Assembly (NCBI RefSeq): GCF_016545825.1
Contig: NC_052616.1
Location: 434,001-498,000 of the forward strand
DNA length: 64,000 nucleotides
Direction of reading: 5' to 3'
Origin: Eucalyptus grandis
Lineage: Eukaryota; Streptophyta; Magnoliopsida; Myrtales; Myrtaceae
Numbering within the stretch: the stretch's first letter is position 1; each line of letters begins with the position of its first letter. The translations under genes and the position numbers were made by a program. The notes under the pieces were generated by a model. The model was not told where the DNA came from and did no database searches. It saw nothing but the letters and a program-made list of their open reading frames with translations. Positions 1-64,000 of the stretch are shown here, one piece after another.

Positions 1-733
1 CGAGATAATTATTGTTAGTCAAAAAGCGTTCTACATAAAAGATTTAGATTTTTTCCACGGCATCACACCGTTCCTTTCTGGTTCACATGATTTCAGTCAA
101 CAAGCAATGGTTGATGACCAAGTTAAAGCTCCCACAGAAATACGCTCATTGTAATAACAAATCTATTCCTCCCAATGCTTTGGGAAGGGAAACCACTTGG
201 GAAGAAAAAAAGCCGTACAAGTAGAGGGGTTCTTGACGTCGGTATTGTGTTTGTTGATGATTGATTTCTACACAAGATTTCCTAGAAAAAACATGCCTTC
301 AACAACCAAAAAAAGTAAAAAAGAAAAAAAAAGAATTTGACGGTAGTGTCCACTTTAATGATTGATATCCTCTGGCTCATAGTAAAACCTCGGGCGGTGG
401 TTGCTTTCCCAGCTCATGTGCGTATATTACATTCATATCGCGCATTCTGTTTGTGTCGAAACCAGTAATCTAATTCCTAGTTGCGTGCTAGTTCCTTAAT
501 CCGGATCCCCCCAACCGATGATGTCCATGTCGTTTTCTTCCATCAAAACGTGGACCACAGAACGACCAACCTCTCTGTTTAGGCAGACGCCATTCGCACG
601 GGGAAAGGAGGAGACTTGCTGCATAAACCCCCTCCGGAAAAAAAAAAAAGCCAAGTTTATGCAAAGCTGTGATTTCTAAATGCAGCCTTAGTCATAGACT
701 CATAGCGCCCACAGCTCGGGAAAAGTGAAAAAG

Positions 734-771
<38 letters not shown>

Positions 772-900
772 TGGGGGTGGGAAGGAATTGCTGATCCCGT
801 AATCTAGTGCTCTCAAAAAGATTATTTTATTGATTATTGAGGTGGAGTGTCGTGAATTGGAAGCGTGAGATCAGATAGTTTTTGCTTTTCTTTTGCATAA
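1..900. other. Intergenic, left edge
   Basis: I see no gene here. The stretch is AT-rich with scattered poly-A runs and one long uninterrupted T run at about 738-770, just upstream of the first gene. It probably includes that gene's distal promoter, but I can name no specific element. Confidence 0.6.
738..770. repeat. Poly-T run of about 33 bases
   Basis: An uninterrupted homopolymer T upstream of the first gene. It may be the A-tail end of a retrosequence read in reverse, but no target duplication is obvious. Confidence 0.7.
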
Positions 901-999
901 GACAAGATTTAAGGAGTGGGAGACGTGGTAAACAGCCGGCCGTGACGACTTGGCTGAGCGTAAAACCAAGAGGAAAGTGCGATCGAAAATCGATGCAGT

Positions 1000-1242
1000 A
1001 ACTGCAAAAAGAGAGAGGCGGAGGGAGGGGCGGCTGACACGACCCTTTCAGTGTCGGACAAGCGTCGTCTTCGCCTTCGTCTCCGATTCCGAGTTCGGGA
1101 AGTTACCATCTCGATCTTCATCAAATCGGTTTCTTTTCTCCCTCCGACTTCATCCTCCACGTCTTCGCTTGCAATCATACACAGATCTCCAGCTCCCCAC
1201 CTGTCCACCCCAGATCTAATCCACCTCTCTCTTACCCATGTA

Positions 1243-1274
<32 letters not shown>

Positions 1275-2861
1275 TTCCATCTGGGTGTCTTTGCTTTTAT
1301 TGAAGTTTTGATCTTTTTGATTGGCTCTGCTTGAGAACTCAAGCTCGACAGTTGATCTGAGGGATCTTGCCAAGTGACGGGTGTGGCCTGAGTTTTATCG
1401 TCTGGAGTGTTTGATTGTGTTCCTGGTACATATGCATCTTTGCTCTTGCTTTATCGGATGGATGTCGCTTTCCTGTTTTTCTCTTAAGGTTGGGATGCGT
1501 ATCTTTTCTTAGATGAGCATCTCCGATGCCTCCTACTTTGTCTGCTCTTTTGGTCGGCCGCGGCATATTTTGGGATTTGGGTATTTGGCGTGAACTGATT
1601 GGGCGGTGAGCTCATGTCTGCACATGCGTTTGTCCGATCAAATTTGGGAAGTAAACCTGCCGTAATCTGAAATTTCGGTTTGGATCATGAGTTCTCCCCT
1701 GTTCAGCTAATTAACTGACTGGTTCCCTTAGCTTCGCCATGGTTGTTCCCCTATTTCGATCACGACCATCTTCTTTCGACCCTCGCTAACATTTGCGATC
1801 TGTAAAGTGACATGCTTCCCGCCAGTTGTTTTTCCTTATGGCTGATTTAACCATGAATTTTGAGTTCTTCCTATGCAAGTTGCCTTGCCGTCTCCGAAAA
1901 CTACATGCTTTAAGGACACATATTTGTTGAGTTACGTCAGCTCGTGTTCATGCGTATATCATGATGGAGCTTTTCCTTGGGGAGCAGCTTTGCATTTGCA
2001 TTTTACTTATTCTTATGTGATTATGGAGTCCTCGGTTGTTGTTCCTTTTTATGGTCTTCAGTTTATTTTCAAGTTTGTGATATGTTCCATTGGAAGACGT
2101 GAGATGTGTCTGTTTAAAATACTGATCATCATGTGAGCTTTAGAGTCATTGATTTGCTATTCTCTTTGTGGTCATGCTTATTCACAACTTCAGGCATCAG
2201 TCAACCGGTGCTTTATGGAGACCAAAAAAAAAAAAAAAACAGTGCTTTATGTATTTGTAATCAAGTCTTATATTGTCTTTTCCATTTTGGGTTTTAAAGA
2301 GTTTGATACGCCCATCGTATTCATTTGATATACATGAACTTGTCCGATGCTTTTGTAATGAACAGTGGAAAAATGAAACACCCATTCGTTTAGTTCTGGA
2401 TGTGTTTTTCTCTTCCTTTCTAATTTCTAGCCAATTGCCATACTGCTAGAAGGATATAACTGTTAGACATGCATATAAGCTGAGATGGTCTTACAAGCAC
2501 AGTGCCTTGAACTTGATAATGTAGCCTTTACTTCCTGAGAAAGAAATGGCATTAAAAAAAGAAGAAGATAGGAACTTATATGTCTTGTTTCTTTTTCACC
2601 TGCGCTTTTCTCCTCTTTCTCGAGGAGGGGAATTTGGTTCAACTGCATAGTATAATTAGGTCTAGGTAGCCCCTGAGGGACTTATATGTCTTGTTCCTGA
2701 CGATCATTCGTTCTTGACTAGAGAGAATCTTCCGAACCAGCTAATTGGCCTATTTACTACATGATATTTCTCATTCTGATCTTTGCTCCTTTTATGCAGT
2801 TTTTGTTAGCTTCAGCGAACTTTTCATATGTTCAATGGAATGTGGAATAAATTGAGAGAGT
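1000..2861 (+). promoter_or_regulatory. 5' leader with intron for the gene at 2862
   Basis: The region holds a (CT)n tract at about 1241-1265, typical of plant 5' UTRs, and then more than 1 kb with no credible coding sequence. A good 3' splice site (TTTATGCAG) ends at 2799, 62 nt before the ATG at 2862. I infer a non-coding first exon around 1.0-1.25 kb or slightly beyond and a long leader intron. The donor is not clear to me. Confidence 0.5.
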
Positions 2862-4529
2862 ATGGCAGCTGCAGAAGCAAGGGCTGTATGGCAGAGAACA
2901 GCTAACCGTTACTTTGTACAAGAAGATGCCAAAAGAGCTCCTAAGTTAGCATGCTGCCAATCATCATCTTCAACGTCCAAACAAGTGGATGCAGGACCTG
3001 CTGGTTCTACTGAAGAGGGAGATCGTTTTGGCTTAGGTTTCATGCCTTTTAACAGGAAACCTTCATTTACCAATTTGCCTCCAGAGGCAAGGTGGTGGCT
3101 TCAGCAACAACCTAGCTCTAGGTTCCCAAGGGGTCTAGCATGCGAAGGGTTAAATGCATTGGATGCTGAGGTCGATCTCCTGAATGCTAGCACGGAAGAT
3201 TTAAAATCTATATGTGGTGAGATGCAGAAAGAGGGAGCTTATATGCATGTTGAGAACGAAAAGAAAGACAAACTCGAGAATCTCCACGATGCTGGAGGTT
3301 CAAACCCAGTGATAATGGGCCTGTGTAGTAAGGATGCAAAAGAAGTTGAGAACATGGATATGATGGAAAGCTTTGAGCTCATAGAGATGAATCATGCTGC
3401 AATGTCAGCTTCCAAGCAGACTAGTGAGCTCAGTTTTGATTTGGATTCTGCATGGACCAGAAATGGCAAGCCAGAACCATGGTGGCGCATATCAGATAAG
3501 AACGAATTAGCCTCCTTTGTTGCTAAGAAGTCACTTGACCATGTCGAGAATTGTGACCTTCCCCCACCTCAGAATATGCATGCCAGGAAACACCCTTATT
3601 CGTATATTGGTTGCTTAGACTACGATGAAGTATTTGAGACATCCTCGGATTGGAAGGTCGATCCGCTTGGTACTTTGGGTGAAACCATCCAGGCAAGAAG
3701 TAGTCCTGAATATGACCAAATGTTAAGAAGGCAGTGGGCTCCAGATGAAGATGGTCATTTCCCTCGTGGCTTTGACAATTCATCCAGGTACTTGAATTGT
3801 CCATTATCAAGTAAATATACTTTGCACTAGAACCATATAATGCCAGATAACAATTAGGAATGATTCATTTTACTCTATTGAATTTGTCACGTTAGAGTAC
3901 AGCTATAAGGCTTACTCACAAGTTTGTTTTTACCATTGGTCACGGCAGGACTATGATTGCCTCACTATGGAACTCTATTGTTATTTTACGAAGATACATG
4001 TTTTGATTGAAGAGGTGCTCAGTTCCATTTTATTTTGCATGTATGCAGCGAAAACAGTTATGACTCAGCTCGCAAGGGTAAAACTGAAACATGGGAAGCT
4101 ACCGACTGCGATCCTGCTAAGTCTCAGCTACTGGAAGCACTGTGCTATTCTCAAACACGTGCAAGGGAAGCAGAGAAAGCAGCAGAACAAGCACGTGCAG
4201 AGAAGGAGCACATTGTAAAGCTATTCTTTAGACAAGCCTCTCAGCTTTTTGCCTACAAGCAGTGGTTCCAATTGCTTCAGCTAGAAACCACCCTCTTACA
4301 GATGGACACTGATGGGCCAATTTTCCCGGTGTTCCTTCCTCTGGGACCTAGCAAAGGTAGAAAAATGCGGAAGAGCTGTGATAAGGCTTCCAAAGCGAGA
4401 CAGGGAAGACGGAAGCGTCAGAAGCATGATGTGACCAAGTATGCTGTGGTCTTTGCCGTGGGGTTGGGCCTTGTTGGGGCTGGATTGCTTCTTGGGTGGA
4501 CGGTTGGGTGGATGATACCTCTTTTCTAG
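2862..4529 (+). CDS. Conserved plant protein with C-terminal membrane anchor
   Basis: There are two coding exons, 2862-3787 and 4049-4529. The donor CAG|GTACTT and acceptor TATGCAG join in phase to give 468 residues. The ATG follows a leader-intron acceptor. The N-terminal part has WW-rich patches (RWWLQQQ near residue 77, PWWRISD near 207) and the LPPPQN motif. After the splice comes an alanine/glutamate-rich probable coiled coil (REAEKAAEQARAEKEH), then the SQLFAYKQWFQLLQLE segment and a basic stretch. The protein ends in a hydrophobic helix of about 25 residues with a GxGLVGAGLLLGWTVGW core, which suggests a tail anchor. It resembles an uncharacterised conserved plant family, which I recall as UCP012943 (At4g25170/At5g61490 type). 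That name is from memory and no function is known to me. Confidence 0.85.
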
Positions 4530-4799
4530 CCTGCTGCTGTATCATATGCTTCCCGCGTGGATTGCCATGCAGGAGAGTGGCGTTCGTGTGTATCTATTTC
4601 TAACGTTGCCGTAACTTCTTAAGGTCTTTGGAGCCTTGTATATAATGCCTTGTCCGAAGATAATTTGCATACTGAGGTGTATATTTGTATATAAGAAGTG
4701 CTTCATGTCAGGTGGAGATCTTTGTATCAGCAAATAGTTCATTTGGAGATTGCTGTCATACTGTCGTTTCGAACATTTTGCTCAATTAAAGCCGCTTTT

Positions 4800-5986
4800 A
4801 AATAGCAAGTCGGGTGCATTCAAGATCCTCTCTTTACAATTGATGCATGAACTAAACTAATCAAAGATGCTGGTGTATTCTTGAGTGCGAAGAGCGAGTC
4901 CTAGTTCTCAGAGATCAGTGGCTGCGGCCAGAACCGTGTTGAGGGCTAGCGTTACTTAAGGCTCTTGCTGAAGGCATTTGACAGGAGATTTCTTCAACCC
5001 TGGCTTGATATGTGAGTCGGAGGAAACTAGAGGATTGTCCTCTGCAGTCTGCCTCAAACTTTCCGTCGAAGTGTTTTATCAATATACCAGACCAGGGTTG
5101 CCATGGTTAAACTACTGTTGCTTGATTACCCACTCCTAGTCCTCTTACATATTAGCCGGCCCTAGAACACTAGTGGTGATTTCTATATAGGTTGGTACTT
5201 TTGGGATATTTCTATTTCAATTGTAGTTTCTCAACGTGGCTTGAAGTTGGGGGTTTGGCAGAACTCTCCCCGTTTGAACAGCAATGGCCCTCGACCTGGC
5301 AATACTTCTTAATTCATCTTTTTCCCGATGTGGCCGTCAAGAGGGTCCCAACACGTGTAGCACGAAATAAAATCTTCATCCATTTCGTGAAAAATGAAAG
5401 ATTTCGAAAATATTCTTCAAATAATGATTGTTGGTATCTATTAAAATTAGCTATTTTCCATCGATGACATTAGTTTATGTGAACTAATTATTTCACACGA
5501 TATGAGCAATTATTTTTTGAAAATAATAATTTTCAAATCATTCATTTTTCATAAAACAAATAAAGCCTATAAGTATTTCATTCATCCAATAGAAACACAC
5601 GTCTTGGTCTTACAAACTTCACCAAAAGCATGAATGAATCTGTTCCTTCATCTAAATGTGTAAAAAGATGCCAGCCACGCTGGAAACCTGAGTAAACTAT
5701 TATTGCCTCTCCATTTTAGCTTATTACCAATTTTAGTTTAAGCCTTGTAATTCCTCCTCCTGACTTCATTAATATTCAAGTACTTCTGCCAAAAAAGAGA
5801 AAACAAAATGGAAAGAGAACGAAAAGAGGAAAAATAATGCCCGGACCCGGATCCGGAGCCCGTCGATATGGAGGGACCCCCAAAGTTCATAGGGAAGCAG
5901 AAGCCAACAGAGTGAGAGGGAGGGAGCGAGCGTGAATTAATTAAAAAGAGGGAGAGGCGATCCAGAGGTCAAACGAAGCGGCGGAG
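4800..5986. other. Intergenic spacer
   Basis: I see no gene. Around 5385-5560 there is an AT-rich imperfect inverted repeat (TTCGTGAAAAATGAAAG-like on the left, CATTCATTTTTCATAAAAC-like on the right), possibly a small decayed inverted-repeat element. The last 150 bp are purine-rich (GAGAGGGAGGGAG) and are likely the leader of the next gene. Confidence 0.5.
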
Positions 5987-8351
5987 ATGGCGGTGATGGA
6001 GAAGCTGAAGATGTTCGTGGTGCAGGAGCCCGTCGTCGCCGCCTCCTGCCTCATCGGCGGCATCGGTAATTCCCCTCCCCCCCTTCGCTTCCTTCTCTTC
6101 GTCTCCGGGGGGCTCGCTAATTCGATTCGTACGCCGTGGGATTTCGCGATTGAACCTTAATTTTAGGGGCACCGATTCGAATTTAGCTCTAGATTTCTCC
6201 GGATACAAATGCTTGGTTGAGCTGAGCTGAGCTGAGCTGAGCTGATTTGAGCTGGGACGCGCTTTGTCCGTATGGATTTCGTGCCGTTTCCCTTATTACC
6301 TTCAATCTGCATCCTGGAATCATCATCCGCGTGCTTCTCGAGATTCAATCACCTGTCTGATAGCTTACGGCATCGTTAGGTGATCCCGATTTGGGTTATT
6401 TTGGGGCTACATTTTTGCGTCATTATCTGAATTAGTGAGGCTTATGTAGACGGTCCTCCTTTTTTCTGTCAATGTGTTGAAGATGAAGCTTAGTGTTGCT
6501 GCGTCGCGTTCTGTGAGTTTTCCTGTAGGCTGGGTAGCTAACCTTTCATCTTGGTTCCGGAACCACCCTTTATATTCCTTCATTTCGTAATGTCTGAAAA
6601 AAATATCCTTTTTCACGTATCGCGAATGTGCAATACTTTCGTTCGTCTCGGTGGTGGTGATTCTTAGCTGGTTTATGTTGCACATCAGCAAAATGTCAGG
6701 GTTGACATGCTTCGCAGCGCCTAATTTGCTCAGAAAAACAGATCAAGTACAAGGGAGCTTTTAGATAGTAGGCACACTAGAGATGCTAGCAATGCTAGGT
6801 TTTGTTGTGAGGCAGAGGTGGTTGAGAGTATTGGTCTCTTCTTATGCAGTGTTTTTTTAATTTTGGTAGAGAACAATCATGATTTATGAGAAATGAAGAA
6901 CAGGAATTAATGCCTGCTTAGCGGCAGAGTGAATTGTTGGTCTCTGTTATGCAGTAAGAGTGATTTAGTTTCTTCCTTCATGAAGAATTGGAGGTGCTTT
7001 TCTAGTTCCTTCTGAACTGAATTTGAGAAGCCTTAAGTCTTGAGTAATGGTGTGATTTGTGAAGTATTTTTCTCCATTCTAGTATTGAGCCACTTATGCA
7101 TGAAATTTGCTCTGGGAGACAATTGATATTGGAGTAAACTTGTCGATATGGTCAAGCCACCATGTTCATTGAAGACTGGGTTTAGTTGCATTAAAATATG
7201 CATTCTGCAACTTCTGGTTCTAGGAAAGAGCAACTTTGTGCCAGATAGGAAAATGTGAAAGAGATGTTCTTTGACATGAGCTGAAGGGGTTGTAATTTGT
7301 TATGCTTCTTTGTCATAACTGCGGCATTATCCATACATGTTCATTTCCATTGCCAGAGGCTATGTACTAGTTCAAATGTGGACGTCAGATTAATAAAGCA
7401 GACTGTTGGGTTGTTGATTCGATACACTCCAGTACTCATAAGATTTATTGCATGGAAAGTTATCTGTCTTTTTGCATGCATAAGAATATCAGCAATTCTG
7501 TCTTCTTCATCTGGCAAATTAATTTTACGTACTTCAGGTCTCTTCCTTCCTGCTGTGGTGAGGCCCATATTGGATTCTATGGAAACTTCCAAGCAAGTCC
7601 CTCAACCTCCTATAAATGATGTAAGTAATATTTATGCTAGTCTTTGAGATCATCCTTTAGCAGTTTGGGTAGATGTAGTGCTGATTTAGTAGTAGTATTA
7701 TATATGTCGTGTGCTTGTACATAAGTTTCTCTACTAGTTCTTATAGTTCTCCTGTGACTATCAAGTATAGTGTCAGTGTTTGTGTAATTTTATAAGCATA
7801 TATGTGCGCTTTTGTTTCCATTAATGGCTGTCTCTGAGGATGCTGAGACCGTGAATTTACCTCCCTTTGCTACCTGGTGCTCTTGCATATATTGTTGCTA
7901 AAGTTGCAAGTTCCAACGTAAACTATGCTTCTTAGTCTCGATTTGCAGACTTTTTATATTGTTATTGTTAGACCCTTTTCTTGCATCTTCAGTGTGGCTG
8001 TTGTGGTTACTGAAAGGGAGAAAAACGAAAACATAAATGGGGAACTCTTTGAACTCGCTTAATGAGTGATTAGCGGCCTGCAAATTTGAAAAGCTGGATT
8101 ATTATTCAAAACTCCACTTGCCACATTTGAGAGTTTGACCTGAGAAGAGTTATGTCCATAGATTGAAAATGGATTTCTCTTGAGGTTTCTGCATTATTAA
8201 TCACCTTGTTCTTTTTTTCTCTTCTCACTTAGTGTCATTCCGTTGCCTATGTTGATAGCTTGGATATGCTTATGGGCTGCTCTGTTAATGCTAATGACCT
8301 CTTATGTATTTACAGGTGGTTGCGGGGATGACTGGTAAAAAGCAAGCGTAA
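5987..8351 (+). CDS. 65-aa membrane protein, probably small mitochondrial complex I subunit (NDUFA3/B9-like)
   Basis: There are three short coding exons: 5987-6065, 7538-7620 and 8316-8351. They are separated by introns of about 1.47 and 0.70 kb with clean GT-AG sites (ATCG|GTAATT, TTCAG|GTCTC, AATGAT|GTAAGT, TTACAG|GTGG). Joined, they encode 65 residues: an N-terminal MAVMEKLKMFVVQEPVV, one hydrophobic helix at about 16-36 (AASCLIGGIGLFLPAVV), a proline-rich stretch (VPQPPIND) and a basic tail ending GKKQA. I recall very similar short plant proteins (At2g46540 type) being assigned to mitochondrial NADH dehydrogenase as the NDUFA3/B9 counterpart. That assignment is from memory. The single membrane helix and the size fit. 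The gene structure is well supported; the function less so. Confidence 0.8.
6218..6244. repeat. Pentanucleotide microsatellite (TGAGC)5
   Basis: About five tandem copies of TGAGC lie in intron 1 of the small membrane-protein gene, followed by a decayed copy (TGATTTGAGC). It is a simple sequence repeat with no evident function. Confidence 0.9.
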
Positions 8352-9274
8352 GGTTGACCATCGTGAAGCGCCCTCTCTGTGCTGTATCTTCATGGGCAGC
8401 CGAATAAGTGTTTTGTTTCTTCATTTTGTTGAATGCTCTCCATAAATTTTCTCCAATTGGAGCAGGATTTGTATTGATGATACGGTTCATCTGAAGTTAC
8501 TATGAGTCTGTGGAGATGTATTAGGATAATTGGTAGTGACTGTTCACTGCAGACTTCTTCATAGTTATGAACTTCATGCAATTTGTGGAAGAAGATAAAT
8601 TGTTCTTGAAGAATGTTTGCTCAACTTTCTCTGTAGCTCTTCACTGTCGGTGGATGTTGGAGTACCGTCAGATTTCGTGATTAAGTTGCTCTTCCACTCA
8701 CTCACTTTTAGCAAAAGGGAATATATTGGATACCGTGAATCACATGTACTAAAAAGTCGGTGGGAGGGTCATAGCCCATTAGTTTAGGCAAATCTTTGTG
8801 GATCTTGGACAACATGAAAAGCAATGTAAAATGGACATGTAAAATGTATAGATAGACGTTTGAACAGATATGGTCAGCCATAGGCACATACACAAATTAG
8901 TACCGTACGCATCTTAAAACTTGTAATTTCACAGGGTTGATCCTCTCGGTGATCCTCTAGACATATGCTGTTTAATCAGACAAGAAAGCACTGCTTCTGC
9001 ATGTACACGACTAACACACTTGCAGCTAAAGCGGCCAAGAGAGGCCACAAGACATTGCATTAAATTTTTATATGGCGTTTATAGTTAAAAGACAGCAGCA
9101 AAAGCAGCACCGCAATGGGCGACTCTTATTTGGCTGTGTCGGCCATGGCAACGTCCTTGTAAAATGGACAGAAAACTGCTGATCGACGAAACGCGACGGT
9201 GATGGCTAGTATGGGGATGACAGAGAGATGATGGAGACGTGGCAGTAGCAAAATGTCAAGAGACACATGACGAT
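8352..9274. other. Intergenic between convergent genes
   Basis: This holds the probable 3' UTR of the upstream plus-strand gene and that of the minus-strand DUF688 gene. I see no further coding sequence. Confidence 0.6.
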
Positions 9275-10191
9275 TCACGATCGCATCTTCCCGGCTTTCC
9301 TACTCCTCCTCCTCCTCCAAGGAACCGCGTCCTTGAGTCCTCCGTACAGAGTTGCCTGTCATGGAATCCAGACCGATAGTTTTAGTCTTTGTTGGAATAA
9401 AGAAAGATCTTTTTGCATCTGCTAAAGAAAGATTGGAATAGTAGGAGAAGAGGGTCGTTGCTCACCCAGCTGAAATGAGAGTGTGACGAGTAAGAGAGCA
9501 GAGGGAAGCTCCCTGCCCTCCTCATGTTGGTGCTCTTCCTGCATTCGTTCCCCCACTCACTGATCTCTCTGTCCACCACATAATTACATGAAAATGAAGG
9601 GAACACATGACTACTCGCGTTCCCTCCCCCTCCCCCTCCCCCGGCCATCTCCTTATTCTTCCTTCTCCTCCGAGAAGACCCACCAAACCACCACCCCCAC
9701 CCCCACCCCCACCCCCAACCCCTTGGCTTGCTCCTCACAATGACACCCTCTCTCGTTGCGCCCACATCTACGCCCTCCTCATCATCACCGTCGCCATCGC
9801 CCACTCTTTCCGAAACGACGTAGCTCCGGAACGATCCATAACACTCCCCTCCCATCCTGAACGAAGATATCTGTGGCCCACCGGCAGATGCTGGCATCTT
9901 GGCTATTATGGCCTCGCTCAGCAGCCTTGGAGGCAGCTCCAAGCACTTCCCGGTGGCCGAGTACGGCTCACCAGGCCCAGGGCTCGGAACTATGGCCAGT
10001 GCACTGCAGGGCCTCGGCTTGCCCGGCTCTTCCTCCCACCGGAACGGCACAGCCGCCGTTGTATAGAACGGCGGTGTTCTCATCCCTGATCGGTCCGGCG
10101 ACTCCACCATCTTTGGTGCCACTGAAACTAGCAGCAGCTCTCTTGGTGCTGTGCTCATGCTCTTTCTTGGTTCCACTGCCTCGGATCCCAT
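9275..10191 (-). CDS. DUF688 family protein
   Basis: There are two exons on the minus strand: 10191-9466 (242 codons, ATG at 10191) and 9355-9275 (26 codons plus TGA). The intron is 110 nt, with TGG|GTGAGC as donor and TGACAG|GCAAC as acceptor. The total is 268 residues. The diagnostic N-terminal motif VPFRWEEEPGKP lies near residue 49. A glycine/tryptophan repeat (five WG units) follows near residue 158, then a basic patch, a poly-Gly run and a conserved C-terminal block. The recovered second exon adds LYGGLKDAVPWRRRR and a basic end, matching the tail I expect in DUF688 proteins. Without the splice the frame would run on into unrelated sequence. The family has no biochemical function known to me. 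Confidence 0.85.
9685..9722. repeat. Hexanucleotide repeat coding for (WG)n
   Basis: On the plus strand this is a run of CCACCC/CCCCAC units. On the minus strand it encodes alternating Trp-Gly inside the DUF688 protein. Such in-frame repeats can change length without breaking the frame. Confidence 0.75.
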
Positions 10192-10220
10192 TTGCTCCCT
10201 CCCTCCCTCCCTCCCTCTCC

Positions 10221-10298
10221 CTCTCTGGGTGTTTTATTCTTGGTAGGGCACTTTCTCTCTCTCTCTCTCTCTCTGGGTGTTTTACTCTTGGCAGGACA
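10221..10298. repeat. Local duplication with CT tracts upstream of the DUF688 gene
   Basis: Two copies of a roughly 30-bp block (CTCTCTGGGTGTTTTA then TTCTTGGTAGGGCA or CTCTTGGCAGGACA) sit at 10221-10250 and 10269-10298. Each is preceded by a CT-rich tract (CTCCC or CTCT). It lies just upstream of the minus-strand ATG, so probably in the 5' leader or core promoter. Confidence 0.75.
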
Positions 10299-10399
10299 GC
10301 TATGTGTTGTGTATACGCATAGCTAGGAGACGACGAGAGACAGGGAGACAAAGAGGAAGAGGGAGGAAGGTGCTGGGGAGAAGGAAAGGGAAGGGACGT

Positions 10400-11044
10400 G
10401 GCACTAATCGTCTCGATCTTGGCGTTGAGTTGGAACACATTAAAACTCACAGTAGCACGAGAGGACTAAGGACTAAAACAGGAGCAGAACCAACCAATAA
10501 TGAGTGACTGTGGGACTGAACTGACGTCACCATCAAGAGAGAGAACTTTATATATAAATTTTGCAGGTACAAGTTTAGTCTAATGATGTTGACTTAAATG
10601 CCTACTCCCTGGAAAATGTTTTAATGCTCAATAACCAAGAGAGGGTAATCGATTGCATACTTGATTGTGCATATGCACTTGAAATCTATGATGTCACCTC
10701 TTTAGCTACGTTTGATAGGATTTTTGTGGAAAGTTATGAGAAAATTCAAAGAACTTAGATTGCAGGGCTTTTGGAAATGTATTGCAAAAGTATAATTTAG
10801 AAGTATTTTGGAAATCAACTTTAATTTAAATGCTATTATAAGAAAACTAGACTTGTAGAGGACTTTAAGCATATAAACTAAATAAATAAATAAGAAAATT
10901 TACTTGTGACCATTAGATTCCAACCAGTTAGCTTTAGCATCGATGGTTGTTGTGTTAAGTCGCATGTGCTTAGGACCCAAGTGACCCTCGACAAGGGCCA
11001 TTTAGGATCGTAGACCCTCTTGTGACATGGAAAATGGTGAGGGT
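10400..11044. other. Intergenic, AT-rich
   Basis: I see no gene. The DUF688 promoter probably lies in the first few hundred bases, and the rest is repeat-like. Confidence 0.5.
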
Positions 11045-12190
11045 AAAATGAAATTTCGAAAATTTAACAAGAGCAAAGTTGAACAAATATGCATTAGCAT
11101 TTTGGAAATGCTAAAGTCAAAGCCAAATAAGACCTATATTGGACTAAAGACCTCCGGGGAATTTGAAAATGCAATGGCAAATCCCTAAAACTCTCACAAA
11201 AAAAAAATGAAATTTCGAAAATTTAACAAGAGCAAAGTTGAACAAATATGCATTAGCATTTTGGAAATGCTAAAGCCAAAGCTAAGTAAGACCTATATTG
11301 GACTAAGACCCTGTTTGGTTCAGCTTTGGGAATGAGCATTTGGACTCTAAAGTTCCTTGACCAAATATAAATGCGTTTGATTCAAGTTTTTCAGCGACTT
11401 TGACAAGATGCAATTGCATCTCCAAAGACCCCTAAGGGCCCTTAGGCCAAAGTAGGTCCGGAGGTCTTTTGGGAACTTGCATTCCGGAATGCAAATTCCG
11501 ATTACTATTCATTTTGCGGTTACTGTTCATCTGCGAGGAAAACCACCACACAGAGGCCGACGACCGCCGGCTAAGGGGTAGTGTGCGTCGGCGACGCACA
11601 AGCGACCGCCACCTGAGGGTCGCCGGACCTCAAGCGACGCTTGGGTCACATGATTTAGGCCACTGATGGCTTGAATCGTGCGACCTAGGCGGCCGCTTGA
11701 GGTCACGCGACCTCAGGTAGGGCAATTGTTGCCTGAGGTTGCGTGAACCCTAGTGACGGCCGCCTGAGGTCGCGCGAACCCGGGCGACCGGGCGGCCGTT
11801 GCTTGGGGTCGCGCGGCCTCATGCGGTTGTCGCTGGGGTTGCCCGACCCCGGCGACCGTTTGGGGGCCAAATTCGGCCATTTGGTTTGGATTGTTGGATC
11901 GACGGTTCGGTGGTCGGACTTCAAAAAAAAATATATAAGTGTATTTTTTCTTTTTAAATTTAATAAAATTTAATTACAAATGCAAATTTTACCAAACGGT
12001 ATTTTGGCCAAAGTTGTTTCTCAAGTGCAAATTTTACCAAACGATATTTGCATTTCGAAAACCCCCTTCACCCAAAAAGTATTTGCATTACTGCAAATGC
12101 ATTCCCCAAAAGCCGAACTAAATAGGCTCTAAACACCTCTGAGCACTTTGAAAATGCAATGGCAACTAAAACTCTCCAAAAAAAAATTTG
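11045..12190. repeat. 159-bp tandem duplication, second copy interrupted
   Basis: Copy 1 runs 11045-11203. Copy 2 starts at 11204 (same AAAATGAAATTTCGAAAATT start, offset 159) and continues to 11306. It is then broken by an inserted element and resumes at 12133 with the rest of the unit (TTTGAAAATGCAATGGCAA, then the CTAAAACTCT...A-run). Copy 1 therefore shows what the insertion site looked like before the insertion. Confidence 0.85.
11307..12129. mobile_element. Tourist/Harbinger-like TIR element with GC-rich core
   Basis: This is an 823-bp insertion flanked by the 3-bp target duplication TAA (11304-11306 and 12130-12132). The ends are imperfect inverted repeats: GACCCTGTTTGGTTCAGC at the left, and GAGCCTATTTAGTTCGGC when the right end is reverse-complemented. 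The target TAA is single in the intact sister copy at 11145-11147. The core (about 11530-11880) is GC-rich with repeated GGTCGCGCGACC-like blocks and encodes no transposase that I can see, so the element is non-autonomous. TAA duplications with GxCCTGTTTGG-type ends fit PIF/Harbinger MITEs. Confidence 0.75.
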
Positions 12191-15100
12191 CAAGACACCA
12201 CTTGTATTTTGCCTAAGGGCGTTTGGGAAAGTGGTTCCCAAATATGTACGTTCCACTCCCTCTACTTCATAATAGTCTGTCTAAGAAGTTAAACCGTTGG
12301 GTGCAAAGAAATAATGTATTTAAGCAATGTGGGATTGTAGTTAACAATCTCCCTCGCAGGTAAGGCAACTCCTTACATGAGAATGACTCAGCTTCACGGT
12401 CGATGAGTTTGAAAGGAGACTGGTAGGTTTCGAACTCTTTGACATGTGCTCCTATAGGATGTTAGAATAATCAATCTGAAAGCTTATTTCATTAACCAAC
12501 CAAAAAAGGAAAAAAGAAAAAGCTTAATTCATTAGAACAGGGAAGATTACATGTATATAACTTTAAGCATTATAGTTTTATAATTATTACCTAGTATGAT
12601 ATTTTAGGAACTTTCTAAGGTACAATAATGTGGTATACATCTTACCTAAGTAAATCGCTATAAGGCTTCATCTTGGGCCTTGTTTGGACCTTGGAATTTC
12701 TAGTATCAATATACTAACCCAACCAGGGGTGCGACGCGTGTGAGCACCGACACGTAAAAATAAGGAAAATATATTGGTAGCCCACCATAAGTGCAATGCA
12801 AATGGACAAGCGCAAGAGGTCCTCATAGAAGGAAACTTCCTAGACTTGGTGAGTTACCTTCTTAACTGAATACTGAGGATCCAAGGTCATTCCTCTGGTG
12901 AAGAGGGTACCCCATATGATATATTTAGGAACTTTCTAAAGTACAAAAATGCAGTGTACATTCTTATCATTTAACGGTCAAGATTTATTAATTACTTAAC
13001 TTCTTTTCGTCATTTAGTGTTATCCACAGATGACACACAATTGATGGAGAAGTTACTAGCAAAATATGTATGCATAATTATTTTAACTCATGAAAAAGTC
13101 ACGAAACAGCATATAAGAAACATAGATTTATTCTTTGCTAGGAACTTCATCGTGCGTGGGGATGAGTTGCTATTCACCCATAAATTTTGTTATTTTGTTT
13201 TAAAAAGAGGTGCCACACGAAATTAGAGAAGTTACTGTTATCACAGAGTTCCACACCTATTATAAAATATATTTAATTTAATACTCTGTTTATTTTACGG
13301 AAAATAAACGATTTGGAAAATATTTTCCTAAAAATAATCATTTATATTACTTATTGAAATAAATAAATAAATAATGTTTTCATAATGTTTAAATAGAAAT
13401 TATTATCGATAATGAGAATACTTTTTATTAACTACTTATTTCAAGGGATTTAAACAATCAATTTAACTACTTATTGCATAAAAAGAGACCAAGTGCGATA
13501 AGAGAACATGTGGGGAATTAGTCCTCCCGGACATCCAAACGCTGGTCCACGGATCTGTAGCAGGAAGTACAGATATTCTCGTGCCCCCCCTCATCCATCC
13601 CAGCTACTTTTCTCAGCTTTTTTTTTTTTTTCCCCAGTGAGGATGATGCGATGGCATTGGATTCCAAGGTCTGATGCAGAGTGAATTCCCATTTTCACTG
13701 TGCTTTGGACATTTGCAGGGTGTGAAGGAAAATAATGCCCTTCCCAGCAAGTCAATCCTCCCAGCCCCAGGCCACCACCAGCCCAGTCTGTCCTCTCTCC
13801 TGCCACTTTCCCACGCAACTAAAGCCTGAGTCAATGAATGGAAAGAGCCAACCATGCACGGATGAGTGGTAGGTCGAAAGGGTCATACAAATACGGGACT
13901 GTACTATACAGCAGGCGTCCCTTGTTTTCATTTGAACCGTTACATATGAAAGGTCTCGTGTTAAAACTAATGAAACGGGTCGATTTATATGATTTGTTGA
14001 CGAGACTTGGAATTAATTAGTCATTCAGATCACTTTCATCATATCATTAGTCTATATACTCCGTTCGAGGTCCGTTTTCACTTTATTTCGCGAGTTCCAA
14101 CTTCAAGTTAGAAGAATAGAAGTCTACCGATGAAGTGCCACAAAAGCTTGGTAGGTCTCACTCACTATTGATTAAAAAAGAGGCGTTTGGCCAAAGAGTG
14201 CAGCTCATTTTAGCCTCACTGTTGGTTTATGACTTTTCATCTCACTTGTCTTTTAACCTCAAAAGTCAACAAAAGCAAACCCATAAACATCTGAACTCCA
14301 GTTTCTACCGCGTGCTTTGTTTCTTCTTCTTCTTCCTTTTTTTTTAGAGTGATAATTATGAGAGGACCGACCCTAGTCATTAAGTTTAAAACCGGAAGAA
14401 ATGCCAGGTGTCCGAGCCCATTTTGGCTGGATTGCCGCCCTTGATGCGAACCTGATCCATACGTGTTTTAAAACCTGCTTAGAAGATCATTCTGAAAATT
14501 CATGAAAGCCTTACAATTTTTTTTTAGAATTATATCCAGAAAGAGTTGAGAGCGTAAGAAAATTCATTTCTTATGATTGACTCTAATGGTGCATGTGTTG
14601 TTTAACGTTAGAATAAACTTGTGAATGAGTTTGATCCGATCAATCGTAATTTTTCACCTGAATCATGTTGAAATGTTTTGTAGATCTCTCCCCATAAAGT
14701 GGACACATCCTGTCAATCCTTTAAATCCTTTATGTGGTTAATCTCTGGATTTATTTCTCTCTTTGGATTGTTGGATATTATCCGCACTTTTGCCGTTTTA
14801 CATAAAAGGGCGAAAGTCTCTCTTTGACAACAAATAACGTAATCAAATTGTCATCTTGGCATGCACGATCAAGGATCTCATTTATATTTGGGTAGATATT
14901 CTGAGGGATGTGTCGGCCCCATGTATAAAGAGTGATAGATTCCATTTCCTAGAGTGGTTGACGTGTATATCTCTGTCTTTGGTTGACAAAAGTTAACTAA
15001 TGACCAAGACCATTTGGAAAGGCAGCTCAGCCACCTACCGCTCCACAAATGTCCAAAGATGATGCAAAAAGACTTAATTTTATGGCAAATATCAGATACT

Positions 15101-17580
15101 CATTATAAGAATAATGCGAAAGCTACACCAAAATTAATCTCATCATGTTTCAAAAAAAAAAGAAATCCTCCTTTTCTTGTAAAAATTGTGCATGCATCCC
15201 ATCATTAGGTGATATTCTGATTAATTTAATCTAATCAATTAAGTTTAAACTTTGCCTTTTCGGCAATTAAGTAGGACTCATTCTAATATAGAGAGCTATA
15301 TCAATTAATCCCTGCCGATTGATTTTGACAAAGAATGGATCGTCATTTTCTTTTCATCAAATAGGGTGGCGAGGGGCAACCAACACTAATAACCTACTTT
15401 TGGCATTACAATAAGAATCTCACGCTCATTATGAAATATTCAGTTTAAAATGTAACAACTCAACATCATTTGAGATTTGAAAAGTCAAGATTGGCTAGCC
15501 ATTACCACAATCCTGCCAAAAATTCACTTCACTCGAGGTAACGTGATAATAAAGTAATGCAACACCGTGAATCGTACTTGAATGAATCAAATTTCTTCAA
15601 GGAGAATTTGAACCTATGATCATTGATTGTTCGACCTCAATGTACGAGAGTTCCCTAAGGCAAGCTCCCACAATGTCAAGTCATCTTCTTGTAAATACAC
15701 ATGTTTACACTTGTGAGCAGAAATTTCTTTTCCGTATTTGTTGTGGGTCTCACGTTGGTCCTACCCATGGGTTCCACAAAATTAATGATTATGATTCACA
15801 TGGTTCACTGGATCCTGACGCTATCAAGGAGAGGCGCTAAATTCCAAATCCCCATCCGCTGTTACAAACCGGCACAAAATGAAATCCCATAGAGCATGAA
15901 GGGAACGATCTAGATAGACCTCCAAGTAAACAAGTCTAATGCAAAGATTTCTTGGATCCCTTCATGATTAAAGAAACGAGTAATCATTTCCCAAACAAAG
16001 CAAACAATATGGCAATTATGACGAGAGAGTCCTGATCAGCATCATTACATGTTAATAGTCACACTCTAATCTTAGCAGTAAGTACAACGAGAGTCAACTA
16101 AAGCCTCGTCCACTTAAGTAGGACAGCACTAAGAAGACATTAATCTCGGTGGTAATGGAACAACAGATTCAGCTCTTTTTCCCTTCTTGTCGTTTAGCGA
16201 GTAAAAGGAGTTCCAGAACCGTAACCACTTCAGATGTTTGTTTGAGCAAAAACGATTTTCAAGAATCAGTTTTCAAGACTTACACAGGTTTGGTCAATGA
16301 AAAATGATTAATCAACATAAAATCATTGTATGGTCAAAGGATATATCCATACTTGAAGTAGGAAAATAATGAATTCCCTAATCCGAAAAGGGGGAAAGCA
16401 TTTTCATTGGTTTCCACTACCCTAAACTCCAAAACCCTAAACTCCATTAAGGCAAGAAAGAAATCACCGGCCACCGACAGCAACACTTTGACGGCAAAAA
16501 CAGCATTCGAAGGCCCGAAACGAGACTCGGCCCATTGAGCCCATCGAGCACTCTGATTGGAGCCAGCCCATGGAGCAGACCTTACCTCTTTTTTCATCGG
16601 TTGCGCGTATGGAGCGTCAAGTTATCATGCTCATCTATTTTCCGCCGACAAAGTATTTGCCGGCGGAGGGAAGGCCAGGCATTGATGAAATAAAGTCCAA
16701 ATAACGGGACTGCTTATGTTACTTTGTGAGCTACTTAATCCCACTTGATCCTTCGAAAAGAAGCATAGATCTCCATTACGAAAATAACAAATCCGTAATC
16801 TTATATCATTTTCAAGTAAATGAATTTGATAGGAGAAATTACCAAATTAGTTATCAACTTTATAAATTTGCCAATATAGTACTAAACTCTTTGCAAAATA
16901 TTATAATATAATCATTTCGGTCAATTCTTACCAAAAATCGTTAACGTGATGGTCTAGTCATCATTAACTATCTTATGTGGCACATCATTACGTCAATGAT
17001 TTTCGATGAGAATTGGCCAACAGACTATATTGTAATTTTGAGTAAAAATTTAGAATTAAATTGACAAAATTAAAAAAAAATTATAATTGAATTGAAATTC
17101 GTATAATAAGTTTAGGATTAAATGGATAATTTTTGCGAATTTGATAAGTCTAGGAAAAAAAACCAATATATGTCCACCTAATATTTTGGGTCATATAGAG
17201 CTCAATGATCTCTGTGTAGAGGTTGAACAAGAGTAAGTACAGGAGAATTAAAAGCCATATATTCTGCTATCAATCATTTTCAAAGGATTTATAACACACA
17301 CATATTTATGGCAAATGGGCGAATGACTAAAGCCACTAGGGGTTGCCCAGTACGTGAAACCAACAGAGTGCAACCCCACATTCAATTCTTCTCCCGGCTG
17401 CTGCATCATTTGAGATGTCCAATATGCAACGGAATAAAATCATTCGATACTGTCGCGTCATGAAGGATGTGATGAACGTAACCGATCCTAAATTTTTGTT
17501 TACACATGCTGTATTTCCTTTAGTGAGACGGATATGAGTTCTATTAACTCTTTTTTTCACTCGTTATTGATATGATACAC
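12191..17580. other. Long intergenic region, no gene recognised
   Basis: Only short, unrelated open frames occur. I note an AT-rich dispersed-repeat-like tract (13260-13470), a pyrimidine tract (14320-14345), a telo-box-like doublet (CCCTAAACTCC repeated at about 16423-16446) and a dispersed repeat at 16833-17155 (see its own entry). None supports a gene call. Confidence 0.55.
16833..17155. repeat. Dispersed AT-rich repeat, copy 1
   Basis: It starts GAAATTACCAAATTAG and ends with GAAATTCGTATAATAAGTTTAGGATTAAATGG-like sequence. A second diverged copy at about 29193-29470 has the matching landmarks AAAATTACCGGTTCAG and GACATTCGTATGATAAG in the same order and spacing. I saw no clear terminal repeats. 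Confidence 0.5.
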
Positions 17581-17583
17581 TAA

Positions 17584-18359
17584 GGGCCTATTTGTTAACT
17601 TGCCAAACAGTGTTTATTTCTATTCTTTTATTTTCGAGAGTAGTTTTGGAACAAAATCACGTTTGATAAATTTTTTGTTCTCATGAATAGATTGATAAAA
17701 AAAAAGTTAATTCTTGTTCCCGGGAACAATTATAGAATCAAGAACCTATTTTCTCTTTTTCTTTTCTTTTTTCTTGTTCTTCTTCCTTCTTTCTTTTTCT
17801 TCATCTGCTGCCGTCGCCACCATTGCCGTCCATCGCCCACCGTCACCAATTGCCGGCAACTAGTCCATCGAGCTCACCGAAGGTTCTCTAGGCTAGGGCG
17901 AGGTCCAGCGAGCTCGCCAGAGGCAACCCTAGCCACCGGCGAGGCTCAAGCGAGGTTTGACCTCGCCTAGCCATCGGTGGGGCTCGACCTCACTAGATAT
18001 AGCCAAGGCTGCTTTGCCAACCATGGCTCAGTCGAGCCTCGCCCAACCGCCGGCGAGGCTCGGCCGACAAAGGCTAGCCTCATCGAGGGTCGATGACACT
18101 CCAGTGAGGTTGTTGGCTTTTGTCTGGCCGGTCACTAGTCATCCCAAGGCCAACAATCGGCAACTTGAAGAAGAAGAAGGGAAAGAAAAGAAAAAGTAAT
18201 AAAATTATGTAAAAATTAAAAGAAAATAATTTGGAGTAGAAATTCTGAGCATTGTATCAAATGCAATTCTATTCCAAAATTAGAAATTTTGTGTAGTTAC
18301 TAAATGCATTATTTTGCTTAGAAATTGTTCCGGGAATAGAAGCATTACCAAACATGCCA
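17584..18359. mobile_element. TIR/foldback element A with GC-rich core
   Basis: The 776-bp element is flanked by TAA (17581-17583 and 18360-18362). Its left end reads GGGCCTATTTGTTAAC; the reverse-complemented right end reads TGGCATGTTTGGTAATG. Inside, a pyrimidine tract at 17745-17805 (CTTTTTCTTTTC, CTTCTTCC) mirrors a purine tract at 18160-18200 (GAAGAAGAAGAAGG), so the inverted repeat extends inward. The core (about 17820-18150) is GC-rich with CGAGGCTCG-type motifs. I see no transposase. Confidence 0.65.
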
Positions 18360-18362
18360 TAA

Positions 18363-19118
18363 AGTTCTATTTGGCGACTTGCCAAACAAGTAATAATTTA
18401 TATTTTTTTGTTTCCGAGAGTAGATTTGGAATAGAAATTCGTTTGGTAAAATTTTTATTCCCAAGAACAAATTTCTAATTTTTTGTTCTCGGAAGTAGAT
18501 TTTGAATAGAATCGAGAAGTAAAAATAAAAAATAAAAAAATTCATTCTTTGTTTATGGAAACAATTCTAGAATCAACTAACCTATTTTCTCTATTTTCTT
18601 TTCTATTTTCTTGTTCTTCTTCCCTCTTTCTTCTTCTTCAACTGCTGCATCGCCGTTGTTGCTGTTTGCCGGCCATCTGCCACCTGCTGCCACTAATCGC
18701 TAGTGACTGGTCCGGTGAGCTCGTTGGAGGCTCACCTAGCTAGGCGACAGCTACCGATAAGACTTAGCCGACGAGGCACGGCCTCGCCAAGGGTTGGCGA
18801 CGCTCCGGTGAGGTCACCAACCCTCGTCTAGCCGGTCGCCGATTATCCCAAGGCTAGCGGCGGTCACCTTGAAGAAGAAGAACAGGAGAAAGAAAGGAAA
18901 CAAAGAAAAGAAGAAATAAAAGAAATAAAATTATTTAAAAATTTAAAAAATGATTTGAAGTAGAAATTTTGAGGATGGTGCCAAACGCAATTCTATTCCG
19001 AGAATTAAAATTTTGGATAGTTACTAATACTTAAAAATTATTTCCAAGAACTGAATAAAAAAGAATCATTTCTTATTAGAAATTATTCTCAAGAACAGAA
19101 ATGTTATCAAAAACATCT
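18363..19118. mobile_element. TIR/foldback element B, abutting element A
   Basis: This is the same architecture as the preceding element: a similar left end (TTCTATTTGGCGACTTGCC), a pyrimidine tract, a GC-rich core with GGCGAG motifs, a purine tract, and a right end that is an imperfect inverse. It is flanked by TAA at 18360-18362, shared with element A, and at 19119-19121. The shared trinucleotide implies that one element inserted exactly next to the other. No coding capacity is visible. Confidence 0.6.
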
Positions 19119-19576
19119 TAAACTAATTCTACTTATGTACTTCCCCTTGCAAGATTTTCTCATCTCGTCCTATTTTGTCCCCAACATTCTTTATATTTTG
19201 CACATGTTCATGATGATGCGGCTTCCGTGGTGTCTTGTACGTCTCAAAGAGTGAGACTTGGTGCCAACCAATTGGATCGATATACTCGAACGGAAATAAC
19301 TCATCCCACCTGGCCACTGGTTTTCTACTTTCTCATCTAGCTACTAACGGAAATAACTCGCCAAAGAAACTTTAAATCAACTTAACCCGTCGGCGCTTGA
19401 ACTCTACTGCTTACAACGGATTCATTTTTAATCGCCGGCGTACTTAACAAACGTCCTATGTACTATACGACATGTACTTGTACATGAAGAAAAATGGTTG
19501 GCTTGTATTGTACATGTGCATGCTGATTCTTATCACGTCGTCTATGGAGAGAAAAGAATAGGAGGAATGTGGGATA

Positions 19577-19673
19577 TGACAACCCAGACCCGGGGGAGAG
19601 TGTGACAACCTAGACCCGGGGCAGTACAGAGGGATGGACTAAGATCGCATCGGCAGTATGCGGGCGAGGAGAG
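19577..19673. repeat. TRIM internal-domain fragment with polypurine tract
   Basis: The segment contains a direct doublet (GACAACCCAGACCCGGGGG and GACAACCTAGACCCGGGGC) and a block, ACTAAGATCGCATCGGCAG, then GCGGGCGAGGAGAG. The same block precedes the second LTR at 27220-27257. It therefore looks like the end of another internal domain with its polypurine tract, directly before LTR A. Confidence 0.65.
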
Positions 19674-19719
19674 TGTGACGGCCCAAGCGATGGTGCGTGG
19701 GGAGGAGGAATGGCAATGC

Positions 19720-20401
19720 TGTTAGCTGGGTTCACTCCTATGTGGAGGAGACCCAATGAGTTGCAAGTCCAAAAAGGGCTTGAGCCCATATAATAAGTTA
19801 TATGAGGAAATAAGGTTTCTCACTATCTATATAAAAGAGGTAGCAGCAGAAAAGGAAACAGTAACAAAAGAAAAAGAGAAAGCAGAAAATGCGGGGTTTG
19901 GGGTAATATCCGATTTACATCAAGCTGGCGTCGGAGGTCGATTTATGGTCCGATTGAGCTGAAATTTTGTCAGCATGTTCGTGGCACAATTTTCTCGAAT
20001 CTGGATGGTTTGATTTTTGTTTGAAGCTCCCTACATTAGGTTTTTCGTGGATTGATCAAAACCTGTGTTTTTGGTCAGATTTATCCTTGATATCTTGTAA
20101 ATTTCATGTGTATTGCCAAGAATTATGTTCTTGAGGTGTTTGCTGCTATGTACCTCTAGTATTTGCTAGAGAAGAACTATTTTATTGATAGTGAAGATTT
20201 TTCAGGTGGACTCCGGTCCCGTGGTTTTTTATCTCCTCACATCGATGAGGTTTTCCACGTAAAAAATCGTCTTGCGTTCACATGCTTGGTATTTATTTTA
20301 CTCTATTATATCGATTCCTATTAGGTTTACACAAGAGGGGAGATTATTTTATTTCGCTGCGTTGATTCAATATTGTTCGAATTATTACCGTTCTCCCATC
20401 A
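19720..20401 (+). repeat. Copia 5' LTR
   Basis: 682 bp, TG...CA ends. A TATA box (TATATAAAA) lies at about 19828-19836 in the U3 region and is a plausible Pol II promoter. It differs from the 3' LTR by scattered substitutions and small indels, most densely just after the TATA box. Confidence 0.9.
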
Positions 20402-20404
20402 GAG

Positions 20405-20416
20405 TGGTATCAGAGC
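20405..20416 (+). other. Copia primer-binding site (initiator tRNA-Met)
   Basis: TGGTATCAGAGC lies three bases after the 5' LTR end. It is complementary to the 3' end of plant initiator tRNA-Met, the usual primer in plant Copia elements. Confidence 0.9.
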
Positions 20417-20455
20417 AACAGGTTATTGCTTGGTTTTTATGCCTTGTGTTAAACA

Positions 20456-23400
20456 ATGGAAACGAATATGAGTAGAATGGTTACACTGAATGGTTCAAAT
20501 TATCATATCTGGAAAGGGAAGATGGAAGATCTTTTATATGTGAAAGATTTTTATTTGCCTCTGTATTTCTTTGAAGAGAAACCAGAGAATAAAACTGACG
20601 TTGAATGATCTATATTTCATCGTCAAGTGTGTGGTTATATCAGGTAGTGGGTAGATGATAATGTTTTGAACCATATTATTGAGGAAACACATGCATGCAG
20701 TTTATGGGATAAGCTCGAACAGTTATATGCTCGAAAGACTGGGAATAATAAGTTATTTTTGATCAAACAGATGATGGCTCTGAGATATCATGATGGTACT
20801 CGTTTGACTGATCATTTAAATTTTTTTCAAGGAATTATAAATTAGTTGGCTGCGATGGGAATCAAGTTTTATGATGAGATACAAGCACTATAGTTGCTTG
20901 GTACTTTGCCGGACTCATGGGAGACGTTCCGAACATCTTTGTCTAACTCTGCCCCAAATGGTACAATTACCATGGATTTAGCCAAGAGTAGTATTTTGAA
21001 TGAAGAGATGAGAAGGAAGACACAGGGATCGTCCTCTTCACATTCTAATGCTTTGGTTGTTGAGAAAAGGGGGAGAAGTGAGTCTCGAGGCCCGAGAAAT
21101 AGAGATAAAAGTCGAGACAAAAGCAGAGGTAAGTATAATAAATTTGCTAATGTTGAGTGTCATTATTGTCATCAGAAGGGACATATTCAGAGATTTTGTC
21201 GCCAGTTAAAAAGGGAGAAACAAAAGGAGAAAGGTAAAGAGAAGAAAAGTGATGATGACAGTGATGACAATCGTGTCGCTGCACTTAAAGAAGACTTTCT
21301 CACTATTTTTGATGGTGATGTAGTGAATTTTGTTTCTCATGAGACTAGTTGGGTAATTGATAGTGGTGCATCCGTTCATGCTACATCTCATAGGGATTTC
21401 TTTACATCATACAGGTCAGGTGACTTCGGATCTGTGAAGATGGGAAATAATGGACTAGCTCAAGCTGTAGGCATCGGTGATGTATGCCTAGAAACCAGCA
21501 ATGGCACAAGGTTAGTATTAAATAATGTTAAACATATATCTGATATCTGCTTGAATTTGATTTCTACAGGCAAGTTGGATGATGAGGGGTATTGCAGCAC
21601 CTTCAGTAATGGTCAATGGAAGCTCACCAAAGGTTCTCTTGTTGTGGCTAGAGGTGAAAAATATTATTCGTTATACATTATGCAGGCAAAATTGTCTACA
21701 GACAAAATTAATGCAGTAGATAGCGAAGATGTAGCTGAGTTATGGCATAAGAGACTCAGTCACATTAGTGAGAAGGGTTTGTCAATATTGGCCAAGAAGA
21801 AGCTCCTTTCAGGATTGAAAAGTTCAGCGCTAAAGAAGTGTGCTCACTGTTTAGCAGGAAAACAGAACAGAGTTGCATTTAAAAGCTCCCCTCCTTCAAG
21901 AAAGTCAGGTATACTAGATTTAGTGCATTCTGATGTTTGTGGTCCTATGAAAAGAAAATCACTTGGTGGCTCTATTTATTTTGTTACCTTCATAAATGAT
22001 TTTTCAAGGAAAATTTGGATTTATACCTTGAAAACTAAAAATCAAGTGTTAGATGCTTTTAAGCAATTTCAGGCTTCAGTTGAGAGATAGGCTGAAAAGA
22101 AATTGAAATGCATCAGAACTGATAACGATGGAGAGTATATTGGACATTTTGATGAATACTGCAGACAACAAGGTATTCGACATCAAAAGACACCTCTCAA
22201 GACGCCTCAGTTAAATGGCTTAGCTGAGAGAATGAACAGAACATTAGTTGAAAGGGTAAGATGCTTACTTTCACAGTCAAAGCTATCTGGATCCTTTTGG
22301 GGTGAAGCTTTAAGTACAGTTGTGCATGTATTAAATCTTACTCCATGCGTTCTTTTAGAGTTTGATGTTCCTAATAGAGTTTGGACAGGCAAAGAAGTTT
22401 CTTATGATTATTTGCGTGTATTTGGGTGCAAAGCATTTGTGCATATTCCCAAAGATGAGAGGTCTAAACTTGATGTGAAAACACGACAAAGTGCATATTT
22501 ATTGGTTATGGACAGGATATGCTTGGCTACAAATTTTATGATCCACTTGAAAAGAAAATTGTAAGAAGCGAGACGTTGTGTTTATGGAAGATCAAACAAT
22601 AGAGGATATTGAGAAATCAGAGATGATTTCAGCACCACGGAGTTAGTGATAATCTGGTTGATTTAGATCCAGTTCCTCTTACAAACATTCCTACACAGGT
22701 TGATGAAGAGCAGCAAGAAGTCAATGTTCCAAATAACGCACATGTTCCTGAACATGTTGAAATAGATAATATTATTCCTGAACCAGAGGCTCAATTAGAT
22801 GTTCCACTGGATGTTCCAGTCTGGAGATCCATTAGAGACCGACGACCTTCCACAGGTATTCGAAGATGAGTATGTATTATTGACTGATGCGGGTGAACCC
22901 AGTGTTATGCGAAGCAATAGAAGATGAGTATAAAAGCAATTGGTTCGATGCTATGCGAGATGAGATGCAGTCACTTTATGATAATCATACTTTTGAATTG
23001 GTGAAGTTACCTAAAGGTAAAAGAGCTTTGAAGAACAAGTGGGTATATAGGTTGAAGCAAGATGAACATACTTTACAACTACGGTACAAAGCTAGATTGG
23101 TTGTTAAGGGATTTGGTCAGAGAAAAGGTATTGATTTTGATGATATATTTTCTCCGGTAGTGAAAATGTCTTCTATCCGTGTGGTACTAGGCTTGGCAGC
23201 TAGCCTAGATTTAGAAATTGAGCAAATGGATGTTAAAACGGCCTTCCTACATGGTGATTTGGAGGAAGAGATATACATGGAACAACTTGAGGATTTCAAA
23301 GTGAAAGGGAAAGAGGATTATGTGTGCAAATTGAAGAAAAATCTCTATGGCCTAAAACAAGCACCGAGACAGTGGTATAAGAAATTTGCGTCAGTTATGA

Positions 23401-24459
23401 CAGAACAGGGCTATAAGAAGACTTCCTCGGATAACTGTGTGTTTGTCCAAAAATTTTATGACGATGACTTTATTATTCTCTTGCTTTATGTTGATGATAT
23501 GCTGATTATTGGCAGGAATGCTTCAAGAATTGAGTTATTAAAGAAACAGTTGAGCAAGTATTTTGCCATGAAAGACTTGGGCTCAGCGAAGCAGATTCTT
23601 GGCATTAGAATTACCCGAGACAGAGTTGCTAAGAAGTTATTTTTGTCACAAGAGAAATATATCGAGAAGATCCTTCAGAAATTTTACATGGACAAGGCTA
23701 AAGTGGTTAGTACTCCTCTTGCTGCCCACTTTAAGTTAAATATGATGCAAAGTCCTACGACCGATAAAGAGAAGAACGTTATGGAAAGTGTTCCATATGC
23801 TTTTTGTAGGAAGCTTAATGTATGCGATGGTATGTACACGCCCGAGACTTGGCGCATGCGGTTGGCGTTGTTAGTCGCTATTTGTCAAATCTAGGCGAGA
23901 GCATTGGAATGCGGTGAAGTGGATTATGAGGTATCTTCGGGGAACTTCAAATTTGAAACTCGGTTTCGAGACCGGGAAACTTGAGTTAGTTGGATACAGA
24001 TTCCGACTTGGCGGGAGATATTGATACTCGTAAATCTACTTTGGTTATTTGATTTCTTTTGCGGGTGGAGCTGTGTCATGGAAGTCAAGATTGTAGAAGT
24101 GTGTTGCACTTTCTACAACTGAAGTTGAATTTATTGCAGCGACTGAAGCTAGTAAAGAGATGCTATGGATGAAGAAGTTCTTAGAAGAACTTGGGTTCAA
24201 GCAAAAGAGGTATGTGTTATTTTGTGATAATCAAAGCGCAATTCATCTTGGTAAGAATTCATCTTTTCATTCTAGATCGAAACATATTGATGTTAGATAT
24301 TATTGGATAAGGGATGTTCTAGATGAAAAGTTGTTGGAACTTGAGAAAATTCATACGGATCATAATGGCTCCGATATGATGACAAAGACTCTACCAAGAG
24401 AGAAGCTTGAACATTGCCGTTTGATAGCAGGGATGGTGAATCCCTCCACATTGTCGTGA
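20456..24459 (+). pseudogene. Copia gag-pol, inactivated
   Basis: The frame opens at ATG 20456 (Gag). The zinc knuckle (CHYCHQKGHIQRFC) is at about 21158-21199 and the protease DSGA at about 21355. Next come the pre-integrase LWHKRLSH and the integrase (about 21740-22560). Reverse transcriptase spans about 22905-23700, with YVDDM near 23488. RNase H spans about 24090-24400, with TTEVEFIA, DNQSAI and KHIDVRYYWIRD, and the frame ends TGA 24457-24459. In-frame stops interrupt the Gag frame at 20606 (TGA), 20645, 20843 and 20891 (TAG), and the integrase at 22088 (TAG). Frameshifts lie near 22500, 22570 and 22890, with more between reverse transcriptase and RNase H. No functional polyprotein can be made. 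Confidence 0.95.
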
Positions 24460-24467
24460 GGGGGAGA
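24458..24467 (+). other. Copia polypurine tract
   Basis: GAGGGGGAGA lies immediately before the 3' LTR (which starts at 24470) and overlaps the pol stop codon. It is the expected primer for plus-strand synthesis. Confidence 0.85.
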
Positions 24468-24469
24468 TT

Positions 24470-26739
24470 TGTTAGCTGGGTTCACTCCTATGTGGAGGAG
24501 ACCAAATGAGTTGCAAGCCCGAAAAGGGCTTGAGCCCATATAATAAGTTATATGAGGAAATAAGGTTTCTCACTATCTATATAAAGAGGTAGCGGCGAGA
24601 AAAGAAAACGAAACAAGAGAAAAGAGAAAGCGAAAATGCGGGGTTTAGGGTAATATCGATTTACATCAAGCTGGCGTCGGAGGTCGATTTGTGGTCCGAT
24701 TGAGCTGAAATTTTGTCAGCATATTCGTGGCGCAATTTTCTCGAATCTGGACGGTTTGATTTTCGTTTGAAGCTCCCTATATCAGGTTTTTCGTGGATTG
24801 ATCAAAACCTGTGTTTTTGGTCAAATTTATCCTTGACCTCTTGTGAATTTCATGGGGACAAGGACCCCTGGAGTGCCAAAAGTTGGCGCGAAGGGACACT
24901 TAAGTCTAAAAGTTACGAAAGCGTACACTTAAGTGCCAAAATCGGAGCAAAATGGATCACTTGAGTGCCGTCATCCGCCAAAATGCCGACGTGGCATTTT
25001 TCCGGTGGCGAAGCCAAAACGACGCCGTTTGCATGCCGACATGGCCAAATAATGCAAAAACGGCGTCGTTTTGGACTCATGGGATAAAAAATAATAAATA
25101 AATTAAATAAATTAAATTTAAAATTAGATTTAGTTAAAATATTAAAAAATGATAATTTTAAAATTAGATTTAGTCAAAATATTTATAAAATAATAATTTT
25201 AAAATTAAATTTAGTTAAAATACTTAAAAATTAAAAATTTTAAAATTAAAAATTTTAAAAATAATTAAAAAAATAATTAATTTAAAATTATATTTAGTTA
25301 AAATATTGAAAAAATAATAATTTTAAAATTAAATTTAGTTAAAATATTAAAAAATAATAATTTTAAAATTAAAAATTTTAAAAAAATTAAAATTAGATTT
25401 AGTTAAAAATTTTAAAAAATAATTTAAAATTTAATTTAGTTAAAATATTAAAAATTAAAAATTTTAAAATAAATTTTTTTAAAAATAAAAATAATAATTT
25501 TAAATTAGATTTAGTTAAAATATTAAAAAATAATAATTTTAAATTAAATTTAGCAAAATATTAAAAAATTATAATTTAAAAATTAAAAAAATTAAAAAAA
25601 TTAATAAAATTAATAAAATTAATAAAAAGGGGGCCGGTGGTTGAGGAGCCTTAGCCATCGCCCCTCCTTTTTTAAATTTTTTAATTTTAAAATTATTATT
25701 TTTTAATATTTTAGCTAAATTTAATTTTAAAATTATTTTTTAAAATTATTTTTTTATTTTTATAAATTTTATTTTTTTAAAATTTTATTTTTTAAAATTT
25801 TAACTAAATTTAATTTTAATTTTTTTTTTAATTTTAATTTTTTTTTAATTTTTAACTAAATCTCATTTGAAAATTATTTTTTTAATTATTTAAATTTTTT
25901 AATTTTAAAATTATTATTTTTTAATATTTAACTAAATTTAATTTTAATTATTATTTTTTCAATATTTTAACTAAATGTAATTTTAAATTAATTATTATTT
26001 GAATTATTTTTATATTTTTTTAATTTTAAAATTATTATTTTTTAATATTTTAACTAAATTTAATTTTAAATTTATTATTTTTTAAATATTTTAACTAAAT
26101 CTAATTTTAAAATTTTTATTTTTTAATATTTTAACTAAATCTAATTTTAAATTTAATTTATTTAATTTTTTTATTATTTTTTACCACGTTAGCCCAAAAT
26201 GACGCCGTTTTTGCATTATTTGCCACGTCAGCGTGCAAAACGGCGTCATTTTGGGTTCATTTCGCCGGAAATTCGTCGGAAAAATGCCACGTCAGCCTTT
26301 TGGCCGGATTTTGGCCGGGGTGGCACTTAAGTGATCCGTTTTTTTTCGAATGTGGCACTTAAGTGTACCTTTCGTAACTTTTGGCACTTAAGTGTCCCTT
26401 TGTGCCAACTTTTGGCACTTGAAGCGTTCTTATTCCGAATTTCATGTGTATTGCCAAGAATTATGTTCTTGAGGTGTTTGCTGCTATGTACCTCTAGTAT
26501 TTGCTAGGGAAGAACAATTTTATTGATAGTGAAGATTTTTCAGGTGGACTCCGGTCTCGTGGTTTTTTATCTCCTCACATCGAGGAGGTTTTCCACGTAA
26601 AAAATCGTCTTGTGTTCGCATGCTTGGTATTTATTTTACTCTACTATATCGATTCCTATTAGGTTTACACAAGAGGGGAGATTATTTTATTCCGCTGCGT
26701 TGATTCGATATTGTTCGAATTATTACCGTTCTCCCATCA
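24470..26739 (+). repeat. Copia 3' LTR, split by a Mutator-like insertion
   Basis: The LTR sequence runs 24470-24854 and 26437/26438-26739. Removing the insertion and one target copy leaves about 678-680 bp, matching the 682-bp 5' LTR. Confidence 0.9.
24855..26436. mobile_element. Mutator-like foldback (giant hairpin) element
   Basis: This 1582-bp insertion in the Copia 3' LTR is flanked by a direct 9-10-bp duplication ((G)AATTTCATG at 24845-24854 and 26437-26446), in the range expected for Mutator-like elements. The 5' LTR carries the single, uninterrupted site. Long terminal inverted repeats begin GGGACAAGGACCCCTGG (left) and GGAATAAGAACGCTTCA (right, reversed), and then match closely through AGTGCCAAAAGTTGGC and GGGACACTTAAGT. 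Inside are AT-rich arms built from repeats of ATTTAGTTAAAATATTAAAA-type units on the left and their inverse on the right. The arms meet at a short GC-rich centre at about 25627-25670. There is no ORF. Confidence 0.85.
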
Positions 26740-26965
26740 AATGCGTCCGCACCTCGATCCTTGGACATGCGCAAGAAAGTGGTCTCTCTCTTGTCTCACA
26801 TCACTTAGAGAGGGAGTCATGGGCTAACTTATAAGGTTTGGGTCCCTCTAACTATACATACGTGTTTTCTTGAGATAGTATGGGTTGCCCCGAGAGAAAT
26901 AAAACCGTGATAACTTAGTGTCCAAAGCAGACAATATGTATACAGTGGGGACCCAAGTCCTTACA

Positions 26966-27215
26966 AATGGCATTAGAGCCGACTCTCGACTGCGGACAAT
27001 ATGTGTACAGTGGAGACCCGAGTCCTTACAAGTGGCATTAGAGCCGACTCTCGACCTTACAAGTGGCATCAGAGCCGACTCTCGACCGCGGACAATATGT
27101 GTACAGTGGAGACCCAAGTCCTTACAAGTGGCATCAGAGCCGACTCTCGACCGTGGACAATATGTGTAGAGTGGAGACCCGAGTCCTTACAAGTGGTATC
27201 AGAGCCGACTCCCGA
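26966..27215 (+). repeat. 65-bp tandem repeats spanning LTR end and primer-binding site
   Basis: Five copies of a tRNA-Met-type primer-binding site (TGGYATYAGAGCC) begin at about 26968, 27033, 27064, 27129 and 27194. Spacing is 65 bp except for one short 31-bp unit. Each full unit carries the LTR 3' end (GGAGACCCRAGTCCTTACA), the binding site, and CGACTCTCGACCGCGG. Confidence 0.85.
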
Positions 27216-27555
27216 TCGCAGACTAAGATTGCCTCGGCAGTACGCGGGCAAAGAGAGTGTGACAGCCCGAGCGACGGTGCGTGGGGAGAAGGAATGGCGG
27301 TGCATCCGCACCTCGGTCCCTGGATGTGCGTAAGAAGGGATCCATCTCTTGTCCCACATCGCCTAGGAAGGGAGTCTTGAGTTAACTTATAAGACTTGGG
27401 TCCCTCTAATTGTACATACGCGTTTTCTTGCGATAGTATGGGCTGCCTGAGAGAAACAAAATCGTGAGGATTTAGTGTTCAAAGCGGATAATATGTGTAT
27501 AGCGGAGACCCGTGGGTGTTACATGGGGTCCTAGTCTGTCTCCTTTTGGAATTAC

Positions 27556-28774
27556 GGGTGCATTTGGAAAGGCTTTTAAGGAAAATCTTTAGGGAAATAC
27601 AAAGACTATTAAGTTAAATGTGTTTTTCAAAATGCAAAAATGTCCATTGTAAAGTATCTTTTAAGTAAAATGGTGTTTGAAAAAATCACATTTGCAAAAA
27701 GCTTTTGTTATTCATTATATATATATATATAAACAAAAAAAGTTTGCCGGCCAAGAACAAGTAGTCATCCGCGAGGAGCAAGCAGTCTGGCAAAAGATGA
27801 GCAGTCTGATGTAGGCTGTCCAGCAGAGGTAGGCGATCTAGCGAGGGTTGCGCGACCCTTTGACGAGCGTTGCAGTGATCAAATCTGGTCGCCGTGACCC
27901 TTGCTAGAAGGTTGGCTAGATCTAGTCGTCGTGACCGTCGCCAGAGGGTTGTAGGACGCAAATCGCATGGCCTCGGCGGAGGTTGTGGCACATCGAGCGA
28001 TCCTCTAGTGAGGGTCGCAGCGACTAGATTTACGATCGCGACCTTCACGCGACCCATTTAGTTGCAGATCCGGTCGCCGTGCAAGCCTCTAACAAGGGTC
28101 CCAACTACCACATCTGGTCGCAACCAGACCTGCAATCAAAAGGGTTGCGCGGCCCTAGCAACCTCCGCGAGGAGGTTGCAGTGCAATTGGCGCAACAATC
28201 GCTGGCAACCGCATCTGGTCGCAACTAGATATGCAACTAGATGGGTCGCAACCTCCATGGCAATCGTATCTGGTCGCGATCAGATCTGTGACCAAATGGG
28301 TCGCGCGGCCCAAGCGACTTCCGCGCGAAGGTTGTGGTGCAGTGGGTGCGACAATCGCTGGCAATCGCATCTGGTCGCAACCAGATGGGTCGCGCGATCG
28401 CATCTGGTCGTGACCTTCGCGCGACCGCATTTGGTCGAGACCAAATTTACAACTAGATGGGTCGCATAGAGTTTGCGGTGCGGTGGGCATGACGGTCGCC
28501 GGCAACTACCTACCCTTCGCCAATGATTGCTCATAGAGAATGGAAATGAAGAAGATGAATAGTGAGGACAAAACCAAAAAATTGAAAAATCAGTGAGGAT
28601 AATTTTGGGAAGAAATTTTTTTTATTTACCCTCGACTCAACATTGTCGAAAATGCTAGAAGCTCAAGGCAGCCCTCAAGATGGGTTTAAAAAATGTTTCC
28701 AAACACCTAATATTTGAGCAAATGAGGTTTGAACACCCAAAATTACTTGCAAATGTTAGGTCCCAAACACAGCC
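27556..28774. mobile_element. Probable TIR element with GC-rich core
   Basis: About 1219 bp, flanked by TAC on both sides (27553-27555 and 28775-28777). The ends are short imperfect inverted repeats (GGGTGCATTTGG and, reversed, GGCTGTGTTTGG). The core (about 27820-28500) is rich in GGTCGCGCGACC, GCAACC and TGGTCGC blocks like those in the element at 11307-12129. A (TA)n tract lies at about 27715-27732. The 3-bp duplication could be chance, so confidence is moderate. Confidence 0.5.
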
Positions 28775-28777
28775 TAC

Positions 28778-30266
28778 GTACACCTTCACTCTAGTCCAAT
28801 CCCGGAAACAAACGAAGTAGGTGGGAGGGTCCCCGCACGACGTTCTTTTCCCTGGCTTCTTCTTAGGGTTTTTTTTTGTTCGGATTGTACGAGAGTTAAT
28901 GTCGCGTTTGTCTTTTTTTTTCAAGAAGAGCACGTGCCTAGTCATTATTTTATGGAGGTGGCTCGTTCCGGCTCCACCTGGCTCCCCGATTTGAGACTAT
29001 GATGTTTGCCATCCGAAAGTCTACTCTTCACTCAAATATCTAAGGACATGTACCGCATAGCTAGCCAAATTACTATTTACATGATCACCCTAGTTACATG
29101 CGCATATGTTTCGAAATAACGACCGTGCGTTTGGCTTTTTATTGTCGTTGCGAGTGCCCTCCTTGTCCTTGTATTTGACTGAAGAAGAATGGGAAAATTA
29201 CCGGTTCAGTCCAATTTTCATTTTTTCCATTGTAGTCCTCCACCTCTTAGCAAAACTCCAATTTAGTCCTCTCCGCCGATCACCACAAAAAATCGCAGAC
29301 ATGGTAGGATGTTGTATAGGACAGCCGGCAATGACTGAACATCACATTAGTAAAGATTTAGAATTATGTAGCAATTTTCCAAAAAATATTAAAATTATAT
29401 TGGTAAAGTTGAAAATTTAAAACCGAATTGACATTCGTATGATAAGTTTTGGATTGGATTGATAAATTATCTTAAAGAAGAATTATAGGTGCGATATGAG
29501 TAAGTTCGAGAACCTAATATAGATGCTGAGTTTTGACAGGCTGTTTTTCTCTTGATCCCCGCAATTGCCATCTCATCTTTTGCATATTTTGACGAGCCAT
29601 AAGTAATTGTTGGAGGAGATTTTTTTCAAATTTTATCATGAACATTAGATGCTGAAAAGGGCGTTAGGTGTTGCAAGAAAAGGGTGTTAAGCGTCCGACC
29701 ATTCTCCAGCAAGGCCGCAGGAGGAGGATTGATTGATGTAAGGGGCGAAATAGGGTCAGGTTATAGGCTATAGCAGCCTCATCCAGTCAGTCATTTGGTC
29801 TACCCTTGGAATTGATCACTCATCATCCGACGTAGACCGAAAGTTACCATGACCTACCTTGTTTGCAGCCGGTCTGTCTGCAACTCTACCAACCCGCAGG
29901 TCATGACTCAAATGGTTAATCCAGCAAAAGGGACTGGATCGTCGCTCAGGTCGCTGGCCGAGTTAACCATACGAGTCTTCCTAACTCAACCGGTTCGATT
30001 TTGCATAGTCGAAGATCTACTGCCGGTATGGACTCAAAGCAGACAAGAGAGAGTTTAAATATGGGGAGGCTACTGCGTAATAAGATGTAATTAGCAACTT
30101 CTCCAAAATTAGAAGAATTTCCTTGTTATTAAAGTCCAACTAGTGCATGCAGCAAGCAGCAATAATACAAGAATAATGAAGATTTCGAAGATAAACGATC
30201 TGGCGAAGCTGCAGTGGCGTTTCCAAGGCAATCAGTATGTACTGACGATCCACCCACCGAGTGGAT
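28778..30266. other. Intergenic, with dispersed repeat copy 2
   Basis: I see no gene. The segment 29193-29470 is a diverged copy of the repeat at 16833-17155. The last few hundred bases are probably the 3' flank of the minus-strand AP2/ERF gene. Confidence 0.5.
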
Positions 30267-30836
30267 TCACGTCGTGGCGAAATGTCCGTGCCAAGAAGAG
30301 CTCGTCGTCGCCGCCTTTTCGTCGCCGTCCCTCCACGTGGCTTCGGCAATGAAGGCCCACAGACAGGCGTCCCAGTGGCGCTCCCCGTCCTCCACGAGCT
30401 CCGGCAGCTCTATCTCGGCCCAAAAGTCGTCACCATCGACGCCGCCACCCTTCTTGTTCGCCGCCACAGCCCGCGCCGCCTCGGCCGCCGCCAACTGGAT
30501 GTCCCGCGCCCTGCAGGTGGCGGGGAGGGGCAAGTCGTCGACCTCGGCGGGGAAGTTGAGCTGAGCTTTCCGTCCCTTCAAGCAGTGCGCGGCGACGTCG
30601 TAGGCCTTGGCCGCCATCTCGGGCACCGGGAACGAGCCGAGCCAAATGCGCGACTTCTTCCGGGGCTCTCGGATCTCGGAGACCCACTTGCCCCACCGCC
30701 TCTTCCGGACGCCGCGGTAAATGGGGTGGCGGGTGCTGCCTTCGGTTGGGCGGATCGTTTCGCCGGAGACTGCCTCCGGCGAGGCGCGTTCAGCGAGTGG
30801 CGGTTGCTCCATTAATGCTGGGAACTGATGGTCCAT
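30267..30836 (-). CDS. DREB-type AP2/ERF transcription factor
   Basis: The gene is intronless, 189 residues from ATG 30836 to TGA 30267. One AP2 domain spans about residues 40-97 ([20 protein letters not shown], then WLGSF and the [14 protein letters not shown] helix, ending LNFP). Val and Glu at the DREB-diagnostic positions (WVSEIRE) place it in the DREB subfamily, nearest the A-4/A-5 groups. The C-terminal part has alanine-rich and acidic stretches, including ELPELVEDG, a likely activation region. Such factors bind DRE/CRT elements in stress-response promoters. A second in-frame Met at 30812 could be the true start, because a TATA-like box lies only about 21-27 nt upstream of 30836. The open frame extends further upstream only without an ATG. 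Confidence 0.9.
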
Positions 30837-30856
30837 TCGGGAGTCGATGTCGTCGC

Positions 30857-30863
30857 ATTTATA
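30857..30863 (-). promoter_or_regulatory. TATA box candidate for the AP2/ERF gene
   Basis: TATAAAT on the minus strand is followed about 21 nt later by the first ATG (30836) and 45 nt later by the second (30812). With normal TATA-to-start spacing, transcription would begin at or just past the first ATG, favouring the second. It could also be a chance match. Confidence 0.4.
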
Positions 30864-30899
30864 GGACAATGCTCTCAGATCCTAGAAGCTCTGGCCGAG

Positions 30900-33800
30900 T
30901 CTGTAGCCCGCAATTACGTAGATACCCTCGGATGGCCCCCAAATTTCCTGTCCTACGTACGGGATTACAGACAACGATGAGGTCACATCTTGTCTGTTGA
31001 GTATTCAATAAGCTTCCTCTCCTGCCGGGACCAACGCCAGCCTATGATATTCAAGTACGAGACGTTCCTGCTCACTTTCGCAACTTATAATCATCTCATG
31101 TACATGTGCTCTTCTGTCACGGCTGAGATTTTCTGAACTTATGAAGTAATTCAACTTCCAATGTGCAAGAAGGAAGTGTTGAAATTTGTGACTCCATACA
31201 TCAGGAAATGAGAATATGAATGTATTGAGAGGGTTTTTATATTGCAATTCCATATGCGGAAGTCATGTCCATGCATATTTGCAGCGTGAGATTTAGCTTG
31301 TCTCAAACCTCACCTATATCTCTTGTCTAGGCATCTCTTATATGTAAGTTGAAATGCCAAATGCTTTAACTTGATGGAGAATGTTGAAATATATTTAGAA
31401 ATAGTTGAGAGTATTATGTAAGAGATATCATCTAAAATAATTAGATCGGATTACTTTTTTTTTTTGTAAATATTATTCGGGTGTAAATACTCAATAAAAG
31501 ATTAAATCAATTGAGAAAGATGTAGCCTTTAAACATCTCCTTTTTCTCTCCCTCTCTCTTGAATATTCCTAATATATATGATCAGTGAGCCATCAAGAGA
31601 GAGGAACCCAAACCAAACCATTACTTATATCTTTCTGTTTTGCCATTGGTCTTAAATCAACGATATCAAAAAGTATTTTGTCTTCTTTTCCATCAAGCCA
31701 GCAAGCAAGCCGATCATCATCTTCTCTAAGCTTCATCCTCTCAATAATTATCTCGGTTGCAACCATTCTCATCTTTGTTCTCTTATTACCGTCAAGGTGT
31801 TTAGGTTCGTACTAATCTCTACTCATCATCAAGGATAGTCGTGCCTCGCCATCGTAAGTCACCTCATCTTCAGGAACTTTCCATTTTGTCAGCACTCAAC
31901 AATGCCAACCGTGGAGGTTATTTATTTCAACATTCTACATTACGAGGGTTATCAACGAGTGAAGTCAGTCTTGATAAGTCTACAGTCAATTATGAGTGGT
32001 GGAGTTGGGCATGCCTTCTAAAAAAGGGTAAAAATATCTCTTTTTTAAGCTAGTCATTTGTTGAACAATATGAATTGTAGGAATTGATTCATGAAGTAGG
32101 TCATCGGTTCAAATCCAGCCCGAGTTAAAGCACCTAAAGGAGAATTTGATGTCTTTCTGACATGCAATGGAAGCAACTGTCCCTACCGTCTTAAAATAAG
32201 AGTTCCTGGAGCAGCCAGAGTTGAGCAACATGGGATAATAAAGTTTAGCTTGCTGTAATTCTCCGTGATCGTGCGTTTCTCCAGCTCTGGTTAGATCTGG
32301 CGATGATGCGGGATATCTAAAAACATAATGTAACACTATCTTTGCGAACTCTAACCCGATGATCAACAGTCGAGAGCCTTGATCATAAATTTGGGCTGCG
32401 GGGTCGCGCTTGAGAATCACAGCCTTTCTTTAGCCATGCAAAGCATTGCTGGTTGGCAACACTCGAGCCACTTATAAATCAAAAGGATGAGAGGGTCGCG
32501 ATCACATCTGTAGTCACCACACAAAAGACCGACAGATCACGGAGCCCTGTGGGGAAGGGCATCCTCTAGGGAACTTCCTAGGCAAATGCAGTCGGGTCGC
32601 TTTCTCACAACGGGAACGGCGATGGCACTCGCCGCTCGGGCTGTCTAATTAGCTTTGAGGTCAATCAAAGACACGTGACCCCAGTAAAAACCCGGCGTTC
32701 CCGACGGAGTCTTTCGGCGAAAGATATTTGTTTTCTGGCGTGGGGTGTGGACAAGATTGTATTGTACAGCTATCCAACTTCAATACGTGATACCCAATAT
32801 CGCCACCTCTTCATTATAATCTCATATGCTATATCATCTTAGGTCCGTCATTGGTCTGTACCAGACCATGGCTTGAATTTGTGCTCTTTACGCACTGCAC
32901 AGTGCACGCAACTACTTGCCATCCCGCCTTGTCCGTGTCCTGGAATTGGGAAGACATGATTTTGGCTGAGCTGCTAGAATGTGTGGATTACTAACACAAG
33001 CATGTCATGAAATTTTATGTCGGTAGTGGCCCAGTCGATGCCGATCACGAAACTATCATAGTTACGATGCACGGACTCAATTAGCCTTTGTCAAATATAT
33101 GGAGGGGGGGAATCTGGACACATTGCTCTGTCCCTTGGAAAGGTGTTCAGTGTTTGAACCTCAAAAGGCTGCATCTGATTCTTATCTTCTGTTTCCAAAT
33201 GCATCCAAGTTACTTGGGTCCATCATCACAGGATATATAGTCAGCATATCTGGGGCAAGAAAAACACCCTTTGGGTTGATCTTGAAGATGTCGTGTTTTA
33301 TATGGTGTACGAAAGAGAGAGTGAGTACTCTGCTGTTGAGGCTTGATGTCCGAATAACCTCGTCATTGGGCCAGGCGTTCGATGGACTCTCCTTTGAGTT
33401 CCCAAATTGGATTGGGCATGCCCCTGGACCAAGGCTCCATCGAAGGCCATGGGCTGGTATTATCATGTGCACTGAAGCCTCCTGGACGTGGTTCGCCTTC
33501 GCCCCAGACAAGCCTCATAAATTATATACCCGAGGGTCCGCTGGCCTACCTACTCACCATCCTAAGTTCATCTACCGGATTCATTCAAAGATAGGCCATC
33601 CATGCCCCGATCAAGTGGATACTTAAAGATAGCCCCACATATTCTGTGAAGGATACATCAAAGCAGGTTTTATGAATCCTATAATCTCTTATTTTCCATG
33701 CATCAACACTTTGTCATTCAAATGAAACTCGATTGCTAATAATATCCATTGTACCTAGGAGTTAGGGGTGAGTGGTTTTAGAATATTTCTAAATTCCACC

Positions 33801-35640
33801 TAAAGCCAACCATTAGAACTGATCCCTTAATTTTTTCAATTTGGAACCTATCTTGCATATCCAATCTCTTACTTTCCTCATCTCAACAATTTGTTATTCA
33901 AATGAAACTCAATTGCTTATTATACCCATTGTATCTAGGAGTTAGGGGTGATTGGTTTCAAGTTTTGTCTAAGTTCCACCTAAAACCCGGATTCTATCTA
34001 TTAGAATTGGTTCCTTAATTTTTTGAACCTAGAACTTATCCCACATACTCAAGAACTTGAAACCTATTTTGTCATAGGTTTCATGGTCTATCTAAGTTTA
34101 ATCTATACTTTTAATTGAATGATTACAGTGAGTTATCGTTTTCAATGATCACTATTTGCTACAATTTATTGATCGTAACTAGTATTTTAGACATGTAAAA
34201 ATTATGAAATATTAACAAAGTAAAAATTTTAGTTATGGTTACTATCGGAAATGGAAGTTTGGACTAGTGCTTACAAATTGCACGTTATGTCATGGAATGA
34301 AATAGGATTGTACGAAAACAAAGAACAAGATAAATACAAAAATTTGTTCCAGATTTCTAATTTAATTTTTAGAACTTAGAACTGGACTATTTTTTTGATC
34401 TTACCTCAAAATCATGCTCACCTTTATTAGGAGTGGCTTGTTATGATGAGGTGACTAAGTTAGGGACAAATACCAAAGCCCAAATCCCAATAAATGCACT
34501 ATTTGAGTCGGTGTGTAAATATCAAAACCTTTCAATTTCCCCACGGATATACCAATTTATCTTGTCCGCGTGCACGGCCAAAAACAAAAGAAGGTCACGT
34601 CGGGGCTCATGTGACTGAAAGAAAAAGCATCGGCATCGTGTGAGAACGAAAGATGAGTGATATCGGGAATGTCGAGCATCCCTTGACATGCCAGCACCAC
34701 ATGATATCTTTTTCTTCTTTTTCTGTCCATGCGAGTCGACTCTCGATTCGACTGGGTAGATCGAGGAAGACGCTAGGCGCCACATGCGCGTCGAGCCCCA
34801 CCCCAGGGTTCAAACCGAAGACGCCAAACGCGTGCCTACTTTCACGTGCGGGCCAAGGCCAGAGCCGTCTCCTGTGCCCAGAAGTAACGCTGTGCAGGGG
34901 AAAGAACATGGCGAGCACGAGTGCCTTCCCGATGAAGCTGTACCTTGTAATTATCAGTTGGGGGTTTTTTTTAAAGGGAAAACGTGTCAGCTTAGCTCAT
35001 TGTCGCCTAATACAGATCCCCTAATGAGGCTCCCGGAAACGTCAATTTGGTGTTTTCCAGATGTTGCACATCGGTCATCACAAAGAATGTACGAAAATAA
35101 TACGACCACCTGACTAGATTTAGTTTTACGAGATTCGCTGATGCTAGAATATAAACTTTGCCCAATAGAAATCTATCGAGGAAAGTTTCTTATTGCAAAA
35201 AGAAGCCAAGATGCTTTCCACGCTCAGCGGAGTCCATATTATGTAAAATCCGCATGCACATCAACCGCGTTGGCACGATCGACCTTTCTTAGAGGTGGTT
35301 TTAATTTTCAACCGACCAATTAACTCCCGACATATGTTCTGTTTATGTGGACGGGCTAAATGACATGACTGGACCACAAGACCCGTCAAAGCTTAAAAGC
35401 ATAATTTTAGGATCTTAGTTACGTAGACGATAAGACACGATACTATTTTAAAATTAACTCATTGGAAGAGAAAACGGTATGATCACTATTTAAAAGTTAG
35501 ATATGGAATGATCTTTAAGAACGATACGAATGTCAATGTCTAGCTACCTCATTCACTTATCGAGTATCATCTGATAATTCACTACAGAATTACCTGATAA
35601 ATAGCAATCTAGACACGAAAATACAAGCCCTGAAAAAACC
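30900..35640. other. Long intergenic region
   Basis: I recognise no gene. A segment from about 31382 (TGTTGAAATATATTTAG...) looks like the start of a decayed LTR but I found no partner. Overlapping open frames on both strands at 33099-33626 match nothing I know. A tandem duplication lies at 33670-34050. Confidence 0.5.
33670..34050. repeat. Tandem duplication, about 185-bp units, diverged
   Basis: Two consecutive copies share AATCTCTTA, ATTCAAATGAAACTC, CCATTGTA(C/T)CTAGGAGTTAGGGGTGA, TTCCACCTAAA and CCTTAATTTTTT in the same order. One copy starts near 33680, the other near 33862. Confidence 0.8.
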
Positions 35641-37203
35641 TTCTTCTTCTAAAAGCTCTTCCTCTCTTTCCCAAATGTTAACTTTAGTATCTCGAGTGCC
35701 AATCTGAATGCACAATCGAAATTACCTTAGCCCGGAATCTACTCTGGGGGTGGATTTTCCGTTCGAAGCTCCGGCCAACTTGGCAATCACCCAAAATGAG
35801 CTCCGACAAGCCTCCCGAAACACAGTCATTCCGAACCACTACATTCAAAAAGGTTTCGAGTTCCACAAATAGCAACCCGGTAAGCTGGACGCCTCCCCGA
35901 GAAAAACCTGTGGGCACCAAGGCGGAGCTGACCCGCTCGCTTCTCCCTTTCTCGATACTGTAGGAAAAACGAAATACACGTGCCAGCGGGTAGTAAAATG
36001 ACGAGAAGGTCCTCAACGAAGGGAGGGGCGAGCGAAGCGTGGTTTGACTTTTCTACGGAACCGAAACGTAGCCGGACGCGGACGCTAGGTTTTATTCCTT
36101 GACAAAGATCTTTAATGGGGAGGAGAAGAAGAAGAACGCTTGGTTGACCAATTTTCAAATCATCATCATCATACGTATCCATCACACCGCTTTCAAAACG
36201 CGGGATCCCCACGACGACGTGTGATGTCCCTTCAAAGTTGCCGGTGCTGCAGTTCGGAAGATCCATCTGAACCTGTCTTATGATCGTGCTGGTTTTTTCA
36301 CATGCCTTTTTTTCATTGATTGGCCATGTGATTGATAAAGTTTGGCCAATGATATCACCGAACTCCAAACTCAATCTTATTAATTAGTCAAAAAAAAAGA
36401 TTTTTTTCGAGAAAACATCTTCCGACCAATAGTGCTATGAGGATAGCCACGCGCGTCGATCGCGTGCCCCGACCAAGTAATTGAGGGATACAAAAGAAAG
36501 AAAAAAATAAGGGAGGAAAGAAAAACCACCCAAAAAAAGAGAAAAAAAAAGAGAGAAAAAAAGTAAAAGTCATGCACGTCAATCATCTTTGATTGTTATA
36601 ATTGGATTTCCTAAACTCGTCTTATGATTGTTCTGGTATTTCCATATGCCTTTTTTCATTGATTGGTGTTGTGATTCATAAAAATTATTTCATTGATATC
36701 GTCGAGCTCCAACCTCAATCTTATCGATCATATAAAAAAAAAAACGGTCTTCCCAAGAAAAGATCTTCCTACGTGGGGTGCTATGGAGCTGGCTATGCGC
36801 TTCAATCACGTGCCCCGACCAAGTAAATGAAGGAAAAAGAAAAGAAAGAAAGAAAAAAAAATCGCCAAAAAAAAAAAAAGAGAGAAGAGAAAAGGGTGGG
36901 GGAAGTCACGCGAGGCTCACGTGAGCGCCGAGCAGGGGCACGTTCTTCTCACCTTTTTTACGTGAAATGCTGCGTTGCGGGAGAAAGAGGGAGGGGGGTG
37001 GGGCCCGGCAGGCTCCTGGGCTTAACGTCAAAACCCATGTGCCCTTCACGAGCCATCGCTCCTCCCTATCTCATCTCGTGAAGAAAAGGGTGGCGGGGAT
37101 TCGGTCGTTCGGTCGACGAGATCGGGACACGTGTCCCGCGAGCGATCGCACCTCCCGCGTGGTACGCGTGCGTCCCCGGGGGCGGGTAAACGTGTGCGCG
37201 ACT

Positions 37204-37238
<35 letters not shown>

Positions 37239-39440
37239 GGGGGGGGAGGGACAGATGGGATGGGATGGGCCCCACGCGACCAGGCAAGTCCGCGGCCATT
37301 ACAGCCGTCACGTCCTGGGACGTCAAAAATGGGCGGAATTCATACCCTCTCCTCTTTGCACCGTACGATGCGAATCTTGATTTTCTCGCGAGCAACGGGA
37401 CAAAACGAGACGCCAATCGTCGGCGAGGAGAGAAGACGAAAGAGGAGGGGGGGGGAGTCGGCCGAAGACGCGTGAAAGGACGATGGGTGGGGCCCCCTCC
37501 TCAGGACGGGGGCAAGGAAACGCCACTTTCGGACACTCCTCGGCAGGGGGAAGGTTTTCCTTTTTTTTTTTTTTTTTCCATTTATTTTAAATATGTTTGT
37601 CCTTTGAGTTCACGAGTGGTACGTGTCGTTGTTTCCGCTGCGTTTCGCGTGACTGCTTTCTTTTGACTCGGTTCACGCCATCACACGCGGCCGTGTCAAT
37701 GCAGACACGAGAACACTCGAAAACACCACATGCATGACTCCCCCACTCATATTTTCAATATTTTAACACTTGTTCTCGCACGAAATTGGACTTCCCCCTA
37801 GGTGCGAAAACATACGTGATGGAGGAGACCAAATAGAAAGATTCGACATGCGAAACTGCTACGAATGTGCGTGATTTAATATTTTTCTTTTCTTATTTTC
37901 CGACTTGACTTTTTGCACGGGAGAATTGGGATATATTGGAATTGTCGCCATTGAACTCGACATGGATTGCTCGGCCTCAAAAGGCTCGTCTCTTCTTTTC
38001 ACTGTTTCACCGAGGCGGGGGAGGATGCCCCCAAAAAAAAAAAAAAAAAAAAAAATGAACTCCGTAAAACGACGGCCAATCATCTGACACTCTGACCTCC
38101 GCTCGGGACCCGCGCAAGGGTCGTCTCGTCTTTTCGCGCCCGGCGAAGGCCCTTTCCTTTATTTTAATTTTTAATTTTTAATTTTAATTTTTCCCTTTTT
38201 TAAGGGTTTCTGATGCGAAGCCCGTTCAGGATTCGTACTTGACATGGTACCTAACCCCCCCCGGTCGGGGTTCCTTCGAGGAAATTAAGGTATGAATGCG
38301 CATCATGTGAGCTGCTCGGAAGCAATTAGATCCCGATCTTCTTGAACAGAGAAAAAGGGAATCGTTAATTCTCAAATCTCAATGCGTATTCATTCGCACG
38401 AATTTCGTCTTTGCCCAGGCACGCACCCGCACAGTTCCACCCCCTAACCTCCTAATCATGCTGAGGAGTGATGCGCAAAAGTCTGCACGGACACTGTTTG
38501 ATAGATTGTCTCCTCCCGGTACCAACGTCGCATTTCTTTTTTTTTTTTTTTGGGAAATCGTACTACATTATTAATTGTTCTTTTTTTTCCCCAATAATCT
38601 TTTGGACCCTTAAGCTGTTCGGTGGATTTTATTTTATTTTTCAACATTTTTTTATATCAGTGAAAGTTTTAGAAACACAATGTAAAAGAATTATTTATGG
38701 TCGATTTTTATTATTGAGATGAACACATGAGTTGTGTTAAAAAAAAATCTTACGTCAAAGGATCAGTGTGGTGTGTGTATCGGCTTTTTAATTTACTTAC
38801 AAATCACTCATTAATTTGGATTTTCGAGTAAAAATATGAGTTCAATAAATATATTGATGGACCTAAATTTAGGTTCTCTTTGGAGAATTTCCCTAAATAA
38901 AAATACTCGTATTTTATTGCGTAATCTCAATAATATCCAGAATTATAAAAAGAATAATATTTTTTTCGACCAAAAAAATATATTATAGAAAAATCGAATA
39001 TTAGGGGGAGAGAAATTAAGTGCAGTCACAGGTGGTTCATGTGCGGAAAGTAAATGGGGCATGAGGTTCACGCAATCTCATGTGCGTGTGTACCCGAAAG
39101 AGAGAGAGAATAAAAAAGCGACATGCAGAAACAGTGAAACACAACAGCAACAAAAAAAAAGGACATTAAAAAAATCATCAAAAAATAAATAAAATTAAAT
39201 AGAAACAAAAATAATAAATATAAATAAGAGAAGAGTTAGAGAGAGAGAGAGAGAGAGGAAAAGAGACCGTGCTTAACGTGACATCGTTTACTGCTAACAA
39301 CACTGACCTCGTTTAAAGATTTAATATTAAATAAAAAAAGCCATCCCCGCCCCCTTCCCCAAAACCCAAGTCCTCCAATCACGTTTTCCCACCTCCTCCT
39401 CAGCGCCCTCCCAACCCCTCTCCCAACTAACCACGGTTAA
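35641..39440. other. Intergenic region upstream of the bHLH gene
   Basis: No gene is recognised. Open frames around 35700-36370 and 36970-37670 match no family I know. The stretch contains a direct duplication (36272-36832), a G-box-containing ACACGTGTC at about 37127-37136, a (CT)n tract followed by a G run (about 37206-37248), a long A run (about 38032-38055) and an AG repeat (39238-39257). Confidence 0.5.
36272..36832. repeat. Direct duplication, about 215-bp copies 345 bp apart
   Basis: Copies at about 36275-36485 and 36620-36830 share, in order, GTCTTATGAT(C/T)GT, CTTTTTTTCATTGATTGG, CTCAATCTTAT, an A-run, AAGATCTTCC- or ACATCTTCC-like sequence and GTGCCCCGACCAAGTAA. Confidence 0.8.
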
Positions 39441-40249
39441 GCTCTAACCCTAACCCTGGTCAGCTCCTGCAGTTCCAGGAGCTCCAAAGTTCCAAATCTC
39501 TCTCTCTCTGACTGTCTCCCTTCTCTCCCCCTTCCCTCCCCCATCTCATCATACATACGCTTTGCTAGAAAGAGAAAGCTTAAAGCCTCCTGCTTTCCTC
39601 ATTTTCTCGTACCATTTTAACCGAAAACTGTTCGTTTTCTGGGAAAATTCCTTCTCCCTCTTTTGCCGACCTCCCCACAATTTGTGCGTTTTCCTTCCTC
39701 TCCCCCCCATCCCCTGCTTTTAACCGGGAAAGGAGCGACTCCAAATTTTCTCTCTCCCTCTCTCTCTCTCTCTCTCTCACTCCGACCCTCCCCCACACTC
39801 GCCGCCGCCCGATTGGTCCCCGCGTCCTTTTCTCTCTCAATCTCTCCGAGGCGATTCGTCTGATGATCCCATTTGACTCCCCTGCTCCGCCGGTTTGTAT
39901 CTCGTCTGCTTTTGCTTCCGGGTTCTTTGGTTCTTTGGTTTTTCTTTTTTGTCCATGCTCTCGCTAGTTGGTAATCGAGATCTGTGATTGTATAGCCCAT
40001 GGCGGAGTGCGAGGTTGAAATTCGGGGCGGTTGCTTTTTAGCGGTCGAATGCGTGGGAATTTGGAGTTCTCCTTAGAAAGCAAGGGTTTTGTGTTGCTTT
40101 GCGGGTTTCGCGAGCTGAGATTCGATCTGGGTTTTCGAGGTTGGACAGATTTTTAGTAGTGAGCGGCAAGGGCTGTGGGTTGTGGTTCGTGGGTCGTGGG
40201 TGCTTTTTTTTTTTTTTTTTTATTTTTTATGGTTGGGGGTGGGATAGAG
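39441..40249 (+). promoter_or_regulatory. Probable promoter/5' leader of the bHLH gene
   Basis: Pyrimidine-rich leader with CT tracts at about 39498-39510 and 39750-39779, as in many plant 5' UTRs. A telo-box-like CTAACCCTAACCCT lies at 39443-39456 and a T run at about 40205-40222, shortly before the ATG. The exact transcription start is not determinable here. Confidence 0.45.
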
Positions 40250-42091
40250 ATGAAGATAGAGCTAGGTGCTGGGTATGGCCCGTGGAATGATGAAGAGAAA
40301 GCCATGGTGGCTGCTGTCTTGGGAACCCGGGCATTCGATTATTTAGTGTCGAGATCAGTTTCCAATGAAAATCTCTTGATGTCCATTGGGAGCGACGAGA
40401 ATATGCAGGACAAGCTCTCGAATCTCGTGGACCACCCCAACTCTTCCAACTTCAGCTGGAACTATGCCATCTTCTGGCAGATTTCCAGGTCCAAGTCGGG
40501 GGATTGGCTATTGGGTTGGGGGGATGGGTCCTGTAGGGAGCCGAAAGATGGAGAAGAATCCGAAGCGACTCGAATCCTTAATTTGAGACTCGAGGACGAG
40601 GGCCAGCAGAGGATGAGGAAACGGGTGCTGGACAAGTTGCACACCGTCTTTGGTGGGTCGGATGAGGACAATTATGCTCTCGGCTTGGACCGGGTGACGG
40701 ACATGGAGATGTTCTTTCTGGCGTCCATGTACTTCTTGTTTCCCTCGGGAGAAGGGGGTCCAGGCAAATGTTTTGCCTCGGAGAAGCATGTATGGCTGAC
40801 AGATGCACTCAAGTCGTCTTCTGATTATTGCGTTCGGTCATTTCTTGCAAAGTCTGCAGGGATTCGGACAATAGTTTTGGTTCCGACTGACGTTGGGGTT
40901 GTAGAGTTGGGTTCGGTTAGATCTGTCCCGGAAAGCTCGGAGCTGGTGCAGACCATAAGATTGTCTTTCTCGACGAATTCATTTATGTCGGTTAAGCCAA
41001 TAGCTGCCTTACCCATGACGAATGAAAAGAAGGACGAAAACGCACCCTTCTCTAATTTGGCGTTGGCAGGTAAGGGTGAGGCAATCTCCAAGATATTTGG
41101 TAAGGAGTTAACCACAGTTAACAGTCCTGGCCATTATAGGGAGAAACTTGCCGTTAGAAAGATGGACTCCAGGCAATCGTGGGAACCTCACCATAACGGA
41201 AGTAAACTCCCATTTTCAACTCCTAGAAATGGCACCCAAGACACGAGTTGGGCTCATCATGCTCATGGCGTAAAGCAGTTGAGTCCTGTGGAATTTTATG
41301 GCTCTCAAACCTCAGCCAGTAAATTAGAGGAGCGGATGAACAGCGGTAGGAATGATTTTGGATTGAACCGCTACCCAACACCAAAGCAGGTGCAAATGCA
41401 AATCGACTTTACAGGTGCCACTTCAAGGCCTTCTGTGATAACCCGACCATTCACTGCCGACTCTGAGCATTCTGATGTTGAAGCTTCATGCAAGGAAGAG
41501 CAGGGTGGTGCAGCAAACGAGAAGAGACCAAGAAAAAGAGGCAGGAAGCCTGCGAATGGAAGAGAAGAACCTCTCAATCATGTGGAGGCAGAACGGCAGC
41601 GACGTGAGAAGCTGAACCAGAGGTTCTATGCCCTTCGTGCAGTGGTGCCTAATATATCCAAGATGGATAAAGCTTCATTATTAGGAGATGCCATTGCTTA
41701 TATAAATGAGCTTCAAGCGAAGCTCAAAATCATGGAAGCAGATCGGGAGAGGTTTGGAAGCACTTCAAGAGATGCATCAGACGTCGAGGTTAATGCCACC
41801 GCAGAGCAATCAAACCAATCTCCAGATGTTGATATCCAAGCTACTGCTGCTGATGAGGTTGTCGTGAGGGTCAGCTGTCCTTTGAATTCTCACCCTGCAT
41901 CAAGAGTTATCCAGGCTTTCCAAGAGGCGCAGGTCACCGTTCTTGACTCGAAGCTTTCGACAGCCAATGATACTGTGTTCCATACATTCCTGATAAAGTC
42001 GCAAGGGTCTGAACAGATGACAAAGGAGAAGTTAACTGCAGCATTTTCCCGTGAATCCAACTCCTTAGAGCCATTGTCGTCTGTTGGCTAG
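40250..42091 (+). CDS. bHLH13: bHLH13/JAM-type MYC-like transcription factor
   Basis: Intronless, 613 residues from ATG 40250. The open frame starts 75 nt earlier, but that extension is a poly-Phe artefact of a T run and the conserved part begins MKIELG. The N-terminal bHLH-MYC_N region spans about 10-200 ([79 protein letters not shown]). A basic stretch ([16 protein letters not shown]) precedes the bHLH domain at about 440-492. Its basic region, [11 protein letters not shown], has the His-Glu-Arg set for G-box binding. An ACT-like C-terminal region follows. The family (bHLH17/13/3, JAM1-3) is known as JAZ-interacting repressors opposing MYC2 in jasmonate signalling. Assignment to bHLH13 is by recognition of the whole protein. 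Confidence 0.93.
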
Positions 42092-42367
42092 TGGGCGATG
42101 TGCACTTATGCTATAGTGGATAGGCGTAATGCATAGGGAAAGCCCCTTTGGAAGCTCGATCAGAGTTTTGGATTGCTGCAGAGTTTCCTCAAGGAGTGGT
42201 TGAGCCAAAAGGAGAAAAATGACTTCCTGTTGACCAATTAGGACAGCAAATTTACTTTCATTTTTTGTTCTTTTTCTTTTCATGGTAAACAATTCTCTGA
42301 TAAGCAAATATTCTTGAAAGTTTAATTGAGTCTGTAAGTTTATACCATTTGTGGCTGTTCTGAACAT

Positions 42368-43662
42368 TAATATAGTTTCTCTTTATATTTTTCCTTTTGA
42401 TGGTTTACCCTCATGGTCCCTGTATTCACTTACTTTTCCTTAATACTCAGTTCGTGTTCTCTGTCGAAATTTGTGTAGTTCGATGAAGTAATTAAAATGG
42501 AAGATGAGGAATCATTTTGCATTTAACATGTAAACGAAGCAGTTGAGTTCTCCATTGCCCTTTCTTCCATTGGGTGTTCTGTGTCCAGACTCATTTTCTA
42601 TTTTTCAGTCCTGGTTCCGGAAGTGCTCTTCCACTGAAGCGGAAAGCTGTCCCTGTCGCCTGGGCAAGTTGAATCCTTTGTGGGCAGTTTTAACCCGGAA
42701 GCACTGGCACGTTTTTCTCATTGCTATAGTCAATCTCTATCATGGCCTCCGCTTTTTAGGAGGGAATGAATCTGAGCCTATGGACGGAATTGTCCTGCTT
42801 GCTTTTGACAAAAGAAATGTGCAGTGAATGTTCGGTTTCATGAAGTGTGTTCCTTGTGGGCTGCATTAGCAGGCAACAGCGAGAGGGGCTTGCAGGGAGC
42901 ATTGCAACGGCATGAATTTAGGTGTGACTTGCGGATGTTGAATACCGGAGGACAGTTGTGCCGAGAACATATTGCGGCGCAAAAATTGTCACGCCATGTC
43001 TTTCTAGGCAGCTGCGACTACGAAACCCTATATTGGTTCTAATTTTCAACCTAGTGGCAAAAGTAAGATCATGAAAAGTAGAAATTGCTCATCACGGGCT
43101 CGGAAAATATAGAGGTAATCAGCTAAAAAACAAAGAGCTTGCTGTGTGAGCATCATGCGAACAATAGCACCATTCTAGTGCCAATACTTTCCTTCAACCT
43201 TTTTGCTTATGCTTGACCCAAAAAAAGAAAAAAAGAAAAAAAACCTTTTTGCTTTTGGAAAGCAATGCCTTGCTTCAACCTTGTCCAAGAAAAAGCAGAG
43301 ACTCTGCATCAGTCGACATGTATCCGCTCGCTGTCCAATGCAAAATTCTCCAATAGATCTATATTTGTGAATGAAAATGCTTTAGGTTGGAAAAGAGTAA
43401 CGTCAATGATTTGTTTATGCTATCAATCACCCTATACTTTTTCTCAGCAATTGCCAACACGAAAATCCAATATGATACATAGAATCACCAACTTCATAAG
43501 CAAAGCTATTGAATAAATCCCGGCCCTCAGGGGAAAACTTCACGGTTAAGTGATCCCTTAATTCTAGATCTGCAGACAACAGGATCAATGCAGAAAAACA
43601 AGCATGTGTATAGGGTGCTACTACTTGGAAGGTCTGTATATCCAGAAATGACTCCGGTGTCG
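42368..43662. other. Intergenic between tail-to-tail genes
   Basis: After the bHLH 3' UTR I see no gene. In particular, no protease, integrase or reverse-transcriptase sequence follows the Gag-like exon that ends at 43663 on the minus strand. Confidence 0.6.
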
Positions 43663-46600
43663 TCAGCAATGTCCCACGTCTGTTTGTGTAGGTAAAGTGA
43701 GATTTTCTGGCTCTATTATAAGATTCGCTTCCTTGTCACTTTTTCTACTTCGGCAATGCCTCGAAATGTGTCCCTTCTTACCACAATTATAACAAACCAC
43801 CGGCTTGCCAACTGTCTCAGATTCTCTTATTTTTGGAGATTTTCCAGAGTTCCTTATATTGTTATCGCTGGATCTAACTTTACCTGATAGCTGAATACCA
43901 GGAGGTTCCTTGGACCTGTATTGATTTTGCAACTCTTCCTCAACCCTTAAATGATTCATCAGCACCTGGAAAGACAAATGCTCATAGTGCATCAACTTCA
44001 AGCAGAAATCCTTCCAAGATGGGGGTAGTTTAGATATGATGACACTGACATGGAAATTCTCATCTACTGAAATTCCAGCAGCCACAATTGAATCTGCCAA
44101 GCTGTTCAACTCTTGGACTTGCTCAACGACTGATTTACCATGAACCATCTCATATTCAATATACCTTTTGACTTGCAATCTCTTAGTCCCATATTCTTCA
44201 TGAAGATAAACCAGTCTCAGCTTTTCCCACAGATCTTTTGCACTGTGAGTGTTCTGTGAGTACTTATAGAAGAGATCATCTGACAGAGAACTCAATATGT
44301 TGCGACGGCAAATGTAGTCATCATTCATCCATTTCTGTTCTGCAGCTTTTGCTTGAGCAATTTCTCCACCGCTTGCTTCTGGTATTAAATTGGCCACTGG
44401 GTGTGGATCAGTGAGAACATATGCAATATTTAATTGCTTCAGGAAAAACTCCATCTGTTGTGCCCAGTGGTGATAATTCTTTCCATCAAAACGGTTAATC
44501 TCAATGGGTACAAGACCCTGAACTAATGTGGCCATTGAGTTAGGAACAGCATCGATGGCAACATCAATGGTTTGCGGCCTGCAGCAATCAATTGATTAAA
44601 ACCATTCAATGGCCAATCGGCAAAACAATTTTGTAAAAAGAGTGCTCTTCGATAGAGTATGGAAACAAGTATTCACTTGTCATTGTGTATTGGTCAGGAA
44701 GGAATCATATAACAACTGTGAAGGATTACATCCCTGAGCTCTGACCATTATGAATATACATCAATAATCACTTAGATTTCAAATGTGATATTCGCACCTT
44801 AATTTTGACTCCAACTTTTTAATAGCTTCCTCTATTGTAGGGAGACTGCTCCTCAAAGCTGACCACTGGTCTTTTGTTAAGATTATTCCTAGAATGCATC
44901 AGAACAGGCATAAATATTTGCATAAACACACTTAATGGCAAAATGGGAAAACTACAATTCCAGCAAATGCACGGAAAAAAATGCTTATAGAATTCAGAAA
45001 AACATACAGGACTACAAAAATCTTGTGTGAAAAAAGAAAAGTAAGCTAGCAATGTGCAGCATTAACATTTATGACAGGCGGTAGAACAAAGAAGCAAAAA
45101 CAGTTCTTGGACCTGAAGATAAGTTATAGTAATCTTCTCAGATTTTTCACACATGTGCCATCCTTCCATATAGTTCCATATAGGCTTGAGACAAAGGTAA
45201 TGGATGTTGGAGGAAAGGTGGGGGGGGGGTGGGGGCGCGGAGATAGAGACAGAGACAGTGCTCTAATGCTTGGAGATATAGAAACAAGGGTGATTAAATG
45301 TACGTGAAACACTTCCTTACTCACTATGTCCATCTCACACTCATAACTTCCATGCATCTCTTGCCTCAATAATATGATCACATTCGACGCCTTGTTGTCT
45401 TCTACACATATAACAATTCTGAAGCCAATGCAAATCCATAGAAAGCTCCGAAGGAGTTGACTTGCTGTGGGACTTCAATCTCAGCAAATTACAGTGAATA
45501 TTTATAGTTAGAGGTTCAGAAGCCACCACAGCACATTTATATGACTTTACACAGCAGCATATTGGAGTCAATACAAGACAATGAGACGCACAACGTTGAT
45601 AGAAACGCAAAGAATTATACTGAGACGAACATACTCTTTTAGTAAAAGCCACTAAAGCAGTTGGAATTGCAGATATTAACAACATAAACACGAGTGTCAA
45701 TTATATGCAACATCAATCAATGATCAGATAAACCATTGTCATCAAAGCTTAGGCAAGCTCACAGGCAGCAAAGAGTAAGAAAGACCATCCACAATTATTA
45801 TACCTGAACCAGCTAGAATAAAAAGATGAGCATCATTGTAGATTTAGATAAAGGAGAGAATGTTATAAAAATATGTGCAATCACCTTTAGCACTGGGAAA
45901 ATGCTTTCCATCTTTGACATGGTAGTCCTTCATTGATACCCTATTTGTGCCTTTATAATCTTGAATAGTCACATACCTCCTATCTGAAAGCTACACCAAC
46001 ATCAAATGATGATTTCAACGTTGTTGATGTGGCTTATCCAATCACAAAATGTAGAATAATCAGTCGGCCACAAGAGGAATATAATGAAAATGTTACTATC
46101 AGTACCAACTCTTTTAACAGCAACGCAAGTAGACCCTCAAGAGGTTCTCGAGCTGAGTCCCAATTGCCAACCAAGGAAAACCACGAAAAATCCAAGAAAG
46201 ACAATACCCACCAAGTGAGAATCTATAATGTTCAATTTGCGACTGCCTATTGCACTTATCTACTACTGCCAAGTGAGAATCTACAATATTGGATTTACTA
46301 CTGCCGATAGGACTTTGTCTAAAACTGTCGTATTTCCTCCAATTAGGACTCCTCACCAATCTTATTCCCATGTTACTGGCAGCCACAGGGCTTCAGAAGT
46401 AAGAACTCTTTAATGCTCCCTAAGTTAACATCAGCACACTAGACAGCTAAAATGTAAACTCGCCGTTCTCCTCAGCAAACAAAGAGACTGTATCCAATAA
46501 AGCTTTTGCAGAACTATCAACTTCGCCCAATCTAGGACTGTCCTCTACAGAAGAATGCGGGGAAAAAAGAAATCTCCATTTGACCGTCTGGCACAAGAGA

Positions 46601-47133
46601 TGCTTGTGCGTGCGCGATCGGAACCTTAAAGAAATACACATAGGCACCTCTTCACAAACCCAGACATCCATGGCTTTCTGACACAATTGATGCAACTGAA
46701 TACAATCTCACCATGAATTAGCAGACAAAAACTAAGTGACAGGCGAAATAGTTCACTTGCTGTACATGCAGTCGATGAACGCAATCTACCCAAAGCAGAG
46801 CGGTAGGGTTTCGCTTTCAACCTCACAAATGAGGCGTTCTCCACTTTCGCCGAGCTCCTTCTTCACTTCCCTCGCCGGCGCCTCCGCGGCAACCCCGTCG
46901 ACCTCTCCTCGGACATCCGATCCGCCTCCCTTGCCCCCGTCCTCGCCCGCAGCGTCGGAGAGGAGGAACGACTCCAGGACGCTCCGCACCAGCTTCTTGC
47001 TGTCGATGTCGGAGAGATCGAAGCCCAGCTTCTCGGAGGCCTCGCTCCGGAGCTTGAACTCGGTCATGGCTTCCATGTCGGCGCGCCGCAGTATCGCCAT
47101 GACCGTCTCTTCGATCTTCCGTCTCGTCTCCAT
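43663..47133 (-). CDS. DEK_C-PC4-Gag(UBN2)-CCHC fusion protein, KELP-like coactivator with captured retrotransposon Gag
   Basis: There are four minus-strand exons: 47133-46822, 45990-45885, 44888-44798 and 44578-43663. Lengths of 312, 106, 91 and 916 nt give 475 codons (474 residues) with every junction in phase. Exon 1 encodes a DEK_C domain at about 5-58 (RKIEETVMAILRRADMEAMT, ASEKLGFDLS) and an acidic linker. The PC4 domain spans exons 1-3, about residues 98-169 (GERLICE, then LSDRRYVTIQDYKG, DYHVKDGK, GIILTKDQWSALRSSLPTIE). PC4-type domains bind single-stranded DNA and assist Pol II transcription. Exon 4 is a single long exon encoding a Copia-type Gag, UBN2, from about 185 (FDGKNYHHWAQQMEFFLKQ), and a CCHC knuckle at 432-445 (CYNCGKKGHISRHC). 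It ends 29 residues later. No pol domains, LTRs or stops are present. I recall a similar arrangement annotated as a zinc-knuckle protein in Arabidopsis (At4g00980), unverified. It is divergent with CNX3. Confidence 0.88.
45219..45262. repeat. G-run and GA-rich simple repeat in intron 2 of the fusion gene
   Basis: A run of nine or more G with GGTGGGGG, then GAGATAGAGACAGAGACAG. It is low-complexity sequence inside the 996-bp intron. Confidence 0.7.
46209..46316. repeat. Short tandem duplication in intron 1 of the fusion gene
   Basis: Two diverged units share CCAAGTGAGAATCTA(T/C)AAT and a following ACTACTGCC-like block, spaced about 56 bp apart, in the 831-bp first intron. Confidence 0.6.
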
Positions 47134-47700
47134 GCTGCTTCTGGATGGGCGGGAGGAGCTACTTCAGTTTGAGCTCCTTGTCTCTCTTAGCACTTAGCAG
47201 CCCCTTTATATATCCAGCGCTTTTCTTATTTTAAAAAAGACGTCTTTTTTATAAGTACTTTTTTTATTATTATTATTACGGTATAGCTTCGCCATATGCA
47301 GCGGGGCGGCTGAGAGCCATCTTCTTCTTTCCCTGCGAGGACATAAAATGCGGGATCTTCAGCCAAGGCATTGAAAGACTTCGATAACCTGTAGAAAGCT
47401 TAGCAAGATTCAACTGCGACGTCCAGGTGTGTACCTTTGATGACGTTTGCACACTGGTTTTCCTATTTCCTTCCTTTCATTTGTATACGACTTTGTTCGC
47501 CCGTCACGCCCTCCACCTGTTTGCTGAAATGCCCCACCCACCGCCATGAAATCCGTTTCTGCTCGAAAGCTCTTTACTTTGACACGGACGCTGCTTGCGT
47601 CCTGCTTCCAGAATTTGGTTTGGTTCCTCTCACCGGCTATTGCCTTGTTAGATTTCTCCAGCTTCGCTGGTAGTTTTAGCTCCGGCGGAATCAAGCTAGC
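47134..47700. promoter_or_regulatory. Divergent promoter between the fusion gene and CNX3
   Basis: The 567 bp between the two start codons is the only space for both promoters. A TATA box for the minus strand (GGATATATAAAGG) lies at about 47202-47215, about 70 nt upstream of the fusion-gene ATG, placing its start near 47175. No clear TATA is seen on the plus strand close to CNX3, which is common for housekeeping genes. Confidence 0.6.
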
Positions 47701-48627
47701 ATGTTGCTCCGTCGGCTTTCCTCAAAGTTTGCTGCTTCGGCAAGACCCTTTTGCAGTAGCACCAGACATGATATAGCTGCTACCATTTCTGAACTGAATA
47801 AGGTGAGGTAATCTATTCCAGAAAATTGAAAGAAAAATTAACATTAGTAACACGGTTCATAGGCAGACAATGATCACATCGTATGGAGATATGAAATACA
47901 TAGGATGCATTTTCCTGCAGCTTAAAACTTGACGTGATTGGCTGCTCTCTTGATTCATCGTTGTTATTTAGTCCGTTTTAACATTTTGTTGGGAGCTAAC
48001 AGATTTTGAGATACAAAATTGTTGATGTTGCATCAGGAAATGGAAGTTGTTTTCGGTGAGCCTCCATCGAATGGATTCGGCGCTTCTGCGGCGGATGGTG
48101 TTGGGGCACAGGACACCCAATTTACGTCTCAAGTATCTGAAGAAGGTGCAGGTGGCTTGACGCACATTGGTGATACAGGAGAAGCTCAAATGGTTGATGT
48201 TTCTCCCAAAGTAGTTAGCAAACGAACTGCCACTGCCAGCTGCAAAGTGATGCTGGGGAAGAAGGTGTTCGATTTGGTGTCCGCCAACCAGATGGCGAAG
48301 GGTGATGTCTTGAGTGTGGCCAAGATCGCAGGAATAAGTGGGGCGAAGCATACGAGCAGCCTCATTCCGTTGTGCCACAACATCACACTGACTCACGTTC
48401 GCGTTGATCTGAAGCTGAACCCTGACGACTTCAGTGTGGAAATAGAAGGGGAGGCCACATGTTCCGAGAAAACCGGGGTCGAGATGGAAGCGATGACAGC
48501 TGTGACCATAGCTGGTCTTACAGTATATGATATGTGCAAGGCTACTTCAAAGGATATCCAGATTTCAAACGTAAGACTTGAGCGTAAAACTGGTGGGAAG
48601 AGCGGGGATTGGTTTAGAGGAAAGTAA
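47701..48627 (+). CDS. CNX3: Cyclic pyranopterin monophosphate synthase, mitochondrial (MoaC)
   Basis: Two exons, 47701-47802 and 48037-48627, joined AAG|GAA in phase (AATAAG|GTGAGG donor, ATCAG acceptor), encode 230 residues. Exon 1 supplies an Arg/Ser/Ala-rich, acid-free start (MLLRRLSSKFAASARPFCSS), a typical mitochondrial presequence. The MoaC domain begins near residue 90 (MVDVSPKVVSKRTATA). It carries the conserved KGDVLSVAKIAGISGAKHT, LIPLCHNI and TGVEMEAMTA motifs with the catalytic-site Lys and His and the paired acidic residues, then KATSKDIQI and the terminal KSGDW. The enzyme converts the CNX2 product into cPMP, the second half of the first step of molybdenum cofactor synthesis, in the mitochondrial matrix. 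It is divergent with the DEK_C-PC4-Gag gene. Confidence 0.96.
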
Positions 48628-48639
48628 TGGTATATAGAG

Positions 48640-51000
48640 GGAATTCATCGGATATCTCCAGATAATGCTTCATCGTGGTGCTCATATAATGAACATTGGT
48701 AGGATTGCCACTGATTCTCTGTTTGATCCAACCTTTTCTTTTATATCATAATCTCGCCGACTGCGAGGATGGAATGAATTATCGAAAGCGCAAGGAGCTG
48801 CTTGTATCTTTAGGATTGCTTTGCATAAAGGGCTCATGTTCTTATGTTTGAAGGGAAGGAAACTTTGTTTTATTTACTCATAGCTCATTATGGTTCAGGA
48901 TCAAGTTTTTGGATTCTTGGCAATTCAGTCAATTTGTTTCTTTAGATGCTACTCCTCTGATGAAGTAAGGAACCGGATTAACTCCAGTTTGTGCATAAAG
49001 ACCGCCTCCTTTTTCGCTAGAAACCAAATCATTTGGTATAAACCTTTGCATAAATTACTTTTCTTGACTACAACACTAATTATAAGGTGAATCTCCAATT
49101 GTGCAACAAGCGGGAAGTTTTCTTATCTTCCTTCTATTCCTACTCATTCCAATATTCTATTCATATATAGGATTGTTCTACTTTTGAATTTGTCAAGAAT
49201 TCTTTTATAATTTAATCAGATCTAAATATAAATTAAATGAATTAGGTACGCACTCCTACTTCTAATAAAATATGAAATGGTTGAATAATTGAAAAAAAAA
49301 AAATGAGATTATTTAGAATTATACATATACATTGAATTGATGGTAGTAGATCCACAAAAAAAAAAATAAAAATTGTGATTATTCCGAAAGAGATAAAACA
49401 AAAAATTCGGTAGAGTCAAGATGGTTATTATATGACACCTACTATGGCATAGAAAGCGAACAACTCATAAGATTTTTCTGTTTCTATATATTTTCTAGCT
49501 ATATGGATTTAAGCAAGGCCAATTGAGTTCACACAATTTTATAGTCAAAGTTGACTTGACTCGATCGTGCAATCGAGCTTGATTTATCAAGATTGGGCTC
49601 GAGTCAACTTAGTTTGGTTTCCAACGAACGTGAGCTTGATTTGGATTAAACTCAATCAGCAAGTAAAGTCTCAAGCTCAAGGATCAAGCTAAGTTTGAAC
49701 TCGCTCTCGAGCTCGAATTCTTAAAGCACAATATATTCATTTGAAAGTACTGGTGGTTTATAATCTTTACAAATGCATACATGTGACTAAAACAAATAAA
49801 TAACTAGATTATTAGATTAAGCTTAACAAAAGTGCTCAAACTTGACTCCACTTGAGAAAAAACGTGTTGAGTTCAAAGTGGCAAAGGAGTCGATTTTAAG
49901 CAAGTTGAATTCAAAGTGGCGATGGAGTCAATGTTAAGCAATTGTCAAATAGCTTTTGACTCCTTAATTTGTCCCTTGTAATCAAGAGAAAGTCAAATAG
50001 TTCGACTTACCAATATGCCTTATTCTCTCACATTTATGTTTACAATAGTTTTTACATTTCTCGTATCTGTTTACCAATATGCCTCATTCTCAAAAGATTA
50101 GGATTGGTGCATTTCATTGAAGAGTTTAAGAGAGGAACTAAATTCAAACGGGAGAGCTTTTCTAATAACTGTACTTTATGTAATTGCGGCGGGATTTAAT
50201 CTCCTGACCTAACCTGAATGCCCAAACTTGCTCAACCTCAACCACTCATTTACCATCAGGTCGGGTGCTTGGCAGCATTTTTTTTTTTTTTGTAAAGTTA
50301 TTGGGAAAGTCAAGAACATGAACAGATCCGAAAAATGTAGAAATAACTGCTGCAGAAGCGATGAACATCGCTTGGAAAAGGGTCAGTCATTCGAGTAGCT
50401 TTAGGGGGATGATGATTCGTAGCTCAAAGACTGGTGCGGCCGAAAAGTGAAAAAGGGGGAGTGCGCACTCACGGGCAGTTGAAGTAACGTTGAACCCAAG
50501 TCACGAATGATGCCAAAGCCACTCTCTTCGGGGCAAATGCCCTTAACTGGTAGGTTAAGCTATAGACCAGACAAGCACGAATCATTCTTCTTACATTCCC
50601 TATCTCGAAGGCTCTTCCTTCGCAATACGAGAACATCAGCAAAATGCAGCAGCAGCTCGACCCCGAGGTGCCCATGAATGCAGACGCATCTTGCTGCTTT
50701 AGCTCCATGGTCGAACGGCGCGAACGCCCTCCTAAGACAGACCCGGTGTCCGAACTTTCCTGGTAGTTTAAATAAGAAGAAATAATCTAGGTGACGAAAA
50801 AATGGATGAGGATATTATACGTAGTCACGTACAGATTAGCGTTGGTCGATTACTTTCAATAATTAAGTAATCTAATCTCCCTTCCCGAATCCGCACGATC
50901 ACCATCCACCCGCTGGGCCCTTCCCCCTCCTTCCAATCGAGATCGATCTTTTCTCGTACGCGCGCGCGCACACACGCAACGCGAGCACAAACGAAAGACG
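48640..51000. other. Intergenic
   Basis: After the CNX3 3' UTR I recognise no gene. At 49500-49720 there is GCTTGAGCTCGAGCTCGA-like sequence typical of dispersed plant repeats. A 38-bp tandem duplication lies at about 49867-49943 (GTTGARTTCAAAGTGGC...GGAGTC). A minus-strand open frame at 50469-50708 matches nothing I know. Confidence 0.5.
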
Positions 51001-51039
51001 CACACATGTGCTGGTCTCTCCGCCGTCGGATTCCGCTCC

Positions 51040-51363
51040 CCTGAATTCTCTCTCTCTCTCTCTCTCTCTCCTCTCCCTCTCTCTCTTCCCTTGAGCTGGT
51101 GAAGAAAGGAACCTCCTTTTTCGCAGAAAATGCGTTTCATTCCTGTAAAAATATCACTCCTCCCCCTCATTTGAGAGATCAATATACTCACTGATTCTCT
51201 GAGCGAGGAAAGCCGAGCATACCCATCGCATACTCGATTCAAAAATCGAAACTTTCCCTTCTTTCATTCGCTCCGACCCTTCTTTCCCGGTTCGTGCGCC
51301 TGTAAATCCGACAATTTCGGCAACTTTCCCTCGTTTCCGAGCTCAGGCTCTGTCGGGATTTGA
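51040..51363 (+). promoter_or_regulatory. 5' leader of the SINA gene with CT tract
   Basis: A (CT)n microsatellite at about 51048-51085 and purine/pyrimidine-biased leader sequence precede the ATG at 51364. I infer 5' UTR. No TATA box is certain. Confidence 0.5.
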
Positions 51364-53912
51364 ATGGAAACCGATAGTATTGAATGCATAACGTCCCTAG
51401 ATGGGACGGACGAGGATGAGATCCAGCAGAATCCCCACCACCATCTTCACCAGCAATTTCCTCCCAAGTCTTCTCACGGCAATGGCGTCGTTTCCTCCAC
51501 GATTCTTCCCAGCACCACCCGCGTCCACGAATTGCTCGAGTGCCCAGTATGCACCAATTCGATGTACCCTCCAATTTATCAGGTCATTCCTCTAATCTTT
51601 TGACGCTTTTGGGTCAACGGGTTTCTGTGATTTCCTGTTCATAGGGTGTTTTCTTTCCGTGCTGCTTCATTCCTCACCTTCCGACATTGGTAGGTGAGAA
51701 TGTCCATCAATTTGTTGGATGGTGTTTGAGTTGATTGGGTGGTCGATTTCGGCTTCAATTTCGACGTTAGTCGAGTGGTTGAGGTAATGGAAGTCTCTGT
51801 GGAACATTTTTGTCAATCATGTGGGCTGTGGGATGAAGGAACCCTCTTGGATTATAGGAAATGAGCTTGGTGAGATTTTGGTAGATTTGGCTTTAAATAC
51901 AATGGTGTGCTCTTGGGGGATTTGACTGATGCTGGGTCATAAGTAACTTCTTGAAATTAAAAATGGTCCTTTCATATCTCTAGTGACTTGTCAAAGTTGC
52001 TTCTCTGTAATATGAACTTGGTTTTGTCTAAGGTCGATTTGCTTGTCACTCTTGCTGCTCAGTATTCCAGATATGAGAGACTCAATATTATAGTTCATGA
52101 AATAGAAAGAATTCCACATATATCCACTGTCCTTTCAGCTATAATGAGGAAATTCCATCGGATATACTTTTTCTGTTTCTCAGAAATCAGGGTAGTAGAG
52201 GGTGTTACTTTTCTTGTTGTATCCCATGCTGAGCTGGAGCATTGTAGGTAATCATCCCTTTTTATGTCTTTCAAAGCAAAGGCATTCAAACAAACTTTTT
52301 TTCTTAGTCGTTTATTTTTCGTCTTTGTTTGTCAACTTGATTATATCTAGCTTGCTGCCCTTAAAAGATGATATTCTACCATTTAGTTGTTTTATAAAGC
52401 AATACTTCAAGAGTACTGAAATTTGTTATGTTTATTGGAAGAGGCCAGTTTTCATCCTATCTAAACTCATGTATTTTCTAGGACGGTTACAATGTAACTT
52501 TCGCTGTGCTTTCTAGTCACATTTCTGAGTATTTCCCCTGGGATGTTGTGAACTTAGAGAAGCAACTCCTTCATGAATTGAGTTTGTTTGGCTAAGCAAT
52601 CTATACAACTTTCTCCTTGCAGTGCCACAATGGGCATACACTTTGCTCAACCTGTAAAACGAGGGTTCATAATAGGTGTCCCACATGCAGACAGGAACTT
52701 GGTGATATAAGGTGTCTTGCACTGGAGAAAGTGGCAGAATCACTTGAGCTGCCTTGCAAGTACTTCTCTCTTGGGTGCCCAGAGATATTTCCTTACTACA
52801 GTAAACTCAAACATGAGGCTATTTGTAACTTCAGGCCATACAGTTGCCCTTATGCCGGTTCAGAGTGCTCTGTCACTGGGGACATTCCATTCCTAGTTGC
52901 TCATCTGAGAGATGACCACAAAGTGGATATGCATTCTGGATGCACTTTCAACCATCGATATGTGAAGTCTAATCCACGCGAAGTAGAAAATGCGACGTGG
53001 ATGTTAACCGTGAGTATCCACTCACCCATGATCTATAGGTCTTTGTGAGGAAAAATTGATAAAATGAGCCTTTATTAATGAAAAGGTTTCACAGGGTTGT
53101 TATAAGAAGTGCAGTTGCTTTATTGGGAAAGAATTTAATTTAGGATATTTAATCATCAAAAATCATCTGGGATCCTCCTTTCTTTCGTTAAATTTTTCTG
53201 TCCTATCAATGCAGGAAAGTACATTATGTGGCCTTGTCAACATCCACACACTTTAGAATCACTCTGATTTCACCGTGTTTACAGTGAGATATGCTTGTCT
53301 GGTTGAGTTTTGAACTATTGTTGACTATTTTTAAGTGCCACTAGTAGTCATAACGATAGCACTAAGTCTGTACGCCATATTTACCTTAAAATTGAACTAT
53401 TTGAGGTTCAGTATCTAACTGCAAAATAGTTACTAAGATAGTTAATATATCCATGAGTGATTCCTGAACCACCTTCCCCTGCATTCTTTGCATCAAAGCT
53501 GTGACTGAATGCCCATGTCCAAAACCATTTTTGCGTGTCATATGTTCAGGTTTTCCACTGCTTTGGACAATACTTCTGCCTCCACTTTGAAGCATTTCAG
53601 CTTGGAATGGCTCCTGTTTACATGGCATTTCTCCGTTTCATGGGCGATGAGATGGAAGCTCGGAACTACAGCTACAGCTTGGAGGTTGGAGGGAATGGTC
53701 GGAAACTCATATGGGAGGGGACGCCACGAAGCATAAGAGATAGCCATAGGAAGGTTAGGGACAGCCACGACGGTCTAATTATACAGCGCAACATGGCACT
53801 TTTCTTTTCTGGAGGAGACAGAAAAGAGCTGAAACTTCGGGTTACAGGACGGATTTGGAAAGAGCAGCAGAATCCAGATGGTGGGGCCTGCATACCCAAC
53901 CTGTGTAGCTAG
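51364..53912 (+). CDS. SINAT: SINA-type RING E3 ubiquitin ligase
   Basis: Three exons, 51364-51582, 52623-53009 and 53550-53912 (219, 387 and 363 nt), all phase 0, encode 322 residues, the usual SINAT length. A polar His/Gln-rich N-terminus precedes a C3HC4 RING at residues 60-95 (C60, C63, C74, H78, C81, C84, C92, C95), split by intron 1 right after the Gln at 73. Then come the SIAH-type zinc finger (KYFSLGCPEIFPYYSKLKHE) and the SINA substrate-binding fold (VDMHSGCTFNHRYVKS, FHCFGQYFCLHFEAFQLG, GNGRKLIWEGTPRSIRDSH). The protein ends PNLCS. Family members dimerise and ubiquitinate targets in auxin, brassinosteroid and autophagy pathways. The particular substrate cannot be read from sequence. 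Confidence 0.96.
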
Positions 53913-53918
53913 CATGGT

Positions 53919-53943
53919 TTGCTCTCTCTCTCTCTCTCTCTCT
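53919..53943. repeat. CT microsatellite in the SINA 3' UTR
   Basis: About 12 CT units directly after the stop codon, another pyrimidine tract in the same transcript. Confidence 0.85.
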
Positions 53944-56536
53944 TGCGTGCTCTAATGTGGTGGAAATGTAATCTTGCGACAATTCATTCTCAAGATTTCT
54001 CTTTGTAAGGATGCTGGATGTATCATATCCACGAATTGTTAATAATGTTTTTCACGATTCTGTGCCTTGATGATGAGTCAATGTCATCGTAGCAAGAGAT
54101 CATCAGGTATATCGAATGCGAATACCGGAACAAACTAGCTACTGCATCCACTGGTATATCTCAGGACCCATTGCCATTGCGTAGTAACATGGCGTCTTCA
54201 GCCTTGAGCTTGGGTTGAGAAAGGCTATTACCACATCGCAGTCGAAAAATGAGCACTCGTGTGCTCAAAAGTCCTGTTGGAGGATGAATCTCATCGGAGA
54301 AGTTGTTTTCATCTCTCTTGTTTTTTTAATCTTACTCGTTTGGTGAGTCAATCTTATTAGCCCAATACTAAAGGGAGTGGATGAACTACTTCCACTACCA
54401 TGCCAAAAAGACAGTTGTGATCGCTAGATCCAATTTGTTTATTTTCTTAACCTTTCCCTTTGACGTAATGAACCAAAGGTCGAAGGAAGTGACTCTCTGG
54501 AGCTTATTAAAAAAAATGAACGACTTTCGGGAGCTATGATGAACTGACGAAACTGCTTCGCCAAGTGGCTCGTAGCCAAACCAACCGATCATGAATAGAA
54601 GTTGCTAAGTGATGTGTGTCTGGGCGTCCCCCCAACAGAAACGGAGGCAAGCGGTGTCAATTTATGGTTGGGGAGTTGGTTGTACAATGAAAGACACCTT
54701 ATCCTTTCTTTAAGTTGCACCTACCGTGCTTTGGCCGTTTTCATTTGTACCTTCTACTCGCTCAAGTTACATAGCCATTCAAGCCTTGTCTCAGCTACAG
54801 ACATGTCAATATCATCAGAAATCCGTATGAGATCGTCTCAATCTGACTCTTTGATTAGTACGTTGATGGACTTCGAAAGTGGTTTGTCACTTTTGCTGCC
54901 TGTTTTGGTGTAAAAGATTTGTCACTTTTGTCGGAGTCTCAAGCTGGTTCTTTCATCTGTTGTTCAAGGAAAACGTAGAACTGTTGTTTCCTCCTTCTCA
55001 AGTCTTGGATTTATCAACATGGTAATGATTTTTTTAGGGGAATGCATCTCCTTTCCACTATCAATCCCATTCGGTTGCATGCCGCACTGGTTGGTGCCTG
55101 TAAGTTGGCTGCATCCATCGGTGACTCAGCCTCGACATCCCTAAATAGTCTTTCTTTGAAATCACATGAAGTTACTGAACCCCCCACCCCAAAAAAAAAA
55201 ACATGAAGTTGCCTGTTTTGGTGTCCAATCAGTTATGAGTTTGGAAGTTCTTCACAAGGACTGCCTGGGTTCGTCCATTATATAAGGTTGTCAACCACCA
55301 AGGAATCATATAAAACTACCTATTCGTTACATGAGACTTTTTATATGTTTAGGGCAATTGTATATTGGCGAAACCATCATTTAGACATTATCCTCGGTTA
55401 TGGCACTCATACCTTTCAAATCAAATGCAATTTTATTCTGGTCCTATGAGAATTTGTCTAACCCCCAAATAGGCCGGAAAAAGGTTTTTTGCGATTAGAT
55501 ATGTCGACTGGTGTAACTTTAGCCTATATAACTAACAAAAGGTGGGATGAAATGCATAGCTATTGCCATTGGGCTTTAATGGGAACCGACTGAACTAGGT
55601 GTATGAAATAGACGAGCCTATTTCAAGATTGCCACTCAAAAACATTTCATTGAGCAGGTTTTGCGTTTCCAACTAAAGATGAGGACTATCAATGATCCAC
55701 GATCCGATACCAACATTACTCTACATCAATCTAAGGACATTTGAGGTAAATGAAAATAGCTTAAATCCATGTATGCTTCCACAGAAATGATAAAAGCCTC
55801 GGTCTCATGTTTATATATTAAAACAAACAACAGAGGCATTATATAGAACAGGTTATATGCCTTTGGCTAAAAGATGAGGAAACATATTAACAAATCCACG
55901 CTTGATACAAATCCATCTTAAATCAACTCAGGATGTTCAAAATAAATGAAGTAGTCTCAATCAGATCGAGCACGCATATTAACAAAGAAAACTACATTTC
56001 ACATTGGACTTTGACTAGAGCAGAACAATGTACAGAGGTGCATTACCTACATCAACGGCAGCAAGCCACAAAAGAAAGAGAGATGCGGAGCTAAATTTGC
56101 TGGCTTGCTGCGTGAGAGAGAGAGAGAGAGGTGACACAAGAAACAGAGGAGGCTGAAATTTGAATTTTAGAGAAACTAGGTCTTTTACTGTAGCTAAAAA
56201 ACGGTTCCAAAACCGGTCAATTCCCAGGTGGGTCTTCACTTGGAACCGGGAACCGGACCGGTTGCCACCAGTTCCAAAAATTTGGAACCAAGATCTGGTT
56301 CCTGGACCTGTTTTTTGGGCGGTCCGGTCTGGTTCCTGGGGAGAACCAGTCCAGTTGCACACCCCTACTAATTAAGGTTTTGAATTGTGAGAACTAGCTC
56401 CTGAATGATGGGTCGAAGAACATGCAGGATTCATCCCTCTCCACATTTTCAGCATCTTCTGGAAAATAGAAAGTAGGCTTTTTCTCAAAAAAGAAGTCAT
56501 GCACTTGGAGGTAAAGAGTCACTGTAGCCTACGACT
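53944..56536. other. Intergenic
   Basis: No gene recognised. The only notable part is a GGTTCC/GGAACC-rich segment at about 56180-56370 (separate entry). The rest is AT-rich with no convincing open frame. Confidence 0.5.
56180..56370 (-). repeat. Decayed element with GGAACC motifs, hAT-like end
   Basis: Many alternating GGTTCC and GGAACC/ACCGG motifs are followed on the plus strand by GTTGCACACCCCTA. Read on the minus strand this is TAGGGGTGTGCAAC, a common terminal sequence of plant hAT-type MITEs. The other end is not identifiable. Confidence 0.35.
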
Positions 56537-59500
56537 CTAGTCATGTGCTTCACCTTTCAACACAAAGCTGGGAAATGATGCGGTTATGTCCCTGAAAAGG
56601 TATTGAGAAGCTAACTTAAGTAAGCCAGTTGAAAATAGCAAAGTTGTCTTTGGCAATCCCTTGCATGAATGGGAGTAAATTTACAACCTTATACTATATA
56701 TGAGCCCTTCATGACCAGGGGATAGTGAACTAGTAGCAGCAATGGAAACCCATAAAAAATAAATAAGGAATGAAAATTCAACATCTATGAAATCCATTAA
56801 AAAGTGGGCCAATTTCTACAATGCAAAGAATGCCAAGATGCTAGTTTTTACTCAAACATTTTCTCTGAAAGAAATGAATGAGATAATATCCCGGGTGATG
56901 AGATCAAGCAGGTGTAAACCACACAAATGATGTAATAGCCGTGCATCAGATACGGAAAGATGCTACTTCTTATGATAATGGCCAAAAAGATACAGGTCAA
57001 GTTATGTAAAAAGATGCTACTTCTATGCGCAAGTGCATAAGATCGGATGAGCAAACTTTTATTGAAAGTAATGTAATTGACATACATCAGATACGGAAGA
57101 GTCATGTTCTTCAGCATCAAGGGGTTCTTTGCCACATAATCTTTCCACTCTTCTTCATCAATTCTTCCTTCGCCTTTTGCGTCTACTTCTGCAAATGTCT
57201 GTTTAAAGAGAGCGAGTAAATAAGCAGGAGAACTAGAAAAGACAGAATACTTGTTATCATACACACTACATATAGGCCATTCTTTACCTTGTCCACAATC
57301 ATTTCTACAATATCTTCTGATAAATTCAGCTCAGATTCACTCAAGAGGGCCAGCACCATTTCCTTCAACTGTTAATATGGCAAAATATATGCTTAGTAAA
57401 AGAACATGAAGACTTAATAAATCACAGGTAACAAGTAGTTAATTTCAACAAAATTCTCTTACGATCTACTTTTAAGTTTAGAGGCATGCTTTGAGTATGC
57501 CAAATCCTTGATAGTTTGGAACCTAGATTATTGATATCAATAAACATGAAAGGATCAATGAGGGTGTCTAAAGGATCGAATTGGAAAGGAAATTTAAAAG
57601 ACAAGTTTGTACATCAATGATACCAAGCCCCAAGTTTCCATTAATTAGGATCGAAATACTACAAAAATTGTAGCAAATCAAGATCTAGGTTAAGAGTCAT
57701 ACATTTAATAGGTTTCCGATCGTACTTGAATTGGGATTTCAACAGTCAAGATGCATCAAATTGAGAGCGTCCACTGGCTTTACTTTAAAGAGTATTATTA
57801 TTGTCAAGCACTAATTTAGGATGGGAATCAAGAGTTCATATGAGAGTAAGTACTGAAAAGTTTTTACATGGTCAAACCCATATTGAGCACCGAGTGAATG
57901 CTTCATTGAAGCGGATCCATTGTTTAACAGATTCCTGTGTAGATTACTCCCTTTCCCCCTCCCTCATGGAGAAACAAGTAGTGAAGCAGCATCATATGCC
58001 TCAGATTGAAGAATGTTGGATTAATATGCTTACCTCCAGCCGTTCGATGTAACCAGTCTGCCTTAGATCATACAATTTAAAAGCATCTGCCATAAAATAC
58101 AACCTCCATTTAGTACTAGTAAATGCATAGCATGAATTATGAACTGTAGAACTAAAGAATATTAGGTACTCAGAGATTGAACATCCGTGTGGAGAGACTC
58201 ATAAAGGTCATAACACCATAAGAGTGTTTTCTACTCTGGTTCTTACATGAAGCTTTGACTGCATCAGGAGTTTTTGGGTGGAAAACTGCCAATGATCGAA
58301 CAAATTCCTCAAATTCAATGTGTCCATTTCGGTTGATATCAAAGAGATCAAACATCTGCAGAGGGGGCAGGAATACACTTATACAGAAGGCGAATTCACA
58401 GAAAAAGAAAAAGTATGTTCCCTATAAAATGATACAAGAGAGATAGAAGGAATGGCTGTCGAATACATAATACTCATTAAAAGCGACTTTTGCTCTCTTT
58501 TGCAATTAATTGATTTACATCCACTGACACAAAAAGAGGTACCGAGATATCTATTGAGCACACATGCTTAGTTTTTTCACCAACAGAATGAATTGCAGTT
58601 TTAACTTTTGGCTATGTCATGCTAACATTTTCCCTCAATATTATGACCTAGATATTACACAGTTCTTCTACTTCATTAACTCTTGGATGCACGTAAAAAA
58701 ACCTTTTATAGACCTCAAGCTTCATAGCAAGTAATTGGCAGCAGGAAAAACATATTATCCCCAACAAAGTTAGAAATCATACCCTATCCAGAAAAAGGTT
58801 ATTCTTCTTGCTATTTTGAAAAAGTGCAAGCTGAAGTTCTTCCTAGCACACAAAAAGAAAGAAATATTTGGTCAGTCTAGGGTACAATATACACTGTCAT
58901 ATGGATATAATTTATTTCTATCCCCACATGTGGGAGGGAGCAGGATACCTTGTGTATTAGCGCATCCTTGATCACAGAAGTGCTTAGCTTGTTGAATAGC
59001 TCATCCAAAGATTCCACTTCACTTACAGTAACTGCAGGTGACACAGGTTCTGTCAATTACCAGCAGCATCCAAGGAAAGGCACAACAGAATATCAATGTG
59101 TATGGGAAACAGAGTCATGGCAAGCTAAACTTCCAATTAACTACACCCTTGATACCTTAATCAACCGAGGTCAAGCATGTCATCCTCTAAAATAATGCAC
59201 ATGAATCTACAGTAGATTTATGAAGAACATCAAACAAAATTTGTTAACAGGTCTGAAGGAACTTGTCTTAATTTCCTTCCTCTTTTGGGATGGGCAGAGA
59301 GGTGGTAGGAACTAGGAGGACCTTAACAGTGTGCTTCAATGCCTTATCAAGTCAAGAATGCGGCTACTAGACAAAAATGGTCCCAAGATTTTGCCTTGGA
59401 AAGTCCAAATAGACAAGCACAACAGGGGGATGAGCTAGGCACTCACAAGGTGTTTCGGAAGCAAGGGCAATATGTTCGGCTGATGCACTTGATGGTTTGG

Positions 59501-59549
59501 CTTCAGGTGTGGCACTTTCCTTGGCGCGCTTGGAGGGACCACAACCCAT
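56537..59549 (-). CDS. CBL4: Calcineurin B-like calcium sensor, CBL4/SOS3 type
   Basis: Eight minus-strand exons: 59549-59447, 59031-58949, 58842-58783, 58355-58247, 58086-58034, 57368-57288, 57198-57086 and 56591-56537. They sum to 657 nt with all phases agreeing (218 residues). The N-terminus MGCGPSK is a myristoylation/palmitoylation signal for membrane targeting. The core carries ETPFTVSEVES and four EF-hands. EF1 reads [12 protein letters not shown] and lacks the usual Asp and Gly. EF2 ([12 protein letters not shown]) is canonical; EF3 is [12 protein letters not shown] and EF4 [12 protein letters not shown]. The FPSFV motif, a CIPK phosphorylation target, is encoded in the last exon. The stretch [15 protein letters not shown]...LKEMVLALL is closest to CBL4/SOS3 in my memory; CBL5 or CBL8 are alternatives. 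CBLs bind CIPK kinases and, for CBL4, control sodium export. Confidence 0.93.
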
Positions 59550-61748
59550 TATCTACCAAATTAAGCTCCAATCCAGCTCAATGATTGTTTCCTATGCAAC
59601 AATGCTCTTTCAATTGAGATAAAAGAATTACCTACCACAAGAAACACCGGTTATAGACTGACCCATTGGGCATTTGCATCGGATGACAAAGACAAAGTAA
59701 AAGACTGACAACACGGTCAGCTTCACAGGACAAACAATAAGCATTCATGGGACCTCCCAACTTTTTCCCAACAAGAAAGCACATTCGCAGGAAAATAATC
59801 CTCAGGTCAACAAGTAAAAGACGACGAAGACATAAACCGTAGAAGAATGGGATCGTCGGAATTACTAGAAAGACGAAAGAACTTGGGTCCAATCGGTGAA
59901 AGTCAAGCCATGTTTCCAACATATATTCATCTTTTTCATGAATTTGGGTGTTCTTATTCCAGGGTGTTGAGTGCAAGAGCGAAGCAGAAAAAACCATACC
60001 AATCTACTCGGGAACCCGAAGACAATCTGGACCCAGAAACAGATAAAATCGTCCCGGTCGCAAGCCGGCGAGTGAACGTGTTCAGCCTGTGCTCCGATGC
60101 GCCTGAAGCTTCCAGCGAACTTTTCTTTTAGGAGGGTCGAAAACTCACGAGATCCTGCGACAAAGGACGCACGGGTGTGGCGGGTTCAACTACATCTTCA
60201 CGGGACGGCGGCGGGGAAAGTACAAAGAGTCAGACATGGTGGCGCGTGCGAGAAAATGGGGAACGGACGGTGATAAATCGTACAAACAAAAAATCCGTAA
60301 ATCCGTAAAAGAGTTATGAATTTTAGCAAATTATAATTAAAATAGATGTTGGTAATAAATTAATATGAAGAAAAGTAAATCGTTTAATATAAGAATTGGT
60401 CAATTCATATAAGGCAGACAAATAAAATTGAGACGTTGTCTAGCGGACATATAAAATTGTGGTAAGTGCAAAGTTATAAGTAAAATGTACCGCTCATTAG
60501 TTAATAAAAGTCTTAAGGTTTTATTTTGGTCAGTTGAGCATTTAAGGTTTGAAAGAACTCTAGTGGGAATTGTCAAGTGACAAACAACCAAATATTTCAT
60601 GTGAGAGTCTCATCAAATTTTCCAATACTTGAATCTCATCTATGAGGGTTTGAATCTCCATCTTCTCCGAGAAAATGAGATTGGGGTGAAATCAATTTAG
60701 TTTAGGTATGGTTTTTAATTCTTATGTTCTACAAAAATGTAAGATAAAAGTTTAGAAGTTAGAGTTAGAATAAGAATAGAGTAAGATTTATAAAAAAAAT
60801 TAAATCTTGTGCACTTTCCCAATAAATTTGGTAAAAATGAGAAAAATCAATATTATGCAAACTTAAAAAGTTCGGTAATTTCATTAAAATATTGGTAACA
60901 TACCAATGAATGACTGAAAAATCAAATGACAGACAAATTTTTGTACCACTAATATTTTGACACTAACAACCTCTTTCAAAAAATTACCAGCATTTTTTTA
61001 ATGGAGAGTAGACTTCCACCTGATAGATTTACAAGATGATTAGATTAAGTCACCATCTCGAATATGTCATTTCTTACACCATCCAAGAATTTACTTAAAG
61101 AAATCCCAACGCAATACGACATAACTTGATTTTGACACGAATTGAGACATTTTCATCCACTTTTAATAAGAATTAATCAAGTTAAAATATTCTAGTGATG
61201 ACACGATTCGTATTATTACATTTTACTCCCTGTTGTCCCGAGTAAATCCCAGGTAAGGACAATAAGACGTGTCACTAAAAATTTCTATAGTTATGAAGAC
61301 ACTCCAAATCCCACTCGTGTCATACAAATGCATATGCATTGCTAACATTTGCTCTCACTTGCTCTCGGCCGTCGCTTAATTCATCTTCTTCCTCTGTAAT
61401 GCCATCAGACTGCAGAGCAACCAACCAGGCTATGTCAGATTTTTTTTTCCTTTGAGTTGGCTGAGAGGCTGATGATCAGTAATACAGTTCTGTTTAAGCT
61501 GGAAATGGCAAGGGTAGAAATGCGTTTTGAATGGGAGGAAAATACATTAGTTAGCAAGGACATATCAAGCAAGTTCAACCCATTTTAGTACAAAGAAAAT
61601 TGTTTCCCATTCCAAGGCTCTTTTTTATTGCCTTTGACCAGCTCCATACAATAGGAAGAGGAAATAATCGATTTCAATTCACTTTTAACATTTCCACCCA
61701 TGGAAATGTTGCATTATTTGTTTGATACAAAGGCAGCCTGCAAAACAA
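59550..61748. other. CBL upstream region and intergenic spacer
   Basis: This is the promoter and probable 5' leader of the CBL gene (GC-rich around 60040-60260), then about 1.4 kb of AT-rich sequence. I see no gene. Confidence 0.5.
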
Positions 61749-64000
61749 TCAGGTTGTAACTAAGCAACCGCCGCCACAACAAATACAGGCGACAAGAATC
61801 CCAAGCAGAGCTCCTGCAAAGACTTGTGATGGTGTGTGCCCAAGAAGTTCCTTGAGCTTTCTCTGACTAATGGGATGCCCTTGAAACAGATCCTCAACGA
61901 TCATATTGAGAACCTGCATTAATCAACCCCCATAAGACTTGTAAGGAAATTTAACCAATCTATGTTGCTGACGGTATTTCAATCATGTTTAATGACTTCA
62001 TGCATGCTCCTATAAGAATGGACAGACCGTTCAAATGATTGCTAACAAACTGAAAAATGATTCATCCAACAGTAGCAGTGCAGTGAACAAACAAACCAAG
62101 GAAGACAGTGATAGGCTAAAAGAAGGTAAACAACTAGGGAGAGGAGGAAACTTTCAAATGAATATGGAAATATTATAGCAAAAGCTTCCATTAAGACTAA
62201 AATCCTCCTGTTCCTTATTCCTTTTGGTGGTTTTCTAACTTCCATTGTCTCGACTGGGACCATGCTTAAGACATGCAACTGCAAAGGCACTAACCAACAA
62301 ATAGAACTGCATGATAGCAAAACTCAGATGGTGAATCAAGTGTGTGGTGAGAGCAGTAGCCCACAGTGAAGGGGAGTCGAACCCCACAGGTACAAGACCA
62401 AAGGTTTGAATGGATAGCTGTTCAAAGCAGCAAAGCTTGCAGATGCTATAACTTGGGGAGCAAAGGTGAAGGAGGGATTTCTAAGACCACAAGTGACAGT
62501 GCAAGCAAATTAAAATTCAAAGTTTTGGTTCTCTCATAAGCCCATGGGGTCTACCCTGATTTTTAATTCTCGGCAGGAAGAGGAATTGGGGTTTTCTTGT
62601 GAGGAGGTTTCCCATTCTGCCAAGGAACTTTGGGTGCCTTATTAATACAATCATCAAGCTTTGCTCCCTTCAGCTTAGAGAACGTTTAGACTATCGACTT
62701 CAGCCAAAAAGATAAAAAGAGAAGGCGGCATAATAACCAAAAAGACCACAACAGTCAATACTTAACCAGCCATTGTGGCTTAATTGAGTGCATATTATAA
62801 AACACCCAACAAGACCTCCACAGGCAACAAACTAACTTCCCATCAGCTTGGCCCCTTAGTAGATCTGTACTGCCTATTTTTTTTTCCTTTTCAAATGCAG
62901 ACTTAAACTCTGAATACTGTCAAACATGCATCTTCTACTGGTAAAATTTTGAGAGATGTCGAAGTGTCCGTCCAATCATCCATCCATCCATCATCAGCAC
63001 AGGAGAAACTAAATATCACTAGCATCATTCTTATTTACCCTAAACTTTAAACATCACTGAGAACTAAACTTTGTGCTCCTCTTCATATTAATTTGAAGCC
63101 CCTTGGTTAGGCCAGCTCTACTTACATTTCCAGTACTTCACAAAAAGGAAGGAACCAAGTATGAAATTCATAGAACAACGCCATGGGGAACAACATTTCA
63201 TTAGCTTGACCAGTTTAATCTTTCTATACTCCCTGAACTGACTATAAGAAAACCAATCTTGATTCCCATCCCAATAAATTCGCTCTATGGGACAGCACTT
63301 TAATTTCTACTTTTATTTTTGTGTGACAACACTTATAGAGTACACACTTAAGAGATTATATACTTCTCATATGCATTCATCAAACAACGACCAAACACTA
63401 GAGCATCCTCTACAACTGTAAGCCTTCAGAAAGACTAGTCAGCTGTAGCAGCATTACACGCTGCGTAACGTTTCCTGAATCATTTACGGGAAACTCAATC
63501 ACATAAGTGACAGAACTGTATAGAACACCAAATTTCCCACAAAAACTGCAATTATGCAAATTGTCTCCAGATTAACTCCTCATCAGCACTACGTCAAACA
63601 AGCCATATGCATTAACTATTGACATAGAGAAATAGATATTTCCGACATAAGATGTAGAAAGACCTCATCAAAGCCAGCAGCCTAATGTACACAAAACAAA
63701 CGACCCTCACCTCGGCTTGCATCCCAGCATGTCGCCGCACACCAATCGCGTCATACATAACAATCGAGCTAAACCCGAGACAAACAGGGAACAATGAATC
63801 CGAGATGCCGTGACAGAGCGCGACCGACGTCGTCAGCGCAATACAGAGAGCAGAGTGAGAAGAAGGCATCCCTCCCGAAGCGAAAAATATCCTCAAATCC
63901 CACTTCTTCTCCACGAAGAAGTTCAATATCACCTTAATCGATTGCGCAACGAACCATGCGAACAAACCCGAAACAAACGTGGGATTTGACGCCAACGTCG
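61749..64000 (-). CDS. DUF212 / acid phosphatase-vanadium haloperoxidase-related membrane protein, 5' truncated by window
   Basis: Two visible exons lie on the minus strand: from beyond the right edge to 63711, and 61913-61749 (54 codons plus TGA at 61749-61751). The 1797-bp intron has GAG|GTGAGG as donor and ATGCAG|GTTC as acceptor, joining GMQAE to VLNMIVEDL in phase. No ATG is visible: the frame is open to the window edge, so the start lies outside. Visible features are a hydrophobic N-terminal part (FVSGLFAWFVAQ), the family signature SGGMPSSHSA, VVMYDA-like VMYDAIGVRRHAG, the C-terminal LLGHTPSQVFAG and a final hydrophobic, Cys-rich helix. The SGGMPSSHS motif resembles the PAP2 phosphatase active site, but this divergent family lacks an established activity. 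Confidence 0.92.
61914..63710 (-). other. Long intron of the DUF212 gene
   Basis: 1797 bp with no coding sequence that I can support. It contains an ATCCATCC simple repeat near 62980. An open frame at 62042-62320 has no recognisable domain. Confidence 0.7.

What the first reader, a model, noticed from the sequence alone, without database searches (positions are those of the whole stretch)
43663..47133. A transcription coactivator fused to a retrotransposon Gag: DEK_C-PC4-UBN2-CCHC in one gene
Seen: four exons with canonical splice sites, every junction in phase, encode a KELP-like DEK_C and PC4 module followed by a Copia-type Gag core and zinc knuckle, with no pol, no LTRs and no stops. Known: DEK_C/PC4 proteins bind DNA and help Pol II; Gag UBN2 domains self-assemble and CCHC knuckles bind RNA. 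Inference: a Gag captured as a single 3' exon gives a coactivator that could multimerise or carry RNA, or recognise retrotransposon RNA or particles. An intact 290-residue Gag part in a genome where the nearby Copia Gag has four stops argues for selection. I recall a similar Arabidopsis locus annotated only as a zinc-knuckle protein, so the fusion may be old and conserved but undescribed.
Basis: partly seen in the sequence, partly recalled or inferred. Interest (0 to 1): 0.88.

Follow-up and report, generated by a model that had tools for sequence, protein, structure and literature searches.

The report
Plant coactivator fused to retrotransposon Gag
This is a real plant gene in which a DNA-binding transcription helper has been joined to the capsid protein of an ancient jumping gene; the same fusion occurs in many flowering plants and had already been reported by 2022, although its job is still unknown.

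Summary
Four minus-strand exons with GT/AG splice sites encode 474 residues: DEK_C, PC4, a copia-type Gag core and a CCHC knuckle. A database contig of only 1688 bases encodes the same protein with 3 differences, while the gene spans 3471 bases, so a spliced message is likely. The Gag exon has no close second copy: the next eight matches are 32-36% identical. The fusion occurs in many eudicots, and over 41 orthologues the Gag core is the best conserved part. The genome also has a KELP-like gene with the same first two introns, so the fusion looks like a KELP duplicate that gained an intron and a Gag exon. The predicted Gag fold is a two-lobe copia capsid.

The fusion is not new. PMC9784723 describes the same four domains as HadGAG2 of sunflower and equates it with Ctrg10 of Wang and Han 2021, a fusion of GAG with KELP. 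Function is open. My best guess, inferred only, is a nuclear DNA-binding coactivator whose capsid domain makes it self-associate.

The parts
46822..47133 (-). exon 1, start codon and DEK_C domain (about 47127-46963), ends in phase 0
45885..45990 (-). exon 2 (106 nt), first part of PC4, ends in phase 1; same length as in the KELP paralogue
44798..44888 (-). exon 3, end of PC4, ends in phase 2
44579..44797 (-). intron 3, absent from the KELP paralogue; if retained the product ends after 175 residues without Gag
43663..44578 (-). exon 4, the whole Gag part: copia Gag core (about 44361-43921), CCHC knuckle (about 43797-43750), stop codon

Best explanation
Supported by the calls: this is the Myrtaceae member of a conserved eudicot fusion gene (Ctrg10 / HadGAG2; probably AT4G00980 in Arabidopsis). 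A duplicated KELP-type coactivator gene (DEK_C + PC4) gained a third intron and one 3' exon from a copia retrotransposon gag, and the Gag part has been kept by selection. Inferred (about 0.4 for the mechanism by itself): DEK_C and PC4 bind DNA in the nucleus as a PC4-type dimer, and the capsid core adds a second self-association surface, giving a higher-order DNA-bound scaffold for transcription; the knuckle may hold RNA or single-stranded DNA. The number below is for identity, origin and a functional Gag part.
Against: No localisation, binding or assembly data for this protein. The overall rmsd to the Copia capsid is 8.7 A, so the two lobes are placed differently in the model; domains are not placed relative to each other in the full-length model (pTM 0.38). 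Support for the single split between fusion Gags and copia Gags is weak (68/74; 68% of bootstrap trees). Orthologues were collected by similarity and from gene predictions that favour open frames, so the conservation is not a codon-level test; dN/dS was not computed. In 6 of 9 Brassicaceae proteins scanned, six of them picked because PC4 was missing, PC4 is below its cut-off, which sits badly with a coactivator role there.
Confidence: 0.9

Rival explanations
1. Restriction factor: the fused capsid domain co-assembles with Gag or capsid of copia elements or viruses and poisons them, with KELP directing it to the nucleus or to viral movement protein. PMC9784723 says an arms-race role was proposed for Ctrg10.
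For: Proposal reported in PMC9784723; KELP overexpression restricts tomato mosaic virus movement (PMC11861069, passage); the C-lobe matches the Ty1 p22 and Drt2 restriction factors.
Against: The domain is only 32-36% identical to the next eight copia Gags of the same genome and is well conserved, whereas arms-race genes often change fast; capsid matches to Arc, MOAP1 and PEG10 are as good, so the fold does not point to restriction.
Confidence: 0.25
2. Immune-network protein: the protein is a hub that pathogen effectors bind, and its main role is in defence signalling.
For: AT4G00980 is listed as an interactor of the ATR1 effector group, and its Gag and knuckle domains also occur in NLR receptors with integrated domains (PMC4759884, passage).
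Against: One large-scale interaction listing; AT4G00980 also appears in a list of interactors of peroxisomal proteins (PMC3633942, passage), so it may be a promiscuous bait. Retroelement domains in NLR predictions can be annotation noise.
Confidence: 0.15
3. Neutral or artefactual fusion: a decaying copia fragment downstream of a KELP gene, joined by the annotation only.
For: Copia fragments are common in this genome (130 scored matches).
Against: Spliced-length contig, orthologues in many eudicots with the same domain order, Gag core the best conserved part.
Confidence: 0.02

Closest known systems
Ctrg10 (Wang and Han 2021, not read; known here through PMC9784723) / HadGAG2 of sunflower (PMC9784723)
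   Same: Same four Pfam domains, multi-exon gene without flanking LTRs, described as a GAG-KELP fusion, many plant families
   Different: Nothing essential; this is the Myrtaceae member. The comparison of introns with KELP, the conservation by part and the capsid-fold match were computed here; whether the 2021 paper has them I could not check
AT4G00980, zinc knuckle (CCHC-type) family protein of Arabidopsis
   Same: P0121 from A. thaliana (41% identity) has DEK_C and Gag; AT4G00980 is given DUF4219, UBN2_2 and zf-CCHC_4 in PMC4759884. That P0121 is AT4G00980 is inferred; P0021 is named 'like AT4G00980'
   Different: PC4 of P0121 scores 12.2 bits against a cut-off of 25
KELP, the PC4-type coactivator with a DEK_C domain (AT4G10920; the name-to-locus link is recalled, the locus is AtNMDM2 in PMC9039731)
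   Same: DEK_C and PC4, same first two introns as the KELP-like gene of this genome
   Different: No Gag, no knuckle, no third intron
Domesticated or restricting capsid proteins: Arc, PNMA2, PEG10, Ty1 p22, Drt2
   Same: Two-lobe or C-lobe capsid fold by prediction
   Different: Here the capsid sits behind a transcription coactivator and comes from a plant copia element

Membership tests
Ctrg10 / HadGAG2 fusion family | DEK_C, PC4, copia Gag and CCHC domains in one protein | tested here: met
   definition from PMC9784723
Ctrg10 / HadGAG2 fusion family | multi-exon gene not flanked by LTRs | tested here: met
   (41001-48500 compared with itself)
Ctrg10 / HadGAG2 fusion family | direct sequence match to the published Ctrg10 or HadGAG2 protein | not tested
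   those sequences were not on hand
KELP-type coactivator | DEK_C plus PC4 with KELP intron positions | tested here: met
KELP-type coactivator | protein ends after PC4 | tested here: not met
   a Gag exon follows
KELP-type coactivator | single-stranded DNA binding and coactivation | not testable with these tools
   only fold similarity to PC4 and MoSub1
copia LTR retrotransposon | flanking LTRs | tested here: not met
copia LTR retrotransposon | pol genes next to gag | tested here: not met
   6 downstream and 2 intronic minus-strand ORFs scanned
copia Gag capsid | two-lobe capsid fold | tested here: met
   by prediction only:
copia Gag capsid | assembly into particles | not testable with these tools
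   needs a bench test

The most novel reading that the evidence does not exclude
The captured Gag, not the coactivator, is now the working part: it forms DNA-tethered capsid-like assemblies in the plant nucleus, with DEK_C as the chromatin tether. PC4 can be worn down, as some Brassicaceae proteins suggest, while the capsid core stays fixed. It would be a chromatin-bound plant counterpart of Arc-like domesticated capsids.
Probability: 0.15. Interest if true: 0.75.

Novelty: already known. Interest (0 to 1): 0.35.

Why it matters
It is a clear, old case of a retrotransposon capsid gene kept by plants as part of a host transcription protein, with its function still open. The results here point to the Gag core as the most constrained part and show how the gene was probably built from KELP, which makes a capsid-assembly test and a knockout in a laboratory plant worthwhile.

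Tried and rejected
Rejected: annotation or assembly artefact (spliced-length contig, orthologues with the same order); live or recent retrotransposon (no close copy, no LTR pair, no pol match in the ORFs); chance open frame (81.6-bit Gag match).

Not done: dN/dS, because none of the tools used gave plant DNA other than this genome. Reach outside eudicots: the named rows are eudicots as far as I can tell from the names (one name is cut off, rows from source 'lgn' have none), but the searches score a limited number of candidates and list at most 120 rows, so absence from monocots or early angiosperms is not shown. A search of the genome for DEK_C did not complete. Wang and Han 2021 was not held.

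Tree: the 13 copia rows were chosen among the matches as having no stop in the matched stretch; matches with stops were left out. The fusion and copia rows separate on one branch with support 68/74, so a single capture fits but is not proven. The root is a midpoint for drawing only; two copia rows sit on a very long branch.

Full report
The gene. The window lies in a 616.5-Mb genome, probably a eucalypt: the closest named proteins are from Syzygium (85%) and Corymbia (88% over 74% of the length); the genus is my inference. Four minus-strand exons give 474 residues with GT/AG splice sites and phases 0, 1, 2. Pfam finds DEK_C, PC4, Retrotran_gag_2 and zf-CCHC, each above its cut-off.

Expression. 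P0001 comes from source 'lgn', which I take from memory to be assemblies of public read sets. It is encoded on one contig of 1688 bases and differs at 3 of 474 residues. The gene spans 3471 bases with three introns, so the contig can hardly be genomic. A retrocopy is unlikely: of 130 scored matches to the Gag exon, one is the exon itself, the next eight are 32-36% identical and no other row exceeds 38%. This is indirect; no reads were examined.

Distribution. Two full-length searches each reported 209 proteins at E<=0.001 with 120 listed. The named hits are eudicots: rosids, asterids, Santalales (Malania) and Nepenthes among them (placement of the names is from general knowledge). A search with only the DEK_C-PC4 part of a Quillaja orthologue gave 59 proteins of 708 candidates; 54 of 59 carry the Gag domain in the precomputed Pfam column, 5 do not (P0132, P0137, P0140, P0143, P0144). 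The searches are capped, so absence elsewhere is not shown.

Conservation. Over 41 proteins (the window's and 40 chosen for spread), mean pairwise column identity is 0.62 for the Gag core, 0.56 just before it, 0.55 PC4, 0.53 DEK_C, 0.52 knuckle and 0.26-0.30 for linkers and tail. At E<=0.01 Retrotran_gag_2 and DEK_C match 41 of 41, PC4 40, zf-CCHC 29. The C-x2-C-x4-H-x4-C spacing occurs in 40 of 41; P0095 lacks it. This supports purifying selection on the Gag part but is no codon-level test, and gene predictions favour open frames. The copia Gag in the same window (20489-21223, 22% identity, four stops) is the expected contrast.

Origin. A PC4 search of the genome gave three matches: C9 near 2.85 Mb, C5 near 10.10 Mb and this gene. 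The C5 gene is KELP-like: DEK_C and PC4, 175 residues, exon ends in phases 0 and 1, exon 2 of 106 nt as here, and a stop just past the point where intron 3 begins in the fusion. So the fusion looks like a KELP duplicate with an added intron and Gag exon. If intron 3 is retained the product has 175 residues, the same length as the paralogue. A Prosopis protein named isoform X4 (P0132) has DEK_C and PC4 only. In the tree, 41 fusion Gags and 13 copia Gags of this genome need one change of label, with weak support 68/74.

What is known. PMC9784723 (section 2.6 read whole, other passages) describes HadGAG2 with these four domains, homologues in 24 plant families, zinc-knuckle numbers of one, two, five or six, and identity with Ctrg10 of Wang and Han 2021 (doi 10.1093/molbev/msab101, not held). 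AT4G00980 occurs in 3 held papers: a table of effector interactors with the ATR1 group (PMC4759884, passage), a microarray table (PMC2837038, passage) and a list of interactors of peroxisomal proteins (PMC3633942, passage). KELP overexpression restricts tomato mosaic virus movement (PMC11861069, passage). PMC9039731 (passages) reports that AT5G09250 interacts with AT4G10920 in nuclei; that these are KIWI and KELP is recalled. In the listings I saw no study of the function of the fusion; most of those papers were seen only as listings.

Twist. Of 9 Brassicaceae proteins scanned, PC4 is below its Pfam cut-off in 6 (P0121, P0110, P0108, P0106, P0116, P0122) and above it in 3 (P0097, P0117, P0124), while DEK_C and Gag are above theirs in 9 of 9. 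I picked the six because PC4 was missing in the precomputed column, so this is no rate. It hints that the Gag part outlasts PC4 in that family.

Verdict. Observation confirmed; 'undescribed' is wrong; function open. Interest 0.35.

Noticed in passing
window 20489-23894 (+): Degraded copia element: Gag with four stops, followed by frames that look like protease, integrase and reverse transcriptase in pieces (from reading the ORFs, no domain search).
   Followed up: partly
window 48010-48627 (+): MoaC (molybdenum cofactor synthesis) exon on the opposite strand upstream of the fusion gene (Pfam E 6.2e-53).
   Followed up: no
window 40163-42091 (+): Long open frame of a bHLH-MYC type transcription factor, convergent with the fusion gene.
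   Followed up: no
P0121, P0110, P0108, P0106, P0116, P0122: Brassicaceae orthologues in which PC4 is below its Pfam cut-off while DEK_C and Gag are intact.
   Followed up: partly
window 44579-44797 (-): Retention of intron 3 would give a 175-residue KELP-like protein without Gag, the same length as the KELP-like paralogue.
   Followed up: partly
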